From Polaribacter huanghezhanensis (lineage in GTDB: Bacteria; Bacteroidota; Bacteroidia; Flavobacteriales; Flavobacteriaceae), in assembly GCF_030444335.1 (NCBI RefSeq), contig NZ_CP128595.1:1426001-1490000 (forward strand): a DNA stretch of 64,000 bases, in the 5' to 3' direction. The notes beneath the pieces were generated by a model, which worked only from the letters and a program-made list of their open reading frames with translations, was not told where the DNA came from and ran no database searches. The position numbers and the translations under genes are program-made. Shown one piece after another: positions 1-64,000 of the stretch. Each line of letters starts with the position of its first letter. Within the stretch, counting starts at the first letter, position 1.

Positions 1-916
1 TTTCTTGTGCTTTTTTTACACGAATGATTAATTCATCCATAGTATCAATCAACTCATCTACCCAACCTTGTTCGTGTCTTTTTGTTGCTGCTTTCGAATT
101 TACTTCTGCAGCAATCGTAATACAACCAGCAATATTTCCTGCTTTTGGTTGCGCGCCAGACATTCCGCCTAAACCAGCAGTTAAAAATATTTTTCCAGCA
201 GGGTTTTCACCTTTTTTTAAAACTTTTCTAAAAGCGTTCATCACCGTAATTGTAGTTCCGTGTACAATTCCTTGCGGACCAATATACATAAACGAACCCG
301 CTGTCATTTGTCCATATTGCGTAACGCCAAGGGCATTGAATTTTTCCCAATCATCAGGTTTTGAGTAATTCGGAATCATCATTCCGTTGGTCACAATCAC
401 TCTCGGAGCATTTTTAGAAGAAGGAAATAATCCCATCGGATGACCAGAATACAAATGCAAAGTTTGTTCATCTGTCATGGTTGCTAAATAGTGCATCACC
501 AATAAGTATTGCGCCCAGTTTTGAAAAACGGCACCGTTTCCTCCGTAGGTAATTAATTCCTCAGGATGTTGTGCAACTGCAGGATTTAAATTATTTTGAA
601 TCATCAACATAATGGCTGCTGCTTGAGAAGATTTTGCAGGATATTCTGAAACGGGTCTTGCGTAAATTTCATAATCTGGCTTAAATCGATACATGTAAAT
701 TCTACCGTATTCTTTTAATTCATTAGCAAATTCAGTTGCTAGTTCTTGATGCCACTCTTTTGAGAAATAACGCAATGCGTTTCTAATGGCTAATTGTTTT
801 TCCTCAATCGATAAAATATCTTTTCTTTTCGGAGCTCTGTTGGCATTTTTTGGATAGTCCTTTTTTACTGGAATTTTAGATGGAATTCCTTGTGAAATCT
901 GTTCTTTAAATGTCAT
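1..916 (-). CDS. hutU: Urocanate hydratase HutU, N-terminal part (cut by window edge)
   Basis: Second step of histidine degradation: NAD-dependent hydration of urocanate to imidazolone propionate in the cytoplasm. The reading frame starts at an ATG at 916 with MTFKEQISQGIPSKIPVK and stays open to base 1, giving about 305 N-terminal residues; the rest lies outside the window. Recognisable urocanase stretches are GRIYMYRFKPDYE, LITYGGNGAVFQNWAQYL, LYSGHPMGLFPS and TAGSFMYIGPQGIVHGT, which belong to the NAD-binding enzyme core. It lies 6 bases downstream of hutH on the same strand, so the two are surely co-transcribed. Nothing suggests damage. The identification is by motif recall, without alignment. 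Confidence 0.95.
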   Translation of the reverse strand, partial: MTFKEQISQGIPSKIPVKKDYPKNANRAPKRKDILSIEEKQLAIRNALRYFSKEWHQELATEFANELKEYGRIYMYRFKPDYEIYARPVSEYPAKSSQAAAIMLMIQNNLNPAVAQHPEELITYGGNGAVFQNWAQYLLVMHYLATMTDEQTLHLYSGHPMGLFPSSKNAPRVIVTNGMMIPNYSKPDDWEKFNALGVTQYGQMTAGSFMYIGPQGIVHGTTITVMNAFRKVLKKGENPAGKIFLTAGLGGMSGAQPKAGNIAGCITIAAEVNSKAATKRHEQGWVDELIDTMDELIIRVKKAQE

Positions 917-922
917 GATATT

Positions 923-2416
923 TTATTTTACGATGAAAGATTGATTTTTAACGAACTGAATCAAGTTGTTGATGTCGTCTTTTAAAATTCTGTCGTCTTC
1001 TAATTTATCTACTTTATTTCGGATGATTTTAAAGTTCTCTTCAATGATTTCTGAAAATGTATTTGGTCTTCTAAAATCCATGGCTTGAGCAGCATACATC
1101 AATTCTATGGCAAATATTTTATCAATATTTCCTAAAATTTGATTGAATTGTCGTCCAGAGATACTTCCCATAGAAACATGATCTTCTTGTCCTAAAGAAG
1201 TTGGAATGCTATCCGCAGAAGGAGGGAAGCACAAGGATTTGTTTTCTGTTACCAATGCAGCAGTGGTGTATTGAGGAATCATAAACCCTGAATTTAATCC
1301 GCCGGCAGCAGTTAATAATCTCGGTAAACCAAATTTTCCTTCTAGTAATAAATACGAACGTCTGTCAGAAATATTTCCTAATTCTGATGCGGCAATCGAA
1401 CAATAGTCTAATGCCATTGCCAGTGGTTGTCCGTGGAAATTCCCTCCAGAAATTGCTTCGGTTTCACTTAATACAATTGGGTTGTCAGTTACCGAATTCA
1501 TTTCAATCTCTGCCAATTCTTCTAAGTGATAATAAGCATTTCTTGACGCTCCGTGAACTTGCGGAATACAACGCATCGAATATGGATCTTGAACACGTTC
1601 GCAACTTTGATGAGAATTGATGTTTTGAGAATTGTGAAATAACATTCTCATACGTTCAGCAACTTTTAGATTTCCTTTAAAAGGGCGAATTTCATGCAAT
1701 TCTAATTTAAACGGAGAAGCACTTCCTTGATATCCTTCAATACTCATGGCGCCACAAACATCCGCTAAATCAAGTAAATAATCCATCTTTTTTAATCCGA
1801 TGATAGCATGTGCTAAAATAAATTGCGTTCCGTTTATCAATCCCAAACCTTCTTTTGCTTGAAGCACTAAAGGTTTTAAGTTGTGTTTTTCTAAAATTGA
1901 TTTGGCATGGACAATTTCATTTTCCATCCAGAATTCTCCTTCACCTAATAAAGGAAGAAACAAATGTGAAAGTGGCGCTAAATCTCCAGAAGCACCAACC
2001 GAACCTTGCTCAGGAACCACCGGTAATAAATCGTTTTCAATAAAATAAAGAATTCGTTCAATCAATTCTAAACGAACACCAGAAAAACCTTGACACAATG
2101 CATGAACCTTACAAATCATCATAATTTTTGAAAGTTCTTTGTCGATTGGGTTTCCAACTCCGACTGCATGAGTAATCAATAAATTTTCTTGAAGCTTGCT
2201 AGTTTCTTGCGGAGTTATTTGTACATCACATAAAGGTCCAAAGCCCGTATTGATTCCGTAAACTGCTTTGTCGCCATTTGCCATGGTTTCAACTTTTCGT
2301 CTACATTCAGTGATTTTTTTGATTGCTATTTCGTTGATTTCTGCTTTTAAATCACCATTTGCAATAGCAATTACTTTATCAACCGTTAAATGATCTATGC
2401 CGTATTTAAATTTCAT
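923..2416 (-). CDS. hutH: Histidine ammonia-lyase HutH
   Basis: First step of histidine degradation: deamination of L-histidine to trans-urocanate. The 497-residue length is normal for the family. The Ala-Ser-Gly triad that cyclises to the MIO electrophile is at residues 142-144, inside GSVGASGDLAPLSH; YGINTGFGPL (53-62) and the conserved NSVTDNPIV and SGGNFHGQPLA stretches are also present. The start ATG at 2416 faces the divergent LysR gene across 78 bases, a classical arrangement for a regulated catabolic operon. hutU follows after 6 bases. Induction through the neighbouring LysR protein is an inference from position. Confidence 0.97.
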   Translation of the reverse strand: MKFKYGIDHLTVDKVIAIANGDLKAEINEIAIKKITECRRKVETMANGDKAVYGINTGFGPLCDVQITPQETSKLQENLLITHAVGVGNPIDKELSKIMMICKVHALCQGFSGVRLELIERILYFIENDLLPVVPEQGSVGASGDLAPLSHLFLPLLGEGEFWMENEIVHAKSILEKHNLKPLVLQAKEGLGLINGTQFILAHAIIGLKKMDYLLDLADVCGAMSIEGYQGSASPFKLELHEIRPFKGNLKVAERMRMLFHNSQNINSHQSCERVQDPYSMRCIPQVHGASRNAYYHLEELAEIEMNSVTDNPIVLSETEAISGGNFHGQPLAMALDYCSIAASELGNISDRRSYLLLEGKFGLPRLLTAAGGLNSGFMIPQYTTAALVTENKSLCFPPSADSIPTSLGQEDHVSMGSISGRQFNQILGNIDKIFAIELMYAAQAMDFRRPNTFSEIIEENFKIIRNKVDKLEDDRILKDDINNLIQFVKNQSFIVK

Positions 2417-2494
2417 CGTATCAAAAATGTTTTTAACAAAGTTATCCTTATTTTTGATGCTTACTAATATTATTTAATCTACTAAATAATAACT
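2417..2494. promoter_or_regulatory. Divergent control region between hutH and the LysR gene
   Basis: This 78-base gap holds signals for both directions. On the minus strand TAACTTTG (2444-2437) fits the Bacteroidota -7 element and would serve hutH. On the plus strand TATTTTTG (2449-2456) would serve the LysR gene. An inverted repeat with arms ATTATTTA (2469-2476) and TAAATAAT (2483-2490), spacer 6, ends four bases before the regulator's start codon and is a candidate LysR operator. A clear -33 TTG is not visible on either side. Assignment is by motif only. Confidence 0.5.
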
Positions 2495-3373
2495 ATGAGT
2501 TATCAAATAGAAATTAGACACATCAAATATTTTTTAGCAGTTGCAGAAGATTTGCATTTTAGAAAAGCAGCAGAAAGACTGTTTATATCGCAACCAGGTT
2601 TGAGTAAACAAATAAAGCAAATGGAAAACGATTTGGGTGTTGTGTTGTTTGAACGACATAACAGAAAAGTCTTATTGACAAGAGCTGGAGAATATTTAAA
2701 GAAAGAATTGGCAATTAATTTAAAAAATTTGGAGCATACTTTAAATCACGCAAAAATGTTGAATGACGGCAAAAACGGCGATTTGAAATTTGGATATGTA
2801 GGATCTGCAATGCAAGAAATTATTCCGAATTTATTAATGAATTTTAAAAGTGATTATCCGAATATTGTGTTTAGTCTAAAAGAAATGGACAATGAAAAAC
2901 AAATAGAAGAATTGCTTTCGTATGATTTAGATTTAGGGTTTGTAAGGCTCGATCGAGTACCAAGAGGTTTGATAAGTAAACCTGTTTTAAAAGAATCATT
3001 TTGTTTGGTGTTACCAGAAAATCACTTAGTAAATGCTGATAATTTTAAAAGTTTAACGCAATTTAAACAAGAATCATTTATTCTTTTTGATCCCAAATAC
3101 AGTTCGTCATATTACGAAAAAGTAATGCAGTTGTTTGATGAAAGTGGATTTTCTCCGATCGTTTCGCATAATACAATTCACGCTGGATCCATTTATAAGC
3201 TAGTTGAAAATAATTTTGGGATTTCTATCGTCCCTAAATCATTGGTAACTCAAAATAATCAAAAAATTAAATTTATCGAATTAAAAAAAACAAAACAAAA
3301 AACCACCCTGTCTGTGGTTTGGAATATTGATAATAGAAACCCGATTTTAAAAGAAATTGTAAAACTGCTTTAA
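2495..3373 (+). CDS. LysR family transcriptional regulator
   Basis: A 292-residue LysR-type regulator. The winged helix-turn-helix covers roughly residues 8-68 (IRHIKYFLAVAEDLHFRKAA and SQPGLSKQIKQMENDLGVVL), followed by a linker helix and the periplasmic-binding-protein-like effector domain (about 92-290). It is transcribed away from hutH, so it probably controls histidine use; its effector is unknown, and urocanate would be the obvious guess. The candidate dyad at 2469-2490 directly before its start would allow autorepression. The DNA-binding half is typical; the effector half does not reveal the ligand. It ends just before a strong terminator. Confidence 0.9.
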   Translation: MSYQIEIRHIKYFLAVAEDLHFRKAAERLFISQPGLSKQIKQMENDLGVVLFERHNRKVLLTRAGEYLKKELAINLKNLEHTLNHAKMLNDGKNGDLKFGYVGSAMQEIIPNLLMNFKSDYPNIVFSLKEMDNEKQIEELLSYDLDLGFVRLDRVPRGLISKPVLKESFCLVLPENHLVNADNFKSLTQFKQESFILFDPKYSSSYYEKVMQLFDESGFSPIVSHNTIHAGSIYKLVENNFGISIVPKSLVTQNNQKIKFIELKKTKQKTTLSVVWNIDNRNPILKEIVKLL

Positions 3374-3380
3374 AACAAAA

Positions 3381-3408
3381 AAACCACTCTAAAAAAGAGT
3401 GGTTTTTT
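3381..3408. terminator. Intrinsic terminator between LysR gene and tRNA-Phe
   Basis: Arms AAACCACTCT and AGAGTGGTTT (10 bp) around AAAAA, with A-rich and T-rich flanks on both sides, so it can stop both the LysR transcript and the oppositely transcribed tRNA-Phe. Confidence 0.9.
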
Positions 3409-3409
3409 G

Positions 3410-3482
3410 TGGTACCTCCAGGAATCGAACCAGGGACACAAGGATTTTCAGTCCTTTGCTCTACCAACTGAGCTAAGGTACC
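3410..3482 (-). tRNA. tRNA-Phe (GAA)
   Basis: Read on the minus strand, this 73-base sequence folds as a tRNA: acceptor arms GGTACCT and AGGTACC, D arm GCTCAGTTGGTAGAGC, anticodon loop CTGAAAA with anticodon GAA, and T arm containing GGTTCGATTCC. The discriminator base is A. CCA is not encoded, as is usual in this group, so it must be added after transcription. It stands alone and is followed at once by a terminator. Confidence 0.97.
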
Positions 3483-3553
3483 ATTGCCTTAGCGGATGCA
3501 AATATAGTACTCCTTTTTTTAATCTACCAAATAAAATTGTAAAAAATCTGTTG

Positions 3554-3561
3554 TATTTTTG
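3554..3561 (+). promoter_or_regulatory. -7 promoter element of the coaX operon
   Basis: TATTTTTG matches the Bacteroidota -7 consensus TAnnTTTG, 21 bases before the coaX start codon. No TTG lies at the usual 18-21 base distance upstream, so only the -7 part is supported. Confidence 0.5.
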
Positions 3562-3582
3562 GAGTCCATTTAAAATGATAGG

Positions 3583-4314
3583 ATGAATTTAATTATTGAT
3601 ATTGGTAATACAAGAATCAAAGCTGCTGTTTTTGAGAATGATATCCTGTTAGAAGTAGTTATTTTTGATTCTGACGAGTTATTTGAAAAAGTGGATTTTT
3701 TAACCAATAAATACACTATTGATAAAGGAATTATCTCATCAGTTAAGAATATTTCTAGAAATGTACTTGATCAATTAAATAAAAAGGTTTCTTTTTTGGT
3801 GCTTGATTCAGCAACAAAAGTGCCTTTTAAAAATTTATATAGAACTCCAAAAACGTTAGGAGTAGATAGAATTGCTTTGGTTGCAAATGCTGTGCAAAAA
3901 TTTAATAAAAAGAATGTGTTAATTATTGATGCAGGAACTTGTATTACCTATGACTTTGTAAATGAACATAAAGAATATTTAGGTGGAGCGATTTCATTAG
4001 GAATTGAAATGAGGTATAAAGCACTGAATAAGTATACTTCTAAATTACCTCTATTAGAGAAAAATATTCCAATAAATTTTATAGGAAAAACTACAGAAGA
4101 GAATATTTATTCAGGAGTTAATAATGGAGTTTTAAATGAAATTAATGGCGTAATTAAGCAATATGAAAGAGAAAATTCATTTTTAACACTAGTTTTAACA
4201 GGTGGAGATACATATTTCTTGGCTAAACAATTAAAAAGTGGCATATTTGCCAATCCAAATTTTGTTTTGGAGGGTTTAAACACAATTTTGATATATAACA
4301 ACAAGGAATGTTAA
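3583..4314 (+). CDS. coaX: Type III pantothenate kinase
   Basis: Catalyses ATP-dependent phosphorylation of pantothenate, the first step of coenzyme A synthesis, in the cytoplasm. At 243 residues it has the normal length and the ASKHA-fold signatures of CoaX: the phosphate loop DIGNTRIK (6-13), GVDR (93-96), IDAGTCITYD (115-124) and GGAISLG (134-140). It opens a tight co-directional run and overlaps the next gene by seven bases, so expression is likely coupled to the following outer-membrane protein. This gene order (coaX, outer-membrane protein, TPR protein, lptC, CorC) is, as I recall, common in Flavobacteriia. No unusual residues are seen. Confidence 0.96.
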   Translation: MNLIIDIGNTRIKAAVFENDILLEVVIFDSDELFEKVDFLTNKYTIDKGIISSVKNISRNVLDQLNKKVSFLVLDSATKVPFKNLYRTPKTLGVDRIALVANAVQKFNKKNVLIIDAGTCITYDFVNEHKEYLGGAISLGIEMRYKALNKYTSKLPLLEKNIPINFIGKTTEENIYSGVNNGVLNEINGVIKQYERENSFLTLVLTGGDTYFLAKQLKSGIFANPNFVLEGLNTILIYNNKEC

Positions 4315-5603
4315 AGAAAATTTTCTATATTTTTTTATTATTTATTTCAATAAAAGCAACAGCTCAGAGAACTAATTCTTCTCCGTATTCTTTTTTTGGC
4401 ATTGGTCAGCAATACAGTTCACAGACAGTAGAACAAGCAACTATGGGTGGTATTGGTATTGCTTTTAATGATGTATATCATTTAAATTTTTTAAATCCTG
4501 CTGCAAATGCAAATTTAAGATTTGCAACCTACTCTGTTGGGTTAAATGTGAATGATTTAACAATAAAAGATTTTTCTGGTTCACAGAAATCAACATCAAC
4601 TACGTTATCTTATATTAATATAGGTTTTCCTATTGGTAAAAAATCAGGAGCTTCTTTCGGATTGAAGACAAATACGTCTGTAGGATATTCATTGCTAAAT
4701 GTTGCTAATGACATCAATGGAGATCCTTTTGAAGCTACAAGATTTTACGGTTCTGGTGGAACTAATAAAATTTATGGCGCGTACGGAATTTCTATTACAA
4801 AAAACTTTTCAGTTGGATTGGAAGCTGAATATATTTTTGGAAAAACAGAAAACAACATATTGTCACAAAGATTAGGTACACAATTGGGTACTAAAAATAA
4901 TGAGATTACAACTATTAGAGGTACAGGAGTTAAATTAGGATTGCATTATATAAAAGAATTAAAGAACAAATTGTTGTTTAATTTTGGAGCATCTTTTAAA
5001 TTAGAGAACACCTTAAAAACCTCTGGTTCAGAAAATTTATATTCATTAAAGATTGCATCATCAACAGTAGAAATACCTAAAGATACTTTATATAGTAATG
5101 CTATTAATGGTAAAATAGTAAATCCTATGAAAACAGGGTTAGGTTTTGGTTTTGGTAAAGAAAATAAATGGTTTGCAGGAATAGAATATGAATTTCAAGA
5201 TGCTTTAGGTTTGCAAGGGTCAATCTTAACAAATTCATCCTATAAATACAATAATTCTAGTAGGGTTTCTATAGGGGGTTTTTATTTGCCTAAAGACAAT
5301 TCTATTTCAAGTTACTGGAATAGAGTAACTTATAGAGCAGGGGTTCGATTTGAAAACACAGGTTTGTTGGTGAATGGGACAAGTACTCCAGGGAATTTTA
5401 CAAAAATTAAAGATTTTGGCATATCTTTTGGTCTAGGTTTACCATTAAAGAGTTTATCAAATCTTAATTTAGGATTTGAGTATGGAATAAAAGGATCAAC
5501 AATAAACAACTTAATTCAAGAAAACTATTTTAACTTTAAATTAAGCTTATCTTTAAGTGCTTTTGGACAACAAGCTTGGTTTATACAAAAGAAAATTGAC
5601 TAA
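4308..5603 (+). CDS. Outer-membrane beta-barrel-like protein of unknown function
   Basis: A 431-residue exported protein with signal peptide MLKKIFYIFLLFISIKATAQ, probably cleaved near residue 19-20. After it come RTNSSPYSFFGIGQQYSS and QATMGGIGIAF, typical of flavobacterial FadL/OmpP1-like outer-membrane proteins, then many alternating short strands rich in glycine and aromatic residues (for example GIGFPIGKK-type turns and GLGFGFGKE). The chain ends in an aromatic-rich strand, consistent with barrel insertion. It overlaps coaX by seven bases and lies 14 bases before the TPR gene. Substrate and exact role are not deducible; the LptC neighbour suggests envelope biogenesis. The barrel is inferred from sequence texture, not computed. 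Confidence 0.7.
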   Translation: MLKKIFYIFLLFISIKATAQRTNSSPYSFFGIGQQYSSQTVEQATMGGIGIAFNDVYHLNFLNPAANANLRFATYSVGLNVNDLTIKDFSGSQKSTSTTLSYINIGFPIGKKSGASFGLKTNTSVGYSLLNVANDINGDPFEATRFYGSGGTNKIYGAYGISITKNFSVGLEAEYIFGKTENNILSQRLGTQLGTKNNEITTIRGTGVKLGLHYIKELKNKLLFNFGASFKLENTLKTSGSENLYSLKIASSTVEIPKDTLYSNAINGKIVNPMKTGLGFGFGKENKWFAGIEYEFQDALGLQGSILTNSSYKYNNSSRVSIGGFYLPKDNSISSYWNRVTYRAGVRFENTGLLVNGTSTPGNFTKIKDFGISFGLGLPLKSLSNLNLGFEYGIKGSTINNLIQENYFNFKLSLSLSAFGQQAWFIQKKID

Positions 5604-5617
5604 TTAAAAACAGATAG

Positions 5618-6976
5618 ATGATGAAAAAAATTACTTTCATATTTGCAGCAATGGCATTGTTATTAAACACGAATGTTTTATCTCAGGTATCACAAGAATG
5701 CACCAATACTTATAGTTTGTTTAAGGGGGATGTTCAAACGAAGAGATATGACTCTGCATTACCTAGATTAAAACAATTAATGAAAGATTGCCCTAAATTA
5801 TCAGTTAACATTTATAAGTTAGGTGATAGGTTAGCTAAAGACCAATTAAAAACCGGTGTAAATAAAGGGGAGTTTGTTGCGTTAACAAAAAAGATTTACG
5901 AGCAAAGATTACAATATTTTCCGCAAGATTTAGCTAAAGTGCATAGTGATTATGCAACGTTTTTAGCAAATGAAAATGTAGGTTCAGACGAAGAAATTTT
6001 TTCTTTATTAGAAAAAGCATATTCTTTAGACCCTACACGTATGGGGGTTAGAAATATTTACAAATATTTTCAAGGGGTAACAGATAGAAATAAAGATACA
6101 AATCCACAAAAGGTGTTTAACACTTATGATGATGTTATAGAATCTGTTGGAGAAAAGTTAGATTATTATGCTAAAAAACTAGCACCATTAAAAGAGAAAG
6201 AGGAAAAAGGAGAAAACTTAGAAAGAAGAGAGCAAGCTTTATTAAGAGCGTACTCTATTAATTCAAAAGCACTAGGTCAAGTAGGAGACGGATTAGATCA
6301 AATTATAAAAGAAATATCTACTTGTGAAAGGTTAATTCCATTATATACTGGTGAATTTGAGGCGAATAAAACAAACATTAAATGGTTAAATAGAGCAGTA
6401 AGCAGAATGTATACAAAAGAGTGTACAGATGAGCCATTATATGAAAAATTAGTAGAAGCTTGGGTAGCGGCAGATCCTTCGCCTAAAACATTGGTGTATT
6501 TTGCTGGAATTTTATATAAAAAAGGAAAAGAAACTGAAGCAATGGAATACTATAAGAAAGCTGTAGACCAAGAAACAGATCCTTTTAACAAAGCAGAAAA
6601 CTTATATAAAATAGCTCAGTTATTTGCTAAAAAAGGTAGAAAAAGCGAGGCAAGAAGATATGCATATCAAGCTCTAAAAAATAAACCAAGTATGGGGAAA
6701 GCATACTTGTTAATTGCAGGTTTGTATGCTACTAGTGTAGACGAATGTGGTGTAAAAGAGTTTGATAAAAGAATGGTGTACACAGCAGCTTTGAATAAAG
6801 CAAGAAGAGCTGTGGCGGTAGACCCTAGTATTGCGTCTAAAGCATCTAAGTATATTAAGAATTATCTTTCTCAAGAACCATCTAAGAAATTAATTTTTAC
6901 TGAAGGTATAAAACCAGGAACTCCTTATGCTATTAAATGTTGGATTGGAGAAACGGTAAAGATTCCTCAAAAATAA
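5618..6976 (+). CDS. Exported TPR-repeat protein
   Basis: A 452-residue protein with signal peptide MMKKITFIFAAMALLLNTNVLSQ; either of two adjacent ATGs (5618 or 5621) could start it. The mature part is helical and charged, with tetratricopeptide-like motifs, clearest around residues 285-365 (LVYFAGILYKKGKETEAMEYYKKAV, then ENLYKIAQLFAKKGRKSEARRYAYQAL). Cysteines are few. It probably acts as a periplasmic scaffold in the same process as its neighbours, the outer-membrane protein upstream and LptC two bases downstream. No catalytic motif is seen and no specific function can be given. Confidence 0.75.
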   Translation: MMKKITFIFAAMALLLNTNVLSQVSQECTNTYSLFKGDVQTKRYDSALPRLKQLMKDCPKLSVNIYKLGDRLAKDQLKTGVNKGEFVALTKKIYEQRLQYFPQDLAKVHSDYATFLANENVGSDEEIFSLLEKAYSLDPTRMGVRNIYKYFQGVTDRNKDTNPQKVFNTYDDVIESVGEKLDYYAKKLAPLKEKEEKGENLERREQALLRAYSINSKALGQVGDGLDQIIKEISTCERLIPLYTGEFEANKTNIKWLNRAVSRMYTKECTDEPLYEKLVEAWVAADPSPKTLVYFAGILYKKGKETEAMEYYKKAVDQETDPFNKAENLYKIAQLFAKKGRKSEARRYAYQALKNKPSMGKAYLLIAGLYATSVDECGVKEFDKRMVYTAALNKARRAVAVDPSIASKASKYIKNYLSQEPSKKLIFTEGIKPGTPYAIKCWIGETVKIPQK

Positions 6977-6978
6977 GA

Positions 6979-7545
6979 ATGAATTTTAGTTCAAAGAAAA
7001 TATTTAAAAACATTGTTGCTATTAGTATAGTGGCAATGTTTTTTTCTTGTACTAATAATTCAAACGAAGTAAGAACGTTTTTTACCGCTAAAAATTTACC
7101 TGTTGGTGTTGCAAAAGATTTTGCACATGTGTACAGAGATTCTGGACGAACAACATCGAAGTTGTTTGCTCTTTTATTAAAAGATTTTAGCAATAGAGAA
7201 AATCATCCATATAATGAGTTTCCTAAAGGATTAAAATTGATAACATTTGAAAACAATGGGAAAGATTCGATTACAATACTTGCAGATTATGCAATCTCAT
7301 ATTCTAAAACATTAATTACAGAATTAAGAGGGAATGTTGTAATTACAAATCATACAGATCAATCAAAATTATATACAGATCAGTTATTTTGGGATCAAAA
7401 TACAGATTACTTTTTTTCTGAAAAGAAATTTAGACTAATTTCTCCAGACAACGACATTAAAGGAATTGGATTTGAATCTAAAAAAGATTTAACGAAATTT
7501 TTAGCAAAAAAACTATCTGGAGAACTAATTACAAAAGAGAACTAA
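6979..7545 (+). CDS. lptC: LPS export protein LptC, lipoprotein form
   Basis: Periplasmic component of the Lpt bridge that carries lipopolysaccharide from the inner to the outer membrane. The best start is the ATG at 6979, two bases after the TPR gene; it gives 188 residues with a lipobox ending at Cys24 (AMFFSC), typical of Bacteroidota LptC. An upstream start at 6937 would hide the signal sequence. The domain shows the expected sparse beta-jellyroll features: KLITFENNGKDSITILADYAI, LRGNVVITN and QLFWDQNTDYFFSEKKFRL. Assignment rests on these motifs and on the conserved position between the TPR gene and the CorC gene. Confidence 0.85.
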   Translation: MNFSSKKIFKNIVAISIVAMFFSCTNNSNEVRTFFTAKNLPVGVAKDFAHVYRDSGRTTSKLFALLLKDFSNRENHPYNEFPKGLKLITFENNGKDSITILADYAISYSKTLITELRGNVVITNHTDQSKLYTDQLFWDQNTDYFFSEKKFRLISPDNDIKGIGFESKKDLTKFLAKKLSGELITKEN

Positions 7546-7548
7546 GAG

Positions 7549-7743
7549 ATGAATACACTTTGGAAATATTTACAATACGGGTATTTAATTATTGCAATTA
7601 TCTTTTTGGTAGAAGCAGTGTTAGGTTGGAATGACGACAGAGAAAAATTTTATTTGATGCTAGGTTTTGCAGTTTTTATTACCTTAGTGTTTTTCTTTAA
7701 AAGATATTTTAGAAAAAAAGTACAATCTAAAAACAACCAGTAA
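7549..7743 (+). CDS. Small two-helix membrane protein
   Basis: Encodes 64 residues with two hydrophobic segments (about 10-26 and 35-50) separated by a polar loop NDDREKFY and followed by a strongly basic tail KRYFRKKVQSK, so both ends are probably cytoplasmic. It sits 3 bases after lptC and 8 bases before the CorC gene, so it belongs to the same transcript. I do not recognise a named family; it may be a small accessory protein of the envelope genes around it. Confidence 0.7.
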   Translation: MNTLWKYLQYGYLIIAIIFLVEAVLGWNDDREKFYLMLGFAVFITLVFFFKRYFRKKVQSKNNQ

Positions 7744-7751
7744 ATCTTTAG

Positions 7752-9017
7752 ATGGAAACACAAATAGTAATAATTGTTATTACAATCTTACTTTCAGCAT
7801 TTTTCTCGGGCATGGAAATTGCTTTTGTTTCTGCCAATAAATTACATATAGAATTAGAAAAAAAGAAAGATAATTTTATTTCTAAGATACTTGCAAAATT
7901 AACAAATAAGTCGTCAAAATTTATTACCACCATGTTGGTTGGTAATAATATTTCTTTAGTGATTTACAGTATTTATATGGGCGATTTTTTAGTGGGTTTT
8001 TTACCTGCTGATATGCTTAATGAATTTTCTATTCTGTTAATTCAAACCATTATTTCTACTTTATTAATTTTAATAACTGCTGAGTTTTTACCAAAAGCAA
8101 TTTTTAGAATTTATGCAAACGAAGCATTAAAATACTTTGCAGTTCCAACTTATTTTTTCTACGTTATTTTTCATTTTTTCTCCTCATTTATCACCTTTAT
8201 ATCTGATTTCTTTTTGCGGGTGTTTTTTAGAACGAATAAAGACGAAGAACAAACAGAATTTAGTAGAGAAGAATTGGGTAATTATATAAATGAACAAATA
8301 GAGACAAGCAATGCTCATGATGTTTTTGATTCTGAAATTCAGATTTTTCAAAATGCTTTAGATTTTCATAAAGTAAAAGCAAGAGAAATTATGGTGCCAA
8401 GAACAGAAATGATTGCGGTTGAATTTCATGAGACCATTCCTAATCTAAGAAAGATATTTGTAGCAACAGGTTTTTCGAAAATTTTGATTTATAAAAATTC
8501 ACTAGACGATATTGTTGGATATGTAAATGCTTTTGAATTGTTTAAAAAACCAAAAACCATTCGTTCTGTTATTTTGCCGATAGAAATTGTTCCAGAATCG
8601 ATGATTATTCACGATGTTTTAAACAACTTAATTAAAAAAAGAAAAAGCATTGCTATTGTTTTAGATGAATATGGCGGAACATCTGGAATGATAACCGTTG
8701 AAGATATTGTAGAAGAATTGTTTGGAGAAATAGAAGACGAACACGATTCTCAAGAATTGCTCGAAGAGCAAATAAACGAAACTCAATTTCGTTTTTCGGC
8801 AAGATTAGAAATCGATTATTTGAATGAGGAATATGGGTTAAACATCCCAAAAGAAGAAGCTTACGAAACTTTAGGCGGTTTTATTATAGAACATACAGAA
8901 AACATTCCGGAGTTAAATGAAGAAATAAGAATTGAAAATTTTGTGATTAAAATTCTTAAAGTTAGCTCTTCAAAAATAGAAGAAATTCACTTCCAAATTG
9001 GCGATATAGAAGATTAG
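7752..9017 (+). CDS. CNNM/CorC (HlyC) family membrane protein with CBS pair
   Basis: A 421-residue protein of the CNNM/CorC family: N-terminal DUF21 membrane domain (about 1-180, several hydrophobic helices, starting with [20 protein letters not shown]), two CBS domains (about 205-330, with MVPRTEM and [25 protein letters not shown]), and the C-terminal CorC_HlyC FAD-like domain (about 345-420). Members are linked to Mg2+ or Co2+ efflux and to salt resistance. The related gliding protein GldE has a similar layout, but the lptC/coaX context favours the general CNNM paralogue. It closes the operon that starts with coaX. Confidence 0.88.
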
Positions 9018-9059
9018 ATTTATCTGTAAAAAATATCGTAAATAATTGTGGCTAAGCAG

Positions 9060-9090
9060 TTGCATTATTAAAACCGATATTGTATTTTCG
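9060..9090 (+). promoter_or_regulatory. Promoter of the PpiD-like gene
   Basis: TTG at 9060-9062, a spacer of exactly 20 bases, and TATTTTCG at 9083-9090, which fits the Bacteroidota -33/-7 pattern with the TTCG variant. The start codon is 26 bases downstream. Confidence 0.75.
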
Positions 9091-9116
9091 CTCCCTGTTA
9101 ATTAAATAAATAACGT

Positions 9117-11231
9117 ATGGCAATTTTATCTAAAATTAGAGAGCGTTCAATGGCATTAATCCTAGTAATAGGATTGGCTTTGTTTGCTTTTGTATTAGAT
9201 CCTTCAAGTATCCAAGATTTTTTCAATTCTACAAAAGTAAATACTGTTGGAGAAGTTAGTGGAGAAGTAATTTCAAGAAAAGATTTTAGCGAAGCGCTAG
9301 AAGCATATAAAGCGCAAGTTGGTAATAGACTTACAGATATGCAAGCTTCTAAAATAGTTTGGGACAATTTAGTAAGAGAAAAAATTTATCAAACACAATT
9401 AGCTGATGCAGGTATTACTGTTGGTGAGAATGATGTTTGGAGTGCTCTTATAGATAATCAATCAATAAAAACAGATCAACGTTTCTTAAACGCGGCTGGT
9501 TTGTTTGACGAAGGAAAATTAAAAGAATTTTTAGCATTGGCAAAAGATGACAATTCTGAGGTTTGGAATGCTTGGTCAGGTTTTATGGGGCAACTTAAAA
9601 GCGGATTAGAAACATCAACCTATAATAATTTAATTACTGCTGGTGTAGGCGCTTCTTTAAAAGAAGGAGAATTACAGTATCTAACAGATAATACAAAAAT
9701 AACGTCTCAATATGTGTATGTTCCTTATGCAACAGTTGCAGATAGTTTAATCACTGTTACAAAATCAGAAATTGAAACTTACATAAAAGCAAATCCAGTA
9801 ACATTTAAAGTAGATGCTTCAACAGATATTAAATATGTAAAGTTTGATATTGTTCCAACGCAAGGAGATTTAGATGCAATTAAAAAAGAAGTTGCAGGTT
9901 TATTAGAAGATAAAGATGGTGTAAAAGGATTTAAAAACACAAAAAATGATGCTGAGTTTTTTGTTGATAACGGTTCAGATTTAGCGTTAGACAATAGCTA
10001 TAATTTTAAAAATACAGTTTCTGAAGTTATTGCAGACCAAGTTTTTAAAGGAAAAAAAGGAGATGTTTTTGGACCATATAGAGACAATGGTTTTTTTAAA
10101 ATTTCTAAAATAAATGAGGTTGTTCAAATTCCAGATTCTGTTAAAGGAGTACATATTTTAATTCCTTTTATTGGCTCGGCTTCTGCTGGTTCAGATACGA
10201 AGAAAACAGCAGAGCAAGCAAAAGTATCTGCAGATAGTATTTTTAAATTAGTTAGAAGAAATAAAAAGAAGTTTGCAGCAATTGCTGATGAAATTAATCC
10301 TGACGGAACAAAAGGGAAAGGTGGAGATATAGGCTGGATTACAGCTAAAGCAGCTTTTTCTCTAGATCAAGATTTTGGAAACGGATTGTTTTTTAGTAAA
10401 AAAGGAGACATTAAAGTTGTAAAAACGAAGTTTGGATACCACATTATTAGAATTGATGAAAGTAAAAACAAGCAGCAAGCTGTAAAATTAGCAACTTTTG
10501 GTAGAAGAATAGAAGCATCACAAGCTACAGAAAATACTATTTTTCAGAATGCAGAAACATTTGCTTTAGCATTAACAAGCGGAGCAAAGTTTGATGATGT
10601 TGCAAAAGAAAAAGGAGTTACTCCACAATCTGGATTTGGTTTAAAAATGCTAGATGAAACTGTTCCTGGAATTGGGAATCAAAGAGAAATAATTAGTTGG
10701 GCTCATAAAAAAGACAACGAAGTGGGAGCTTTCAAAAGATTTGACACAAACAATGGCCATATTGTTGCGATAATTACAAATAAAACATTTAAAGGTCTAA
10801 TGTCTGCTGCAAGAGCAACAAATACGGTGAGACCAATTTTAATGAATCAGAAAAAAGCAGCAATCATTAATAAAACAATGATTGGAGCAACTTTAGCAGA
10901 TATAGCGAAGTCTACAAAACAAACTGTTAGAACAGCTTCTGCAATTTCAATGCAATCTCCAATTATTTCGGCTGTAGGATTTGAGCCTAAAATAGTAGGA
11001 GCAATGTATTCTGCAAAAGAGAACACATTGTTTAACAATGTAAATGGAGAAAAAGGAGTTTTTGCTTTTGTGGTTACAAAAAGAGAAGCGCCAATAGCTT
11101 TACCTAATTATGATTCTTATAGAAATAGATTAGCAAGTACTAGAAAAACACAGACAGGTTTAATCTATAATGCAATTAAAGACGCTGCTGAGATTGTTGA
11201 TAATAGAGGAGCTTTTTATGGAATTGAGTAA
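9117..11231 (+). CDS. PpiD/SurA-type peptidyl-prolyl isomerase
   Basis: A 704-residue membrane-anchored periplasmic foldase. Residues 12-31 (ALILVIGLALFAFVLDPSSI) form an N-terminal membrane anchor, followed by a SurA_N/PpiD-like chaperone region and a parvulin rotamase domain at about 342-447 (VKGVHILIPF, then KFAAIADEINPDGT, GGDIGWI, VVKTKFGYHIIRID). A second, weaker parvulin-like region follows (about 480-600). The length and layout match flavobacterial PpiD proteins. It has its own promoter and a strong terminator. Its likely clients are outer-membrane proteins such as the one encoded upstream; that link is an inference. Confidence 0.92.
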   Translation: MAILSKIRERSMALILVIGLALFAFVLDPSSIQDFFNSTKVNTVGEVSGEVISRKDFSEALEAYKAQVGNRLTDMQASKIVWDNLVREKIYQTQLADAGITVGENDVWSALIDNQSIKTDQRFLNAAGLFDEGKLKEFLALAKDDNSEVWNAWSGFMGQLKSGLETSTYNNLITAGVGASLKEGELQYLTDNTKITSQYVYVPYATVADSLITVTKSEIETYIKANPVTFKVDASTDIKYVKFDIVPTQGDLDAIKKEVAGLLEDKDGVKGFKNTKNDAEFFVDNGSDLALDNSYNFKNTVSEVIADQVFKGKKGDVFGPYRDNGFFKISKINEVVQIPDSVKGVHILIPFIGSASAGSDTKKTAEQAKVSADSIFKLVRRNKKKFAAIADEINPDGTKGKGGDIGWITAKAAFSLDQDFGNGLFFSKKGDIKVVKTKFGYHIIRIDESKNKQQAVKLATFGRRIEASQATENTIFQNAETFALALTSGAKFDDVAKEKGVTPQSGFGLKMLDETVPGIGNQREIISWAHKKDNEVGAFKRFDTNNGHIVAIITNKTFKGLMSAARATNTVRPILMNQKKAAIINKTMIGATLADIAKSTKQTVRTASAISMQSPIISAVGFEPKIVGAMYSAKENTLFNNVNGEKGVFAFVVTKREAPIALPNYDSYRNRLASTRKTQTGLIYNAIKDAAEIVDNRGAFYGIE

Positions 11232-11252
11232 TTCCTGAAAATATTAAAACAT

Positions 11253-11287
11253 AAAAAACCGAATCAATTAATTGATTCGGTTTTTTT
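11253..11287. terminator. Bidirectional terminator between ppiD-like gene and rho
   Basis: Arms CCGAATCAAT and ATTGATTCGG, extended by A6 and T7 tracts, form a nearly perfect palindrome that can end both converging transcripts. Confidence 0.93.
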
Positions 11288-11311
11288 ATGAACTGTATTC
11301 TAATAAATTAA

Positions 11312-12928
11312 TTATCCGTTCATCGAGATTAAAAACTCTTGATTGTTTTTAGAGAACTTAATTCGTTCGTTGATAAATTCCATTGCTTCCACAGGGTTCA
11401 TATCAGCAAGATATTTTCTTAATACCCACATGCGTTGAACCATTTTAGCATCTAACAATAAATCATCTCTACGTGTACTAGATTTAATTAAATCAATAGC
11501 AGGGTAAATTCTTCTATTAGAAATATTTCTATCTAATTGTAATTCCATATTACCAGTTCCTTTAAATTCTTCGAAAATTACTTCGTCCATCTTAGAGCCA
11601 GTTTCTGTTAGTGCTGTAGCAATAATAGTTAAAGAGCCACCGCCTTCAATATTTCTTGCTGCACCAAAAAATCTTTTTGGTTTGTGCAACGCGTTTGCAT
11701 CAATACCACCCGATAAAATTTTACCAGAAGCAGGAGCAACAGTATTGTAAGCTCTTGCCAAACGAGTGATCGAATCTAAAAGAATTACAACATCATGTCC
11801 ACATTCTACCAAACGTTTTGCTTTTTCTAACACAATATTTGCAACACGTACATGTTTATCTGCAGGTTCATCAAAAGTTGAAGCAACAACTTCGCCACGA
11901 ACACTACGTTGCATGTCTGTAACTTCTTCAGGTCTTTCATCAATTAATAAAACAATTTGATATACTTCTGGATGATTTGCTGCAATTGCATTGGCAACAT
12001 CTTTTAGAAGCATTGTTTTACCTGTTTTAGGTTGTGCTACAATCATTCCACGTTGTCCTTTCCCAATCGGAGAAAATAAATCGATAATTCTTGTTGATAA
12101 AGAACTTCCTTTTTCTGCTAAATTGAATTTTTCTTGTGGAAATAACGGAGTTAAATGTTCGAAAGAAACACGGTCTCTAACAACATTTGGATTTAATCCA
12201 TTAATTTTTGAGACTCTAATTAAAGGAAAATATTTTTCACCTTCTTTTGGCGGACGAACATTTCCTTTAACGGTATCTCCGGTTTTTAAACCAAATAATT
12301 TTATTTGAGATTGTGATACATAAATATCATCAGGAGATGATAAATAATTGTAATCAGAAGAACGTAAAAAACCATAACCATCTGGCATCATTTCTAAAAC
12401 ACCCTCGCTTTCTATAATTCCATCAAACTCAAAATCAGGATCTTTATAGCGTGTATTGCTTTTATTTCCTTTAGAAACTTTTTCTCTTGGTTGATTATTG
12501 TTTCTGTTTTTATTCTGATTGTTGTTCTGTCTTGGATTATTCTGATTAGAATGGACAGGTTTTTTAACTTCAACCTTTTCCTCAGTAGTTGTGGCAGCTT
12601 CTTTTTCTTCAGTTTTTTGAACTTCAGGTTTCGATTCTGCTACTTTTTCTCTCGGAGTTGGTTTTGGTTTTTGCTTGTTTTCTTCTTTTACAATCGGAGC
12701 CGTCTTTTCTTCAGTTTTTTGATGGATAACTTTTTTGACAACTCTTTTTCTTTTTGGTTTTTCGGCTTTTGGTTTTTCTTGATTTGCAAGATTCGCGGCC
12801 TGAGTATCTAAGATTTGATATACAAGATCTAATTTTTTTAATTGACTCGTTTTAGATAGTCCAATAGTTTTTGCAATCTCTTGTAATTCAGTAAGAGTTT
12901 TGGCTTTCAGTTCTGTAATTTCGAACAT
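11312..12928 (-). CDS. rho: Transcription termination factor Rho
   Basis: Hexameric RNA helicase that ends transcription. Domains in order: N-terminal Rho_N (1-45, [18 protein letters not shown]), a low-complexity insertion (about 48-165) rich in Lys, Glu, Asn, Gln and Pro, the RNA-binding cold-shock-like domain (175-245), and the ATPase core with Walker A QPKTGKT (299-305), [15 protein letters not shown] and the [12 protein letters not shown] end. At 538 residues it is longer than the E. coli protein, entirely because of the insertion; such insertions are common in Bacteroidota Rho. Its promoter is about 125 bases upstream, leaving a long leader that could serve autoregulation. Confidence 0.97.
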
Positions 12929-12960
12929 TTTTACATTGTTAAATTAATATAGTGGGATTT

Positions 12961-12979
12961 TTCTTAAGATAATTAAGAA
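12961..12979. promoter_or_regulatory. Hairpin in the rho leader
   Basis: Arms TTCTTAA and TTAAGAA around GATAA, inside the transcribed leader about 33-50 bases before the rho start codon. It has no T tract, so it is not a terminator; it may affect leader structure. Function unknown. Confidence 0.35.
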
Positions 12980-13052
12980 CTTTTGTATTAAATTTTTTTG
13001 GATCAGTATCGTAAAGCTTTATGCTAGTACTAGTGTGTAGTTGAATTATAAG

Positions 13053-13081
13053 CAAATATATGTAATTATTTTTAACTACAA
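13053..13081 (-). promoter_or_regulatory. Promoter of rho
   Basis: On the minus strand TTG (13081-13079), 18 bases, then TATATTTG (13060-13053), a full match to TAnnTTTG. The transcript would carry a leader of roughly 120 bases before the rho ATG. Confidence 0.65.
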
Positions 13082-13107
13082 TGTTTCTTTTTAAAAAAAG
13101 AAAGTTT

Positions 13108-13115
13108 TACTTTTG
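13108..13115 (+). promoter_or_regulatory. -7 element of the DUF4293 gene
   Basis: TACTTTTG matches TAnnTTTG and lies 17 bases before the start codon at 13133, implying a very short leader. A matching -33 TTG is not obvious. Confidence 0.5.
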
Positions 13116-13132
13116 TTGTCCAATCCATATTA

Positions 13133-13567
13133 ATGATACAAAGAATTCAAACATTATATTTATTATGCGCCTCATTATTTTCTGGCGGATTGATTTTTGT
13201 ATTTAGTTTATGGATAGAAAAATCGACAAAAATTATTTTTGCTCAAGATTTAATAAACGAAACAAGTTTACTTATAAAGACAATATTTTTTTCATATTTA
13301 TTATCTGCCCTATTATCAGTAGTTGCCATCTTTTTATTTAAAAATAGACAACTACAATTTGTAATAGGTAGAATAAATATGTTAATTAACTTCTATTTAT
13401 TAGGTGTACTTATATATGTGTCACTAACGATATCTGGAGAAGCGCAAGTTTCTGAGAAGGGTATTGGGATGTTTATTCCTATCATAGTTATTGTGTTGTT
13501 GGCTTTGGCTAATAAGGCGATAAAAAAGGATGAAGATCTCGTAAAATCTGTTGACAGATTAAGGTAA
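13133..13567 (+). CDS. DUF4293 family membrane protein
   Basis: A 144-residue membrane protein with four hydrophobic segments (about 8-27, 44-66, 77-98 and 110-129) and a charged tail (KKDEDLVKSVDRLR). The N-terminus MIQRIQTLYLLCASLFSGG is the hallmark I associate with DUF4293, a family found almost only in Bacteroidota and often next to rho, as here. Function is unknown. It is divergent from rho, has its own -7 element and is followed by an intrinsic terminator, so it is monocistronic. Confidence 0.85.
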   Translation: MIQRIQTLYLLCASLFSGGLIFVFSLWIEKSTKIIFAQDLINETSLLIKTIFFSYLLSALLSVVAIFLFKNRQLQFVIGRINMLINFYLLGVLIYVSLTISGEAQVSEKGIGMFIPIIVIVLLALANKAIKKDEDLVKSVDRLR

Positions 13568-13594
13568 ACCTAACATCTTAGTATATTTAGTGCG

Positions 13595-13625
13595 AAAAAG
13601 CCGAAGTTTGATACTTCGGTTTTTT
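13595..13625 (+). terminator. Terminator of the DUF4293 gene
   Basis: Arms CCGAAGT and ACTTCGG around TTGAT, preceded by five A and followed by six T. Confidence 0.9.
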
Positions 13626-13788
13626 AGTTTGTATAATTATAGGTGTATTATTGGCTTTTTGCGCATTTCTATTTTCGATAAAAAGGAAGAAAAAAATTAA
13701 GAGATTTATTTTTGTAGATTAGTGGTCTAAAAAATATTTAAAAAACATCACGTTTAACTAACAGTATATCAAATATTTATGAGTTCAA

Positions 13789-13854
13789 CTCACGGAAAAC
13801 CGTGAGAGGGGCAACTCACGGTTTTCCGTGAGTCGACTCACGGTTTTCCGTGAG
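13789..13854. repeat. Array of three inverted repeats upstream of the response regulator
   Basis: Three 18-base inverted repeats, each with arms CTCACGG and CCGTGAG around four A or T: 13789-13806 (AAAA centre), 13815-13832 and 13837-13854 (both TTTT centre). Their centres are 26 and 22 bases apart. They lie directly upstream of the promoter dyad at 13860-13880. The same unit recurs at 63361-63424 next to the same dyad. They look like protein-binding sites rather than terminators because no T tract follows and a promoter lies downstream. Confidence 0.85.
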
Positions 13855-13859
13855 GTATA

Positions 13860-13909
13860 AATACCCCATAAATGGGTATTGTATAAACTGTTTTTGTGAT
13901 TTAAATTTG
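13860..13909 (+). promoter_or_regulatory. Promoter with overlapping dyad, driving the response regulator
   Basis: Dyad with arms AATACCC (13860-13866) and GGGTATT (13874-13880). The right arm runs into the -33 TTG (13879-13881), followed by a 20-base spacer and a consensus -7 TAAATTTG (13902-13909). The start codon of the regulator is 14 bases after the -7 element. The stretch from the array to the -7 element is repeated with identical spacing at 63305-63424. This is the only content of the 356-base gap besides the terminator at 13595 and the array. Confidence 0.85.
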
Positions 13910-13923
13910 TAAAGTAATTAATT

Positions 13924-14583
13924 ATGAAAGGAAAAATTAAAGTTCATGTCGCAGATGATCATATGATTCTGATAGAAGGAATTATCGCGATGTTAAATAC
14001 TGATAAAGATATTGAGGTTGTTGGCTATTCATTAACAGGGAAAAAAGTTGTAGAATGGTTTAAAGCTAACGAAGCAGATATTTTGGTGTTAGATATTAAT
14101 ATGCCTGAGTTAGATGGTATAGAAGTGTTGAAAAAGTTTAATAAAAAGGAAAAACATCAAAAAATCATTATGTTATCTAGTTATGATGACGCTAAATTGG
14201 TTAAAGAGTTAACAACTTACGGAGCTGATGGTTTTATATCAAAAACAAGTGCAGGTGAGCATATTTTAAAAGCAATAAAATCTGTTTACAATGGAGATCC
14301 TTACTTTAGTGATGATATTAAAGAAGGGTTGTTTAATCTAGCGCTAGGGTATAATGTAGTTGAAGGTTCTAGGCCAGATTTTGATGTAATAAGTAGTTTA
14401 ACGGAAAGAGAAATTGAAGTATTAAAACTGATAGTAAAAGAATATAGTACACAAGAAATGGCAGATCGGTTATTTTTAAGTGTCAATACAGTAGAAACGT
14501 ATAGAAAAAATTTATTAAAAAAATTAAATGTAAAAAATGCAGTGGGCTTAGCAATGTTTGCCGTTAAAAATAAAATTATATAG
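13924..14583 (+). CDS. NarL/LuxR-type response regulator
   Basis: A 219-residue two-component regulator. Receiver domain 1-122 with acidic pair D11-D12, phosphorylation site Asp57 (ILVLDINMPELDG), Ser85 and Lys107. LuxR-type helix-turn-helix at about 156-217 (LTEREIEVLKLIVKEYSTQE and LSVNTVETYRKNLLKKL). The probable partner is the TPR histidine kinase at 15428, of the HisKA_3 type that pairs with this regulator class; a lipoprotein gene lies between. Proteins of this class bind short inverted repeats as dimers, so the dyads upstream could be its own sites, giving autoregulation. That is an inference. Confidence 0.95.
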   Translation: MKGKIKVHVADDHMILIEGIIAMLNTDKDIEVVGYSLTGKKVVEWFKANEADILVLDINMPELDGIEVLKKFNKKEKHQKIIMLSSYDDAKLVKELTTYGADGFISKTSAGEHILKAIKSVYNGDPYFSDDIKEGLFNLALGYNVVEGSRPDFDVISSLTEREIEVLKLIVKEYSTQEMADRLFLSVNTVETYRKNLLKKLNVKNAVGLAMFAVKNKII

Positions 14584-14584
14584 A

Positions 14585-14660
14585 ATTCTATTCCCCAAAA
14601 TAGAATATTTCTGAAATCAAAAACTTATCCCCCTGAAAAAGAAATCCCCCAAGCCTATAT
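14585..14660 (+). promoter_or_regulatory. Hairpin and C-rich motifs after the response regulator
   Basis: Just after the stop codon is a hairpin with arms ATTCTATT (14585-14592) and AATAGAAT (14599-14606) and a CCCCAA loop. It lacks a strong T tract, so it is a weak terminator at best. Two C-rich motifs follow, ATCCCCCTGA and ATCCCCCAAG (within 14627-14653). They resemble the CTTCCCCCAAA loop of the candidate small RNA at 63185-63298. The rest of this 151-base gap holds no clear -7 element for the lipoprotein gene. Role unknown. Confidence 0.35.
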
Positions 14661-14734
14661 AATTACGGTATTGCTATCTCACTCATTTTTATAATAACAA
14701 ATAATTAAGTATAATCAAATTAAAATTTATCACC

Positions 14735-15403
14735 ATGAAAAAACTAAGTGTAGGTATTTTAGCCATAGTTTTAGCTTTTAGTTTTGCTTCTTGTTCAACA
14801 AACGAAACAGGATTAGAAACACCTCAAGCACCTTTATTAAAACAAGTTCAATTAAAAAGAGATGCTTCTGGAGCATACTCTGTAGATTATGTTGTTGCGA
14901 GTAATACCTTGCCAGATGTTCATAAAAACATGAATTCTTTAATGAACGAAGTGCATTTAAACAAGGTAAGTCAAGATACCAAAGATCAATATAGAAATGA
15001 TTTTATGCTAGATAATAATACATTACGTATTGGTTTTTTTGACAATGAGACTGGAAAACAAATGAAGTTTTCTATTGAAGATGAAAACATTACCTTTGCG
15101 AAAGGGAGCACTACAAAATTTTTAAAAGAATATAAATTGTCAACCAATAAAGATGGTTCTATTCAGCTGGATTTTGAAGTAAATAATAATATAAAAACAG
15201 AATTTGTTTTCAATAAAGATTCAGCAACTTATGAAGTGCATTTGTCTAAAGGAACCAGTTCTGATAGTAAATTTTCTAGAACATTAACTGTACCAGATAC
15301 AGGTGTATTAAAGTTAGATTTTGTAAACCATAATCTACTAGGTAAAGGATTAGCAGAAAGTACTAGTACAATACCAAGAGTTATTATTGTTTCTAGTGAG
15401 TAA
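14735..15403 (+). CDS. Lipoprotein of unknown function between regulator and kinase
   Basis: A 222-residue predicted lipoprotein: signal MKKLSVGILAIVLAFSFAS with Cys20 as lipidation site. The mature chain has no motif I recognise; it is polar, with alternating strand-like segments (QLDFEVNNNIKTEFVFN, TYEVHLSKG) suggesting a beta-rich fold. It lies between the response regulator and, 24 bases downstream, the TPR histidine kinase, so it is probably co-transcribed with the kinase. It may sense or transmit an envelope signal to the kinase, or be an output of the system; neither is shown by sequence. Confidence 0.8.
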   Translation: MKKLSVGILAIVLAFSFASCSTNETGLETPQAPLLKQVQLKRDASGAYSVDYVVASNTLPDVHKNMNSLMNEVHLNKVSQDTKDQYRNDFMLDNNTLRIGFFDNETGKQMKFSIEDENITFAKGSTTKFLKEYKLSTNKDGSIQLDFEVNNNIKTEFVFNKDSATYEVHLSKGTSSDSKFSRTLTVPDTGVLKLDFVNHNLLGKGLAESTSTIPRVIIVSSE

Positions 15404-15427
15404 AATCATAACAAGTACAAGATATTA

Positions 15428-17245
15428 ATGAGTAAAACGATTGAAAGATTATTTTTATTGGGAATCCTTTTTTTTTTTAATTTTCAATCAAAAGCGAACC
15501 CTAGCACTAAAGGAGAAACACGATTAAAACCTGTTTTTCCTTTAGTTGTATTACAAGAAAAAGATACTACCTATCTACAAGAATACCAACTTATAAAGCA
15601 ATTATATGAAAAAGAAGATTTTACTACTGCTTTAAAGTTGGCTCTGCATCTAGATACAAGTTTAGAACAGAAAAATAGTGTAGAGATAAAATATGCAAAC
15701 ACCTTTTTAATTGGTAAAATTTTTAAAAAAAGAAATCTTCATCAAAAAGCATTAATCTACTATAAAAAAGCATTGTACCTGTTAACAGAAAATGAGCATT
15801 TTAAAGACAATAAGCCTTTTTTTTTAGACAAATCATTTGAAAGAGAGAAAAAAATAGCGAATACCTTATTAAATATAGGTAGTGAGTACTATAAATTAAA
15901 TAAAAAAGACAGTGCCGCTATTTATTTTAAGAAAATCATAGATATTTCATCTTTAAATGACTTTCCAGACATTAAAGCATCTGGTTATACAAACTTATCA
16001 GCCATACAGTTGGAAAAAGAAAACTTTGTTTTGGCAAAAGAATATGCTTTAAAAGCCGTAGAAATTTATAAGAGCAACAGTAATAAACTCTCAGAAGCTA
16101 GTGCGTTAAACAATTTAGCGAACATTTATTTAGTTGAGAAAAACTATGCTAAGGCGAAAGAAATCTATACGAAAGCAATTGGGTTAATTAAAAATGATAA
16201 AAGTATTGTTGCTATTAAAAACAAAGAAGATTTATATTACAATTTGGCATATATTTTATATATGCAGAAAGATTATAAGGCGTATGAGTATTTAGATCAA
16301 TCTTTTGTTTTTAAAGACACCTTAACAGCCAGAGAATTTAAAAGAATCGTTAAAGGGGTTTATGCAGAATATGAAGAGCAATATAAAGTAGAATTAGTAA
16401 AAAATCAAGTAGCCTTAAAGAAAGCGGAGGAAAAGAAAACGGCTTGGTTTTTTGGAATCTTAAGTTTGTTAATCATTATAATTTCTGGAGTTGTTATTTA
16501 CAATTATAAATTGCGCCAAAAGAACTTAAAACTACATTTAGACCAAACCAAATTATCACAAGAAAGCAAGTTAGAAAAATTAAAGTCTGATTCTCAGGTG
16601 CGTATTTTAAACGCAACATTAGATGGTAAAGAAGCAGAGCGGAAACAAATTGCAGAAACATTACACGATAGTGTAAGTTCTTTATTGTCTTCTGCCAATT
16701 TGCATTTACAGGCAAGTAAAATGCAATTCAAAGAAAAAGCTCCTTTAGAAATTGATAAAACGCAAAAAATAATTATAGAAGCTTCTCAAACAATTCGAGA
16801 TTTATCACATACGTTAGTCTCGTCTGTTCTTTTAAAATTTGGATTAAAATATGCTATTAAAGATATGGCAGAAAAATATTCAAATTCAAAAATTGAAATT
16901 AAAACGACTATAAAAAATGTAAGACGCTATCAACAAAGTTTTGAAATAAAAGCAAATAATATCATTCAAGAGTTGGTCAATAATATTTTAAAACACAGTA
17001 ATGCCACAAAAGCAACTGTGCAAATGGAAGACAAAAAAGGAATTTTATTTGTAGATATACAAGATGATGGCGAAGGGTTTGACAAAACAGAAATTGCTAA
17101 AAAAGACGGATTAGGAATTAATCAAATCGAAGCTAGAATACAAATGATGAAAGGGAGATTTAGGATAGATTCTAATTCTCAAACAGGAACAAGAATTAAA
17201 ATTGAATTGCCGATTTTAGAAAAAAAAGAAACTAGTCGCGCGTAG
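15428..17245 (+). CDS. TPR-repeat sensor histidine kinase (HisKA_3)
   Basis: A 605-residue inner-membrane kinase. Order: N-terminal signal or anchor (about 5-23), periplasmic tetratricopeptide repeats (about 45-290, for example SEASALNNLANIYLVEKNYA), a charged helix, one membrane segment (about 338-358, WFFGILSLLIIIISGVVIY), a coiled coil, then HisKA_3 with phospho-acceptor His413 (ERKQIAETLHDSVSSLLSSA), and a HATPase domain with the N box ELVNNILKHSNA, DDGEGFD and GLGINQIEARIQMMKG. Together with the regulator at 13924 it forms a NarL-type two-component system. Periplasmic TPRs suggest sensing by protein contact. Its end overlaps the converging phosphoesterase gene by 14 bases. Confidence 0.93.
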   Translation: MSKTIERLFLLGILFFFNFQSKANPSTKGETRLKPVFPLVVLQEKDTTYLQEYQLIKQLYEKEDFTTALKLALHLDTSLEQKNSVEIKYANTFLIGKIFKKRNLHQKALIYYKKALYLLTENEHFKDNKPFFLDKSFEREKKIANTLLNIGSEYYKLNKKDSAAIYFKKIIDISSLNDFPDIKASGYTNLSAIQLEKENFVLAKEYALKAVEIYKSNSNKLSEASALNNLANIYLVEKNYAKAKEIYTKAIGLIKNDKSIVAIKNKEDLYYNLAYILYMQKDYKAYEYLDQSFVFKDTLTAREFKRIVKGVYAEYEEQYKVELVKNQVALKKAEEKKTAWFFGILSLLIIIISGVVIYNYKLRQKNLKLHLDQTKLSQESKLEKLKSDSQVRILNATLDGKEAERKQIAETLHDSVSSLLSSANLHLQASKMQFKEKAPLEIDKTQKIIIEASQTIRDLSHTLVSSVLLKFGLKYAIKDMAEKYSNSKIEIKTTIKNVRRYQQSFEIKANNIIQELVNNILKHSNATKATVQMEDKKGILFVDIQDDGEGFDKTEIAKKDGLGINQIEARIQMMKGRFRIDSNSQTGTRIKIELPILEKKETSRA

Positions 17246-17729
17246 CCAATTCAATCACTTCCATATCTTTTATTTCTTTTTTATCAATCGTAAACCGAAT
17301 CATTGTTCTTACTTTATGAAAACCATGATTTCCTGCAGCACCAGGATTTAAATGCAATAGATTTAGTTTTTTATCAAACTGCACTTTTAAAATATGAGAA
17401 TGACCGCAAATAAATAATTGTGGCGCATTTTGTTGTAGTTCTTCTCTAACTCGTGGATTATATCTACCAGGATATCCACCAATATGAGTCATCCAAACAG
17501 TTACATTTTCAACTGTAAATTTGTTGTCTAAAGAGAATTCTAATCGCGCATCAGCAGCATCAATATTTCCGTAAACAGCACGCAAAGGTTTTAACGATTT
17601 TATAGTGTCGGTTACTTGTAAATTGCCAATATCACCAGCATGCCAAACTTCGTCAGCTTGTTTTACAAATTTTAAAATTTGTGTATCCATATAACTATGA
17701 GTGTCTGACAATAGAAGAATCTTTTTCAC
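17232..17729 (-). CDS. YfcE/MJ0936-type metallophosphoesterase
   Basis: A 165-residue calcineurin-like phosphoesterase with the complete metal-ligand set: SDTHS (7-11), GDIGN, GNID, HIGGYPG and GHSH. It belongs to the small YfcE/MJ0936 class, which hydrolyses phosphodiesters in vitro; the physiological substrate is unknown. It is a lone minus-strand gene whose 3' end overlaps the histidine kinase by 14 bases. Length and motifs are normal. Confidence 0.92.
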   Translation of the reverse strand: MKKILLLSDTHSYMDTQILKFVKQADEVWHAGDIGNLQVTDTIKSLKPLRAVYGNIDAADARLEFSLDNKFTVENVTVWMTHIGGYPGRYNPRVREELQQNAPQLFICGHSHILKVQFDKKLNLLHLNPGAAGNHGFHKVRTMIRFTIDKKEIKDMEVIELATRD

Positions 17730-17792
17730 GTTTTAAAAATGCTAATAACAAATTAATTTATGTAGTTTTGATGTTAACAAAAGTACTGTTTT

Positions 17793-18518
17793 TTGAGATA
17801 TTTTATAGAACTTTCATACCTAGGTAAAAATTATCACGGTTGGCAAGTACAACCTGACGCGAACTCAATTCAAGAAGAGCTTAACAAGGCGATAAGCACA
17901 GTTTTACAAGAAGAAATTAGTGTTGTTGGAGCCGGTAGAACAGATACAGGAGTTCATGCCTCACAGATGTTTGCACATTTTGATTCTGAGACAATATTGG
18001 ATAAAAATATTGTTTTTAAACTAAATTCGATGTTGCCAGAAGATATTGTTGTGCATCATGTAGTAAAAGTTGCTGAAGAGAAGCATGCAAGATTTGATGC
18101 GCTTACCAGAAGTTATAAATATAGAATTTGGTTAGGAAGAAATCCATTTTTGCTAGAAACGACATGGCAATTATTTCATCAAAAGTTAGATGTTGATGCT
18201 ATGAATGAAGCTGCTGAAATTTTGTTAGAATATGAAAATTTTCAAGCATTTTCTAAAGTAAAAACAGAAGTAAAAACGTTTAATTGTAAGGTAACAAAAG
18301 CAGTTTGGATTCAAGAAGGCAATCAACTTATATTTCATATAACGGCAAATCGTTTTTTAAGAAATATGGTCAGAGCAATTGTTGGTACGTTGGTTGATGT
18401 GGGAAAAAACAAAATTAATAAAGAAGATTTTAGAACTATTATTTTAAGTAAAGATAGAGCGAACGCAGGATTGTCAGTTCCTGCAAAAGGTTTATTTTTA
18501 ACAGAAATCACCTATTAA
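17793..18518 (+). CDS. truA: tRNA pseudouridine(38-40) synthase TruA, TTG start
   Basis: Modifies uridines 38-40 in the tRNA anticodon arm. The 241-residue protein has the TruA signatures YLGKNYHGWQVQP, the catalytic Asp51 in GAGRTDTGVHA, and RNMVRAIVGTLVDVG. The only possible start is TTG at 17793: an in-frame TAA lies at 17775-17777 and no ATG or GTG occurs between. A -7 element TAGTTTTG at 17763-17770 places the transcript start about 15 bases before this TTG, in agreement. The next gene follows after two bases. Confidence 0.95.
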   Translation: MRYFIELSYLGKNYHGWQVQPDANSIQEELNKAISTVLQEEISVVGAGRTDTGVHASQMFAHFDSETILDKNIVFKLNSMLPEDIVVHHVVKVAEEKHARFDALTRSYKYRIWLGRNPFLLETTWQLFHQKLDVDAMNEAAEILLEYENFQAFSKVKTEVKTFNCKVTKAVWIQEGNQLIFHITANRFLRNMVRAIVGTLVDVGKNKINKEDFRTIILSKDRANAGLSVPAKGLFLTEITY

Positions 18519-18520
18519 TT

Positions 18521-20290
18521 ATGAGTAAAAAAGAGTCAGGGAAAGCATTTGACGCAAAAATATTTATGAGGATTTTAGGCTTTGCAAAAAGTTATAGAAC
18601 TCATTTTATTGTTGCAACTGTTGCCGTAATTGCTACAGCATTTTTATCTGCTTACAGACCTTATTTATTGAAAGAAGCGGTAAAAGATTTTACGACCAAT
18701 AAAAATGAAGATACCTTATTGTATTTTACATTATTAATGCTTGTTGTATTAATTGCAGAAGTGCTTTTACAAGTGTTGTTTATCTATTTTGCCAATTGGA
18801 TTGGGCAACATATTATTAGAGATATGCGCGCCAAAATATTTAGACATATTCTACAATTTAAAATGTCGTATTTCGATACAACTTCTGTTGGAAGATTAGT
18901 GACAAGAGTCGTTTCTGATATCGAAACCATTGCAAGTTCTTTTAGTCAGGGTTTGTTTATGATTATTAGTGATATTCTAAAAATGGTGGTCGTAATTGTT
19001 GTCATGTTTTTTATGAACTGGCAATTGGCATTGATCGCCTTAGCGGTTTTACCAATCTTAATTTATGCAACCAAATTATTCCAAATTGCTATAAAATCTA
19101 CTTTTCAAGAAGTGAGAACTCAAGTTGCAAATCTAAACGGATTTGTTCAAGAAAGAGTTACAGGAATGAACATCGTACAATTATTTAGTAGAGAAAAAAT
19201 AGAGTACGAGAAGTTTATGAACATCAACGATAAACATAAAAAAGCACATATCAAAGCAGTTTGGTATTATTCTATTTTCTTTCCTGTAGCAGAAGTTTTA
19301 TCTTCAATTGCCATTGGATTATTAGTTTGGTACGGTGGTTTGCAATCGGTAAATAATGTGGATGTTGAGCCTGGAGAAATTATGAGTTTTATTATGATGA
19401 CGCAAATGTTGTTTAGACCTTTACGTCAAATTGCTGATAAATTTAATACGTTACAAATGGGAATTGTTTCAGGAGAACGTGTTTTTGGAGTATTAGACAC
19501 TCAAAGTAGTATTGATAAAAACGGAACTGTTTTCGCAGAAAATTTACAAGGAAAAATCGAATTTAAAGATGTTCGTTTTAGTTATATAAAAGGCGAAGAA
19601 GTTTTAAAAGGAGTTTCATTACAAGTAGAAAAAGGACAAACGATTGCTATTGTTGGATCAACCGGAGCAGGAAAATCGACCATTATCAATTTAATAAATC
19701 GTTTTTATGAAATCAATTCAGGAGAAATTTGCGTTGATGGAGTTTCTGTAAAAGACTATGAAATTACTTCTTTGCGAAATCAAATTGCAATTGTGTTGCA
19801 AGATGTCTTTTTGTTTTCAGACTCCATTTTAAACAACATCACTTTAAAAAATGAAAACACCTCTTTTGAAGAGGTTGAAGAAGCTGCAAAACAAATTGGA
19901 ATTCACGATTTTATCATGACGTTACCTGGCGGATATCATTACAATGTAAAAGAAAGAGGCGCCATGTTATCTTCTGGTCAGCGACAATTAATCGCATTTT
20001 TAAGAGCGTATGTAAGCAAACCAAGCATTTTAATTTTAGACGAAGCAACATCGTCTGTAGATTCTAATGCAGAACAAATGATTCAATACGCAACCGACAC
20101 CATTACAAAAGGAAGAACATCCATTGTAATTGCACACAGATTGGCAACGATAAAAATGGCGGATAAAATTATTGTAATGGACAAAGGATTGATTGTTGAA
20201 GAAGGAACGCATCAAGAATTGTTAGAAAAACCAGATGGATATTATAAAAATCTGTACGACAAGCAATTTAGTAGTGTAGAAGCGGTTTAA
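18521..20290 (+). CDS. ABC exporter, MsbA-like (fused permease-ATPase)
   Basis: A 589-residue half-transporter. The six-helix type I exporter domain covers about residues 20-320, the nucleotide-binding domain about 345-580: Walker A VGSTGAGKST (about 379-388), Q loop, signature LSSGQRQ (Ser instead of the more usual first Gly), Walker B SILILDEATS and the H-loop IAHRLAT. It acts as a homo- or heterodimer in the inner membrane. MsbA-like lipid A or drug export is possible, but the substrate cannot be told from sequence. It is two bases after truA and overlaps the converging cdaA by four bases. Confidence 0.93.
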   Translation: MSKKESGKAFDAKIFMRILGFAKSYRTHFIVATVAVIATAFLSAYRPYLLKEAVKDFTTNKNEDTLLYFTLLMLVVLIAEVLLQVLFIYFANWIGQHIIRDMRAKIFRHILQFKMSYFDTTSVGRLVTRVVSDIETIASSFSQGLFMIISDILKMVVVIVVMFFMNWQLALIALAVLPILIYATKLFQIAIKSTFQEVRTQVANLNGFVQERVTGMNIVQLFSREKIEYEKFMNINDKHKKAHIKAVWYYSIFFPVAEVLSSIAIGLLVWYGGLQSVNNVDVEPGEIMSFIMMTQMLFRPLRQIADKFNTLQMGIVSGERVFGVLDTQSSIDKNGTVFAENLQGKIEFKDVRFSYIKGEEVLKGVSLQVEKGQTIAIVGSTGAGKSTIINLINRFYEINSGEICVDGVSVKDYEITSLRNQIAIVLQDVFLFSDSILNNITLKNENTSFEEVEEAAKQIGIHDFIMTLPGGYHYNVKERGAMLSSGQRQLIAFLRAYVSKPSILILDEATSSVDSNAEQMIQYATDTITKGRTSIVIAHRLATIKMADKIIVMDKGLIVEEGTHQELLEKPDGYYKNLYDKQFSSVEAV

Positions 20291-21060
20291 TTTAAATCTT
20301 CTTTGATTTTTTCTATCAACTCACTGTAATCTGAATACAAATCAAAAGTACCATCTTTGATATAAGAAATTTCACCAGTTTCTTCTGAAACTAATAAACA
20401 CAGAGCATCAGTTTTTTCTGTAACTCCAATTGCTGCTTTATGACGCAAGCCAAAACGAGCAGGAATTTTTTCATTAGACAACGGTAAAACCACCCGAGTT
20501 GCCACAATAAAATTATCTCTAATAATAGTTGCGCCATCGTGTAACGGACTGTTTTTATAAAAAATACTTTCTATAATTGCTTCGTTTACAGCAGCATTCA
20601 TCTTGTCTCCGTTGTTTCCTAAAAAATCTAGGTTATTTGTGCGTTCAATCACAATTAAAGCACCCGTTTTTGTTTTTGATAATTTGATACACGAATTTAC
20701 AATTGTATCCACATCTGTTTCAGATTCAATTTCTGATTTTAAGAATTTCAATTGCTTTAAAAAACTTCTTTTTGATGAGAAATTTGTAGTTCCTATCATT
20801 AATAAAAACTTTCTAATTTCTTGTTGAAACACAATGATTAAAGCGATGACTCCACCACTTAATAAATAACCTAAAATTCCACTTAACATTTCCATTTTTA
20901 AAGCCTGCGTTACTTTCCAAATCAAGAAAATAAAAGCAATTCCTAAGAAAATATTAATGGCAACTGTACCTTTTAATAATTTGTAAATATAATACAATAA
21001 TGCAGCAACTAGAAGAATATCTAGAATGTCTAAAATAGAAAAATCGATAAAGTCTAACAT
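20287..21060 (-). CDS. cdaA: Diadenylate cyclase CdaA
   Basis: Makes cyclic di-AMP from two ATP. The 257-residue protein has two or three N-terminal membrane segments (about 10-80, starting ILDILDILLVAALLYYIYKLLKG) and the DAC domain with the DGA motif (SPLHDGATIIRDN) and the RHR-type motif, here RHK (RFGLRHKAAIGVTE); the Arg-to-Lys change in the third position is conservative. The family keeps this gene next to folP in many Bacteroidota, as here (folP ends 36 bases upstream), so the two are probably co-transcribed with the LOG gene. Confidence 0.93.
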   Translation of the reverse strand: MLDFIDFSILDILDILLVAALLYYIYKLLKGTVAINIFLGIAFIFLIWKVTQALKMEMLSGILGYLLSGGVIALIIVFQQEIRKFLLMIGTTNFSSKRSFLKQLKFLKSEIESETDVDTIVNSCIKLSKTKTGALIVIERTNNLDFLGNNGDKMNAAVNEAIIESIFYKNSPLHDGATIIRDNFIVATRVVLPLSNEKIPARFGLRHKAAIGVTEKTDALCLLVSEETGEISYIKDGTFDLYSDYSELIEKIKEDLN

Positions 21061-21096
21061 TGTTTTTTTTGCTGATGCTGTAAATGTACAGAAAAA

Positions 21097-21918
21097 TTAA
21101 GAGAGTTGCTCAACAATTTTAATTGCTTCCATCGCTTCTTTTACATCGTGAACTCGCAAGATGTTTGCGCCATTTAACAGAGCAATGGTGTTTGCAGAAG
21201 TGGTTGCGTTTAATGCTAATTGTGCTGTGATTTCTAAAGGTTTGTACAACATCGATTTTCTAGAAATCCCGACTAAGATTGGGGAGTCCAAGTTTTTAAA
21301 AAGTGCTAAATTTTTCAATAATTCGTAATTGTGTTCGATGGTTTTTCCAAATCCAAAACCAACATCAATAAGTACATCGTTTACTTTTAGTTGATGTAAT
21401 TTAGCAAGCTGCTCCGCAAAAAACGAAATCACTTCCTTCGTTAGATCTTCATATTTCGGGTTTTTTTGCATGCTTTGTGGAGTGCCGAGCATGTGCATGA
21501 TTATATACGGAACTTGTAAGTCTGCAACCGTTTTAAACATGTTTACATCCATTTTTCCGCCAGAAATATCGTTGATGATTGCTGCGCCAGCTTCCACAGT
21601 TTTTTTAGCGACGGCACTTCTAAAAGTATCCACAGAAATAATAATTTCTGGATAATGATGTACTAATAACTTTATAATTGGAACAATGCGTTGCAATTCT
21701 TCTTCTTCAGAGATATGCATTGCGCCAGGTCTTGAAGAATACGCGCCAACATCAATAAAAGTGGCACCTTCAGAAAGCATTTTTTCTACTTTTTGTAAAA
21801 TGTCAGTTTCGTTTTTATACGAACCGCCATCAAAGAAAGAATCTGGCGTAATATTTAAAATCCCCATCACTTTTGGAGAAGAAATATCAATCAGTTTGCC
21901 TTTACAATTTATCGTCAT
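21097..21918 (-). CDS. folP: Dihydropteroate synthase
   Basis: Joins p-aminobenzoate to dihydropterin pyrophosphate in folate synthesis and is the sulfonamide target. About 273 residues from the ATG at 21918, one base downstream of the LOG stop codon; an in-frame TTG four codons earlier is less likely. Signatures: VMGILNITPDSFFDGG, the pterin-binding DVGAYSSRPGA and the GFGFGKT loop. It sits between the LOG gene and cdaA on the same strand. Confidence 0.95.
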   Translation of the reverse strand: MTINCKGKLIDISSPKVMGILNITPDSFFDGGSYKNETDILQKVEKMLSEGATFIDVGAYSSRPGAMHISEEEELQRIVPIIKLLVHHYPEIIISVDTFRSAVAKKTVEAGAAIINDISGGKMDVNMFKTVADLQVPYIIMHMLGTPQSMQKNPKYEDLTKEVISFFAEQLAKLHQLKVNDVLIDVGFGFGKTIEHNYELLKNLALFKNLDSPILVGISRKSMLYKPLEITAQLALNATTSANTIALLNGANILRVHDVKEAMEAIKIVEQLS

Positions 21919-21919
21919 T

Positions 21920-22501
21920 TTAACGTACAACTTTATTTATAACGTGCGATTTTTCTGGAGCTTTATACGCGTACATTTTTGCTAACAAACCATCAACAGT
22001 TGTATCTACCAATAACAATTCTCGGTTTTGTGGTTTTAGATATCCTTCTTTTACCATCACATCTAATTGTTGTAATGTGTGATTAAAAAATCCATTTACA
22101 TTTAAAATTCCGATTGGTTTCTGTTCGATGTGTAATTGTCCTAAAGTCAATGCTTCAAACAACTCATCTAAGGTTCCAAATCCGCCAGGCAACGTAATAT
22201 ATCCATCAACCAATTTGCTCATAATTACTTTGCGTTCGCTCATTTTTTTGGTGATGATCAGCTCAGTAACTTCTCTGTGAACCACTTCTTCTTTTTCTAA
22301 TAACTTCGGAATCACACCAATAACATTTCCTTTTTCAGCAAGAATTGTATCTGCAATAATTCCCATCATTCCAATTTTTCCGCCGCCATAAACCATTGCA
22401 GTGTTGTTTTTTACAAATGCTTTTCCCAACTCAATGGCAGCTTCTTTATAAACAGCATTAAATCCAACACTAGAACCGCAAAAAACAACTATTTTTTTCA
22501 T
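21920..22501 (-). CDS. LOG family protein (TIGR00730 type)
   Basis: A 193-residue Rossmann-fold protein with the family motif PGGFGTLDELFEALT and the conserved FCGSS and YGGGKIGMMG stretches. LOG proteins release the base from nucleoside monophosphates; the cytokinin-related activity is established for plant and some bacterial members, but the bacterial substrate here is unknown. The ATG at 22501 is preferred over a TTG one codon earlier. It starts a likely three-gene operon with folP and cdaA. Confidence 0.88.
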   Translation of the reverse strand: MKKIVVFCGSSVGFNAVYKEAAIELGKAFVKNNTAMVYGGGKIGMMGIIADTILAEKGNVIGVIPKLLEKEEVVHREVTELIITKKMSERKVIMSKLVDGYITLPGGFGTLDELFEALTLGQLHIEQKPIGILNVNGFFNHTLQQLDVMVKEGYLKPQNRELLLVDTTVDGLLAKMYAYKAPEKSHVINKVVR

Positions 22502-22639
22502 CAAAGAGATTTGTAAAATTCATGGTAAAAATAAACGAAAAGGATGTAAGATTTACTATTTTTACGGAGATATCAGAAAAATAATTAAATAAAAAGCAAT
22601 CAAAGATTGTTTTTACAAAAATACTTTTTACCATAAAGA

Positions 22640-23176
22640 ATGCAAAACACCTCAAAACAATACAATGCTGTAGTAGAAGAATGTAGAAGTTTGTTCATTA
22701 AAAAAATGAGCGATTATGGTAGCGCATGGCGAATTTTACGTTTACCATCGTTAACAGATCAGATTTTTATCAAAGCACAACGCATTCGGCAATTGCAAGA
22801 AAATGATGTGAGAAAAGTTGATGAAGGTGAGCGAGGTGAGTTTATCGGAATTGTCAATTATTGTGTAATGGCGTTGGTTCAGATTGAATTAGGAGTTGTT
22901 GAAAATCCAGATATTTCTACAGAAGAAGCAACAGGATTGTACGACAAACACATTGCAACCACCAAAGAATTGATGGAAAATAAAAATCACGATTATGGCG
23001 AAGCTTGGCGAGATATGCGAATTTCTAGCTTAACAGATTTGATTTTGCAAAAACTATTGCGCGTAAAAACAATTGAAAATAATAAAGGAGAAACATTGGT
23101 TTCTGAAGGGATTGATGCCAATTATCAAGACATGATTAATTATGCAATTTTTGCGATGATTCATATGGGGAAATAA
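22640..23176 (+). CDS. DUF1599 domain protein with two domain copies
   Basis: A 178-residue protein with two similar halves: YGSAWRILRLPSLTDQIFIKAQRI (about 29-52) and YGEAWRDMRISSLTDLILQKLLRV (about 121-144), each followed by INYCVMAL or INYAIFAM. This is the internal duplication of DUF1599, which to my knowledge is also called nucleotide modification associated domain 1. The conserved Asp, Trp and Arg residues suggest nucleotide binding, but the function is unproven. It is divergent from the LOG gene and followed by a repeat-filled gap. Confidence 0.85.
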   Translation: MQNTSKQYNAVVEECRSLFIKKMSDYGSAWRILRLPSLTDQIFIKAQRIRQLQENDVRKVDEGERGEFIGIVNYCVMALVQIELGVVENPDISTEEATGLYDKHIATTKELMENKNHDYGEAWRDMRISSLTDLILQKLLRVKTIENNKGETLVSEGIDANYQDMINYAIFAMIHMGK

Positions 23177-23177
23177 G

Positions 23178-23273
23178 TTGCAAAGGTTCTAAGGTTCAAA
23201 GTGGCAAAGGCTCAAAGGCTCAAAGTTGTTGTCACTTCGAGTGTTTTTCTGTCATATCGAGCGGAGTCGAGAT
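23178..23273. repeat. Degenerate tandem CAAAGG repeat plus REP-like element
   Basis: Bases 23178-23228 are imperfect tandem copies of a unit like GGCTCAAA. Then GTCACTTCGAGTG (23231) and GTCATATCGAGCGGAGTCGAG (from 23251) are copies of the dispersed palindromic element found in many gaps of this window. No gene or promoter is seen in it. Confidence 0.7.
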
Positions 23274-23311
23274 AAAAAGAAAAAGGATTGAGAAGTTTTT
23301 AAAATAAGTTT

Positions 23312-23971
23312 ATGAAAAAGTTTGTTTTGCTAGTTTCAATTGTACTTTTTATAAGTTGTGCTAAAAATGAAACATCAACTTTTAAAGAAATGAAAGCTGA
23401 TACATTATTATCAGCATCATTTTCGACTTCTGAATTAAAAGATTTAGCAAAGATTGTGGATTTTTTTGAAGAACAGATTTGTAATAATGAGAATATAAAA
23501 AACAAAGAAAAATGTTATAATAGTTTTTTGAAGCGTGATTCAATAAGGATGGTTGATGAAAACATGATGAACACTTTTGATTATAAAGAGCAAGAAAAAT
23601 TATATTCAAAATTATCACGACCTTTTTTTAATGAGTTTTGGGAAGAAGGAGCTGGAACACAATTTCCAGATAGTGAAAATGAGGTAAAATATAAATATTA
23701 TCACCTTAAAGTGTTTGATAATAAAAGTATAAGTAAGTATGCTAAATTTGTAAAAACATTTTCAAAAGAAAATAAATATATTGAAGGGTATTTTGAAAGA
23801 TTTCAAGTAAGTGGAGATTTTTATACTCCTTCAACACCAATACTTTTAATATTTTACTATAAAAGATTTAATAAAGAAAATATAAAAATAAGATTAATTT
23901 ATGCTTTTCATTATATAAATATAAATGAAGAGAATATGAAACCAATCTTATATAGAAATAAAAAATTATGA
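23312..23971 (+). CDS. Hypothetical lipoprotein
   Basis: A 219-residue predicted lipoprotein with signal MKKFVLLVSIVLFIS and Cys16. The mature part is charged and contains WEEGAGTQFPDSE and HLKVFDNKSISKYAKFVKTF; I do not recognise a family. It overlaps the following DoxX-like gene by four bases (ATGA), so the two are translationally coupled and may work together at the membrane. The AT content is high even for this window, with many AAA and ATA codons, which may hint at a less conserved accessory gene. Confidence 0.7.
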   Translation: MKKFVLLVSIVLFISCAKNETSTFKEMKADTLLSASFSTSELKDLAKIVDFFEEQICNNENIKNKEKCYNSFLKRDSIRMVDENMMNTFDYKEQEKLYSKLSRPFFNEFWEEGAGTQFPDSENEVKYKYYHLKVFDNKSISKYAKFVKTFSKENKYIEGYFERFQVSGDFYTPSTPILLIFYYKRFNKENIKIRLIYAFHYININEENMKPILYRNKKL

Positions 23972-24933
23972 AACTACTAGTACACATTTCAAGAATCTTT
24001 GTCGGAGCGATGTTTGTCTTTTCTGGCTTTGTAAAATTGGTAGATCCAATTGGTTCTCAATACAAATTCGAAGAGTATTTTAGTCAAAGTGTGTTGGATA
24101 TGGAATATTTAATTCCGTATGCATTGGCATTTTCTATCATTTTAATTCTAGCAGAAATTATGCTGGGAATCATACTATTATTAGGTAATAAAGCAAAAAT
24201 AACTTTATGGAGTTTACTCGTTTTATCAACCATCTTTTTGTTCTTAACTTGGTATTCTGCCTATTACAATAAAGTAACAGATTGCGGTTGTTTTGGCGAC
24301 GCCATCAAATTAACTCCTTGGGAAACCTTCTACAAAAATGTACTTTTAATTGGGTTAATTCTCTTAATGCTTTTTAGAGCAAAAGACATCAAATCTATAT
24401 TTTCTGTAAAAGTTTCGCAAGCAATTACGATCTTGTTTTTTGCCTCTTTTTTATACACAACTTATTACGTTTTGGTGCATTTGCCAATTATCGATTTTAG
24501 ACCTTATGCAATTGGAAAAAATATTACAGAAGGAATGAAATATAAAGATGATGGTGAACTTCCTAAAATTCATGATTTCTATTTAGAAGATGCTCAAGCA
24601 GATTTAGCACCAGAAATTTTAGCAAAAAACAAAGTCATTTTAATTATTGTGCATTCTTTAGATAAAGCAGACAAAAACGGATTTAAAACGATCAAAGAAT
24701 TTGCTGATAAAGCAATTGCAAAAGGATATTCTGTCTATGGAGCGTCAGCTTCTTTTACAGATGAATTGTTATTAGCAAAAGAAAAATACGAACTGCCATT
24801 TGATTTTCTGTTTTGCGACGCAACAACGTTAAAAACAATGGTAAGAGCAAATCCAGGGATTATGATGTTGCAAAAAGGAACAATTATAGGGAAATGGAAT
24901 TGGCCGGATGCAGATAAAATTAAGCTAAAATAA
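23968..24933 (+). CDS. DoxX/MauE-like redox membrane protein, BT_3928 type
   Basis: A 321-residue protein. The N-terminal half (1-165) has four membrane helices of the DoxX/MauE type, starting RIFVGAMFVFSGFVKLVDPIGSQ and including a loop with a paired cysteine motif TDCGCFGDA (about residue 107-115). The C-terminal half (from about 200) resembles a thioredoxin-fold domain (KVILIIVHSLDKADKNGFKTIKEF and NPGIMMLQKGTIIGKWNW) but lacks a CxxC motif. This is the architecture called BT_3928 family, as I recall. A role in periplasmic redox chemistry is probable. It is coupled to the lipoprotein upstream and lies two bases before crcB. Confidence 0.83.
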   Translation: MKLLVHISRIFVGAMFVFSGFVKLVDPIGSQYKFEEYFSQSVLDMEYLIPYALAFSIILILAEIMLGIILLLGNKAKITLWSLLVLSTIFLFLTWYSAYYNKVTDCGCFGDAIKLTPWETFYKNVLLIGLILLMLFRAKDIKSIFSVKVSQAITILFFASFLYTTYYVLVHLPIIDFRPYAIGKNITEGMKYKDDGELPKIHDFYLEDAQADLAPEILAKNKVILIIVHSLDKADKNGFKTIKEFADKAIAKGYSVYGASASFTDELLLAKEKYELPFDFLFCDATTLKTMVRANPGIMMLQKGTIIGKWNWPDADKIKLK

Positions 24934-24934
24934 T

Positions 24935-25300
24935 ATGAAACAATTACTACTTGTTTTTATTGGCGGCGGATTTGGAAGCGCATTGCGTTTTTTATTTAGT
25001 AAATTCTTAAATAATTCTGAAACTGGAATTCCGTACGGAACATTTTTAGTAAATATTTTAGGAAGTTTATTCATCGGAATTATTTTGGGTTATGCTGCTA
25101 AAAACGAAGCGTTAACAGAAAATCATACCTTGTTGTTAGCAACAGGGTTTTGTGGCGGTTTTACAACTTTTTCGACCTTTGCTTATGAAAATCATGTGTT
25201 TTTAAAATCAGGAGATTTTACAAGTTTTGCATTTTATACGATTGCCAGTTTTGTTGTTGGATTTTTAGCTGTTTTTGCAGGAATTTATATTGTAAAATAA
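24935..25300 (+). CDS. crcB: Fluoride channel CrcB/Fluc
   Basis: A 121-residue four-helix membrane protein that exports fluoride as a dual-topology dimer. Signatures: GGGFGSALRFLFSKF (10-24), the Asn-containing GTFLVNILGSLFIG, and GFCGGFTTFSTFAYE with the Phe-box and the central Na+ site residues. Normal length. It is two bases after the DoxX-like gene. No fluoride riboswitch is visible upstream because the space is coding. Confidence 0.95.
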   Translation: MKQLLLVFIGGGFGSALRFLFSKFLNNSETGIPYGTFLVNILGSLFIGIILGYAAKNEALTENHTLLLATGFCGGFTTFSTFAYENHVFLKSGDFTSFAFYTIASFVVGFLAVFAGIYIVK

Positions 25301-25330
25301 ATAGCATTTCGATACAAATTAGAGTTTAAA

Positions 25331-25380
25331 TGTCATTTCGACAGAGAGAAGAATGAACGACGAGAAATCTCATTAGTTGA
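25331..25380. repeat. REP-like dispersed element
   Basis: Begins TGTCATTTCGACAGAGAGAA and includes CGAGAAATCTCATTAG. It resembles the elements at 40357 and 60040 (GTCATTTCGA and GAGATTTCTC parts). It fills the gap between crcB and the crotonase gene. Confidence 0.65.
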
Positions 25381-25404
25381 GCTCCGTCAAATAATAAATA
25401 GAAA

Positions 25405-26106
25405 ATGAACGAAGTAGTACAGTATAAAAGTGAAGAAAATCATGCAATAATTACCATTGCAAACGGAAAAGCAAATGCTATTTCTCATGAAGTCATAGAA
25501 GGCTTAAACGCTAGTTTAGACAAAGCTTTAGAAGAAAATAAAATTGTTATTTTAACAGGGCAACCAGGAATTTTTTCTGCTGGATTCGATTTAAAAGTAA
25601 TGACAAAATCACCTGAATCTGCAAAGGAACTGGTCACAAAAGGTTCGAGACTGTCATTGAGAATGTTATCATTTCCAAAACCAATAATTGTTGCTTGTTC
25701 TGGTCATGCAATTGCAAAAGGCGGATTTTTATTATTGTCTGCAGACTATAGAATTGGAGTAGAAGGAGATTTTAAAATTGGATTGAATGAAGTGATGATT
25801 GGTATGACGATGCATCACGCAGGAATTGCTATTGCTAGAGCAAAATTATCACATATTTATTTAGATAGAAGTGTAAATAATTCTGAAATCTATAACCCAA
25901 AAAATGCTATAAAAGCTGGATTTTTAGATGTAATTGTTCCAGAAAATCAATTATTGCCAACAGCAATTAAAGTTGCTAACATGTTTTGTCAATTAAACGA
26001 AAAAGCACACGCAACAACAAAACTAAAAGTAAGAAAGCCTCATTTAGAAGCAATAGAAAAAGCAATAATAAAAGATTTAGAAGATGACATTGAAATAAAT
26101 ATTTAA
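25405..26106 (+). CDS. Crotonase / enoyl-CoA hydratase family protein
   Basis: A 233-residue crotonase-fold protein. The oxyanion-hole segment SAGFDLKVM (about 53-61) and GHAIAKGGFLLLSADYRIG (98-116) are clear, followed by GLNEVMIGMTMHHAGIAIAR. The two catalytic glutamates of true hydratases are not evident in their usual places, so it may be an isomerase, a hydrolase or another crotonase. No other fatty-acid gene is adjacent, so the pathway is not shown. It is a lone gene between a repeat element and the (GTT)9 tract, without a recognisable terminator. Confidence 0.85.
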   Translation: MNEVVQYKSEENHAIITIANGKANAISHEVIEGLNASLDKALEENKIVILTGQPGIFSAGFDLKVMTKSPESAKELVTKGSRLSLRMLSFPKPIIVACSGHAIAKGGFLLLSADYRIGVEGDFKIGLNEVMIGMTMHHAGIAIARAKLSHIYLDRSVNNSEIYNPKNAIKAGFLDVIVPENQLLPTAIKVANMFCQLNEKAHATTKLKVRKPHLEAIEKAIIKDLEDDIEINI

Positions 26107-26115
26107 TTTTTTTTG

Positions 26116-26142
26116 GTTGTTGTTGTTGTTGTTGTTGTTGTT
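26116..26142 (+). repeat. (GTT)9 microsatellite
   Basis: Nine perfect GTT units, 10 bases after the crotonase stop codon and 36 bases before the start codon of the fulvocin-C-like gene. Such tracts change length by slippage. Each unit supplies a TTG, the -33 promoter element in this phylum, ahead of a weak -7-like TATATTG, so length changes could alter promoter strength. Confidence 0.9.
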
Positions 26143-26178
26143 ATTATATTGTACCTTAATAACTTAAAAAAAAATATC

Positions 26179-26799
26179 ATGAAGAAAAAATTTTTAAATT
26201 TATCGCTTTACCTATTTGCCTGTTTCTTTTTATATAATTGTCATAATTCTTTTGACGAAGAAATTGATGCTTTAAAAATAGAAGAGGTTATTAACCTTAA
26301 AAAATCTAGTCAAAAATTAGCATATAGTCTTTTGACTGAAAATGAGAAACACATATTATGGAATCAAAAGCTGAATTTTATACTTAAAAATGAAAAAGCT
26401 GCTTTAAATAATGATCAAACTGCTTTTGTAAAAGAGTTAATAAACGAGCTTAATCCTTCGTTCTTTAAAAAAGATTTAAAAGAGAATAATATAGAAAATT
26501 ATTACAAGTTGCTTAAACAAGAAGAAAAAGCAAAAACATTATTTTCTGATGAAAGTTTAAGAAATTATTTTTCAAACATTAATTTAACTAATGCTAATGA
26601 TATTACAGCTAAGAATATTATAATTAAAGATATTACAAATAAAGCAATAGTTGATGAAGGTGAATATTATTGTGATTGTAGTAGAGAATCAGATTGGTGT
26701 CCTTGGGGTTCGAACTGCTTTGTTTGGTTTTGTAAAAAGCCTACTATTGGATGTGGTTGGCTTTTATCATATACCTGTAACGGAATTTGTGCACATTAA
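26179..26799 (+). CDS. Lipoprotein with fulvocin-C-like cysteine-rich tail
   Basis: A 206-residue protein. The ATG at 26179 gives a lipoprotein signal (MKKKFLNLSLYLFACFFLYN, Cys21); an upstream start would translate the GTT repeat into polyvaline and spoil this signal. The middle (25-160) is helical and polar. The last 46 residues contain eight cysteines (165, 167, 174, 180, 185, 192, 200, 204) in the pattern CxC-x6-C-x5-C-x4-C-x6-C-x7-C-x3-C, with SDWCPWGSNC and TIGCGW. This closely follows, from memory, the Myxococcus bacteriocin fulvocin C (CxC-x6-C-x5-C-x5-C-x6-C-x6-C), so it fits the 'bacteriocin fulvocin C-related' family. Whether the tail is released as a toxin is unknown. The DUF1573 gene follows after 11 bases. 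Confidence 0.78.
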   Translation: MKKKFLNLSLYLFACFFLYNCHNSFDEEIDALKIEEVINLKKSSQKLAYSLLTENEKHILWNQKLNFILKNEKAALNNDQTAFVKELINELNPSFFKKDLKENNIENYYKLLKQEEKAKTLFSDESLRNYFSNINLTNANDITAKNIIIKDITNKAIVDEGEYYCDCSRESDWCPWGSNCFVWFCKKPTIGCGWLLSYTCNGICAH

Positions 26800-26810
26800 A
26801 AAAATATATT

Positions 26811-27203
26811 ATGAAAAAAATAAAACTTATATTTTTGTTATTAATAGCAAATTCAATATTTTATTCTTGTGATAAAGTAAATGAGTATTTTAGAGAAGCT
26901 CCTGTGGTGGAATATTCAAAAATGACGTATGACTTTGGATCTATTACTATGAAAGACACTATAAATTACACTTTTAAAATAAAGAATATATCTAAAAATG
27001 ATTTAATTTTAGAAGATGTGCAAAGTAGTTGTAGTTGTACAGTTACTAATTTTACAAAAAAAAATGTAAAATTGAATGAGTTTGCAGAAATCAAAGTGAT
27101 GTATGTGCCAATTGAAAAAGGGAAAGTAAAACAGGACATTGTATTAGTTGCTAACACTAAACCTCGTTTTACAATCTTAAACTTGATAGGTTCTGTGAAT
27201 TAA
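26811..27203 (+). CDS. DUF1573 domain lipoprotein
   Basis: A 130-residue lipoprotein (MKKIKLIFLLLIANSIFYS, Cys20) starting at 26811. The mature part is a single DUF1573 immunoglobulin-like domain: YDFGSITMKDTINYTFKIKNISKNDLIL, then a cysteine pair in VQSSCSCTV, and YVPIEKGKVKQDIVLVANT. DUF1573 proteins are plentiful in Bacteroidota and to my knowledge often accompany small cysteine-rich or exported peptide genes. It is 11 bases after the fulvocin-C-like gene and both end at one terminator, so they form a two-gene unit. A role in folding or binding of the tail is an inference. Confidence 0.88.
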   Translation: MKKIKLIFLLLIANSIFYSCDKVNEYFREAPVVEYSKMTYDFGSITMKDTINYTFKIKNISKNDLILEDVQSSCSCTVTNFTKKNVKLNEFAEIKVMYVPIEKGKVKQDIVLVANTKPRFTILNLIGSVN

Positions 27204-27233
27204 AAAAAGATTAAATAAAAAGTGGTAACAAAT

Positions 27234-27266
27234 AAAAGCAACATAAATTTTTTATGCTGCTTTTTT
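27234..27266. terminator. Shared terminator of DUF1573 and DUF1684 genes
   Basis: Stem of about 13 bp (AAAGCAACATAAA against TTTATGCTGCTTT, one G-T pair) with a TTT loop and T tract. It overlaps the stop codon of the converging DUF1684 gene and can serve both directions. Confidence 0.8.
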
Positions 27267-27882
27267 AATGCTTTTTATAGGCTTTAACTCCAGCAAGAAT
27301 TTCTACAGAAAGCGTATTTTCTTTTGGTGTTAACGGGCAAGAATAACGATCGCTATACGCACAATACGGATTGTAAGCTTTGTTAAAATCGATAAGAATA
27401 GTTCCGTCTAGCTTTTCATCTGTAGTGTAAACATCAATATAACGTCCACCGCCATAAGAACTTTTTCCGCTTGTTTTATCTGTAAAAGGGAAAAACAAAT
27501 AATTAATATATTGCGGGTCTCTTTCTATATCTTTACTTTGATAAATCGGAATTTTTTGTTCTTTGCCGTCTAAAGTAAAGGTAACAGTTCCATATTTTAT
27601 ATACAAAGGTCTTCTTTCTTTTGTCGTTTTCATTTCAAAAACAGGCGCGTTTACAGTTTTTTCTAATTTAGCAACAATTCTGTATTTTTTATTGATTGGA
27701 TAAAAATCTAACTTTTTAAAAGTTTTTAAGTCTTCTTTTGTCAATGGAGATTCACTCTCGTCTAAAAATTTTAAATTTTCTTCGTATTGAAACTCTTTAA
27801 TTTTGCTAACGTAATCGTCTTTTTTTGCTTTGTTGCAAGAAATAAAAAGGCATAAAAAGAAAAGAATAGAAATGTTTTTCAT
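27265..27882 (-). CDS. DUF1684 family lipoprotein
   Basis: A 205-residue lipoprotein (MKNISILFFLCLFIS, Cys16). The mature part is a typical DUF1684 domain: KLDFYPINKKYRIVAKL, YIKYGTVTFTLDGKEQKIPIYQS, FPFTDKTSGKSSYGGGRYID, and the signature ending NKAYNPYCAYSDRYSCPLTPKEN followed by LSVEILAGVK. Function is unknown. Monocistronic; it converges with the DUF1573 gene. Confidence 0.9.
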   Translation of the reverse strand: MKNISILFFLCLFISCNKAKKDDYVSKIKEFQYEENLKFLDESESPLTKEDLKTFKKLDFYPINKKYRIVAKLEKTVNAPVFEMKTTKERRPLYIKYGTVTFTLDGKEQKIPIYQSKDIERDPQYINYLFFPFTDKTSGKSSYGGGRYIDVYTTDEKLDGTILIDFNKAYNPYCAYSDRYSCPLTPKENTLSVEILAGVKAYKKH

Positions 27883-28067
27883 GATAAAAGAATATTTTAA
27901 AAAATAAAAATACAGTTTTTACAATTATTTATGTAGATTTATCGCATCAAAAAAACAAGAAATGAGAATTGTCATTACATATAGATGTCAGAAGTCGATT
28001 AAAAGTCGAAAAAATCGGGTGTCTAATGTATTATAATGATAGCAACATATAAAGTATTATTATTTAG

Positions 28068-28098
28068 AGTCCGACTTCACAGTCGGACTTTTTATTTT
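28068..28098 (+). terminator. Orphan intrinsic terminator
   Basis: Arms AGTCCGACT (28068-28076) and AGTCGGACT (28081-28089), loop TCAC, followed by TTTTATTTTT. A textbook terminator with no recognised upstream gene on its strand. Confidence 0.85.
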
Positions 28099-28150
28099 TA
28101 ATGAAACTTCAATTCTATTTAGAATTGATTAGATGAATTAATTTGAAAAT

Positions 28151-28176
28151 GTCACCTTGAGCGGAGTCGAAAGGTA
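28151..28176. repeat. REP-like dispersed element, short form
   Basis: GTCACCTTGAGCGGAGTCGA followed by AAGG, one arm of the dispersed palindromic element. Confidence 0.7.
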
Positions 28177-28222
28177 GTTTGAGGGTCAAAATGAAAAACA
28201 ACATCAAACGATAACCAAAAAA

Positions 28223-29419
28223 ATGAAAAAATTGTATTTTAACTACATCAATACTTTTAGAGGACTTTCTAAAGAAGTTTGGTGGTTGGCGTTGATTACT
28301 TTAATCAACAGAGCCGGAACCATGGTAATTCCATTTTTGTCTTTGTATTTAATAAAAAGTCTAAATTTTACTTTAGCTGATGTCGGTTGGATTATGTCTT
28401 TCTTCGGATTGGGTTCTGTTATGGGTTCTTGGATTGGAGGAAAACTCACCGATAAATTTGGCTATTATAAAGTGATGTTTTTTAGTTTGATAGGAACTGG
28501 ATTAGCATTTTTTGCCATGCAGTTTGTAACTACTTTTACTGGTTTTTGTGCTGGTATTTTTGGATTGATGTTAATTGCTGATATGTTTAGACCTGCAATG
28601 TTTGTGGCATTGAGTTCGTATAGCAAGTCAGAAAATAAAACCCGTTCAGTAACACTTATTCGTTTGGCAATTAATTTAGGTTTTTCTGCCGGACCCGCAA
28701 TTGGAGGTTTAATTATTGCATCCATTGGATATTCTGGATTATTTTGGATTGACGGAATTACGTGTTTCTTAGCAGGAATTTTATTGCTGCAAGTTTTAAA
28801 TCCGAAGAAATCAAAAGTGTTGGATGAAACAAAAGCAGTAAATCCGATATCCGCATATTCAGACAAAGCATTTTGGATTTTTTTAATAGCAATGATGTTG
28901 TTTGGTGCTGTATTTTTACAGTATTTTTCTACAATGCCGTTGTATTATAGTAGCGTTCATTTTTTAACAGAACAAGAAATAGGTTTGTTATTAGGAATGA
29001 ATGGTTTTGTGATTTTTCTATTAGAAATGCCGTTGATCAAGTGGTTAGAAAATTCAAAATATACGAAAGTTGGATTGATGTTGTTTGGAGGAATATTAAC
29101 AGCATTAAGTTTTGTTGTGTTATTGATTTCTACTTGGACAGGCATTTTAATCATCGGAATGTTTTTAATGACCGTTGGAGAAATGATCGCTTTTCCGTTT
29201 TCAAATGCATTTGCAATGGAACGAGCAAAAAAAGGAAATCAAGGAGAATACATGGCACTGTATAGCATTGCATTTTCTTTTGCACACATTTTTAGTCATA
29301 ATTCAGGAATGCATTTAGTAAGTGCAATTGGGTTTGATTCAACTTGGATTATAGTTGCAGGAGTTGCTGTACTTGCAGCGTTTTTTATGTTTCTGTTGAT
29401 GCAGATTCTAAAAAAATAA
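28223..29419 (+). CDS. MFS transporter
   Basis: A 398-residue inner-membrane transporter with twelve predicted helices. It starts with an amphipathic YINTFRGLSKEVWWLALITL and shows the family loop 2-3 motif GSWIGGKLTDKFGYYKVM (about 71-88) and SAGPAIGGLI in helix 5. It resembles drug or dipeptide efflux carriers of the major facilitator superfamily; the substrate is not deducible. It is transcribed alone and ends at a bidirectional terminator shared with the hydrolase block. Confidence 0.9.
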   Translation: MKKLYFNYINTFRGLSKEVWWLALITLINRAGTMVIPFLSLYLIKSLNFTLADVGWIMSFFGLGSVMGSWIGGKLTDKFGYYKVMFFSLIGTGLAFFAMQFVTTFTGFCAGIFGLMLIADMFRPAMFVALSSYSKSENKTRSVTLIRLAINLGFSAGPAIGGLIIASIGYSGLFWIDGITCFLAGILLLQVLNPKKSKVLDETKAVNPISAYSDKAFWIFLIAMMLFGAVFLQYFSTMPLYYSSVHFLTEQEIGLLLGMNGFVIFLLEMPLIKWLENSKYTKVGLMLFGGILTALSFVVLLISTWTGILIIGMFLMTVGEMIAFPFSNAFAMERAKKGNQGEYMALYSIAFSFAHIFSHNSGMHLVSAIGFDSTWIIVAGVAVLAAFFMFLLMQILKK

Positions 29420-29450
29420 AAAGCACAAACAAGATAAGTTTGTGCTTTTT
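29418..29450. terminator. Bidirectional terminator between MFS gene and hydrolase block
   Basis: Arms AAAAAGCACAAAC and GTTTGTGCTTTTT around AAGATAA. Confidence 0.92.
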
Positions 29451-29472
29451 ATTTGAAGTTCTTTTAACAAAA

Positions 29473-31296
29473 TTATTGTTTTATTGCTTTTTCAAAAGCA
29501 TCTTTTCCACCAACAATAGGAATTGTAATTGAAGTCCCATTCAAATCAACCGTTAATTCGGTTCCAGGTTTTGGTAATAAAGTAAAATTAGTATCACTAG
29601 AAAAAATCATCAATCCAATTTGTTGTCCTTTTTTAATAATTTGATCATCTGGTTGTAAATCAAAAGTCATTTTATAAAATTTTCCAGGCTGTAAAGGGTT
29701 GCTTCTGCGCAACGATTTGTAGTTCTGTAAATCTGCCCAACCACGAGTAATAATATTATCTGTAATTTTTACTCGACCTTCATTCCAAGGTAAAGAAACC
29801 ATCCAAATTGATAAATTTACTGCGGGTTTACTACTTGCCACTTTTACAGTTATAGAAGTCAATCCAGAAAGATGAATATCTTCTTTTAAAACAGGAGTAA
29901 CATACAGCAATCTGTTTTTAGAATTTGAAGCTTTTGCCAAGTCGATTCCAGAAAAATTATAATCGTCAACCAAAGTTTCATTTACATTCTTGCTTGCTTT
30001 TTTGTCGGATAAATTTCCAGCAGTTAATCCTCCTTTTTGTAGATGTAACGTAACGGGTTTTGCATCAGGATTTGGATACTCTTTGTACGGAGTTGGTTGA
30101 TCTCTTGGGTCGTTTTCTCTAACAATCCAAGCTTTTGCATCGTTTTCTACACCGTTATCGATTCCGTGTAAATAATGTGTAAACCAGCGATTCATCATTT
30201 TCATTGGCGGTGGTCCACCGTGCCCGTTTTGATGATAAAAAATTTGGGTTGGCAATCCCATTTCTTCGGCTCTTTTGTAAATTCTATAACTGTGTTCTGG
30301 CATCACATTCCAATCGTTAAAACCATGCGACATTAATAAGGCAGCTTTCATTGGTTTCATGTCATTTAAATAATCTCGTCCCGCCCAAAAATCATTATAA
30401 TCTCCAGTAATTCTATCCATTCCATTCGCCATTTCTGTATCGCGAACTACTTTATTATTATGAGCTCTATTTTCTTCTTTTCCGCTATGAATAAAATCAT
30501 ATAAAACATCAATGTCTTCTCCTAAATATCCGCTAGGAGAACGTACCAAACCATTTGATCTGTAATAGTGATAATACGAAGTATTTGGAGCGATAGGAAT
30601 AATTGCTTCTAATCCTTTAACACCAGTTGTTGCGGCTGCTAACGGAATTGTTCCGTTGTACGAAGTTCCTGTCATTCCCACTTTTCCGGTAGACCAAAAT
30701 GCGGTTACCGTTTCAGTTCCTTCTCTTGTTGTAAATCCTTTTGCTCTTCCACACAACCAATCAATGACTGCTTTTGGAGCTAAAGATTCATTATCGCCAC
30801 CAACAGTTGGAGAACCATCTGATAAACCAGTTCCAGGAGATGAAGAGTGCACTACAATATATCCTCTAGGAACCCAAGTGCTTATTTGAGAGTTTGAAAT
30901 AATTGGACGTTTTCCTGTTCGGACTACTTCAACATGATTTCTTGGTTTTGGTTGCTCACCAAGCTCTTGTTTTACATTCCAAAATATGGGTGCATTTCCT
31001 GCTGTTCCTGAATAATACGGACTCGATTCATACACTATTGGTAATTTTAATCCTTCAGTTTCTGTTTGTTTTGGTCTTGTTACATCTACATGCATTCTGT
31101 CCAATCTTCCATCGCCATCAGTGTCAAAAGTAGTTTCTACCCATAAATCGGTTCGAATCCAGTTTTTAGGATCCTTAAAAGCTTCTACAATTTGCGCTTC
31201 ACCATCTTTAAAAACAGGAACCGCTTTTTCTTGCGCTTGTACTGTAATCGTAAAAACAAATAACGCTAAAAACTGAATTTTAAATTTAATTTTCAT
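29473..31296 (-). CDS. Exported Xaa-Pro dipeptidyl-peptidase-like hydrolase (S15/PepX type)
   Basis: A 607-residue exported alpha/beta hydrolase with signal MKIKFKIQFLALFVFTITVQAQ. The nucleophile is Ser212 in GMTGTSYNG, the GxSYxG elbow of the S15/CocE clan; VVHSSSPGTGLSDG lies before it. The acid is probably the Asp in MSHGFNDWNV and the histidine the one in FYHQNGHGGPP. The C-terminal jelly-roll domain (about 430-595) matches the PepX_C module. PepX enzymes cut X-Pro dipeptides from peptide N-termini. It is the last gene of a minus-strand block with a penicillin acylase and a CocE hydrolase (gap of 10 bases), pointing to external peptide or amide degradation. Confidence 0.88.
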   Translation of the reverse strand: MKIKFKIQFLALFVFTITVQAQEKAVPVFKDGEAQIVEAFKDPKNWIRTDLWVETTFDTDGDGRLDRMHVDVTRPKQTETEGLKLPIVYESSPYYSGTAGNAPIFWNVKQELGEQPKPRNHVEVVRTGKRPIISNSQISTWVPRGYIVVHSSSPGTGLSDGSPTVGGDNESLAPKAVIDWLCGRAKGFTTREGTETVTAFWSTGKVGMTGTSYNGTIPLAAATTGVKGLEAIIPIAPNTSYYHYYRSNGLVRSPSGYLGEDIDVLYDFIHSGKEENRAHNNKVVRDTEMANGMDRITGDYNDFWAGRDYLNDMKPMKAALLMSHGFNDWNVMPEHSYRIYKRAEEMGLPTQIFYHQNGHGGPPPMKMMNRWFTHYLHGIDNGVENDAKAWIVRENDPRDQPTPYKEYPNPDAKPVTLHLQKGGLTAGNLSDKKASKNVNETLVDDYNFSGIDLAKASNSKNRLLYVTPVLKEDIHLSGLTSITVKVASSKPAVNLSIWMVSLPWNEGRVKITDNIITRGWADLQNYKSLRRSNPLQPGKFYKMTFDLQPDDQIIKKGQQIGLMIFSSDTNFTLLPKPGTELTVDLNGTSITIPIVGGKDAFEKAIKQ

Positions 31297-31306
31297 GTTA
31301 TAAAAG

Positions 31307-33502
31307 TTATTTTTTGTTTTTTTCTTCTCCAGGATGATATGTAGCTTCTGCTCTTTTTAACACATCTTCTCTATAATATGCAACATCTTTAAATTGTTTG
31401 TCGGCATACCGTTGTGACTGATCAGAAAAATGTGGAGATTTTGGGTCTCCGCTTTCTCCACCAGCCAACATAGTTTTAGCTTTTACTTTATCTCCAAATT
31501 CTACTACGGCTACAAAACTGTTTCCAGAAGTTCCGTATTGACGTTTGGTGTCTTTTCCAAAACGAGTTCCGAAAGAAGCCAAAGCTCCCCAAGAACTAGA
31601 AGCCATTCCAACAGCGATACTTGGTTTTGCATCGTTAAAATCTTGCTGGATTTTTCCATCATTACGTTGGTAACGATTAAATTCTCCCCAAGGAGTTTTC
31701 CAAGAACCAAAATCTGCTTTTAACTTTTCTAAACTTTGCTGAAAAATTTCTAAACGTTCTTTATAACTAGCAGTTTTACTCATATATTCAAATCGTCCCA
31801 TTCTACTGATTCTTTTATTTCCATCCATTCTCGGAATTTTTCCGGAACTATAATAAGCGTTTATGTAGAATTGAGCCAACGTCATTTCAACAGAATTTAC
31901 AGCAACTTTAAAATCCCATTTTTTTAATAAAGCAATGGCTTCTCTTGCTTCTTTGCTTTTTACACGAGATTTTTTTGCAGCTTCTAACAATCCAGAAATT
32001 AACATATCTGCTCCTGGCAGATACGGATCGTAGGCTAAATCTATTAAAGAATCTAGGGTTAAACCTGTTGCTTTTGTAAGCAGCGGAATTGCATGAATTC
32101 CTCTAAAGTTTTCAGGAAAAGAATACATGTAGTTTGGGTAATTTTCTTTTTTCGGACTGTATTGCAAAGCACTTGTAAATGGAGTAGAATTACAATTCTG
32201 AATCCAGCCATTTGGTGGATTTAACACCATAATATTATCTTCTAAAGGATGCAATCCTTGCCAATCTGTTTTCGGATTGCTTCCGTCTACAGGTTTTGTA
32301 TAATCAAAACGAACATCTCTTTTCGGAATAAAATTTCCGTGATAATACGCAATTGTTCCGTCTGCATCAGCATACACAGTATTGTTTGATGAGTTTGTTC
32401 TGATATCCATCATTTCATAAAACTCTTTATGATTTGATTTTTTGGTTCTTGTAAAAGATTGTGTCAACGCTTTTATGGGACTCCACATTAAGGCGGTTGT
32501 GACCCATTTATCGCCATTTGCATGTGTAATTGGTCCGTGATGTGTTCTATACGTCATAAAAGATTTTTCTTTGATTCCGTTTGCAGAGGCATATTTTACA
32601 TGGACTTTAATAGAATCCATCGGACGAACTTCATCACCATATTTATACGAAGTTTTAGCACCATTTTTTACAACTGTTTCTTCAAATTCATCAATTATAT
32701 CTGTTCCTGTTGATGTGTGCATCCAACCCGTTTTGCTATTGAATCCTTGATAGACAAAAAATTGCCCCCAAGTTACAGCTCCGTAAGCATTTAACCCTTC
32801 TTCGCTAACCATATGCACTTCGCCTCTAAAAAAGAAAGAAGTATGCGGATTGATCAACAACATTGCGTTGCCAGATTTTGTTTTAGATCCCGCAATTGCA
32901 AATCCGTTGGAGCCTCTTGGTTCATCATCTTTTAAGCGAATTAAACCGTTATCTACAACAGCCATTTTATTTTGAGGATCGTAAAAATCTTTTATTTTTG
33001 TAGTAGAAACTCTTTCGATATCTCCACCAATAGAACCTTCGCTAAAATACATCGGCATCCAAGGTTCAAAATGTGTAAGTAGTTTTGGTGTTACTTCTGG
33101 ATTTTTTGCCAAGTAATAATTCAATCCATCAGCAAAAGCAACACATAATTTTTGTAACCATGCTGGACTGTTTTCAAAATTTTCTTTGGCTTCTTTTTCG
33201 GTCATGTATAAACGAGCACGCAAATCGCTGTACAACGATTTTTCTCCTTCAATTTCTGCCAATCTTCCAATGGCCCAAATATAATTTCGTTCTACACGAT
33301 TAAAATCGTCTTCTGCTTGTGCATATAACAATCCGAATACAGCATCCGCGTCTGTTTTTCCGTACACATGTGGAACGCCAAAATTGTCTCGAATAATTTC
33401 TGTGTTTTTAGCGTGTTGTTCCCAGCGTTTTTGTTCTGTTGATTTTTTATCGTTTGTGCAACTTGCAAGCACAATTAATGAGAGTATAAATAGTTTTTTC
33501 AT
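31307..33502 (-). CDS. Penicillin acylase family lipoprotein (Ntn hydrolase)
   Basis: A 731-residue lipoprotein (Cys15 in LIVLASC) of the penicillin/acyl-homoserine-lactone acylase family. The precursor should cleave itself before Ser198 (RGSNGFAIAG), giving a small alpha chain and a large beta chain; the N-terminal part has IIRDNFGVPHVYGKTDADAVFGLLYAQAEDDF. The beta chain carries conserved GWMHTST and NPPNGWIQNCNS. It hydrolyses an amide bond of an acylated amine; beta-lactams, quorum-sensing lactones or peptides are all possible. It lies between two S15/CocE-type hydrolase genes (gaps of 10 and 3 bases), so the three are one operon. Confidence 0.92.
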   Translation of the reverse strand: MKKLFILSLIVLASCTNDKKSTEQKRWEQHAKNTEIIRDNFGVPHVYGKTDADAVFGLLYAQAEDDFNRVERNYIWAIGRLAEIEGEKSLYSDLRARLYMTEKEAKENFENSPAWLQKLCVAFADGLNYYLAKNPEVTPKLLTHFEPWMPMYFSEGSIGGDIERVSTTKIKDFYDPQNKMAVVDNGLIRLKDDEPRGSNGFAIAGSKTKSGNAMLLINPHTSFFFRGEVHMVSEEGLNAYGAVTWGQFFVYQGFNSKTGWMHTSTGTDIIDEFEETVVKNGAKTSYKYGDEVRPMDSIKVHVKYASANGIKEKSFMTYRTHHGPITHANGDKWVTTALMWSPIKALTQSFTRTKKSNHKEFYEMMDIRTNSSNNTVYADADGTIAYYHGNFIPKRDVRFDYTKPVDGSNPKTDWQGLHPLEDNIMVLNPPNGWIQNCNSTPFTSALQYSPKKENYPNYMYSFPENFRGIHAIPLLTKATGLTLDSLIDLAYDPYLPGADMLISGLLEAAKKSRVKSKEAREAIALLKKWDFKVAVNSVEMTLAQFYINAYYSSGKIPRMDGNKRISRMGRFEYMSKTASYKERLEIFQQSLEKLKADFGSWKTPWGEFNRYQRNDGKIQQDFNDAKPSIAVGMASSSWGALASFGTRFGKDTKRQYGTSGNSFVAVVEFGDKVKAKTMLAGGESGDPKSPHFSDQSQRYADKQFKDVAYYREDVLKRAEATYHPGEEKNKK

Positions 33503-33505
33503 TTC

Positions 33506-35434
33506 TTAGTTTTTAAGTACCGTAAATTCTATTGCAGAATCTGTAAATACAGTATGTGTTTGTGTTTTAAAATCTGTTGCATCAGCTTTGTAGATGTTGT
33601 CTACATAGGTTTGCGGATTTAAATCAATCAGAGGAAACCAAGTACTTTGTACTTGAATTTGTAATTTATGTCCTTTTTTAAAGGTGTGAAAAACATCTTG
33701 TAATGTAATATTTACATTGGTTTTTCTGTTAGGTTTAAAAGGTTCTGGTTTTGAAAAACTATTTCTAAAACGGCCACGCATCACTTCGCTACGAACCATT
33801 AAATGGTAATTACTCATTTTTAAATGCGATTGCATATTTTTATTGTTGTTTTTTGTATCTTTTGGATGTACGTCAATTACTTTTACAATCCAATCTGCTG
33901 CAGTTCCGGTTGTTGCCACTTTTAGTTTTGCTAAAATATCTCCAGCCAAGGTAAAATCTTCTGTCAGTACACCCGTTTCAAAAACCAATACGTCTGGTCT
34001 TCTTGCTGCAAAACGTTGATCATCTGTCATGTATTTTCTTGGGGTAAAAACCGTTTTAATATCTTCAGAATACGGAACAGGATGTTTGATATCGCTAATA
34101 AATTTAATTGCTTTTGTACTTTTCTTGTTCGCAGTTAATTTTTGATTGTCAGATAAAAACCAATCTTCTTTTACCGCTTGTTTTGGTGGCCAAACATCAA
34201 AAGAACTCCATTCTTTTTTTCCAGAATCAAATACGTAGGCTTCTGGCAATCCAGAATTTTTATCGCCATTTCCTTTTAAGAAATGATTAAAGAATTTAGA
34301 TTCTACGTCTTTTTGGAATTTTAACGAAATTGAATCTCCGAAATAATAGTTTCCAACAATATTTTTTACGGTACTTCTAGACCATCCACCGTGATCCCAA
34401 GGTCCAAAAACCAACGTGTTGTAGTTATTTGGTTGGTGTTTTTCAATTGCTTTATAAGTTGCTAACGGTCCGTACAAATCTTCAGCATCAAATTCTCCTG
34501 CAACAAGCATTGTAGCAACTGTTGAAGGAACTTTATCTAAATGTTGAATAATTCCTTTGCTTTGCCAAACAGAATCATAATTTGGATGATCTACAAGTTC
34601 TTTCCAAAAGAAATCATCTATTTTGTTATTGTTCTGCGGACTTAAATTATCAACCGTTTCTTTTCTAAAATATTTGTTTAAATTTTTTAAAGGACCAGCA
34701 TCTAAAAAGAATTGATATTGGTCTTGAGAATCCATTTTTGGCAGTGAGTACCAAGCCGTATCGGTTGGCTGATCTTTATACGCGCCGAACAAAGAAACGG
34801 CTCTAAAATAACTCAATAAAAAGGCGCCATTATGATGGAAATCATCAAAGAAAAAATCTGCAATAGAAGCTTGTGGAGAAGCCGCTTTTAATGCTGGATG
34901 CGCATCAATCGTAGAAACGGTTGCGTAATGTCCAGGATACGAAATACCCCAAGTTCCAACTCGGCCATTATTATTATCTACATTTTTAACCAACCAATCA
35001 ATGGTGTCATAAGTGTCTGAGGTTTCATCCGATTGATTCTTCTTTTTATTAGGAATATATGCACGCATATTATCGTAGACTCCTTCGCTCATCCAACGTC
35101 CACGAACATCTTGATAGACCACAATATTTCCTTCTTTCATTAATTGTGTATTCGGACTAATTTTAGTTTTAAATTTTCCTTCTCCATACGGCGCACAACT
35201 ATAAGGTGTTCTTTGCAATAAAATTGGATAGGTTTTGCTTTGGTCTTTCGGAGCGTAAATTACCGTGAATAATTTGGTTCCGTCACGCATTTCAATGCTA
35301 ACTTCTTTTTTTGTGTAGTTGTCTTGAACGTAAGTGTTTGGTTTTTTTATATCCTCTTTTGAGCTAGTTTTGCAACTGCTAATTAAGGTGATAAAAAAGA
35401 ACGATAAAAGGGTGTAGAAAACTTGTTTTTTCAT
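33506..35434 (-). CDS. CocE/NonD family hydrolase, lipoprotein
   Basis: A 642-residue lipoprotein (Cys21 in TLISSC). The catalytic elbow is GISYPG with Ser165, after the conserved YQDVRGRWMSEG and the DTIDWLVKN segment. The acid is likely in AGEFDAEDLYG and the histidine in GPWDHGGWS. A C-terminal jelly-roll (about 470-640) follows. This matches alpha-amino-acid ester hydrolases and the broader CocE group. It is the first gene of the three-gene hydrolase operon and is divergent from the DJ-1-like gene. Substrate unknown. Confidence 0.92.
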   Translation of the reverse strand: MKKQVFYTLLSFFFITLISSCKTSSKEDIKKPNTYVQDNYTKKEVSIEMRDGTKLFTVIYAPKDQSKTYPILLQRTPYSCAPYGEGKFKTKISPNTQLMKEGNIVVYQDVRGRWMSEGVYDNMRAYIPNKKKNQSDETSDTYDTIDWLVKNVDNNNGRVGTWGISYPGHYATVSTIDAHPALKAASPQASIADFFFDDFHHNGAFLLSYFRAVSLFGAYKDQPTDTAWYSLPKMDSQDQYQFFLDAGPLKNLNKYFRKETVDNLSPQNNNKIDDFFWKELVDHPNYDSVWQSKGIIQHLDKVPSTVATMLVAGEFDAEDLYGPLATYKAIEKHQPNNYNTLVFGPWDHGGWSRSTVKNIVGNYYFGDSISLKFQKDVESKFFNHFLKGNGDKNSGLPEAYVFDSGKKEWSSFDVWPPKQAVKEDWFLSDNQKLTANKKSTKAIKFISDIKHPVPYSEDIKTVFTPRKYMTDDQRFAARRPDVLVFETGVLTEDFTLAGDILAKLKVATTGTAADWIVKVIDVHPKDTKNNNKNMQSHLKMSNYHLMVRSEVMRGRFRNSFSKPEPFKPNRKTNVNITLQDVFHTFKKGHKLQIQVQSTWFPLIDLNPQTYVDNIYKADATDFKTQTHTVFTDSAIEFTVLKN

Positions 35435-35550
35435 GATATAAATGAGGTTGATTATGAAGTAAATCTACAAAAGAAAATACATTTAAGAATCATCAAATAT
35501 GGTTAAATTGAATTTTAATACATTTATCGAATCATAAAGTCAATTTTACA

Positions 35551-36279
35551 ATGAAAAATATCGCCTTTATATTACTTGTTTTTATACTTATTGGATGTAA
35601 AGATTCAACTAAAAATGAAATTATACAGGAAAAATTTCCAGCGTTAAAAGAAGGACGATATAATGTTGCTTTTTTAATCATGGACGGAACTTTTAATACT
35701 GAATTAACTGCTCCGTATGATATTTTTCAGCACACTATTTTTAGAGAAGGAATCAAACAAATGAATGTGTTTACGGTTGCAAATACTGATGAAGCAATTA
35801 CCACTTTTGAAGGAATGCAAATTTTACCGGATTTTAATTATTTAAAAGATAGTTTGCCCAAAATTGATATTTTGGTTGTGCCAAGTGCAGAACATCATTT
35901 AGATTCTGATTTAGATGATACAGCAATGATTAATTTTGTGCAGCGCGTTGATAAAGAAGCGCAATTTATGACTTCGCATTGCGATGGTGCTTTTGTGCTG
36001 GCAAAAGCAGGTGTTTTAAATGATAAAATTTCCACAACTTTTACAAGGGATATTGATTTAATGCGAAAAACGTTTCCAGATTTAGACATTAGAAAAAAAG
36101 TATTGTTTGTACACGATGGAAAATACATTACTTCTGCCGGAGGTGCAAAATCATTTGAAGCTGCCTTGTATTTGTGTGAATATTTATACGGAAAAGAAAT
36201 TGCAAAATCCTTGGCTGGTGGTTTGGTAATTGATTGGAATTTAGATGAAGTTCCGCATTTGATTGCAAAGAAGAAATAA
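35551..36279 (+). CDS. DJ-1/PfpI family lipoprotein
   Basis: A 242-residue lipoprotein (Cys16 in FILIGC) with a DJ-1/PfpI class I glutamine-amidotransferase-like domain: NVAFLIMDGTFNTELTAPYDIFQ, IDILVVPSAEHH, and the nucleophile elbow SHCDGAFVLAKAG with Cys144. The export of such a domain is less common than cytoplasmic forms. It may act as an amidase, hydratase or stress chaperone. It is divergent from the hydrolase operon and followed by an inverted pair of REP elements. Confidence 0.88.
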   Translation: MKNIAFILLVFILIGCKDSTKNEIIQEKFPALKEGRYNVAFLIMDGTFNTELTAPYDIFQHTIFREGIKQMNVFTVANTDEAITTFEGMQILPDFNYLKDSLPKIDILVVPSAEHHLDSDLDDTAMINFVQRVDKEAQFMTSHCDGAFVLAKAGVLNDKISTTFTRDIDLMRKTFPDLDIRKKVLFVHDGKYITSAGGAKSFEAALYLCEYLYGKEIAKSLAGGLVIDWNLDEVPHLIAKKK

Positions 36280-36290
36280 ATAAAAAATTA

Positions 36291-36368
36291 TGTCCCATCG
36301 GGCGCAGTCGAGATGTAAAATATAAAATAGAACTAACTAGTAGTTCTCGACTGCGCTCGAACGGACAT
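36291..36368. repeat. Inverted pair of REP-like elements
   Basis: GTCCCATCGGGCGCAGTCGA is followed, after about 37 bases, by its inverted partner TTCTCGACTGCGCTCGAACG and GACA. The two arms could form a long hairpin between the converging DJ-1-like and M61 genes, possibly acting as a transcript end. Confidence 0.8.
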
Positions 36369-36374
36369 GAAAGT

Positions 36375-38231
36375 TTAGCCTTTTAACCAAGCTTCTCTTA
36401 ATTTAACTTTGGGATTATCAGCAGGTAAATCTTCAATTACCAAACCAACTTGTTCTGTTTGAGGAACAATTGCAAGCCCTTCTAACGTCATTGTTTTTCC
36501 ATCTCTGACAACTTCTAATGTAATTTTATCACCAGCTTTCCAAGCAAATGTTTTTACAATAATCGTATTAGCTGTTTGCAAAGTAAAATCTTCACCATTC
36601 ACTTTCTTTAACACATCATTTTCTTTAACACCTAAAGCGGTTAATCCTGAATTTGTTTTTTTGGTAAAGAAAATTTCACGGTTTTTATTTACACTTATAA
36701 AAGGTTGATTGTTATTATCAATAAAATATCTTGTATCTACAGTTTTCTTTTTGTTTACAACACCAACTTTAGCAAATAATGCATTGTAATCTATTGGCGT
36801 GGTTCCTTCAACATTATTTTTAAAGAATTCTCCAACAGCTGGATATGTCATTTTTACAATTTCAGCAATAATTTCATCATCTTTAAAAGATTTATGTGCA
36901 CCGTATTTTTTAGATAAATCTTTCATTAAATTTAAAATTCCGTAAGCGCCTTTACTTTCTTCTCTTAAAATAATATCTAAAGACATTCCAATCAAAGCAC
37001 CTTTCTGATATACGTTTCCGTAGTTTGCTGCATATTTAGGCTCTAAAATATTTTTACTCATTTCTGTAAAAGGCATGGTGTCATCATAACGCTTAGAAGC
37101 TGCAATTTTTCCTTGCATTTCATTGATAAATTCTTGCTCAGTAATTAATCCTTGATTTACTTGAAATAAGTTGGCAAAATATTCTGTTGTTCCTTCATAC
37201 ATCCATAAATGTTTAGACATTTTTGGGGTGTTAAAATCAAAAGAATGAATTTCTTCTGAATGTACAGAAAGCGGAGAAACAATATGGAAAAACTCATGAG
37301 AAACGGTTCCGTTAATCATGCCGTCTGCCAATTGTTTTTTAGAAAAACTTTCTGGGTAAACAACCGTTGTAGAAGAAAGATGTTCTAAAGCTCCAAAACT
37401 ATTCCATTTGTATACTTTTGGATCAAATAAATACAATAAAATATTGTATTCGTTTGTTGTTTTAAATCCATTTAAGAAATTAGATTGTGCTTGTACCATT
37501 TTCTTCAAATCTGCTTCCATGTCTTTTGCTTTATGGATGTTGTTTGGAGAATAAATAGCAAGTGTAACTTCAATTCCGTCTACATTAAAACTCACATTGT
37601 TTAATGGAGCGTACATAATTGGATTGTCAGAAATCTCATCATAACGAGAAGCAACAAAAACATCTTTAGAATTGTCTGTCTTGGTTGTGTTCTTGTTAAT
37701 TAAAGAAGTAGTTTCATATAAATCTGTTGGATGTGTTATTGTAATGGTATAGGGAGTTTCTTTTTTGTCTTTAAAATATCCTACAAAACCAGGAAGATTT
37801 AAAAAGAAGTTTTTACCTTCTTCAATGTTTGTTCCTGCCATTACATAAATTCCATGTTTCAATTCAGAATCAAAAGTATCATCAACCCAATAAGAAACTT
37901 TATCCATTTTTTTAGCATTGTTTACTTGCCAAGAATTGTCGTCTAATTTCTGAACAGGTATTTCATTTCCGTCGTAATCAAAAGCTTTAAAATCAGAAAC
38001 AAATTTTCCATAATTACTCATTGCATACGTTCCAGGTACAATTGCAGGAATGTTATATACAACCGTTTCTTCTTTAATTTTTTGAGGATTTACCTCAACT
38101 TGAACTTTGTCATCAACAACATTGTTTAAGTTGATGCCAACTTCAATTAAATTCTTTTTTACAGATACATTAGAGGTAGAACAACTACCCAAAAAAGCGA
38201 TGGTTACAATCGCCAATAATAATTTCTTCAT
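36375..38231 (-). CDS. M61 family (glycyl) aminopeptidase with PDZ domain, exported
   Basis: A 618-residue lipoprotein; ATG at 38231 gives MKKLLLAIVTIAFLGSC with Cys17. The N-terminal beta domain of M61 is followed by the zinc site HEFFH (about 312-316) and the downstream glutamate in MYEGTTEYFAN. A PDZ-like domain covers the last hundred residues (TNSGLTALGVKENDVLKKVNGEDF). Members cut N-terminal glycine or alanine residues. A TTG three codons upstream is a less likely start. It adds to the exported hydrolases clustered here. Confidence 0.92.
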   Translation of the reverse strand: MKKLLLAIVTIAFLGSCSTSNVSVKKNLIEVGINLNNVVDDKVQVEVNPQKIKEETVVYNIPAIVPGTYAMSNYGKFVSDFKAFDYDGNEIPVQKLDDNSWQVNNAKKMDKVSYWVDDTFDSELKHGIYVMAGTNIEEGKNFFLNLPGFVGYFKDKKETPYTITITHPTDLYETTSLINKNTTKTDNSKDVFVASRYDEISDNPIMYAPLNNVSFNVDGIEVTLAIYSPNNIHKAKDMEADLKKMVQAQSNFLNGFKTTNEYNILLYLFDPKVYKWNSFGALEHLSSTTVVYPESFSKKQLADGMINGTVSHEFFHIVSPLSVHSEEIHSFDFNTPKMSKHLWMYEGTTEYFANLFQVNQGLITEQEFINEMQGKIAASKRYDDTMPFTEMSKNILEPKYAANYGNVYQKGALIGMSLDIILREESKGAYGILNLMKDLSKKYGAHKSFKDDEIIAEIVKMTYPAVGEFFKNNVEGTTPIDYNALFAKVGVVNKKKTVDTRYFIDNNNQPFISVNKNREIFFTKKTNSGLTALGVKENDVLKKVNGEDFTLQTANTIIVKTFAWKAGDKITLEVVRDGKTMTLEGLAIVPQTEQVGLVIEDLPADNPKVKLREAWLKG

Positions 38232-38361
38232 AATTTTCAAAATTTGGTCAAATATACTAACTAGACGCTCATTTTTTAAAGATGTTACAGTTGTTTCACA
38301 AAAGTTTAGTTTAATAAAACTCGAAACAAGTTTAAAAATAGCAGAATCAGTTAAAAACTCG

Positions 38362-38369
38362 TATTTTTG
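38362..38369 (+). promoter_or_regulatory. -7 element of ygiQ, almost leaderless
   Basis: TATTTTTG ends only six bases before the ATG at 38376, so the transcript should begin at or within a base or two of the start codon. Confidence 0.55.
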
Positions 38370-38375
38370 CAGCGC

Positions 38376-40325
38376 ATGAGTGAATTAAGATTAACAGATT
38401 GGTTGCCAACTACAAATAAGGAGGTAAAATTAAAAGGATGGGAAGAATTAGATGTAATTCTTTTTAGTGGAGATGCCTATGTAGATCATCCATCTTTTGG
38501 ACCTGCAGTAATTGGTAGGATTTTAGAATCTTACGGATTACGCGTTGCTATTGTTCCACAACCAAGTGTAAATGATAATTTACAAGATTTTGAAAAATTA
38601 GGAAAACCTCGTTTATTTTTTGGAGTTACTGGCGGATGTATGGATCCGATGGTTTCTAATTATACTGCAAGTAAAAGAAGACGAGACAAAGATGCGTATA
38701 CACCAAATGGCGATAAAGGTTTTAGACCCGATTATGCAACTTCTGTGTATTCTAAAATATTAAAAGAAAAATTTCCAAATGTTCCTGTTTTAATTGGCGG
38801 AATTGAGGCGTCACTAAGACGTGTTACACATTACGATTATTGGTCAGATAAATTATTGCCAACTATTTTAGAAACTTCTAAAGCAGATATGTTGGTGTAC
38901 GGAATGGGAGAGCAACCGTTGCGCGAAATTGTAGAATTATTACAAAAAGGCGTTCCGTTTTCGAGTTTAAAAAACATCAAACAAACGGCCGTTTTTGTCA
39001 ATCAAAAAGAAGAGAAAATTCCTGTTGTAAACGATTGGGAAGATGTAACGATCAACTCTCATGAAGCTTGTTTGGGTGATAAAAAAACATTTGCTTCTAA
39101 CTTTAAAGTCATTGAGCAAGAATCAAATAAATTAAAAGCACGAAGAATTTTTCAAGAAGTTGGAGAAAATACGTTGGTGATCAATCCACCTTTTCCAACA
39201 ATGACAGAAGCAGAAATTGATGGTTCTTTTGATTTGCCTTATACGCGTTTACCACATCCAAAATATAACAAACGTGGACCAATTCCTGCGTTTGAAATGA
39301 TTAAGTTTTCTATCAATATTCACCGTGGTTGTTTTGGCGGATGTAGTTTTTGTACTATTTCTGCACACCAAGGAAAATTTATTGCAAGTAGAAGTCAAGA
39401 ATCTATTTTAAAAGAAATTGATACGGTTGCAAACATGCCAGATTTTAAAGGCTATTTATCTGATATTGGCGGACCTTCTGCAAACATGTATCAGATGAAA
39501 GGGAAAATACAATCTATCTGCGATAAATGTGTTGCGCCAAGTTGTATTTCGCCAGTAATTTGCAGCAATTTAGATACGTCGCACAAACCGTTAACGGAAT
39601 TGTATCAAGCAGTTGATAAACATCCGAAAGTAAAAAAATCGTTTGTTAGTAGCGGAATTAGACACGATATGTTGGTTCCTGAATTCAATAAAAATGCAGA
39701 TCCAAAAGAATTAGATGCCTTTACAGAAGAGGTAATGACGAATCATGTTTCGGGTCGATTAAAAGTAGCGCCAGAACATACTTCTGATCCTGTTTTAAAG
39801 TTGATGCGTAAACCTTCTTTTAAATATTTTCACATGTTTAAAGAACGTTTTGATAGAATCAATATTAAGAAAAAATTAAACCTACAATTAATTCCGTATT
39901 TTATATCGAGTCATCCTGCAAGTGAAGTAGAAGATATGGCAAACTTGGCGGCTGAAACCAAAGACATGGGTTTTCAGTTAGAGCAAGTACAAGGTTTTAC
40001 ACCAACGCCAATGACGGTTGCAACGGTAATTTATTATTCAGGGTATCATCCGTATACGTTAAAGCCAACAAAAACTCCGAAATCAAAAAAGGAGCGAGAA
40101 GATCAACATAAATTTTTCTTCTGGTATAAAAAAGAGAATAGAGATTGGATTCGAAACACCCTAAATAAAGTTGGAAGACAAGATTTATTAAAAGTGTTGT
40201 TGCCAGATAACAATTCTTGGAAAAAGAACAAACAAGCAACAGAAACCAAAAACACATTTGATGATGCCATTCCTTTTAATAGAAGGAAAAAGAAAGTTTC
40301 TAGAACACCAAAAAAGAGACGTTAG
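38376..40325 (+). CDS. YgiQ family radical SAM protein
   Basis: A 649-residue protein with the YgiQ N-terminal domain, then the radical SAM core with cluster ligands Cys319, Cys323 and Cys326 (HRGCFGGCSFC), and a C-terminal DUF3362-like tail rich in lysine. DVILFSGDAYVDHPSFG at the N-terminus and IGGIEASLRRVTHYDYWSDKL are family hallmarks. The enzymatic reaction is unknown. The in-frame TTG three codons upstream overlaps the promoter, so the ATG at 38376 is chosen. Monocistronic; a REP-like element follows. Confidence 0.95.
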   Translation: MSELRLTDWLPTTNKEVKLKGWEELDVILFSGDAYVDHPSFGPAVIGRILESYGLRVAIVPQPSVNDNLQDFEKLGKPRLFFGVTGGCMDPMVSNYTASKRRRDKDAYTPNGDKGFRPDYATSVYSKILKEKFPNVPVLIGGIEASLRRVTHYDYWSDKLLPTILETSKADMLVYGMGEQPLREIVELLQKGVPFSSLKNIKQTAVFVNQKEEKIPVVNDWEDVTINSHEACLGDKKTFASNFKVIEQESNKLKARRIFQEVGENTLVINPPFPTMTEAEIDGSFDLPYTRLPHPKYNKRGPIPAFEMIKFSINIHRGCFGGCSFCTISAHQGKFIASRSQESILKEIDTVANMPDFKGYLSDIGGPSANMYQMKGKIQSICDKCVAPSCISPVICSNLDTSHKPLTELYQAVDKHPKVKKSFVSSGIRHDMLVPEFNKNADPKELDAFTEEVMTNHVSGRLKVAPEHTSDPVLKLMRKPSFKYFHMFKERFDRINIKKKLNLQLIPYFISSHPASEVEDMANLAAETKDMGFQLEQVQGFTPTPMTVATVIYYSGYHPYTLKPTKTPKSKKEREDQHKFFFWYKKENRDWIRNTLNKVGRQDLLKVLLPDNNSWKKNKQATETKNTFDDAIPFNRRKKKVSRTPKKRR

Positions 40326-40356
40326 TCAGTAAGAATAAGCATACAGTTTTCAGTTT

Positions 40357-40416
40357 GTCATTTCGAGCCTTTAGGTGAGAAATGGAATTTTAACTAGCAG
40401 GTTTCTCAGATGAAAA
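40357..40416. repeat. REP-like dispersed element
   Basis: Starts GTCATTTCGAGCCTTTAGGT and ends with GGTTTCTCAG. Same family as 25331 and 60040. Confidence 0.65.
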
Positions 40417-40433
40417 TCTTTTTTACCTAACAC

Positions 40434-40976
40434 CTAATTATTACAAACCTTACAATCTTCTTTTTCTTGGGTCACTCCAACGAGTTTCCCTTTATCATTT
40501 AAAACATAACCACAGCAATCCATAAAACCTTGTGCAATGAGTCTTCGTGCTCGCTGAATTTGAGATTTGGTTGTTGGTAAATTCTGTTTTAATTGATCGG
40601 CAACTTCTTGTTGTTTTAGCCCTTTTATATCTGATAAAAAGATAGGATCACGGTATTTTTTTGGCAAGCTTTGTAAAATTGCACGCAAACAATCTTTTTC
40701 TGTGTGTTGGTCTTCTGCTGCAATTGTTTCTGCTTCAAAATTAGCAATTTCAAAAGTTTGATTGGTAGATTTCCAGTAATCTAAAATGGAATTCCGAGCC
40801 ACAGTAAAGCACCACGCTTTTAGTTTCGTAATGTCTTTTAACGTATGTAATTTTGTGTGAATTTTGATAAACGTATTCTGTAAAATATCATCAGCAATAG
40901 CAACATCTTTTACTTTACTGATGATAAATCTTTTTAAATCTTCAGAATAGGTTGTCCAAACTTGTTGAGTAGTCAT
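40434..40976 (-). CDS. sigZ: ECF-type sigma factor SigZ
   Basis: A 180-residue sigma-70 family protein with region 2 (about 10-75: IADDILQNTFIKIHTKL, KLKAWCFTVARNSILDYWK) and region 4 (about 95-150: ILQSLPKKYRDPIFLSDIKGLKQQEVADQL). After region 4 is a cysteine-bearing tail: CC at about 155 and CKVC near the end, plausible metal or redox ligands. It redirects RNA polymerase to a regulon not visible here. The gene before it on the same strand, 115 bases away, encodes a metallothionein-like peptide; a REP-type repeat lies between. The link is suggestive only. Confidence 0.9.
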   Translation of the reverse strand: MTTQQVWTTYSEDLKRFIISKVKDVAIADDILQNTFIKIHTKLHTLKDITKLKAWCFTVARNSILDYWKSTNQTFEIANFEAETIAAEDQHTEKDCLRAILQSLPKKYRDPIFLSDIKGLKQQEVADQLKQNLPTTKSQIQRARRLIAQGFMDCCGYVLNDKGKLVGVTQEKEDCKVCNN

Positions 40977-40987
40977 AGAATTATATT

Positions 40988-41085
40988 GTCATTGCGAAAG
41001 AGGTACGATTGAAGCAATCTTTCAAATTGTCCCTTCGAGCGCAGTCGAGAACGATTAAAACCTTTCGACTGCGCTCAAGGTGACA
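40988..41085. repeat. Two REP-like elements between sigZ and the cysteine-rich peptide gene
   Basis: First a different unit, GTCATTGCGAAAGAGGTACG with GAAGCAATCTTTC (40988-41023), then an inverted pair GTCCCTTCGAGCGCAGTCGA (from 41029) and TTTCGACTGCGCTCAAGGTG (to about 41083). The second part can form a long hairpin. Confidence 0.8.
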
Positions 41086-41091
41086 TTTTAG

Positions 41092-41196
41092 TTAACAATT
41101 ACAATTGTTACAAGAACAATTTTCGCAAGTACAATTAGCACAACTTCCTGTTTTGCATCCTTCGCAATTACAAGTACATTCGTTTTTATTTTTCAT
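41092..41196 (-). CDS. Metallothionein-like cysteine-rich peptide (34 residues)
   Basis: A small gene, easily missed. It encodes 34 residues, eleven of them cysteine, in CxC and CxxC pairs: MKNKNECTCNCEGCK, then TGSCANCTCENCSCNNCNC. The frame runs from ATG at 41196 to TAA at 41092. Cysteine density and spacing are those of metallothioneins; there is no signal peptide, so it should bind soft metals (Zn, Cu or Cd) in the cytoplasm. I do not know a named family for it. It precedes sigZ on the same strand and could be part of its circuit. Coding status is supported by composition alone. Confidence 0.72.
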   Translation of the reverse strand: MKNKNECTCNCEGCKTGSCANCTCENCSCNNCNC

Positions 41197-41292
41197 GATC
41201 GTAAATATTTAAGTTCATCTAATAGACAAAAAAGGTACAAAAAAGATGCATCATTCTTTGAAAATATTTTTAAAGCAATCTCTTCAAAAACA

Positions 41293-41319
41293 AAAATCCG
41301 CACAATTTGTGCGGATTTT
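41293..41319 (-). terminator. Terminator downstream of icmF
   Basis: Arms AAAATCCGCACA and TGTGCGGATTTT, loop of three. On the minus strand it is followed by TGTTTTTG, so it ends the icmF transcript about 140 bases after the stop codon. The stretch 41320-41461 before it holds two further small hairpins (GCCGC/GCGGC near 41402-41417) and no gene. Confidence 0.85.
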
Positions 41320-41461
41320 AATTTCTTTATAGTTCGAAATCAAGCTTGGAATAAGCAGCTTATAAGATTTTGTTATATACAATAATAAAGAATCCAAGAT
41401 GCCGCTAAAAGGCGGCATAAGCGATTCACAAAGTTTTTTTAATAAAAAACTTGTTCTCTGC

Positions 41462-44400
41462 TTACATGTTCCTCCTATATTGCCCACCAACTTTAAACAA
41501 CGCTTCTGTAATTTGTCCTAAAGAACAAAACTTGGTTGCTTCCATTAATTTGTCAAATAAGTTTTCATTCTGAACTGCAGCTTCTTGTAAAATTGCCAAT
41601 TGTGTTACAACTTTATCAGGATTCGCTTTGTTCAACAATTCTTTCGTCTGTATTTGATATTGTTTTTCTTCTTCAGTTGCTCTAATTACTTCCGCAGGTT
41701 GAACTGTCGGAGAACCTTTAGAACTCAAGAATGTATTTACACCAATAATTGGAAATTCTCCATTGTGTTTCAACGTTTCGTAATACAAACTTTCTTCTTG
41801 TATTTTAGAACGTTGATACATCGTTTCCATCGCGCCTAAAACACCACCACGCTCTGTAATTCTATCAAATTCTGTTAAGACTGCTTCTTCTACTAAATCA
41901 GTCAATTCTTCAATAATAAATGCACCTTGAATCGGATTTTCATTTTTCGTCAACCCTAATTCTTTGTTGATGATTAACTGAATCGCCATTGCTCTACGAA
42001 CTGATTCTTCAGTCGGAGTGGTAATCGCTTCATCGTATGCATTGGTGTGTAAAGAATTACAATTATCATTGATTGCATACAATGCTTGTAATGTTGTACG
42101 GATATCATTAAAATCAATTTCCTGTGCATGTAAAGAACGTCCAGAAGTCTGAATGTGATACTTTAACATTTGCGCTCTCGGATTTGCTCCGTATTTGTAC
42201 TTCATGGCTTTTGCCCAAATCTTACGAGCAACTCTACCAATTACAGAATATTCTGGGTCGATTCCGTTTGAGAAAAAGAACGATAAATTCGGTCCGAATT
42301 TATTAATGTCCATTCCTCTTGATAAATAATATTCTACATATGTAAATCCGTTAGATAAAGTCAATGCCAATTGTGTAATTGGATTTGCACCAGCTTCTGC
42401 AATATGATATCCAGAAATAGAAACCGAATAAAAGTTACGCACTTGCTTTTCGATGAAATATTCTTGTACATCTCCCATCAATCTCAATGCAAATTCTGTA
42501 GAAAAAATACAGGTATTTTGTGCTTGATCTTCTTTTAAAATATCTGCTTGTACCGTCCCTCTAACTTGACTTAAAGTAGTTGTTTTTATTTGTTGATACA
42601 CATCCACAGGTAAAATCATATCACCTGTTAATCCAAGTAGCATTAATCCTAAACCATTATTTCCTTCAGGTAAACCACCTTGATACACAGGTCTGTCTAA
42701 TCCTTTTGAATCGTAAATTTCTTTAAATTTTGCTTCAACTTGTTTTTCTAATTTGTGCTCTTTGATGTATTTCTCACAATTCTGATCGATGGCTGCATTC
42801 ATAAAGAAGCCAAGTAACATTGGTGCTGGACCGTTAATTGTCATTGAAACAGATGTCATTGCATGACTTAAATCGAAACCAGAATATAATTTCTTGGCAT
42901 CATCTAAACAACAAATTGAAACACCTGCATTACCAATTTTACCATAAATATCTGGTCTAACTCCAGGGTCATTTCCGTATAAAGTAACAGAATCAAAAGC
43001 AGTTGATAAACGCTTTGCATCCATTCCTAAACTCACATAATGGAAACGCCTGTTGGTTCTTTCTGGTCCGCCTTCTCCTGCAAACATTCTTGTTGGGTCT
43101 TCACCGGTTCTTTTAAACGGATACAATCCAGCTGCGAAAGGAAATTCTCCAGGAACATTTTCTTGTAAATTCCAACGCAATAAATCGCCCCAAGCTTGGT
43201 ATTTTGGTAAACTAATCTTAGGTATTTGTGAATGTGAAAGCGATTCGCTGTGTGTTTCTATATTGATTTCTTTTCCACGTACTTTAAAGGTGTATATTGG
43301 GTTTTTGTATCTTTGAACTTTCTCGTTCCAGTTTAAAATGATTTCCCAGTTTAAAGGATCAAAGTTTAGTTTTACTTTCTCGAATTGTACTAAAAGTAGC
43401 TTGATAAATTCCTTGTCATCTCGAGCGGAGTCGAGAGACAGGATCTCATCTTCATTCAAACCTGTTTTAATAATTTCTACAGGTGAGTTTGTGATTGATT
43501 CTATCGTTTGATAAATCCCATATAATTTTTGAGCAACCACAACTTGATCATCTACTTTTTTATCGTAGGCTCTATTGCTTTCAGATATTTCTGATAAATA
43601 ACGAACTCTACTTGGCGGAATCACAAATATTTTTTCAGACATTTCTTTAGTGATTTCCATATCTGATTTTAAATCTGCTCCAGTTTTTTCAACCAATTTA
43701 TCCATAATACGTTTGTACAGCGTATTCATTCCTGGATCGTTAAATTGTGATGCTATGGTTCCAAAAACAGGCATGTCATCCATATGAACATCCCACAAAT
43801 TGTTGTTGCGCATGTATTGTTTTTTTACGTCGCGAATGGCATCTAAAGCGCCACGTTTATCAAATTTATTGATGGCAACTAAATCAGCAAAATCTAACAT
43901 ATCGATTTTCTCTAATTGCGTTGCAGCTCCAAATTCTGGCGTCATCACATATAAAGAAGTATCAGAATGTTCTATAATTTCTGTATCCGATTGCCCGATT
44001 CCAGAAGTTTCTAAAATGATTAAATCGAACTCAGCAGCTTTTAAAACTTGTACTGCTTCATTTACATATTTTGATAAGGCTAAATTAGATTGACGAGTTG
44101 CTAAAGAACGCATATAAACTCTAGAATTATTGATGGCATTCATACGAATACGATCTCCTAAAAGTGCACCGCCAGTTTTTCTTTTTGATGGATCAACAGA
44201 GATTAATCCAACCGTTTTATTTGGAAAATCAATTAAAAAACGACGAACTAATTCGTCCACTAAAGATGATTTTCCTGCTCCACCAGTTCCTGTAATTCCA
44301 AGAACGGGAGTAGTATCCCCTTTTAATTTTCCCAAAGGGGAAAAAAGCCTTTCGAATTCGTCATGCTGATTTTCTGCAAAAGAAATTAATCTTGCAATTG

Positions 44401-44905
44401 TATTTATACTTTTCTCTTTTAAAGAACCTGCTATTTCCTTCCCTTTGGGAAGGACTAAGGATGGGCTAGCATAATCAGATTGCTTCACTAAGTCATTAAT
44501 CATTCCTTGCAAACCTAATTCTCTTCCATCGTCAGGAGAATAAATCCGTGTAATTCCATAATCCATCAAATCTTTGATTTCTTCAGGAAGAATTACACCG
44601 CCGCCGCCGCCAAATATTTTAATATGTTCTGCGCCTTTTTCTTTTAACAGGTCGAACATGTATTTAAAATACTCATTATGTCCACCTTGGTAAGAGGTCA
44701 TTGCAATTGCATTTGCATCTTCTTGTATGGCGCAGTTTACAACTTCTTCAACACTTCTATCATGTCCTAAATGAATTACTTCTACGCCAGTAGATTGAAT
44801 AATTCTTCTCATTATATTGATTGCCGCATCGTGCCCATCAAATAATGATGCTGCGGTTACAATTCTTACTTTATGTATTGGCTTATAAGGTGCTATTTGT
44901 TCCAT
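41462..44905 (-). CDS. icmF: Fused isobutyryl-CoA mutase IcmF
   Basis: A 1147-residue B12-dependent acyl-CoA mutase with built-in G-protein chaperone. Order (ATG at 44905 as residue 1): B12-binding domain (about 10-140, [12 protein letters not shown] at 23), MeaB-like GTPase (about 190-430, Walker A GTGGAGKS 205-212), linker, and the mutase TIM barrel with substrate domain (about 550-1130). It interconverts isobutyryl- and butyryl-CoA or related acyl-CoAs. Three segments (residues about 147-157, 188-200 and 490-497) are encoded by dispersed-repeat-like DNA translated in frame; all lie in linkers. A TTG ten codons upstream is an alternative start. Full-length and apparently intact. Confidence 0.95.
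43415..43444. repeat. REP-like element inside icmF, translated
   Basis: GTCATCTCGAGCGGAGTCGA followed by GAGACAGGAT is a copy of the dispersed intergenic element, here inside the coding sequence. On the coding strand bases 43438-43415 give residues 490-497, SLDSARDD. The frame is kept. Confidence 0.8.
44313..44350. repeat. CCCCTTT/AAAGGGG repeat inside icmF, translated
   Basis: Contains TATCCCCTTTTAATTTTCCC and AAAGGGGA, encoding [12 protein letters not shown] just before the GTPase Walker A motif. It resembles short imperfect palindromes common in flavobacterial gaps, and its partner is at 44431-44470. Confidence 0.5.
44431..44470. repeat. CCCTTTGGGAAGG repeat inside icmF, translated
   Basis: TTCCTTCCCTTTGGGAAGGA followed by CTAAGGATGGGC, encoding [10 protein letters not shown] in the linker between the B12 and GTPase domains. 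It is palindromic in its centre (CTTCCC/GGGAAG) and looks like an inserted repeat kept in frame. Confidence 0.55.
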
Positions 44906-45046
44906 TCGTAATAAATCAAAATTTTGTGTGCGCAATTTACGGAATTCTTAAAAAATAATTTGATTCTTTGCGTATTTTTAAAATTTTTAAATTCTTTTTG
45001 GTATGTTTTTTGCTAATTAGACTTTGATAACTTTAACTATTTTCTG

Positions 45047-45577
45047 ATGAAAAAACTCATACTATTATTTCTGTCAACTTTTTTACTTGCTTCATGTAGT
45101 AGTGTAAGAGTGGTTACAGACTACGATTCAAAAACAGATTTTTCTAATTACAAAACTTTTGCCTTCTATAAAAGCGGAATTGACAAAGCGAAAATTTCTG
45201 ATTTAGATAAACGTAGAATTTTAAAAGCAATTGAAGTAGGATTGCTTGCAAAAGGATTTAAAAAATCTGAGAATCCAGACATGTTGGTGAGTATTTTTGC
45301 CAAGTCAAGAAAAACAGTTGATGTAGATTCTAGAGTTGATTATCCAATTTCATATTATTATCCATCTTATTATTATGGACGAGACAGGCTTCGTATTACC
45401 AAGCAAACAGAAGGTACTTTATTTATTGATTTTATTGATGTGAAATCCAAGAAATTAGTTTGGCAAGGAATTGGTTCTGGGGCTTTAGGAGCAATAACTG
45501 GAGCTAAAAAAGCAGAGAGAATTCAAACATTTGTAAAAGAAATTATTAGTAAGTTTCCGCCAGATAAAAAGAAGTAA
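45047..45577 (+). CDS. DUF4136 family lipoprotein
   Basis: A 176-residue lipoprotein (Cys17 in TFLLASC). The domain has the DUF4136 signs VVTDYDSKTDFSNYKTFAFY at the start, the conserved helix LDKRRILKAIEVGLLAKGFKKSENPDMLV, and the end strand LFIDFIDVKSKKLVWQGIGSG. Its function is unknown; it is presumably attached to the outer membrane. It is divergent from icmF and 23 bases before the DUF5522 gene, so these two may be co-transcribed. Confidence 0.9.
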   Translation: MKKLILLFLSTFLLASCSSVRVVTDYDSKTDFSNYKTFAFYKSGIDKAKISDLDKRRILKAIEVGLLAKGFKKSENPDMLVSIFAKSRKTVDVDSRVDYPISYYYPSYYYGRDRLRITKQTEGTLFIDFIDVKSKKLVWQGIGSGALGAITGAKKAERIQTFVKEIISKFPPDKKK

Positions 45578-45600
45578 AATTTAAATGTTAATTTTGTTGG

Positions 45601-45771
45601 ATGTTTAAACCCCGAATTGAATTAGAACCAGAGGACTTTTATTTTAACAAAGAAGGTTATCGAGTGTTTACAGAAAAATACCATTTAAAAAGAGGTCATT
45701 GCTGTAAAAGTGGATGTAAACATTGTCCGTATGGTTATGATAAAAAAACAGATACTTTTAAACCTTTGTAA
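45601..45771 (+). CDS. DUF5522-type small protein
   Basis: A 56-residue protein in an open frame from ATG at 45601 to TAA at 45769-45771. It begins MFKPRIELEPEDFYFNKEGY and contains VFTEKYHLKRGHCCKSGCKHCPYGY, the cysteine motif CCxSGCxHCPYG that I associate with DUF5522. The four cysteines and nearby histidines look like a metal site. It is a conserved small protein of unknown function in Bacteroidota and other bacteria. It follows the DUF4136 gene by 23 bases. Confidence 0.85.
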   Translation: MFKPRIELEPEDFYFNKEGYRVFTEKYHLKRGHCCKSGCKHCPYGYDKKTDTFKPL

Positions 45772-45827
45772 ATTAATTCCTTGTAATTCAAATATTTGTG
45801 TATATTTATAACTATTAAAATTTATAA

Positions 45828-46016
45828 ATGTCACGTTTAAGTCAATTATTACAATATCGAAAACATCTAGAAGATAGATATCGTAGATTGTTAGAGAAAT
45901 CTAGCGATTACAGACATATTGATGAAATTAAAAGTGATAGAGCTGCTTATAAAGCGATGAAAATTCGTGGTAAATTGAATAGAATTAACTATTTAAATAA
46001 AGAGATTTCAATTTAA
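45828..46016 (+). CDS. Small basic protein, Lacal_2735-like
   Basis: A 62-residue, highly charged helical protein: [20 protein letters not shown], then [24 protein letters not shown] and [17 protein letters not shown]. It resembles short flavobacterial proteins carried under the name Lacal_2735 family, as I recall. Two helices with heptad-like spacing suggest a coiled coil. No function is known. Its end overlaps the end of the converging pyrF gene by four bases. Confidence 0.75.
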
Positions 46017-46828
46017 TTTCTTAGAATTCCTTCCATTTCTTGTTGTAACTCTTTCGCTTTATTCTTTGCTGAACTTGCAAAATTTTCGTCATTTGAGGCA
46101 TAAATAATTCCACGGGAAGAATTGATCAACAAACCAATATTTTCTGACATTCCATATTTACAAACATCTTCTAAGTTTCCGCCTTGAGCACCAACGCCGG
46201 GAACTAATAAAAAACTATTCGGAACAATTTTTCTGATTTCTTTAAAATATTCAGCCTTCGTTGCGCCAACAACATACATTAAGTTTTCTGAGTTTTTCCA
46301 AGATTTAGAAGTTTCTAAAACTTCTTTGTACACCTCTTTTCCGTTTATAGATTTTGTTTGAAAATCAAAAGCACCTTCATTAGAAGTCAATGCTAATAAA
46401 ATGGTGTGTTTGTCTTTAAATGCTAAAAAAGGTTCAACTGAATCTTTTCCCATATAAGGAGCAACTGTAACAGAATCAAACGCTAAATCTTCAAAGAAAG
46501 CTTTTGCATACATGGTAGATGTATTTCCAATATCGCCACGTTTTGCATCCGCAATTGTAAAAATTTCTGGATAGTTGTTGTTGATGTATTGAATGGTTTT
46601 TTCAAGAGCTTTCCAACCTTTAATTCCATAAGCTTCATAAAAAGCAGTGTTCGGTTTGTAAGCAACACATAAATGATGCGTTGCGTCAATAATTGCTTTG
46701 TTAAATGCGAAAATTGGATCTTCTTCTTGTAGTAAATGTTGAGGTATTTTAGCTAGATCTACATCTAAACCAATACATAAAAACGATTTTTTCAGATGAA
46801 TTTGTTCGAGAAGTTGCTTTGTTGTCAT
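46013..46828 (-). CDS. pyrF: Orotidine-5'-phosphate decarboxylase, type 2
   Basis: Last step of UMP synthesis. A 271-residue protein from the ATG at 46828 ([20 protein letters not shown]). Catalytic signature [11 protein letters not shown] with Lys96 and the D-x-K-x-x-D array (94-99), plus [11 protein letters not shown] and the phosphate-binding [11 protein letters not shown]. The longer family form (about 270 residues) is the PyrF type 2 group. A TTG eight codons upstream is not preferred because the -7 element at 46850-46857 lies across it. Confidence 0.95.
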
Positions 46829-46849
46829 TAAAACAGTAATAAAGTTTAG

Positions 46850-46857
46850 CAAAGGTA
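46850..46857 (-). promoter_or_regulatory. -7 element of pyrF
   Basis: On the minus strand TACCTTTG fits TAnnTTTG, 21 bases before the pyrF ATG at 46828, and settles the start codon choice. Confidence 0.55.
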
Positions 46858-46964
46858 CTTAATTTTGATAGTTTATCTATATTTGTTTTTAATGCAAACT
46901 TATATTTTCTTTTCTTTTTGTAAGATTTTTTCTTAATTATTGACCAATTTACAAACTTTTCATC

Positions 46965-47459
46965 ATGATTAAAAAAATCCCTTTTTTTTCACTTTTAACT
47001 TCAATTTTAATTGGATGTAGCTTAAACTCTCCAAAAACTTTTTCTGAAAAAGTATTGAATGATTCTTTTTTTGATATCAATAATAAAACAATTCAATTTA
47101 AAGAAATCTTAGCAAAAAATAAAGGGCAAAAAATGCTGATAAATGTTTGGGCTTCTTGGTGTGGAGATTGCGTTGCTGGTTTTCCAAATTTAAAAGAGTT
47201 TCAAAAAAATAACCCTGAAGTAAAATATGTTTTTCTATCTATAGATCGAAGTGTTTTTAGCTGGAAAAAAGCGATAGAAAAATATAATATTAAAGGAGAA
47301 CATTATTTTATGAAAAATGGATTGAATAGTGCCTTTGGTGATTTTTTAAATTCTAATTGGATTCCGAGATATTTGGTGGTAAACGAAAAGGGTACCATAG
47401 ATTTATTCAAAGCAAAAAAGATTACCGATAAAAGCATAGCTGAAGCCTTAAAAAAATAA
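46965..47459 (+). CDS. TlpA-like thioredoxin-fold lipoprotein
   Basis: A 164-residue lipoprotein (Cys18 in SILIGC) with a thioredoxin-like domain. The active-site motif is WCGDC, Cys66 and Cys69, in LINVWASWCGDCVAGFPNLKEF; the cis-proline region is WIPRYLVV. It probably reduces or transfers disulfides in the periplasm. It is 36 bases before tpiA on the same strand, but tpiA has its own -7 element, so co-transcription is partial at best. Confidence 0.9.
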   Translation: MIKKIPFFSLLTSILIGCSLNSPKTFSEKVLNDSFFDINNKTIQFKEILAKNKGQKMLINVWASWCGDCVAGFPNLKEFQKNNPEVKYVFLSIDRSVFSWKKAIEKYNIKGEHYFMKNGLNSAFGDFLNSNWIPRYLVVNEKGTIDLFKAKKITDKSIAEALKK

Positions 47460-47461
47460 CG

Positions 47462-47469
47462 TATTTTTG
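47462..47469 (+). promoter_or_regulatory. -7 element of tpiA
   Basis: TATTTTTG, two bases after the stop codon of the thioredoxin-like gene and 26 bases before the tpiA ATG. Confidence 0.5.
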
Positions 47470-47495
47470 CAGTGTTTAACAGTAAAATAGTATCA

Positions 47496-48254
47496 ATGAG
47501 AAGTAAAATTGTTGCAGGTAATTGGAAAATGAATAATGATGCCAAGGAGACAAAAAACTTGGTAAAAGGAATTAGAAAAGCAATAAAAAGATTTCCTTTA
47601 GCAAATACAAGAGTGCTCGTTGCACCGGCATTTGTAAACTTAAGAAGCGCAAATAAAAAAGCTAAAAAATCAAACATAGAAGTTGTTGCTCAAAACATGC
47701 ATCAAGAAAATAGTGGTGCTTTTACGGGTGAAATTTCTGCGGATATGTTACAAAGTATTGGTATTAAAACCGTGATTATTGGTCATTCAGAAAGACGATC
47801 AATTTTTGGGGAAACAGATGAACTTCTTGCTCAAAAAGTAAATCAAGCAATTGAAAAAGAAATGGAAGTCATCTTTTGTTTTGGAGAGCAATTAGAAGAT
47901 AGAAAAACGGACAATCATTTTACAATTGTACAATATCAATTAGAAAAAGGATTGTTTCATTTAGAAGCGATTGCTTGGAATCAAATTGTGTTGGCATACG
48001 AACCGGTTTGGGCAATTGGTACAGGAGAAACTGCATCACCAGAACAAGCGCAAGAAATGCATGCTTTTATCAGAAAATTAGTACAAGAAAAATACAATAC
48101 AAGTGTTGCTGATAATACATCTATATTATATGGTGGAAGCGTAAAACCTTCTAACGCAAATAAAATATTTTCTAAAGAAGATGTTGATGGTGGTTTAATT
48201 GGCGGAGCATCTTTAAATATAGAAGATTTTACAGAAATTATCAAAGCAATTTAA
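47496..48254 (+). CDS. tpiA: Triosephosphate isomerase
   Basis: Glycolytic interconversion of glyceraldehyde-3-phosphate and dihydroxyacetone phosphate. 252 residues from the ATG at 47496 (MRSKIVAGNWKMNNDAKET). Catalytic Lys in NWKMN, His in VIIGHSERRSIFGE, Glu in AYEPVWAIGTG, and the phosphate loop GGSVKPSNA and GGLIGGASL. An upstream TTG adding eight residues is unnecessary. Its stop codon shares one base with the prmA start (TAATG), so prmA is translationally coupled. Confidence 0.97.
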   Translation: MRSKIVAGNWKMNNDAKETKNLVKGIRKAIKRFPLANTRVLVAPAFVNLRSANKKAKKSNIEVVAQNMHQENSGAFTGEISADMLQSIGIKTVIIGHSERRSIFGETDELLAQKVNQAIEKEMEVIFCFGEQLEDRKTDNHFTIVQYQLEKGLFHLEAIAWNQIVLAYEPVWAIGTGETASPEQAQEMHAFIRKLVQEKYNTSVADNTSILYGGSVKPSNANKIFSKEDVDGGLIGGASLNIEDFTEIIKAI

Positions 48255-49090
48255 TGGATAATATATATATAGAATATAATTTTGTTGTTGAGCCAACAGC
48301 ACCTGGTACAGAAATTTTAATTGCAGAATTAGGTTTTGCTGGATTTGAAAGTTTTGTAGAAAACGAAAATGGCGTTACAGCTTATATTCAAAAAGAAGAT
48401 TGGAATGCCGAGATTTTAGAGGATATTTCTGTTTTAAAATCTGAAGAATTCTCGATTACTTTTGATAAAAACGAAGTTGCGCAAACCAATTGGAATAGTG
48501 AATGGGAAAAGAACTTTGAAGCAATTCAGGTTGATGATCTAGTCAGTATTCGAGCGCCTTTTCATGAAGATAAAAAACTAAAATACGATATTGTTATTGA
48601 GCCAAAAATGAGTTTTGGAACAGGGCATCATGAAACAACACACATGATGATTCAGCATTTGTTAGACTTAGATTTGGAAAACAAAAAAACACTTGATATG
48701 GGTTGTGGAACTGGAATTTTAGCAATTTTTGCTGAAATGAAAGGAGCAAAACCAATTGACGGGATTGATATTGATAATTGGTGTTATTTAAACTCAATAG
48801 AAAATGCAGAACGAAATAATTGTAGCGCTATTTCGTTTTACGAAGGTGATGCAAGTTTGCTAACAACTCAGAAATATGATGTTATTATTGCGAATATTAA
48901 TAGAAATATTTTGTTGGCAGATATGAAAACGTATACAGGTTGTTTATTAGCAAACGGAGTTTTGTTACTAAGCGGATTTTACAAAGAAGATATTCCAATT
49001 ATTGATGCAGAAGTTTCTAAATATGGATTGCAATTGCAAAAGACCATCGAAAGAAATAATTGGGTTTCACTAAAATATTTAAAAGAGTAA
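48254..49090 (+). CDS. prmA: Ribosomal protein L11 methyltransferase
   Basis: Methylates L11 using S-adenosylmethionine. 278 residues; SAM motif I LDMGCGTGILAIFAEMKGA (about 153-171), preceded by EPKMSFGTGHHETTHMM, which is diagnostic of PrmA, and followed by the motif IIANINRNIL. Start overlaps the tpiA stop by one base. It is followed by clpS after 19 bases, an arrangement common in Flavobacteriia. Confidence 0.95.
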   Translation: MDNIYIEYNFVVEPTAPGTEILIAELGFAGFESFVENENGVTAYIQKEDWNAEILEDISVLKSEEFSITFDKNEVAQTNWNSEWEKNFEAIQVDDLVSIRAPFHEDKKLKYDIVIEPKMSFGTGHHETTHMMIQHLLDLDLENKKTLDMGCGTGILAIFAEMKGAKPIDGIDIDNWCYLNSIENAERNNCSAISFYEGDASLLTTQKYDVIIANINRNILLADMKTYTGCLLANGVLLLSGFYKEDIPIIDAEVSKYGLQLQKTIERNNWVSLKYLKE

Positions 49091-49109
49091 TTGTATATTT
49101 ATTTTTAAA

Positions 49110-49385
49110 ATGAGTACAAAAGAGAAAATACAAGAAGAAGTAGATGTTCTTGAAAAAGAAGTAAACCAGCACGAAATAGTGTTGTTTAATGATGATGTAA
49201 ACACTTTTGATCATGTAATAGATTCTTTGATTGATGTTTGCGAGCATACCTTAGAACAAGCAGAACAATGTTCTATTTTAGTGCATTATAAAGGAAAATG
49301 TACTGTAAAAACAGGTGCGTATAAAGATTTAAAACCAAGATGTTCTAAATTATTACAGCTAGGTTTATCAGCAGAATTGGTTTAA
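49110..49385 (+). CDS. clpS: ClpS, adaptor of the Clp protease
   Basis: A 91-residue adaptor that delivers N-degron substrates to ClpAP. Contains the conserved core VLFNDDVNTFDHVIDSLIDVCEHTLEQAEQCSILVHYKGKCTVKTG. The Asn/Asp pair and the DH of the N-end-binding pocket are present. The end (SKLLQLGLSAELV) is typical. It is co-directional with prmA (19-base gap) and one base before the next small gene. Confidence 0.94.
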   Translation: MSTKEKIQEEVDVLEKEVNQHEIVLFNDDVNTFDHVIDSLIDVCEHTLEQAEQCSILVHYKGKCTVKTGAYKDLKPRCSKLLQLGLSAELV

Positions 49386-49386
49386 T

Positions 49387-49659
49387 ATGACAAATGTATT
49401 TTTATACTATGATTTCGGTTCCTTTTTTAAAGATGAATCTGATACTTTTTCTGGAAACGAAATTTGTTATAGCGAGTTAAATCCAGAACATTTTTTAATT
49501 TTCGAAAAAGACAACGAAAAGTACAACTTGTATATTTCTAAATACAATTCAAAAAAAGATATCGGAAAAAACAAACCACTTCTTTTAGAAACCATTATCG
49601 AAAATTACGACAAAAGTATTCCTGAACATCGCGTTGCGATACGAAGATATTTTGAGTAA
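49387..49659 (+). CDS. Hypothetical small protein after clpS
   Basis: A 90-residue acidic protein, MTNVFLYYDFGSFFKDESDT at its start, with alternating strand-like segments (HFLIFEKDNEKYNLYISKYN) and a basic end. One base after clpS, so co-transcribed, and followed by a terminator. I do not recognise a family. Confidence 0.7.
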   Translation: MTNVFLYYDFGSFFKDESDTFSGNEICYSELNPEHFLIFEKDNEKYNLYISKYNSKKDIGKNKPLLLETIIENYDKSIPEHRVAIRRYFE

Positions 49660-49697
49660 GCAGCAATGTTTTTGAAGTCTTTTCTAATTTAAATATC

Positions 49698-49728
49698 AAA
49701 ACGCATCCTTTTTGGATGCGTTTTTTTT
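49698..49728. terminator. Terminator after the clpS operon
   Basis: Arms AAAACGCATCC and GGATGCGTTTT around TTTTT, followed by T; symmetric enough to serve the converging M28 peptidase gene too. Confidence 0.92.
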
Positions 49729-49748
49729 ATTTGTCTGTAAACACTTTA

Positions 49749-51296
49749 CTATCTCGTCGTTGTTATTTTTCGAGGGAGTTTTTCATCTCTTTGTGCTGTA
49801 TTATATACAAAGGAAGCAACAATTACAGCCATTTGTTTTAAGTCGTCTATTACTAAACGTTCGTAATTATCTGCATTTGTATGATGTGTTCTAGATCTGT
49901 ATTCGATAGGATCTTGAATAAATTGAAACCCTGGAATTCCAACAGCATCAAAAGCTAAATGATCCGTTCCGCCTGTATTATTTGTTGTAACTGTTGTGTT
50001 GTCAATCATATCACTAAAAGGTGTAAACCAACTTTTAAAAATTGGAACGACATCTTTATTTCCTTGTGTATAAATTCCGCGAATTCTTCCAGTTCCATTA
50101 TCAATATTAAAATACCCAGCTACTTTTTCATTTTCTTTTGTGAATTTTTTTGTTTCAGGATCTCCGAAATGATTTTTAACATAATTTCGAGAACCATGTA
50201 GGCCTTGTTCTTCTCCGTCCCAAAGGGCAATTCTTATGGTGCGTTTTGGTGTTACGCCAACAGCTTTTAAAATACGCATAGCTTCCATCATTACAATAGA
50301 GCCGGCAGCATTATCTGTTGCTCCAGTTGCTCCATGCCAAGAATCTAAATGTGCTCCTAACATTACAATTTCAGCTTTTAAATTTTTATCAGTTCCAGGA
50401 ATTTCTGCAACAACATTATGTCCGTTTAAATTTTTGGAATTGAAAGCTGTTTTAACTTCAGCTTCAATTTCTACATTTACACCGTTCTCTATTAAACGAG
50501 CCATTAAATTTGCATGTTCTGGAACCATTTCTAATTCACTAATAGATTTTGAAGCATTTTTTAAATAGCCTCTTCCGCCACCAGTAAAAAGAGTTCCATG
50601 TCGTCCGTTTTTCCCTGTAATTTGTAAGGCAACACCTTCTTTTACAAGAAAATCTCCAATTTTTTGAGTTAATTCTCTTCTCTTCATCCAGGCAGCTCTT
50701 CTTGCTTCCATATCAGTGTTGTTTCCAGTTCTTCTAGCTCTTGGTTCATTCGGTTTTTCCATTTTGTTTAGTGCTTCATTGCTCAAGCGAACTGCATCAG
50801 CTTTAAAAGTTGGAGCTTGGCTACCTGTTGCTTTTACAAGAACGATTGCACCTTTTAGTTTTCCTTTGTATTTTGCAAAATCTGCTTCAGATTTGATATC
50901 TAACATTACTACTTTTCCAGAAATAGGTCCGTTTGTTCCTTCCGACCAAGCTTTTGGAACAGCGACAAAAGACATGTAATATGGTTTTGTCATAGCAACA
51001 TAATTTTTTTCTATTTCCCAACCTTTTCCAAATTCTCCCCAAGCTTCTGTTTTAGAGTTTTGTAAACCCCATTCAGAAAGTTGGTTTACAGCATAATTTG
51101 CTGCTCTTTTGTATCCGGGTGAATTTGTTAAGCGAGCACCTGCTTTGTCAATCAATTCAAAAGCGATTTTTTCTACATGAGAATTGTTTAGTCCTTCTTT
51201 TTTAATTTTTTCAATAGTAGTTGCATCAAATAGTTCTTGTCCGAAGGAGAGTGAGATAAAAAATAATGCAGGTAAAATGAATAATTTGCGAATCAT
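49749..51296 (-). CDS. M28 family exported aminopeptidase (carboxypeptidase Q-like)
   Basis: A 515-residue exported zinc peptidase with signal MIRKLFILPALFFISLSFGQ. The metal site is in MLGAHLDSWHGATGATDNAAG (His and bridging Asp) with LWDGEEQGLHGS (catalytic and ligand Glu), then FNIDNGTGRIRGIY and NTGGTDHLAFDAVGIP. A protease-associated-type insertion (about 115-250) includes an Arg-rich stretch. Members release N-terminal amino acids from peptides; the 'Q' type is close to plasma glutamate carboxypeptidase. It ends close to the converging clpS operon terminator. Confidence 0.93.
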   Translation of the reverse strand: MIRKLFILPALFFISLSFGQELFDATTIEKIKKEGLNNSHVEKIAFELIDKAGARLTNSPGYKRAANYAVNQLSEWGLQNSKTEAWGEFGKGWEIEKNYVAMTKPYYMSFVAVPKAWSEGTNGPISGKVVMLDIKSEADFAKYKGKLKGAIVLVKATGSQAPTFKADAVRLSNEALNKMEKPNEPRARRTGNNTDMEARRAAWMKRRELTQKIGDFLVKEGVALQITGKNGRHGTLFTGGGRGYLKNASKSISELEMVPEHANLMARLIENGVNVEIEAEVKTAFNSKNLNGHNVVAEIPGTDKNLKAEIVMLGAHLDSWHGATGATDNAAGSIVMMEAMRILKAVGVTPKRTIRIALWDGEEQGLHGSRNYVKNHFGDPETKKFTKENEKVAGYFNIDNGTGRIRGIYTQGNKDVVPIFKSWFTPFSDMIDNTTVTTNNTGGTDHLAFDAVGIPGFQFIQDPIEYRSRTHHTNADNYERLVIDDLKQMAVIVASFVYNTAQRDEKLPRKITTTR

Positions 51297-51417
51297 AGTT
51301 TTAAAATTTAGTGATTATTGTTTGTTTTTTAGATGTTGATTATCAAGTATTTTTGATAAATATATGTAAAAACTAATTAATTAAAAGAAGATGCTAGAAT
51401 TCAGAATTGTTGTAAAT

Positions 51418-51449
51418 AAAAAAACGCATCAATTTTGATGCGTTTTTTT
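51418..51449. terminator. Terminator of tRNA-Arg
   Basis: Arms AAAAAACGCATCAA and TTGATGCGTTTTTT; on the minus strand it begins three bases after the tRNA 3' end. Confidence 0.9.
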
Positions 51450-51452
51450 GTG

Positions 51453-51526
51453 TGACCACGGCTGGATTCAAACCAGCAACCTCTTGAGCCGTAATCAAGT
51501 GCGCTATTCAGTTGCGCCACGTGGCC
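51453..51526 (-). tRNA. tRNA-Arg (ACG)
   Basis: On the minus strand a 74-base tRNA: acceptor GGCCACG against CGTGGTC (one G-T pair), D arm with GCGCAACTGAATAGCGC, anticodon stem CTTGA/TCAAG around loop TTACGGC with anticodon ACG, T arm containing GGTTTGAATCC. A34 would be deaminated to inosine. CCA is not encoded. Confidence 0.95.
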
Positions 51527-51570
51527 GTAAGCGGCTGCAAATATAGTTGCTATTTTTTAATTTTGAAAAT

Positions 51571-51801
51571 CTATTCTGCTATTTCTTTTTTAAATTCTTC
51601 TATGATTGGCGTTGCTTTTTCTAAATCAGAGCCATAGATAAATAATTCAATATTGTCAATAGCTAAGCCAAAACCGCCAAGTCTTGCAGATTCGTGATGA
51701 TTTTTAATTAAACTTGGTATTTTTTCTTTATCAAGTAAGTAGCTTAATCTATCAATAAGTATTGATGTTCCTGTAAATATTTTTATATGTTCTTTTGTCA
51801 T
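51571..51801 (-). CDS. DUF2007 family protein
   Basis: A 76-residue protein, MTKEHIKIFTGTSILIDRLS, then LLDKEKIPSLIKNHHESARLGGFG and IELFIYGSDLEKATPIIEEF. These are the marks of DUF2007, a small PII-like ferredoxin-fold domain sometimes called putative signal-transducing protein. Function unknown. It lies 12 bases after the 50-residue gene at 51814-51966 on the same strand, so these are likely co-transcribed. Confidence 0.88.
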   Translation of the reverse strand: MTKEHIKIFTGTSILIDRLSYLLDKEKIPSLIKNHHESARLGGFGLAIDNIELFIYGSDLEKATPIIEEFKKEIAE

Positions 51802-51813
51802 ATTTATATGATT

Positions 51814-51966
51814 TTAGTCTAATGATTTCATGGTAACATATGCCCTCCAGCCAATAATAGCTAATTGTATTTTTGATGCCTTGCTTATGTCTAATTGCTT
51901 TTTTGTAAATGAAGGTAAAACAACCTTATTTACGTTGGCTACTATTTTAAAAAAATGTTTTTTCAT
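51814..51966 (-). CDS. Conserved 50-residue flavobacterial protein
   Basis: A complete short frame from ATG at 51966 to TAA at 51814: MKKHFFKIVANVNKVVLPSF, then TKKQLDISKASKIQLAIIGW and RAYVTMKSLD. It is basic and probably helical. I recall similar short flavobacterial proteins with the ending IIGWRYYVTKNSL that databases sometimes name SsrA-binding protein, which seems a misassignment because SmpB is much longer. It is 31 bases downstream of the secreted protein gene and 12 bases before the DUF2007 gene. Confidence 0.75.
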   Translation of the reverse strand: MKKHFFKIVANVNKVVLPSFTKKQLDISKASKIQLAIIGWRAYVTMKSLD

Positions 51967-51997
51967 CTGTTTAAATATACTTCATTTGATGTTGATA

Positions 51998-52414
51998 TCA
52001 AAATGATTTTTTCTCTGATTTTGAATCTGTAAAGGTAAATTCTAAAGTAGTACTTTTTGTGGCGATTGCTATTCCATTTAATTCTCCAACTTTAATATTC
52101 GGAATTGGTTTTCCTCTGTCGTAAAAAGTAACTTCAGAGTTGCTTCTTTTGTTTTTTACTGTAATGGTAATTTTAATAATTTCATTTTGTTTGTTGAATT
52201 TTAAATTACTATAGGTAAAAAATAAGCTTTCTTTTGCTAGATTTTTTTTAAAATCACTTAGTTTTTCTATTGTAAAATCTTTGGTAATTGTTTCTGTAAA
52301 ACCGTTAAATCTAGTTTGTAAGAAGGATTTTTTTTCTTGAGCAATTATAGTGCTGCTAAATAATAATGTAAAAATTAAAGCAGAAAAAAGAAATATATAG
52401 TTGTGTTTTATCAT
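51998..52414 (-). CDS. Hypothetical secreted protein
   Basis: A 138-residue exported protein with signal MIKHNYIFLFSALIFTLLFSSTIIAQ. The mature part starts EKKSFLQTRFNGFTETITKD and has beta-type segments (EIIKITITVKNKRSNSEVTF, TTLEFTFTDSKS). It may belong to a family of short secreted flavobacterial proteins, but I do not recognise it. It heads a possible three-gene unit with the two small genes downstream. Confidence 0.65.
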   Translation of the reverse strand: MIKHNYIFLFSALIFTLLFSSTIIAQEKKSFLQTRFNGFTETITKDFTIEKLSDFKKNLAKESLFFTYSNLKFNKQNEIIKITITVKNKRSNSEVTFYDRGKPIPNIKVGELNGIAIATKSTTLEFTFTDSKSEKKSF

Positions 52415-52536
52415 AAAAATGCACTTAATTTTTTACACAAATAAAAACAAAAGATAAAAGTAATTTTTTTAAAATGAAATAAAGAGAAATCTGTTCAAAA
52501 ATTCTAATTATACTATCTTCGCATAAAATTAAATAC

Positions 52537-53472
52537 ATGGAGTTTTTATATCTAATCTTAGGGCTAATTTTATTGATTTCTGGAGGTAATTGGTTGTTGA
52601 AAGCAGCAGTTGCAATATCTTTAAAATTAAATATCCCTAAAATTGTAATTGGTATGACGGTGGTTTCTTTTGCAACATCGGCGCCAGAATTAATTGTTAG
52701 TGTAAAATCTGCATTAAACGGTTTTCCAGATTTAGCTTTAGGAAATGTTGTGGGTTCTAATATTGCCAATTTAGGGTTGGTTTTAGGAATTACAGTTGTC
52801 TTGTCTAAGATTGATGTTCAGAAAAGTTTCTATAAAACCGATTGGCCTGTAATGATGATTGCGTCAGGGTTGTTGTTTTATTTTTTGTACAATGATAAAG
52901 TGATCGATTCTTATGAAGGTGTCATCTTGTTTTCTTGTTTGATTTTATTTTTAATTTATTTATTGCGTTTTCAAAAACAAGCAGTTGTTGATGAAATGCC
53001 AGAAGATGATGAAATGTTGCCTTTGTATAAAATAGCATTATTTTTTACGATTGGCGGAGTAGGATTGTGGGCTGGATCTGAGTTTTTAATAAAAGGAGCC
53101 GTAGATTTAGCAAAAGACTTTGGAGTTAGCGAACGTATAATTGGTGTAACAGTTGTTTCTGTCGGAACAAGTATTCCAGAATTAGCAGCTTCCGTAATTG
53201 CAGTGCTTAAAAAAGAAAAAGCAATTTCCCTCGGAAACTTAATAGGATCTAATATTTTTAACATTTTTGGGGTTTTAGGGATCACGGCAATGATTACACC
53301 AATACGGTTAAAAGATATTGAGTTGTTAGATTATGATATTTTTTGGATGCTAGGAATTTCCTTCTTAATACTTCCTCTTGTATTTTTTCCAAGAAAATTA
53401 AGACTAGATTGGAAAGACGGATTTATCTTATTGGTATTATATGGAATCTTTATTTTTACTACAATAAGCTAA
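52537..53472 (+). CDS. Calcium/sodium antiporter of the CaCA family
   Basis: A 311-residue inner-membrane exchanger with two homologous five-helix halves. The alpha repeats are ATSAPELIVSVKSAL with GNVVGSNIANLGLVLG (about 48-90), and VGTSIPELAASVIAVLKKEKAISLGNLIGSNIFNIFGVLG (about 209-249). The acidic loop DEMPEDDEML lies between the halves. YrbG-like in length. A -7-like TATCTTCG (52514-52521) lies upstream. It is transcribed alone. Confidence 0.93.
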   Translation: MEFLYLILGLILLISGGNWLLKAAVAISLKLNIPKIVIGMTVVSFATSAPELIVSVKSALNGFPDLALGNVVGSNIANLGLVLGITVVLSKIDVQKSFYKTDWPVMMIASGLLFYFLYNDKVIDSYEGVILFSCLILFLIYLLRFQKQAVVDEMPEDDEMLPLYKIALFFTIGGVGLWAGSEFLIKGAVDLAKDFGVSERIIGVTVVSVGTSIPELAASVIAVLKKEKAISLGNLIGSNIFNIFGVLGITAMITPIRLKDIELLDYDIFWMLGISFLILPLVFFPRKLRLDWKDGFILLVLYGIFIFTTIS

Positions 53473-53515
53473 TTTTATAGCTTTTATTCAAGAAAATATA
53501 ACTTTTTTTAAAGTT

Positions 53516-53571
53516 TACCCCTATTTTTTTAGGGGTATTTTTATTTTAAAAGTAATTTTTGTGTACTTTTG
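53516..53571 (+). promoter_or_regulatory. Dyad and -7 element of the glutamine synthetase gene
   Basis: Dyad with arms TACCCCTA (53516-53523) and TAGGGGTA (53530-53537), then 26 bases, then -7 TACTTTTG (53564-53571), 30 bases before the start codon. No TTG lies at -33, so an activator bound at the dyad would fit. The core ACCCC/GGGGT resembles the dyads at 13860 and 63334. Confidence 0.6.
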
Positions 53572-53600
53572 CCCTATCTAATTTTAATTTTAAATAAAAA

Positions 53601-55784
53601 ATGGCAACAATTCGATTTAACGCATTAAAAGAAACATTGAATAGAGTTCCTGTAAAAATTACAGAAGAAGAAAGAAAGTCAGAGGCTTTTGGTAAAAATG
53701 TATTTAACGAGCATTCAATGCGTCAGTTTATGACAAAAGTGGCGTATCAAAGCGTGATGGATGCAATTGAGTTTGGAAAAAAAATTGATAGAAATGTTGC
53801 AGATCAAGTTGCTGCAGCAATGAAAGATTGGGCATTATCAAAAAATGCAACACATTATACACACTGGTTTCAGCCATTAACTGGTGCAACTGCAGAAAAG
53901 CATGATGCTTTTTTTGAAACGATTGGTAACGGAAGAGCAATGGAAAAGTTTGGTGGAGGAGAATTAGTGCAGCAAGAACCAGATGCTTCTAGTTTTCCGA
54001 ATGGCGGAATAAGAAATACGTTTGAAGCGAGAGGTTATACTGCTTGGGATCCAACATCACCAGCATTTATTTACGGAACAACATTGTGTATTCCAACAAT
54101 ATTTGTTGCCTATACAGGAGAAGCATTAGATAATAAAGCTCCGTTATTAAGAGCATTACAAGCAATTGACAATTCTGCAACTGCAGTTTGTAAATATTTT
54201 GATAAAAATGTAACCAAGGTAAATGCGTCTTTAGGTTGGGAACAAGAATATTTTTTAATTGATTCTGCTTTGGCAATTTCTAGACCAGATATCAACTTAA
54301 CAGGAAGAACATTATTAGGACATTCTCCAGCAAAAGGACAACAATTAGACGATCATTATTTTGGTTCAATTCCGCGTAGAGTATTGAGTTATATGCGAGA
54401 TATGGAGCAAGAATGTATGTTGTTGGGAATTCCAGTAAAAACACGTCATAATGAAGTGGCGCCAAATCAATATGAATTGGCACCGATTTTTGAAGAAGCA
54501 AATTTAGCAGTAGATCACAATTCGTTGTTGATGGATGTGATGGAAAGAGTCGCTCAAAAACATAATTTTAGAGTATTATTTCATGAAAAACCATTTGCAG
54601 GAATCAATGGTTCAGGAAAACACAATAACTGGTCGTTGGCAACAAGTACGGGAGTGAATTTATTAAGTCCTGGAAAAACACCGATGAAAAATTTACAATT
54701 TTTAACCTTTTTTGTAAACACCATCAAAGCAGTGCATGATTATGAAGAATTGATTAGGGCATCAATTGCATCTGCAAGTAACGATCATCGTTTAGGAGCA
54801 AATGAAGCGCCACCAGCAATTATTTCTGTATTTATTGGTTCGCAATTATCCGCAGTTTTAGATGAATTGGAAAATGTTACCAAAGGAAAATTATCGCCAG
54901 AAGAAAAAACAGATTTAAAATTAAATATTGTAGGCAAAATTCCTGAGATTTTATTGGATAATACGGATAGAAACAGAACATCGCCTTTTGCTTTTACAGG
55001 AAACAAATTTGAATTAAGAGCAGTGGGTTCTTGGGCAAACTGTGCTGGTCCAATGACAGTTTTAAATACAATTGTAGCAAAACAATTAAAAGATTTTAAA
55101 ATTGAAGTAGATGCTTTAATAGAAAAGAAAAGCTTAAAGAAAGATGAAGCTATTTTTAATATTTTAAGAGAATATATTAAAGCTTCAAAAAAGATCCGTT
55201 TCGAAGGAAATGGTTACGGAGAAGAGTGGGAAATTGAAGCAGTTAAAAGAGGGTTGAGTAATAATAAAACGACTCCTGAAGCGCTGAAGGAAAAAAAATC
55301 TAAGAAAACCATTGCTCTTTTTGAAGAAATGGGGGTAATGAGTAAAATTGAAACCGAAGCTCGCCATGAAATTGAACTGGAAGAATACATTTTAAGAATT
55401 CAAATTGAAGGAAGAGTTTTAGGGGATATTGCTAGAAATCATATTATTCCAACGGCAATTAAATATCAAAATACGTTGATAGAAAATGTAAGTGGATTGA
55501 AAAATATTTTTGGAGATAAATTTAAGGTTCACGCAAAAGAACAAATCGATTTGATCAAGAAAATATCAAAACATATTGCAGAAATAAACTCTAAAGTTGA
55601 AATAATGACTGATGAGCGTAAAAAAGCAAATACATTACACGGTCAAGAAGCTGCTGATGCTTATTGTAATATTGTAAAACCATATTTTGATGAAATTAGA
55701 TATCACTGTGATAAATTAGAAATGATGGTAGATGACGAGCTTTGGCCATTGGCAAAATATAGAGAATTATTATTTACTAGATAA
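53601..55784 (+). CDS. glnN: Glutamine synthetase type III
   Basis: ATP-dependent ammonia assimilation into glutamine. At 727 residues it matches GSIII, the large dodecameric class of Bacteroidota, not the 450-residue GSI. Signatures include THWFQPLTGATAEKHDAF, the metal-binding GWEQEYFLID, PVKTRHNEVAPNQYELAPIFEEANLA and INGSGKHNNWSL, and NRTSPFAFTGNKFELRAVGS. It is monocistronic with a candidate operator upstream and a terminator after it. Nitrogen control through the dyad is an inference. Confidence 0.96.
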   Translation: MATIRFNALKETLNRVPVKITEEERKSEAFGKNVFNEHSMRQFMTKVAYQSVMDAIEFGKKIDRNVADQVAAAMKDWALSKNATHYTHWFQPLTGATAEKHDAFFETIGNGRAMEKFGGGELVQQEPDASSFPNGGIRNTFEARGYTAWDPTSPAFIYGTTLCIPTIFVAYTGEALDNKAPLLRALQAIDNSATAVCKYFDKNVTKVNASLGWEQEYFLIDSALAISRPDINLTGRTLLGHSPAKGQQLDDHYFGSIPRRVLSYMRDMEQECMLLGIPVKTRHNEVAPNQYELAPIFEEANLAVDHNSLLMDVMERVAQKHNFRVLFHEKPFAGINGSGKHNNWSLATSTGVNLLSPGKTPMKNLQFLTFFVNTIKAVHDYEELIRASIASASNDHRLGANEAPPAIISVFIGSQLSAVLDELENVTKGKLSPEEKTDLKLNIVGKIPEILLDNTDRNRTSPFAFTGNKFELRAVGSWANCAGPMTVLNTIVAKQLKDFKIEVDALIEKKSLKKDEAIFNILREYIKASKKIRFEGNGYGEEWEIEAVKRGLSNNKTTPEALKEKKSKKTIALFEEMGVMSKIETEARHEIELEEYILRIQIEGRVLGDIARNHIIPTAIKYQNTLIENVSGLKNIFGDKFKVHAKEQIDLIKKISKHIAEINSKVEIMTDERKKANTLHGQEAADAYCNIVKPYFDEIRYHCDKLEMMVDDELWPLAKYRELLFTR

Positions 55785-55793
55785 TTAAAAATT

Positions 55794-55817
55794 AAATCCC
55801 GCTTTAGCGGGATTTTT
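55794..55817 (+). terminator. Terminator of glnN
   Basis: Arms AAATCCCGCT and AGCGGGATTT, loop TT, followed by TTT. Confidence 0.93.
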
Positions 55818-55831
55818 TACTCACAAAAAAG

Positions 55832-55839
55832 TAAATTTG
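55832..55839 (+). promoter_or_regulatory. -7 element of purM
   Basis: TAAATTTG, a full TAnnTTTG match, 21 bases before the ATG. Confidence 0.55.
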
Positions 55840-55860
55840 TAGCAACAATAACACAACAAT

Positions 55861-57054
55861 ATGAGTCAAGAAGTTTCTAAACGATACGCACAACGTGGCG
55901 TTTCTGCATCTAAAGAAGATGTGCACAATGCCATTAAGAATATCGACAAAGGTTTGTTTCCGAAAGCGTTTTGTAAAATCGTTCCAGATTATTTAACAAA
56001 TGATGAAGAGTATTGTTTGATTATGCACGCAGATGGAGCAGGAACAAAAAGCTCTTTGGCGTATATGTATTGGAAAGAAACGGGCGATATTTCTGTATGG
56101 AAAGGAATTGCGCAAGATGCGTTGATTATGAATATTGATGATTTATTGTGTGTTGGTGCAACAGATAATATCATGTTGTCTTCTACCATCGGACGTAATA
56201 AAAGTAAAATCCCTGGAGAAGTGTTGTCAGCAATTATCAACGGAACAGAAGAGTTAATCGAGGATTTAAAAAAATTCGGAGTTACGATTCATTCAACCGG
56301 AGGAGAAACTGCAGATGTTGGCGATTTGGTAAGAACAATTATTGTTGATTCTACGGTAACTGCAAGAATGAAACGTAGCGATGTTATTGACAATGCAAAT
56401 ATAAAAGCTGGAGATGTAATTGTTGGTTTGGAATCTTTCGGACAGGCAACCTATGAAACTGAATACAACGGCGGAATGGGATCTAACGGATTAACGTCTG
56501 CTCGTCACGATGTTTTTGATAATTATTTAGCAAAAAAATATCCAGAAAGTTTTGATGCTGCTGTTCCTGCGGATTTAGTCTATTCAGGAGACACAAGATT
56601 GACAGATTCAGTAGAAAATTCTCCAATTGATGCTGGTAAATTGGTGTTGTCTCCAACAAGAACCTATGCGCCAATTATCAAGGAAATCTTATCAAAATAT
56701 ACTTCAGAAAGCGTCCACGGAATGATTCATTGTTCTGGTGGCGCACAAACCAAAATTTTACATTTTGTTGATGAATTACATATAGTAAAAGATAATTTAT
56801 TTCCGATTCCGCCTTTGTTTAAATTGATACAAGAACAATCAAAAACCGATTGGAAAGAAATGTATCAGGTTTTTAACTGTGGGCATAGAATGGAATTGTA
56901 TGTTTCTCCAAAAATAGCAGAAGATCTTATTGCTATTTCTAAATCATACAATGTAAATGCACAAATTGTGGGTCGAGTAGAAGCATCTTCTTCTTCTTCT
57001 TCTTCTTCTAAAAAATTGACAATTAAAAGTGCGTTTGGAGTTTTTGAATATTGA
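55861..57054 (+). CDS. purM: Phosphoribosylformylglycinamidine cyclo-ligase (AIR synthase)
   Basis: Fifth step of purine synthesis, forming aminoimidazole ribonucleotide. The 397-residue protein is the longer Bacteroidota variant: YAQRGVSASKEDVHNAI, MHADGAGTKSSLAYMYW (nucleotide-binding), DDLLCVGATDNIML, STGGETADVGDLVRT and HCSGGAQTKIL. Eight consecutive serines (about 376-383) near the C-terminus come from a (TCT)8 tract, just before KKLTIKSAFGVFEY. The gene is transcribed alone. Confidence 0.92.
   Translation: MSQEVSKRYAQRGVSASKEDVHNAIKNIDKGLFPKAFCKIVPDYLTNDEEYCLIMHADGAGTKSSLAYMYWKETGDISVWKGIAQDALIMNIDDLLCVGATDNIMLSSTIGRNKSKIPGEVLSAIINGTEELIEDLKKFGVTIHSTGGETADVGDLVRTIIVDSTVTARMKRSDVIDNANIKAGDVIVGLESFGQATYETEYNGGMGSNGLTSARHDVFDNYLAKKYPESFDAAVPADLVYSGDTRLTDSVENSPIDAGKLVLSPTRTYAPIIKEILSKYTSESVHGMIHCSGGAQTKILHFVDELHIVKDNLFPIPPLFKLIQEQSKTDWKEMYQVFNCGHRMELYVSPKIAEDLIAISKSYNVNAQIVGRVEASSSSSSSSKKLTIKSAFGVFEY
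56986..57009 (+). repeat. (TCT)8 microsatellite inside purM
   Basis: Eight perfect TCT codons in frame, giving polyserine. Gain or loss of a unit keeps the frame and only changes the length of the serine run. Confidence 0.9.
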
Positions 57055-57366
57055 TCAATAGTTTGTAAAACTACTATTTTATCAAAATAAGTGCTTTTTT
57101 GTAGAATTACAATTCGCTTTTATCTGTATATTTTTTTCTTAAGATAGAATATTGCTGTTACCTACTTGTTTAGAGGATTTTAAGTATTCTTGTAGAATTA
57201 AAAAATAAAATATTTGTAAACATTTTAGTGTTTATAGAAGTATAAGTATTTGACAACTAGCTTTTTATAAATTTTTTTTGTAAACTTTGTGATTTTAATC
57301 GTATTTTTAGTTGTTTTTTTTTACTTTAGAGATGTCGAATAATAATCTAATTCTCTAGTAAAAACA
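57055..57366. other. Gap between purM and the ribonucleotide reductase gene
   Basis: 312 bases, very AT-rich, with no open frame of note and no strong terminator. A possible -7 (TACTTTAG, near 57331) lies about 30 bases before the downstream gene. Nothing else is supported. The long leader space might hold control of the reductase, but I see no cobalamin riboswitch box. Confidence 0.4.
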
Positions 57367-59922
57367 ATGAAATCAACAACACAAATTACTCCTAAAAAAA
57401 CCTATACAAGACAAGAAGCGCTAGCTGCGGCTTTAAGCTATTTTAATAATGATGATTTAGCTGCAAGTGTTTGGTTAAATAAATACGCATTAAAAGATTC
57501 TGACGGAAATATTTACGAAAGTACGCCAAATGATATGCATACTCGAATTGCAAAAGAAATTGCAAGAGTAGAACAGCGATATGAGAATCCGCTAACAGAA
57601 TCAGAAGTCTTTGAAGCCATTAAAAACTTTAAATATATTGTTCCGCAAGGAAGTCCGATGGCAGGAATTGGAAATCCATTTCAAGTTGCATCACTTTCTA
57701 ATTGCTTTGTGATTGGTAATGATGGAAATTCAGATTCTTATGGTGGAATCATGAAAATTGATCAAGAGCAAGTGCAGTTAATGAAACGTCGTGGTGGTGT
57801 TGGTCACGATTTATCACACATTAGGCCTAAAAGTTCTCCCGTAAAAAACTCGGCATTAACATCCACAGGAATTGTTCCTTTTATGGAACGTTATTCAAAT
57901 TCAACCAGAGAAGTGGCGCAAGATGGTCGTCGTGGCGCATTAATGTTGTCGGTTTCTATCAATCATCCAGATTCTGAAGATTTTATCGACGCAAAATTAG
58001 AGCAAGGAAAAGTTACCGGCGCAAATGTATCTGTAAGAATTGATGATGCATTTATGAAAGCAGTAAAAAAGGATGAAAAGTATACACAGAAATACCCAAT
58101 TTTTAGCGCAGATCCAAAAGTTACAAAAACGATAGAAGCTAAAAAAATCTGGAAAAAAATTGTGCACAACGCATGGAAATCTGCTGAGCCAGGAATTCTT
58201 TTTTGGGATACCATCATTAATGAATCGGTACCAGATTGTTATGCGGATTTAGGATACAAAACGGTTTCTACAAATCCGTGTGGAGAAATTCCTTTATGTC
58301 CGTACGATTCTTGTCGTTTGTTGGCAATCAATTTATTTTCGTATGTAGAAAATCCGTTTACAAAAAAAGCTGCATTTAACTTTGAGCTGTTTAAAAAACA
58401 CATTGTAATTGCACAAAGAATGATGGACGATATCATCGATTTAGAATTAGAGAAAATCGATAAAATATTAGAAAAAATTGATGCAGATCCAGAAGCTAGC
58501 GATGTAAAAGCAACTGAAAAAAATCTGTGGTTAAACATCAGACAAAAAGCATACGAAGGAAGAAGAACCGGAATTGGAATTACCGCAGAAGGAGATATGT
58601 TAGCGGCTTTGGGAATTAGATACGGAAGCGAAGAAGGAAACGATTTTTCTGTAAAAGTGCACAAAACATTAGGAATAGAAACGTACAGAGCATCTGTAAA
58701 TTTAGCCAAAGAACGTGGCGCATTTTCGATTTTTGATTCAGAAAGAGAAAAAAACAATCCGTTTATTTTGCGCTTAAAAGAAGCAGATAGTAAATTGTAT
58801 TACGAAATGTTAGAATACGGACGTAGAAATATTGCTTTGTTAACGATTGCGCCAACCGGAACAACGAGTTTAATGACGCAAACTTCATCAGGAATTGAAC
58901 CTGTTTTTATGCCAGTGTATAAACGTAGAAAAAAAGTAAATCCAAACGACAAAGGTTCTCGAGTAGATTTTGTTGACGAAGTTGGAGATTCTTGGGAAGA
59001 ATATGTGGTTTTTCATCATCGATTTAAACAATGGATGGAAGTAAACGGAATCGATTCTTCTAAAAACTTTTCGCAAGAAGAATTGGATGTTTTGATAAAA
59101 AAATCGCCGTATTACAAAGCAACTTCGAACGATGTAGATTGGATGAGTAAAGTAACCATGCAAGGCGCTGTTCAAAAATGGGTAGATCATTCAATTAGTG
59201 TCACCATTAATTTACCAAACGACGCCAACGAAGATTTGGTGGGCGAGTTGTATTTAAAAGCGTGGGAAGTTGGCTGTAAAGGTGTAACGGTGTATAGAGA
59301 TGGTTCGCGTGCTGGAGTGTTGATTTCTAATGACGAAAAGAAAGAAGAAGACCAAGAAAATGTATTGACTTCTTTTCCTGTTATTCGTCCAGAAGTTTTG
59401 GAAGCTGACGTCGTTCGTTTTCAAAATAAAAAAGAAAAATGGATTGCTTTTATTGGTTTGGTTGATGACAAACCGTACGAAGTTTTTACAGGTTTGGTTG
59501 ATGATGAAGACGGAATTTTAATTCCGCGTTGGGTAGAAAATGGTTTGATTTTAAAAAGCAGAAATGAAGATGGAACATCACGTTACGATTTTCAGTACAA
59601 AAACAAGCGAGGTTATAAAACTACTATTGAAGGATTGTCGCACAAGTTTAATCCTGAGTTTTGGAATTATGCAAAATTGTTCTCTGGAACCTTACGTCAC
59701 GGAATGCCAATTGATAAAATTGTAGAATTGATTCAGAGTTTACAATTAGATAGCGAATCAATAAATACGTGGAAAAACGGAGTTGTGCGTGCACTAAAAC
59801 GTTATGTAGAAGATGGTACAAAAGCAAAAGGACACACCTGTGAAAACTGTAAATCTGATAGTTTAATTTACCAAGAAGGTTGTTTGACCTGTCAAGATTG
59901 TGGTTCTTCTAAATGTGGATAA
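57367..59922 (+). CDS. nrdJ: Adenosylcobalamin-dependent ribonucleotide reductase (class II)
   Basis: Reduces ribonucleotides to deoxyribonucleotides with a B12-generated radical, in any oxygen condition. The 851-residue chain has the substrate-site cysteines in SLSNCFVIGN and NPCGEIPLCPYDSC, the motif IAPTGTTSLMTQTSSGIEPVF, and GCKGVTVYRDGSRAGVL, which is typical for this class. The C-terminus has a zinc-ribbon-like CENCKSDSLIYQEGCLTCQDCG and a final SKCG that probably re-reduces the active site. It is monocistronic with a strong terminator. Confidence 0.95.
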   Translation: MKSTTQITPKKTYTRQEALAAALSYFNNDDLAASVWLNKYALKDSDGNIYESTPNDMHTRIAKEIARVEQRYENPLTESEVFEAIKNFKYIVPQGSPMAGIGNPFQVASLSNCFVIGNDGNSDSYGGIMKIDQEQVQLMKRRGGVGHDLSHIRPKSSPVKNSALTSTGIVPFMERYSNSTREVAQDGRRGALMLSVSINHPDSEDFIDAKLEQGKVTGANVSVRIDDAFMKAVKKDEKYTQKYPIFSADPKVTKTIEAKKIWKKIVHNAWKSAEPGILFWDTIINESVPDCYADLGYKTVSTNPCGEIPLCPYDSCRLLAINLFSYVENPFTKKAAFNFELFKKHIVIAQRMMDDIIDLELEKIDKILEKIDADPEASDVKATEKNLWLNIRQKAYEGRRTGIGITAEGDMLAALGIRYGSEEGNDFSVKVHKTLGIETYRASVNLAKERGAFSIFDSEREKNNPFILRLKEADSKLYYEMLEYGRRNIALLTIAPTGTTSLMTQTSSGIEPVFMPVYKRRKKVNPNDKGSRVDFVDEVGDSWEEYVVFHHRFKQWMEVNGIDSSKNFSQEELDVLIKKSPYYKATSNDVDWMSKVTMQGAVQKWVDHSISVTINLPNDANEDLVGELYLKAWEVGCKGVTVYRDGSRAGVLISNDEKKEEDQENVLTSFPVIRPEVLEADVVRFQNKKEKWIAFIGLVDDKPYEVFTGLVDDEDGILIPRWVENGLILKSRNEDGTSRYDFQYKNKRGYKTTIEGLSHKFNPEFWNYAKLFSGTLRHGMPIDKIVELIQSLQLDSESINTWKNGVVRALKRYVEDGTKAKGHTCENCKSDSLIYQEGCLTCQDCGSSKCG

Positions 59923-59941
59923 ATCCTATTTTATAGAAAGT

Positions 59942-59976
59942 AAAAATCCCAAATTCATTTTGAATTTGGGATTTTT
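59942..59976 (+). terminator. Terminator of nrdJ
   Basis: Arms AAAAATCCCAAATTCA and TGAATTTGGGATTTTT, loop TTT. Confidence 0.95.
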
Positions 59977-60039
59977 GTTTTGTTGAGGTTTTTGTGTTTT
60001 GTTATAAAACAACAACAAAGTAAGCGTTTTTTAAGTAGA

Positions 60040-60140
60040 ATGTCATTCCGAACGAAGAATGAGGAGGAATCTCACGAAATTAGCACTAAACTTTATGAGA
60101 TTTCTCAATCGCCTAAAAAGCTCATTTCGAAATGACATTT
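60040..60140. repeat. Long composite REP-like element
   Basis: ATGTCATTCCGAACGAAGAA with GAGGAATCTCAC, then GAGATTTCTCAATCGCCTAA, then the inverted end CTCATTTCGAAATGACAT. The outer ends are inverted copies of each other, as in a mobile or hairpin-forming element of about 100 bases. No gene lies in this 282-base gap. Confidence 0.75.
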
Positions 60141-60204
60141 GGTTTTTAATCATTAAGTAGAAGCAAACTCTTTTAAGAGTTTTTCATTTTCTGATATTTT
60201 TACA

Positions 60205-60633
60205 TTAAAGGTTTTTGTCTTTTTTAATTTCAGATAAAATAAGGTGTGTCATCGTATCTCCATAATTAATTAACTTATCGATAAATTGTTGTAAATGAAG
60301 TTGGTCTTTTAATACAGCACGAATGTGTATATTTTGAGAACCAGTAATCCTGTAGGCTTCTTTTATTTCTGAAAACAGATTGACATCGGTAATAAATAAT
60401 TTTATTTTTCCGCTAAATAATTTAAGAATGATAATAACCTCTAGCCCAAAACCGAGCTTAGAATAATCGACATGAAGCGAGTAAGCTTTGATAACCTGGG
60501 CATCTTCTAATTTTTGAACACGTTCTCTTACAGAAGATGGAGAAAGGTGGATTTTTCTACCAATATCAGCAAATGAAATTCTAGCATTTTGTTTTAATTC
60601 ACGGATTATTTTGTTGTCTATAATATCTACCAT
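60205..60633 (-). CDS. Lrp/AsnC family regulator
   Basis: A 142-residue regulator: N-terminal winged helix (1-60, DIIDNKIIRELKQNARISFA, then IGRKIHLSPSSVRERVQKLEDA) and C-terminal RAM ligand-binding domain (about 65-140, with SEIKEAYRITGSQNIHIRAV). Such proteins sense amino acids. It is divergent from the TSUP transporter gene (132 bases apart), which is a natural target. Ligand unknown. Confidence 0.93.
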   Translation of the reverse strand: MVDIIDNKIIRELKQNARISFADIGRKIHLSPSSVRERVQKLEDAQVIKAYSLHVDYSKLGFGLEVIIILKLFSGKIKLFITDVNLFSEIKEAYRITGSQNIHIRAVLKDQLHLQQFIDKLINYGDTMTHLILSEIKKDKNL

Positions 60634-60765
60634 TGATTTGAGTGTTTTGAGTATAAAAATACATTTTATTAATAAAATAAAGGATTTTATATGATTGAAT
60701 CAATTTTATAAATTAAAAATCTATAGATAGTTTTGACGCATTAATTATTACAAATTTCATTAAAA

Positions 60766-61488
60766 ATGAGTGTCTCAATTCTATTAGTTGTTGGTTTAGG
60801 TATTTTACTTGGTTTCTTTTTTCAAACAGTAACAGGTTTTGCAGGAGCTTTAATTGCGTTGCCTATTTTATTACTTGTTCTTGGTTTGCAAGATGCAATC
60901 GCTTATATTTCTATATTTTATTTTTACTCGAGTGTGTATTTTATTGCTCAAGAATGGAAAAATATAGATAGAAGAATTATTTTAAAACTTAGTATCGCCA
61001 CTATTTTAGGAGTTGGTTTGGGGATTTGGGTTTTGGCTCATGGAAAACCTATTTTTTTAAAGAAAGCTTTAGGAATTTTTATATTATTATATGTGATATA
61101 TGCAATGTATGCAAAAGATAAAGTATTTCATAAGCCTAAACTTGAATTTTTATTTGGTTTCGCAGGCGGATTTTTCTCTGGATTGTTTTCTACTGGTGGT
61201 CCTTTATATGTAATTGTTGTTAAGAACTCAGCCGTTACAATGAAAACCTTTAGAGCGACTATGTTTGGAGTATTAGGTTTAATAACTGCTATTAGAATAC
61301 CTACGCTTTATAAAGCAGGTATTTTAAATATGGAACAAGTACATTATTCATTTTATATAATGCCGTTTTTTATATTGGCTATTTATCTAGGTAAAAAAGC
61401 GTACGCTAAACTAAATGAAACAGTTTTAAAGAATGGGGTTTTAGCTTTATTATTTTTATCAGGAGTGATGTTAGTGTTGAAGTCGTAA
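60766..61488 (+). CDS. TSUP (TauE/SafE) family permease
   Basis: A 240-residue membrane protein with about eight helices. The two half-repeats show LGFFFQTVTGFAGALIALPIL (about 15-35) and EFLFGFAGGFFSGLFSTGGPLYVIVV (about 127-152), the family's GG(P) signatures. Members export sulfite, sulfonates or other organic anions. The divergent Lrp regulator suggests an amino-acid-derived or sulfur substrate. Substrate not deducible from sequence. Confidence 0.88.
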   Translation: MSVSILLVVGLGILLGFFFQTVTGFAGALIALPILLLVLGLQDAIAYISIFYFYSSVYFIAQEWKNIDRRIILKLSIATILGVGLGIWVLAHGKPIFLKKALGIFILLYVIYAMYAKDKVFHKPKLEFLFGFAGGFFSGLFSTGGPLYVIVVKNSAVTMKTFRATMFGVLGLITAIRIPTLYKAGILNMEQVHYSFYIMPFFILAIYLGKKAYAKLNETVLKNGVLALLFLSGVMLVLKS

Positions 61489-61515
61489 GATTAAAATTGA
61501 TATTGATTTAAAGTG

Positions 61516-61947
61516 TCAATCGAACTTTTCAAAAACAAACTCAATTCCGAATTGGTTGTTAGAGACACGCGCTTTTAATTGCTTGTTTTCTAACCAATAG
61601 ATGATTTTTGTAGGGAAATTGTGAGTTGGGTTTTCAGCAACAAAAGAAGTATCGGTTTGTGAAGTAAATTGAAACAAGGGGGGAGTTTCATTTACGCCTT
61701 CAACTTTTAAAGTCAACGTATTATTAATAGCTACAATACCTAGAGTTTCTTTAAAAGTAGTGTCTTTTTCTTTTATGATAAATCCTACTCCAGTAAAGTT
61801 TTTATTCCAAATTTCATAGGTAGTATTTCCTGATTTGTCGTTTGTTCTTATCCATTTTCCTAATAAGAACTCAGGTTTCTGGGGTTTGGTTCCTGTGTTG
61901 CAAGAAAAAATAAAAAGCAAACAGACAAAAAATATAAGTGTACGCAT
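61516..61947 (-). CDS. DUF6265-like lipoprotein
   Basis: A 143-residue lipoprotein (Cys16 in LLFIFSC). The mature part has the pattern LLGKWIRTNDKSGNTTYEIWNKN, then TSFVAENPTHNFPTKIIYWLENKQLKARVS, which resembles DUF6265 (a GxW start and an FP-x-I-x-Y core). The fold is probably a small calycin-like beta barrel. Function unknown. It converges with the TSUP permease gene and is divergent from prfA. Confidence 0.75.
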   Translation of the reverse strand: MRTLIFFVCLLFIFSCNTGTKPQKPEFLLGKWIRTNDKSGNTTYEIWNKNFTGVGFIIKEKDTTFKETLGIVAINNTLTLKVEGVNETPPLFQFTSQTDTSFVAENPTHNFPTKIIYWLENKQLKARVSNNQFGIEFVFEKFD

Positions 61948-62037
61948 TGTAAAATAATTTAATCAAATATACATGAAATCTAATTTAGAGAAGTTCAGAG
62001 AAAATTGTAAATTCGCACTCCAAGTAAAGACTAGAAG

Positions 62038-63114
62038 ATGTTAGATAAATTAAGAATTGTAAAACAACGTTTCGATGAGGTTTCTGATTTAATCATCCAA
62101 CCAGATGTAATTTCAGACCAAAAACGGTATGTGCAATTAAGTAAAGAATATAAAGATTTAGGCGATGTTGTTAAAAAAGGGGAAGAATATCAATCTTTAT
62201 TAAACAATATAGAAGAAGCAAAAGAAATTATTGCTGATGGTTCTGATGCAGAAATGGTAGAAATGGCAAAAATGGAAATGAGTGATGCCAATACCAGAAT
62301 CCCTGAATTAGAAGACGAAATTAAATTCTTATTGATTCCGAAAGACCCAGAAGATTCTAAAAATGCAGTAGTAGAATTACGTGCCGGAACTGGTGGTGAT
62401 GAAGCAAGTATTTTTGCTGGAGATTTATTTAGAATGTACACAAAATATTGTGAGGGTAGAGGTTGGAAAGTTTCTACAGTAGATTTTTCTGAAGGAACAA
62501 ACGGCGGATTTAAAGAAATTCAGTTTGAAGTAAACGGAGAAGATGTGTACGGAACCTTAAAGTTTGAAGCAGGCGTGCATCGTGTACAAAGAGTTCCACA
62601 AACAGAAACACAAGGAAGAGTGCATACTTCTGCCGCAACAATGATGGTTTTTCCTGAAGCAGAAGAATTTGATGTAGAAATCAATCCAAAAGAGGTGCGT
62701 ATCGATTTTTTCTGTTCGTCTGGTCCTGGAGGACAATCTGTAAATACAACCTATTCTGCAGTTCGTTTAACGCACATTCCAACGGGTTTGGTGGCGCAAT
62801 GTCAAGATCAAAAATCGCAGCATAAAAATAAAGAGAAAGCGTTTAAAGTATTGCGTTCTCGTTTGTACGATATGGAATTGGCAAAGAAGCAAGCAGAAGA
62901 TGCTTTAAAGCGAGGCTCTATGGTTTCTAGTGGAGATAGATCTGCGAAGATTAGAACCTATAATTACGCTCAAGGTCGAGTTACAGATCATAGAATTGGT
63001 TTGTCATTATATGATTTACCAAATATTATGAATGGTGATATTCAGAAAATTATAGATGAGTTAATGCTTGCAGAAAACACAGAAAAGTTAAAAGAATTAG
63101 GAGACGGATTTTAA
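62038..63114 (+). CDS. prfA: Peptide chain release factor 1
   Basis: Reads UAA and UAG stop codons and triggers peptide release. 358 residues, normal length. The GGQ motif is at 231-233 ([20 protein letters not shown]); the codon-recognition tripeptide is PQT ([17 protein letters not shown]) rather than the PAT of E. coli, within the known RF1 range. An N-terminal coiled coil (1-100) is present. A -7-like TAAATTCG (62008-62015) lies upstream and a terminator follows. Confidence 0.97.
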
Positions 63115-63136
63115 AAATCAGTTTTTCTTATAAAAC

Positions 63137-63166
63137 AAAAGGCACCTGATTTGGGTGCTTTTTTTT
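63137..63166 (+). terminator. Terminator of prfA
   Basis: Core arms GCACC and GGTGC around TGATTTG, flanked by AAAAG and a run of eight T. Confidence 0.85.
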
Positions 63167-63184
63167 GGTTCTTATTTTTTCAAA

Positions 63185-63298
63185 TAATAAAAGCGATTAA
63201 AAATTTGGGGGAAGTTTTTAATCGCTTTAGGTTAACAAATAATTAAGGGGTAATTTTTATATAACAAAGTATAACAATAATTAATTCATTATAATTAT
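63185..63298 (-). ncRNA. Candidate small RNA, about 110 bases
   Basis: Proposed from three facts: a full promoter on the minus strand at 63340-63305, no reading frame beyond a few codons after it (the first ATG is followed by AAT TAA), and a strong 14-bp hairpin at 63228-63190 (arms AAAGCGATTAAAAA and TTTTTAATCGCTTT) followed by TATTATTTG as terminator. The hairpin loop is CTTCCCCCAAA. C-rich single-stranded motifs of the same kind follow the response regulator at 14585-14660. Transcript ends are approximate. It is a prediction without experimental support. Confidence 0.6.
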
Positions 63299-63304
63299 AT
63301 ACTT

Positions 63305-63354
63305 CAAATGTAAAGTAGTTTTTGAAGTTGTACAATACCCATTTATGGGGTTTT
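63305..63354 (-). promoter_or_regulatory. Promoter with overlapping dyad, second copy
   Basis: On the minus strand: ACCCCATAAATGGGTATTG (from 63350), whose right arm holds the -33 TTG (63334-63332 region), then 20 bases, then -7 TACATTTG (63312-63305). The spacing from the dyad arm to the -7 element is identical, base for base, to the copy at 13860-13909. It points away from the coiled-coil gene, into the candidate small RNA. Confidence 0.8.
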
Positions 63355-63360
63355 TTTCTT

Positions 63361-63424
63361 CTCACGGAAAACCGTGAGCTGACTCACGGAAAATGGGGTA
63401 TTAGCTCTCACGGAAAACCGTGAA
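63361..63424. repeat. Second array of CTCACGG inverted repeats
   Basis: 63361-63378 is a full 18-base inverted repeat (CTCACGG/CCGTGAG). 63407-63424 is a copy with one end mismatch. Between them 63383-63402 is a hybrid: CTCACGGAAAA joined to TGGGGTATT, one half from each type of dyad. Centres are 23 bases apart. Confidence 0.85.
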
Positions 63425-63439
63425 CTGTATCATTAAAAT

Positions 63440-64000
63440 TTAGTTATTTCTGTTTTTAATAATCTCGTCTTGCAGCTGTCTGCGTAGTTTCTGCTCTCTT
63501 TCTATCGATTTTTTTCTAAAAGAATTGAATTCGTCTTCTACATCTTCTAAATTGTTTTTTGCCGCAGTGATTAGTACATCGCTATTGTTAAACTTAAAAA
63601 TAAAATATCCTAAAAAAGCAAGTAACGCAATAATAATGGTAAATAAAATGAACGAGTAAAAACCTTTACTTAATTGCATTCCGAAAAGAGATATTGAATT
63701 TTCTTTATTTAAAGCTTCATTAAGTTTCGTTGTAGTTTCATTTTTCTCCTTTTCTAATAAATCAATAGTTGTTTTTTGAGAATTAAGTAGCGTGTTTTTA
63801 CTATTCAATTGCCCGGTGTAACTTTTAATACTGTCTAAAACATTGTTATGTAAATCTCCAAAATCTTTTTTAAGAATTACTTTGTATTCTAAGTAATTGT
63901 TAGATTTTTTATAGACTGTTCTAAATTGATTGTCAAGTGTATTTGTATTTTCTTGTGAAAAAGAATTCAAAGAAAAAAGAACGGCAAGTAATAATGTAAA
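63440..64000 (-). CDS. Exported coiled-coil membrane protein (start beyond window edge)
   Basis: The frame is open through base 64000; upstream of the in-frame TTG at 63970 it reads FTLLLAVLFSL, the rest of a signal peptide ending near SFSQEN, so the true start lies outside the window. At least 186 residues are visible. Mature part: a helical region with coiled-coil heptads (about LNSKNTLLNSQKTTIDLLEK), one membrane helix FYSFILFTIIIALLAFLGYF, and a second charged coiled coil rich in Arg and Glu (KKSIEREQKLRRQLQDEI). It resembles a conserved flavobacterial family that, from memory, databases label as a tRNA methyltransferase; nothing here supports that name. Function unknown. Confidence 0.75.
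   Translation of the reverse strand, partial: FTLLLAVLFSLNSFSQENTNTLDNQFRTVYKKSNNYLEYKVILKKDFGDLHNNVLDSIKSYTGQLNSKNTLLNSQKTTIDLLEKEKNETTTKLNEALNKENSISLFGMQLSKGFYSFILFTIIIALLAFLGYFIFKFNNSDVLITAAKNNLEDVEDEFNSFRKKSIEREQKLRRQLQDEIIKNRNN

Follow-up and report, generated by a model that had tools for sequence, protein, structure and literature searches.

A predicted small RNA gene behind an operator array of response-regulator type in Polaribacter

The locus considered here (minus strand, 63424-63184 of the window) raises the question of what a promoter of the type found at a response-regulator (RR) operon controls where no gene follows it. The window is the whole stretch of 64,000 nucleotides that was analysed, from Polaribacter huanghezhanensis; its genome is a single contig of 2,587,874 bases (2.59 Mb). 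The best explanation, considered probable, is that 63300-63186 (-) is a small RNA (sRNA) gene with a promoter that the RR encoded at 13924-14583 activates, and that the RNA acts by seed pairing. An RR-controlled non-coding RNA is held with high confidence; for seed pairing as the mode of action, the chances are judged even. The shared promoter, the conserved RNA, the tandem amplification, the matching operators, the co-variation with the recognition helix and the bias in C runs are features of the sequences. Transcription, activation, phosphorylation, termination in vivo and the start and end of the RNA are inferred, as there are no expression data. The features are given in Table 1.

Table 1. 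Features of the predicted sRNA locus and of the RR operon (window coordinates).
Feature	Positions	Strand	Basis or remark
Operator 1, most distal; perfect palindrome minus one mismatch	63407-63424	-	sequence
Operator 2, mixed: one CTCACGG-type and one TACCCCA-type half-site	63383-63400	-	read directly
Operator 3, perfect palindrome CTCACGG-4-CCGTGAG	63361-63378	-	sequence
Operator 4, proximal, AACCCCATAAATGGGTAT	63335-63352	-	last T common with the -33 TTG
-33 element TTG	63333-63335	-	overlapped by the proximal operator
-7 element TACATTTG of the sRNA promoter	63305-63312	-	20 nt past TTG
Predicted sRNA, about 115 nt	63186-63300	-	start inferred from the -12/-5 rule, end inferred from the hairpin
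First C run UACCCCUU, 5' of the terminator hairpin	63247-63250	-	sequence
Terminator-like hairpin, 14 bp, loop CUUCCCCCAAA	63190-63228	-	C run in loop, 63211-63207
Four operators of the RR promoter, spacing 26, 22, 25	13789-13806, 13815-13832, 13837-13854, 13862-13879	+	sequence
RR promoter TTG-20-TAAATTTG	13879-13909	+	sequence
NarL/FixJ-type RR (Response_reg + GerE), predicted operator binder	13924-14583	+	domain matches
RR-lipoprotein intergenic region, three UCCCC runs at 14593, 14629, 14646	14584-14734	+	motif common to the sRNA family
Lipoprotein of the RR operon, no Pfam family	14735-15403	+	lipoprotein call from reading its start
TPR sensor histidine kinase (TPR + HisKA_3 + HATPase_c)	15428-17245	+	domain matches

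Four 18-bp palindrome-like operators, with spacings of 24, 22 and 26, are read directly in the sequence of the minus strand. They lead into a promoter of the Bacteroidetes type (TTG, 20 nt, TACATTTG) whose spacer is exactly 20 nt (63332-63313), the length given in the preliminary description. The layout is that of the RR operon promoter; reading both promoters bears out the earlier statement that it recurs about 50 kb away on the opposite strand. TAnnTTTG is placed at -12 to -5 relative to +1 (PMC9723704, available in part, where Polaribacter is not mentioned); by this rule the start is predicted at about 63300 and not, as first proposed, near 63298. No gene follows, as had been said, and about 115 nt (about 110 in the first estimate) carry no real frame: the open reading frames over this RNA are short, and the longest (40 codons, GTG start) extends into the promoter.

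The hairpin has 14 perfect base pairs, as described, followed by CUU-CCCCC-AAA. Its loop is of 11 nt; the C5 loop first reported is obtained only if two extra U-A pairs form beyond a C/A mismatch. The tail, TTTTATTATTTG, had been called T-rich; it is only moderately so. The hairpin is absent from the output of a simple terminator scan because its 11-nt loop exceeds the limit of that scan (3-8 nt). The RNA folds with a z of -4.4, and none of 200 shuffles was equally stable. At the level of sequence, this is an independent short unit without an open reading frame, with its own promoter and a terminator-like hairpin; that it is transcribed is inferred.

CTCACGG occurs ten times in the window, for a shuffle mean of 1.33 (maximum 5; none of 100 shuffles reached 10). 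The exact full palindrome is found at six places in the genome (control, 0): three at the RR promoter and one each at the window sRNA, at 1,081 kb and at 2,567.6 kb. The CTCACGG array and an ACCCC...GGGT dyad had been treated as separate motifs; they intergrade in relatives and form one array. Distal sites in relatives, read as 7-4-7, are of the CTCACGG, CTCACTG, CTCACCA, ATCCCTG, CTCCCTA or AACCCCA type. Typically, two distal sites lie 22 bp apart and the proximal site another 25-26 bp on, ending within TTG. The 22-bp spacing is found in 38 of 53 RR promoters and 47 of 65 sRNA promoters, the 25- or 26-bp spacing in 46 of 53 and 52 of 65; these counts are favoured by the script, which picks the best offset inside a small range. 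The centre of the proximal site lies about 9 bp upstream of TTG. An operator that overlaps the -33 element at about this distance occupies a class II activator position.

The RR meets the definition of the NarL/FixJ type, a receiver with a LuxR-type helix-turn-helix (PF00072, 1.5e-23; PF00196, 6.6e-18), and the nearest solved chains are VraR, EvgA, DesR and NarL. In the proposed mechanism, the RR, once phosphorylated (inferred), would bind the row of 18-bp palindromes, and the proximal dimer, lying over the -33 element, would help the housekeeping sigma factor. The same operator row would autoregulate the operon of RR, lipoprotein and kinase, and the RNA would terminate at its own hairpin. In one relative (G112, L071) the RR operon is broken: the RR is truncated, the lipoprotein is not found and the C-terminal part of the kinase follows directly; the sRNA is still present.

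The strict promoter pattern GGGKATTG-N20-TANNTTTG has 148 matches in 69 of 146 genomes of the genus (control, 12); this number is a table sum, and not every match is an RR or sRNA promoter. The sRNA promoter had been presented as the second copy; the copy is real, but a third strict one (2,567.6 kb, L006:2545-2908) precedes the gene of a 70-aa XRE regulator, and a degenerate array and promoter (TTG-20-TAGGTTTA; 1,081 kb, L005:2086-3687) stands before a lipoprotein-like gene. The protein encoded by the latter has a HESVH motif and belongs to no Pfam family.

Other arrays were observed. Diverged CTCACTG/CTAACGG sites lie at 1,151 kb (L021:2525-4977) flanked by an XRE gene and by a divergent gene for a VKOR/thioredoxin protein, which has a C39 match just under the cut-off. 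The latter gene is followed by one for a small peptide whose leader is of the GG type, and the locus is perhaps a peptide export unit of the same regulon. Another palindrome, CTTACGG-4-CCGTAAG, has three copies inside 1.4 kb (1,887,526-1,888,865 of the same genome). In a further lineage (L210-L213, L219-L221), arrays of the AGGGTTAACCCT type and a doubled GGGTATT precede not only the RR but also genes whose products are apparently exported, a hint that the regulon may be larger. In Bacteroidales (L093-L128, in part), CCCCATWAATGGGGATTG lies over the -33 element before FeoAB-like genes, an enolase-like gene and others (names from reading the sequences). It is apparently a separate operator-like promoter element; these matches, which precede feoAB-like and other genes, were rejected as members of the family.

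A DNA search of the 146 genus genomes gave loci with the same promoter followed by a related RNA. Extraction of those with a recognisable hairpin gave 48 RNAs. Five promoter matches without a hairpin by the extraction rule were excluded: the window's RR promoter and four that resemble members by eye. Ten family RNAs folded singly have z values of -2.9 to -7.5. The alignment took in 43 of the 48 RNAs; consensus folding of these retains the terminator stem only, with double changes in three of its nine pairs, and no common structure was found in the 5' part over the whole family.

A covariance model, R1, was built from the RNA alone, with the promoter excluded. At E <= 0.001 it has matches in 52 of the 146 genomes. 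The independent check consists of 21 matches in 19 genomes that contributed no training sequence (20 at E <= 1.2e-4; the second match of G145 at 5.8e-4). An array is seen upstream by eye in 16 of the 21, and 15 pass a script rule requiring a palindrome and the promoter. This rule was used only alongside reading by eye because it is lax: 183 of 2000 random stretches of the fetched loci pass it, some of them true loci. The matches without array are the second one of G025 and those of G035, G116, G101 and G137. Fifteen weak rows (14 at 2e-4 to 1e-3 and a repeat of G142) are mostly ordinary terminators in appearance; among them, reading by eye shows an array only in G138, G023 and the repeated G142, and G023 is the one row that satisfies the script rule. 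Six RNAs were missed by R1, five of them found by the promoter (G078, G004, G050, G107, G128) and one by a search of flanks (G041); each has at least one CCCC run.

Across the family, R1 matched 11 of 397 genomes; apart from the window's own genome, the ten are marginal (1.8e-4 to 9.6e-4). The 12 loci examined from these have no operator row by eye and look like gene ends with ordinary terminators, although two (L133, L134) pass the lax script rule. No convincing member was found outside the genus in this 397-genome sample.

The preliminary description would have been refuted by the absence of the hairpin beside the array in relatives. This was checked and is not the case: RNA, hairpin and array recur together, and by this criterion its reading was not refuted.

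The array-bearing sRNA is present in at least 46 of the 146 genomes (about one third of the sample), a lower bound because R1-negative genomes were checked only in part. Of these 46, 44 have the RR at E <= 1e-60; the other two are G032 (68% complete) and G145. At this threshold the RR is found in 116 of the 146 genomes, more widely than the sRNA so far, and part of the genus may therefore have gained the RNA later. Two near-complete genomes without an RR at E <= 1e-60 (G101, G116) have an sRNA-like match without array. In 20 R1-negative genomes (18 with the RR, two without), the 3' flank of prfA was searched for an array with a C-run RNA; 19 have none and only G041 is positive, under a strict rule (six of seven arm pairs) that weaker arrays escape. 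A separate observation concerns G035 (L151), where an sRNA-like hairpin lies beside prfA without an upstream array, though the RR gene still has one; the sRNA gene may have decayed there.

In 30 of the 39 loci examined, one of the two closest open reading frames to one side is prfA; the same holds for a GH31 alpha-glucosidase-like gene in 27 of the 39. The clade of the window has a 190-aa gene and rplT in place of the prfA neighbourhood (all gene names from reading the sequences). A second sRNA site lies beside a carbonic-anhydrase-like gene in G090, G032 and G030. Several relatives have tandem copies, each with one array and with promoter spacing, -7 element and hairpin kept: five promoters in G143 and G037, four in G105, three in G036, G033, G028, G118 and G133. 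The Hel1_85 record has four promoter copies. The family is thus multicopy in relatives (up to five in tandem); the window's own genome has one copy. The prfA neighbourhood and the tandem copies indicate a locus mostly inherited in place, with local duplication.

The operator sequence varies among species, but within a genome it matches between the RR promoter and the sRNA promoter, two separate loci. In 29 genomes, the mean half-site distance between the two promoters is 0.997, against 2.052 when permuted, and none of 5,000 or of 10,000 permutations was as close. The telling cases are operators identical at both loci, ATCCCTGAGCTCAGGGAT in G020 and ATCCCTGAATTCAGGGAT in G052; G042 and G090 have CACCA-type sites at RR and sRNA loci alike. 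The recognition helix changes with the operator. Its residue before the conserved Thr pairs with operator position 4 as N-A (25), S-C (8), H-C (6), K-A (4), T-C (1) and R-C (1), with a mutual information of 0.939 (45 RRs; 0 of 1,000 shuffles). For the E/D position of the helix and operator position 7, the mutual information is 0.533 (0 of 1,000 shuffles). Eight of 53 RRs, the truncated one of G112 and those without clear sites, were left out of the helix test. Neither the helix nor the within-genome statistics are corrected for phylogeny; since shared ancestry is ignored, the helix figures are strong hints and not probabilities. Because the operators match within genomes and vary with the RR helix, the RR is very probably the binder, a prediction for which there are no binding or mutant data. 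Control of the sRNA by the same two-component system, as first suggested, is the best reading, the array changing in step at both promoters; transcription, and activation as opposed to repression, are inferred. For the suggested regulator-sRNA circuit, the operator matching and the helix co-variation support the input side; the action of the RNA has not been shown.

The RNAs are rich in C runs. The 48 sRNAs contain 63 CCCC and no GGGG (dinucleotide shuffles: mean 16.7, maximum 26); at least one CCCC is present in 44 of the 48 and at least two in 19. The window RNA has UACCCCUU 5' of the hairpin and UUCCCCCAA in the hairpin loop. Five of the eight intergenic C runs of the window outside these promoters (both strands, own count) are inside the two transcripts. 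Some C runs may be structural and not seeds. The RNA would present its C runs, whose usual form in the family is UCCCC[U/A]A, in an open segment as well as in a loop, and most likely would act in trans, the runs pairing as seeds with G-rich sites of target mRNAs in the manner of LhrC. Seed pairing is favoured because the three UCCC sites of LhrC (Listeria monocytogenes) occupy the terminator loop, another loop and an open segment, and pair with lapB mRNA (PMC4132741, available part).

Searches for targets gave nothing convincing. GGGGA near ATGAA was found 43 times in the own genome (control, 28), and a GGGGA search across 30 loci gave one start-proximal case, a nuclease-like gene. Two candidates were dropped: the leader of the lipoprotein (14-nt complementarity), whose duplex ranks an unremarkable 4 of 51 leaders, and the start codon region of the XRE gene, because XRE homologs (E <= 1e-12) occur in only 18 of the 146 genomes.

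The main rival to seed pairing, a tentative one, is a decoy or sponge. UCCCC would be bound by a hypothetical protein, or by a G-rich RNA, whose normal site of action is the C-rich stretch that separates the RR and lipoprotein genes; the RR-driven sRNA would soak up this factor and so relieve the operon, giving positive feedback as with CsrB/RsmZ. It takes this place because the motif stands in the RR mRNA too, in the same orientation and not as a complement: TCCCC+[AT]A occurs at 8.7 per kb in the sRNAs and 9.4 per kb after the RR gene, for a background of 0.063, a density in each of about 140 times that of the surrounding loci. It is present in 40 of the 48 RNAs and 40 of 48 RR regions. Of the latter (48 found among 53 RRs), one shorter than 60 nt was left out; the remaining 47 RR-lipoprotein regions contain 155 CCCC and no GGGG. 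Multiple copies would also fit titration. However, C-rich seeds are a known pairing device, and much of the CCCC count of the RR regions is composition, because dinucleotide shuffles still average 88 (maximum 101). No common structure was found after the RR gene (RNAalifold energy 0.0), and GGA occurs three times in the 48 RNAs, never twice in one and not in the window RNA, so the repeated GGA of CsrB/Rsm-type RNAs is lacking. A related idea is likewise tentative: the RR operon mRNA and the tandemly amplified sRNAs share UCCCC[U/A]A, the sRNA either titrating, as a mimic, a factor that acts on the RR-lipoprotein-kinase mRNA or forming one seed pool with it, and operator and recognition helix would drift together, dragging the sRNA promoters along. 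If the mimic reading were true, the RR would fill the cell with RNA copies of an element that its own operon carries.

Another co-inherited factor, for example the XRE protein, could bind the array in place of the RR. The 70-aa XRE gene does carry the same promoter, but its narrow distribution beside that of the RR, and the co-variation of the operator with the RR's own helix, make this unlikely. It is very improbable that the array is an operator decoy titrating the RR at the DNA level with the transcript as a by-product: near-perfect rows of sites where no gene lies would suit it, but conservation extends to the RNA with its C runs and hairpin, tandem copies retain promoter spacing, -7 element and hairpin, and the C runs are strand-biased. 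Rho prefers C-rich, G-poor RNA. The C runs, the lack of GGGG and the AU-rich RNA could accordingly mark Rho loading sites between the RR and lipoprotein genes, with the sRNA competing for Rho; there are no Rho data, the sRNA is short and has its own hairpin, and little credit is given to this proposal. That the RNA encodes a short peptide can practically be set aside, nothing but short frames speaking for it, as the longest closed frame among the 48 members has 15 codons and 34 of them have no closed ATG frame. An RR-controlled RNA acting by seed pairing remains the preferred reading.

Rfam 15 gives only two tRNAs at gathering level in the window. In eight family loci it gives 14 matches up to E = 5, all under the gathering score; no match supports homology with LhrC, and no hit is named after it. 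The circuit had been called undescribed. This holds for the Polaribacter-directed sRNA literature, where none was found among open-access papers judged by title and start of abstract (work on the wider family, by the same partial view, includes F. psychrophilum and Bacteroides); such circuits are well known in other phyla. So far as found, the type, an sRNA driven by a two-component system, is known in other bacteria and new for this group.

The anatomy appears to resemble that of LhrC/LisRK, csRNA/CiaRH or Rsm/GacA, and no homology is claimed. GacA is also a LuxR/NarL-type regulator. The sources compared below were available in part, and the statements are limited to those parts. The several sRNAs RsmX/Y/Z of Pseudomonas are preceded by a palindromic upstream activating sequence that is potentially a site for GacA, and have a repeated unpaired short motif, GGA there and C runs in Polaribacter; they differ as sponges for RsmA-type proteins, no such protein being known for the Polaribacter sRNA, in which GGA is almost absent (PMC2375449). 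The csRNAs of Streptococcus have two to six genes per genome, predicted from CiaR-activated promoters with terminators after them (PMC3091779; PMC4507080); they belong to another phylum, and targets are known for some csRNAs but not for the Polaribacter sRNA. LhrC1-5 are likewise multicopy, G-poor sRNAs dependent on one two-component system, all five copies needing LisRK; the phylum again differs, and the lapB target is shown for LhrC whereas none is for the Polaribacter sRNA (PMC4132741). Within Bacteroidota, FopS of Bacteroides thetaiotaomicron is a multicopy sRNA family, but its 14 members are bound by RbpB and have canonical promoters, with at most one unknown extra regulator and no tie to a two-component system (PMC11697453).

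Few sRNA circuits have been worked out in Bacteroidota. The series of operators and recognition helices (CTCACGG, CTCACTG, CTCACCA, ATCCCTG and CTCAGGG types) is a natural test bed for the co-change of regulator and site. Multicopy sRNAs driven by two-component systems are known from Firmicutes and Proteobacteria, and a case in Bacteroidota would show that the design arose again.
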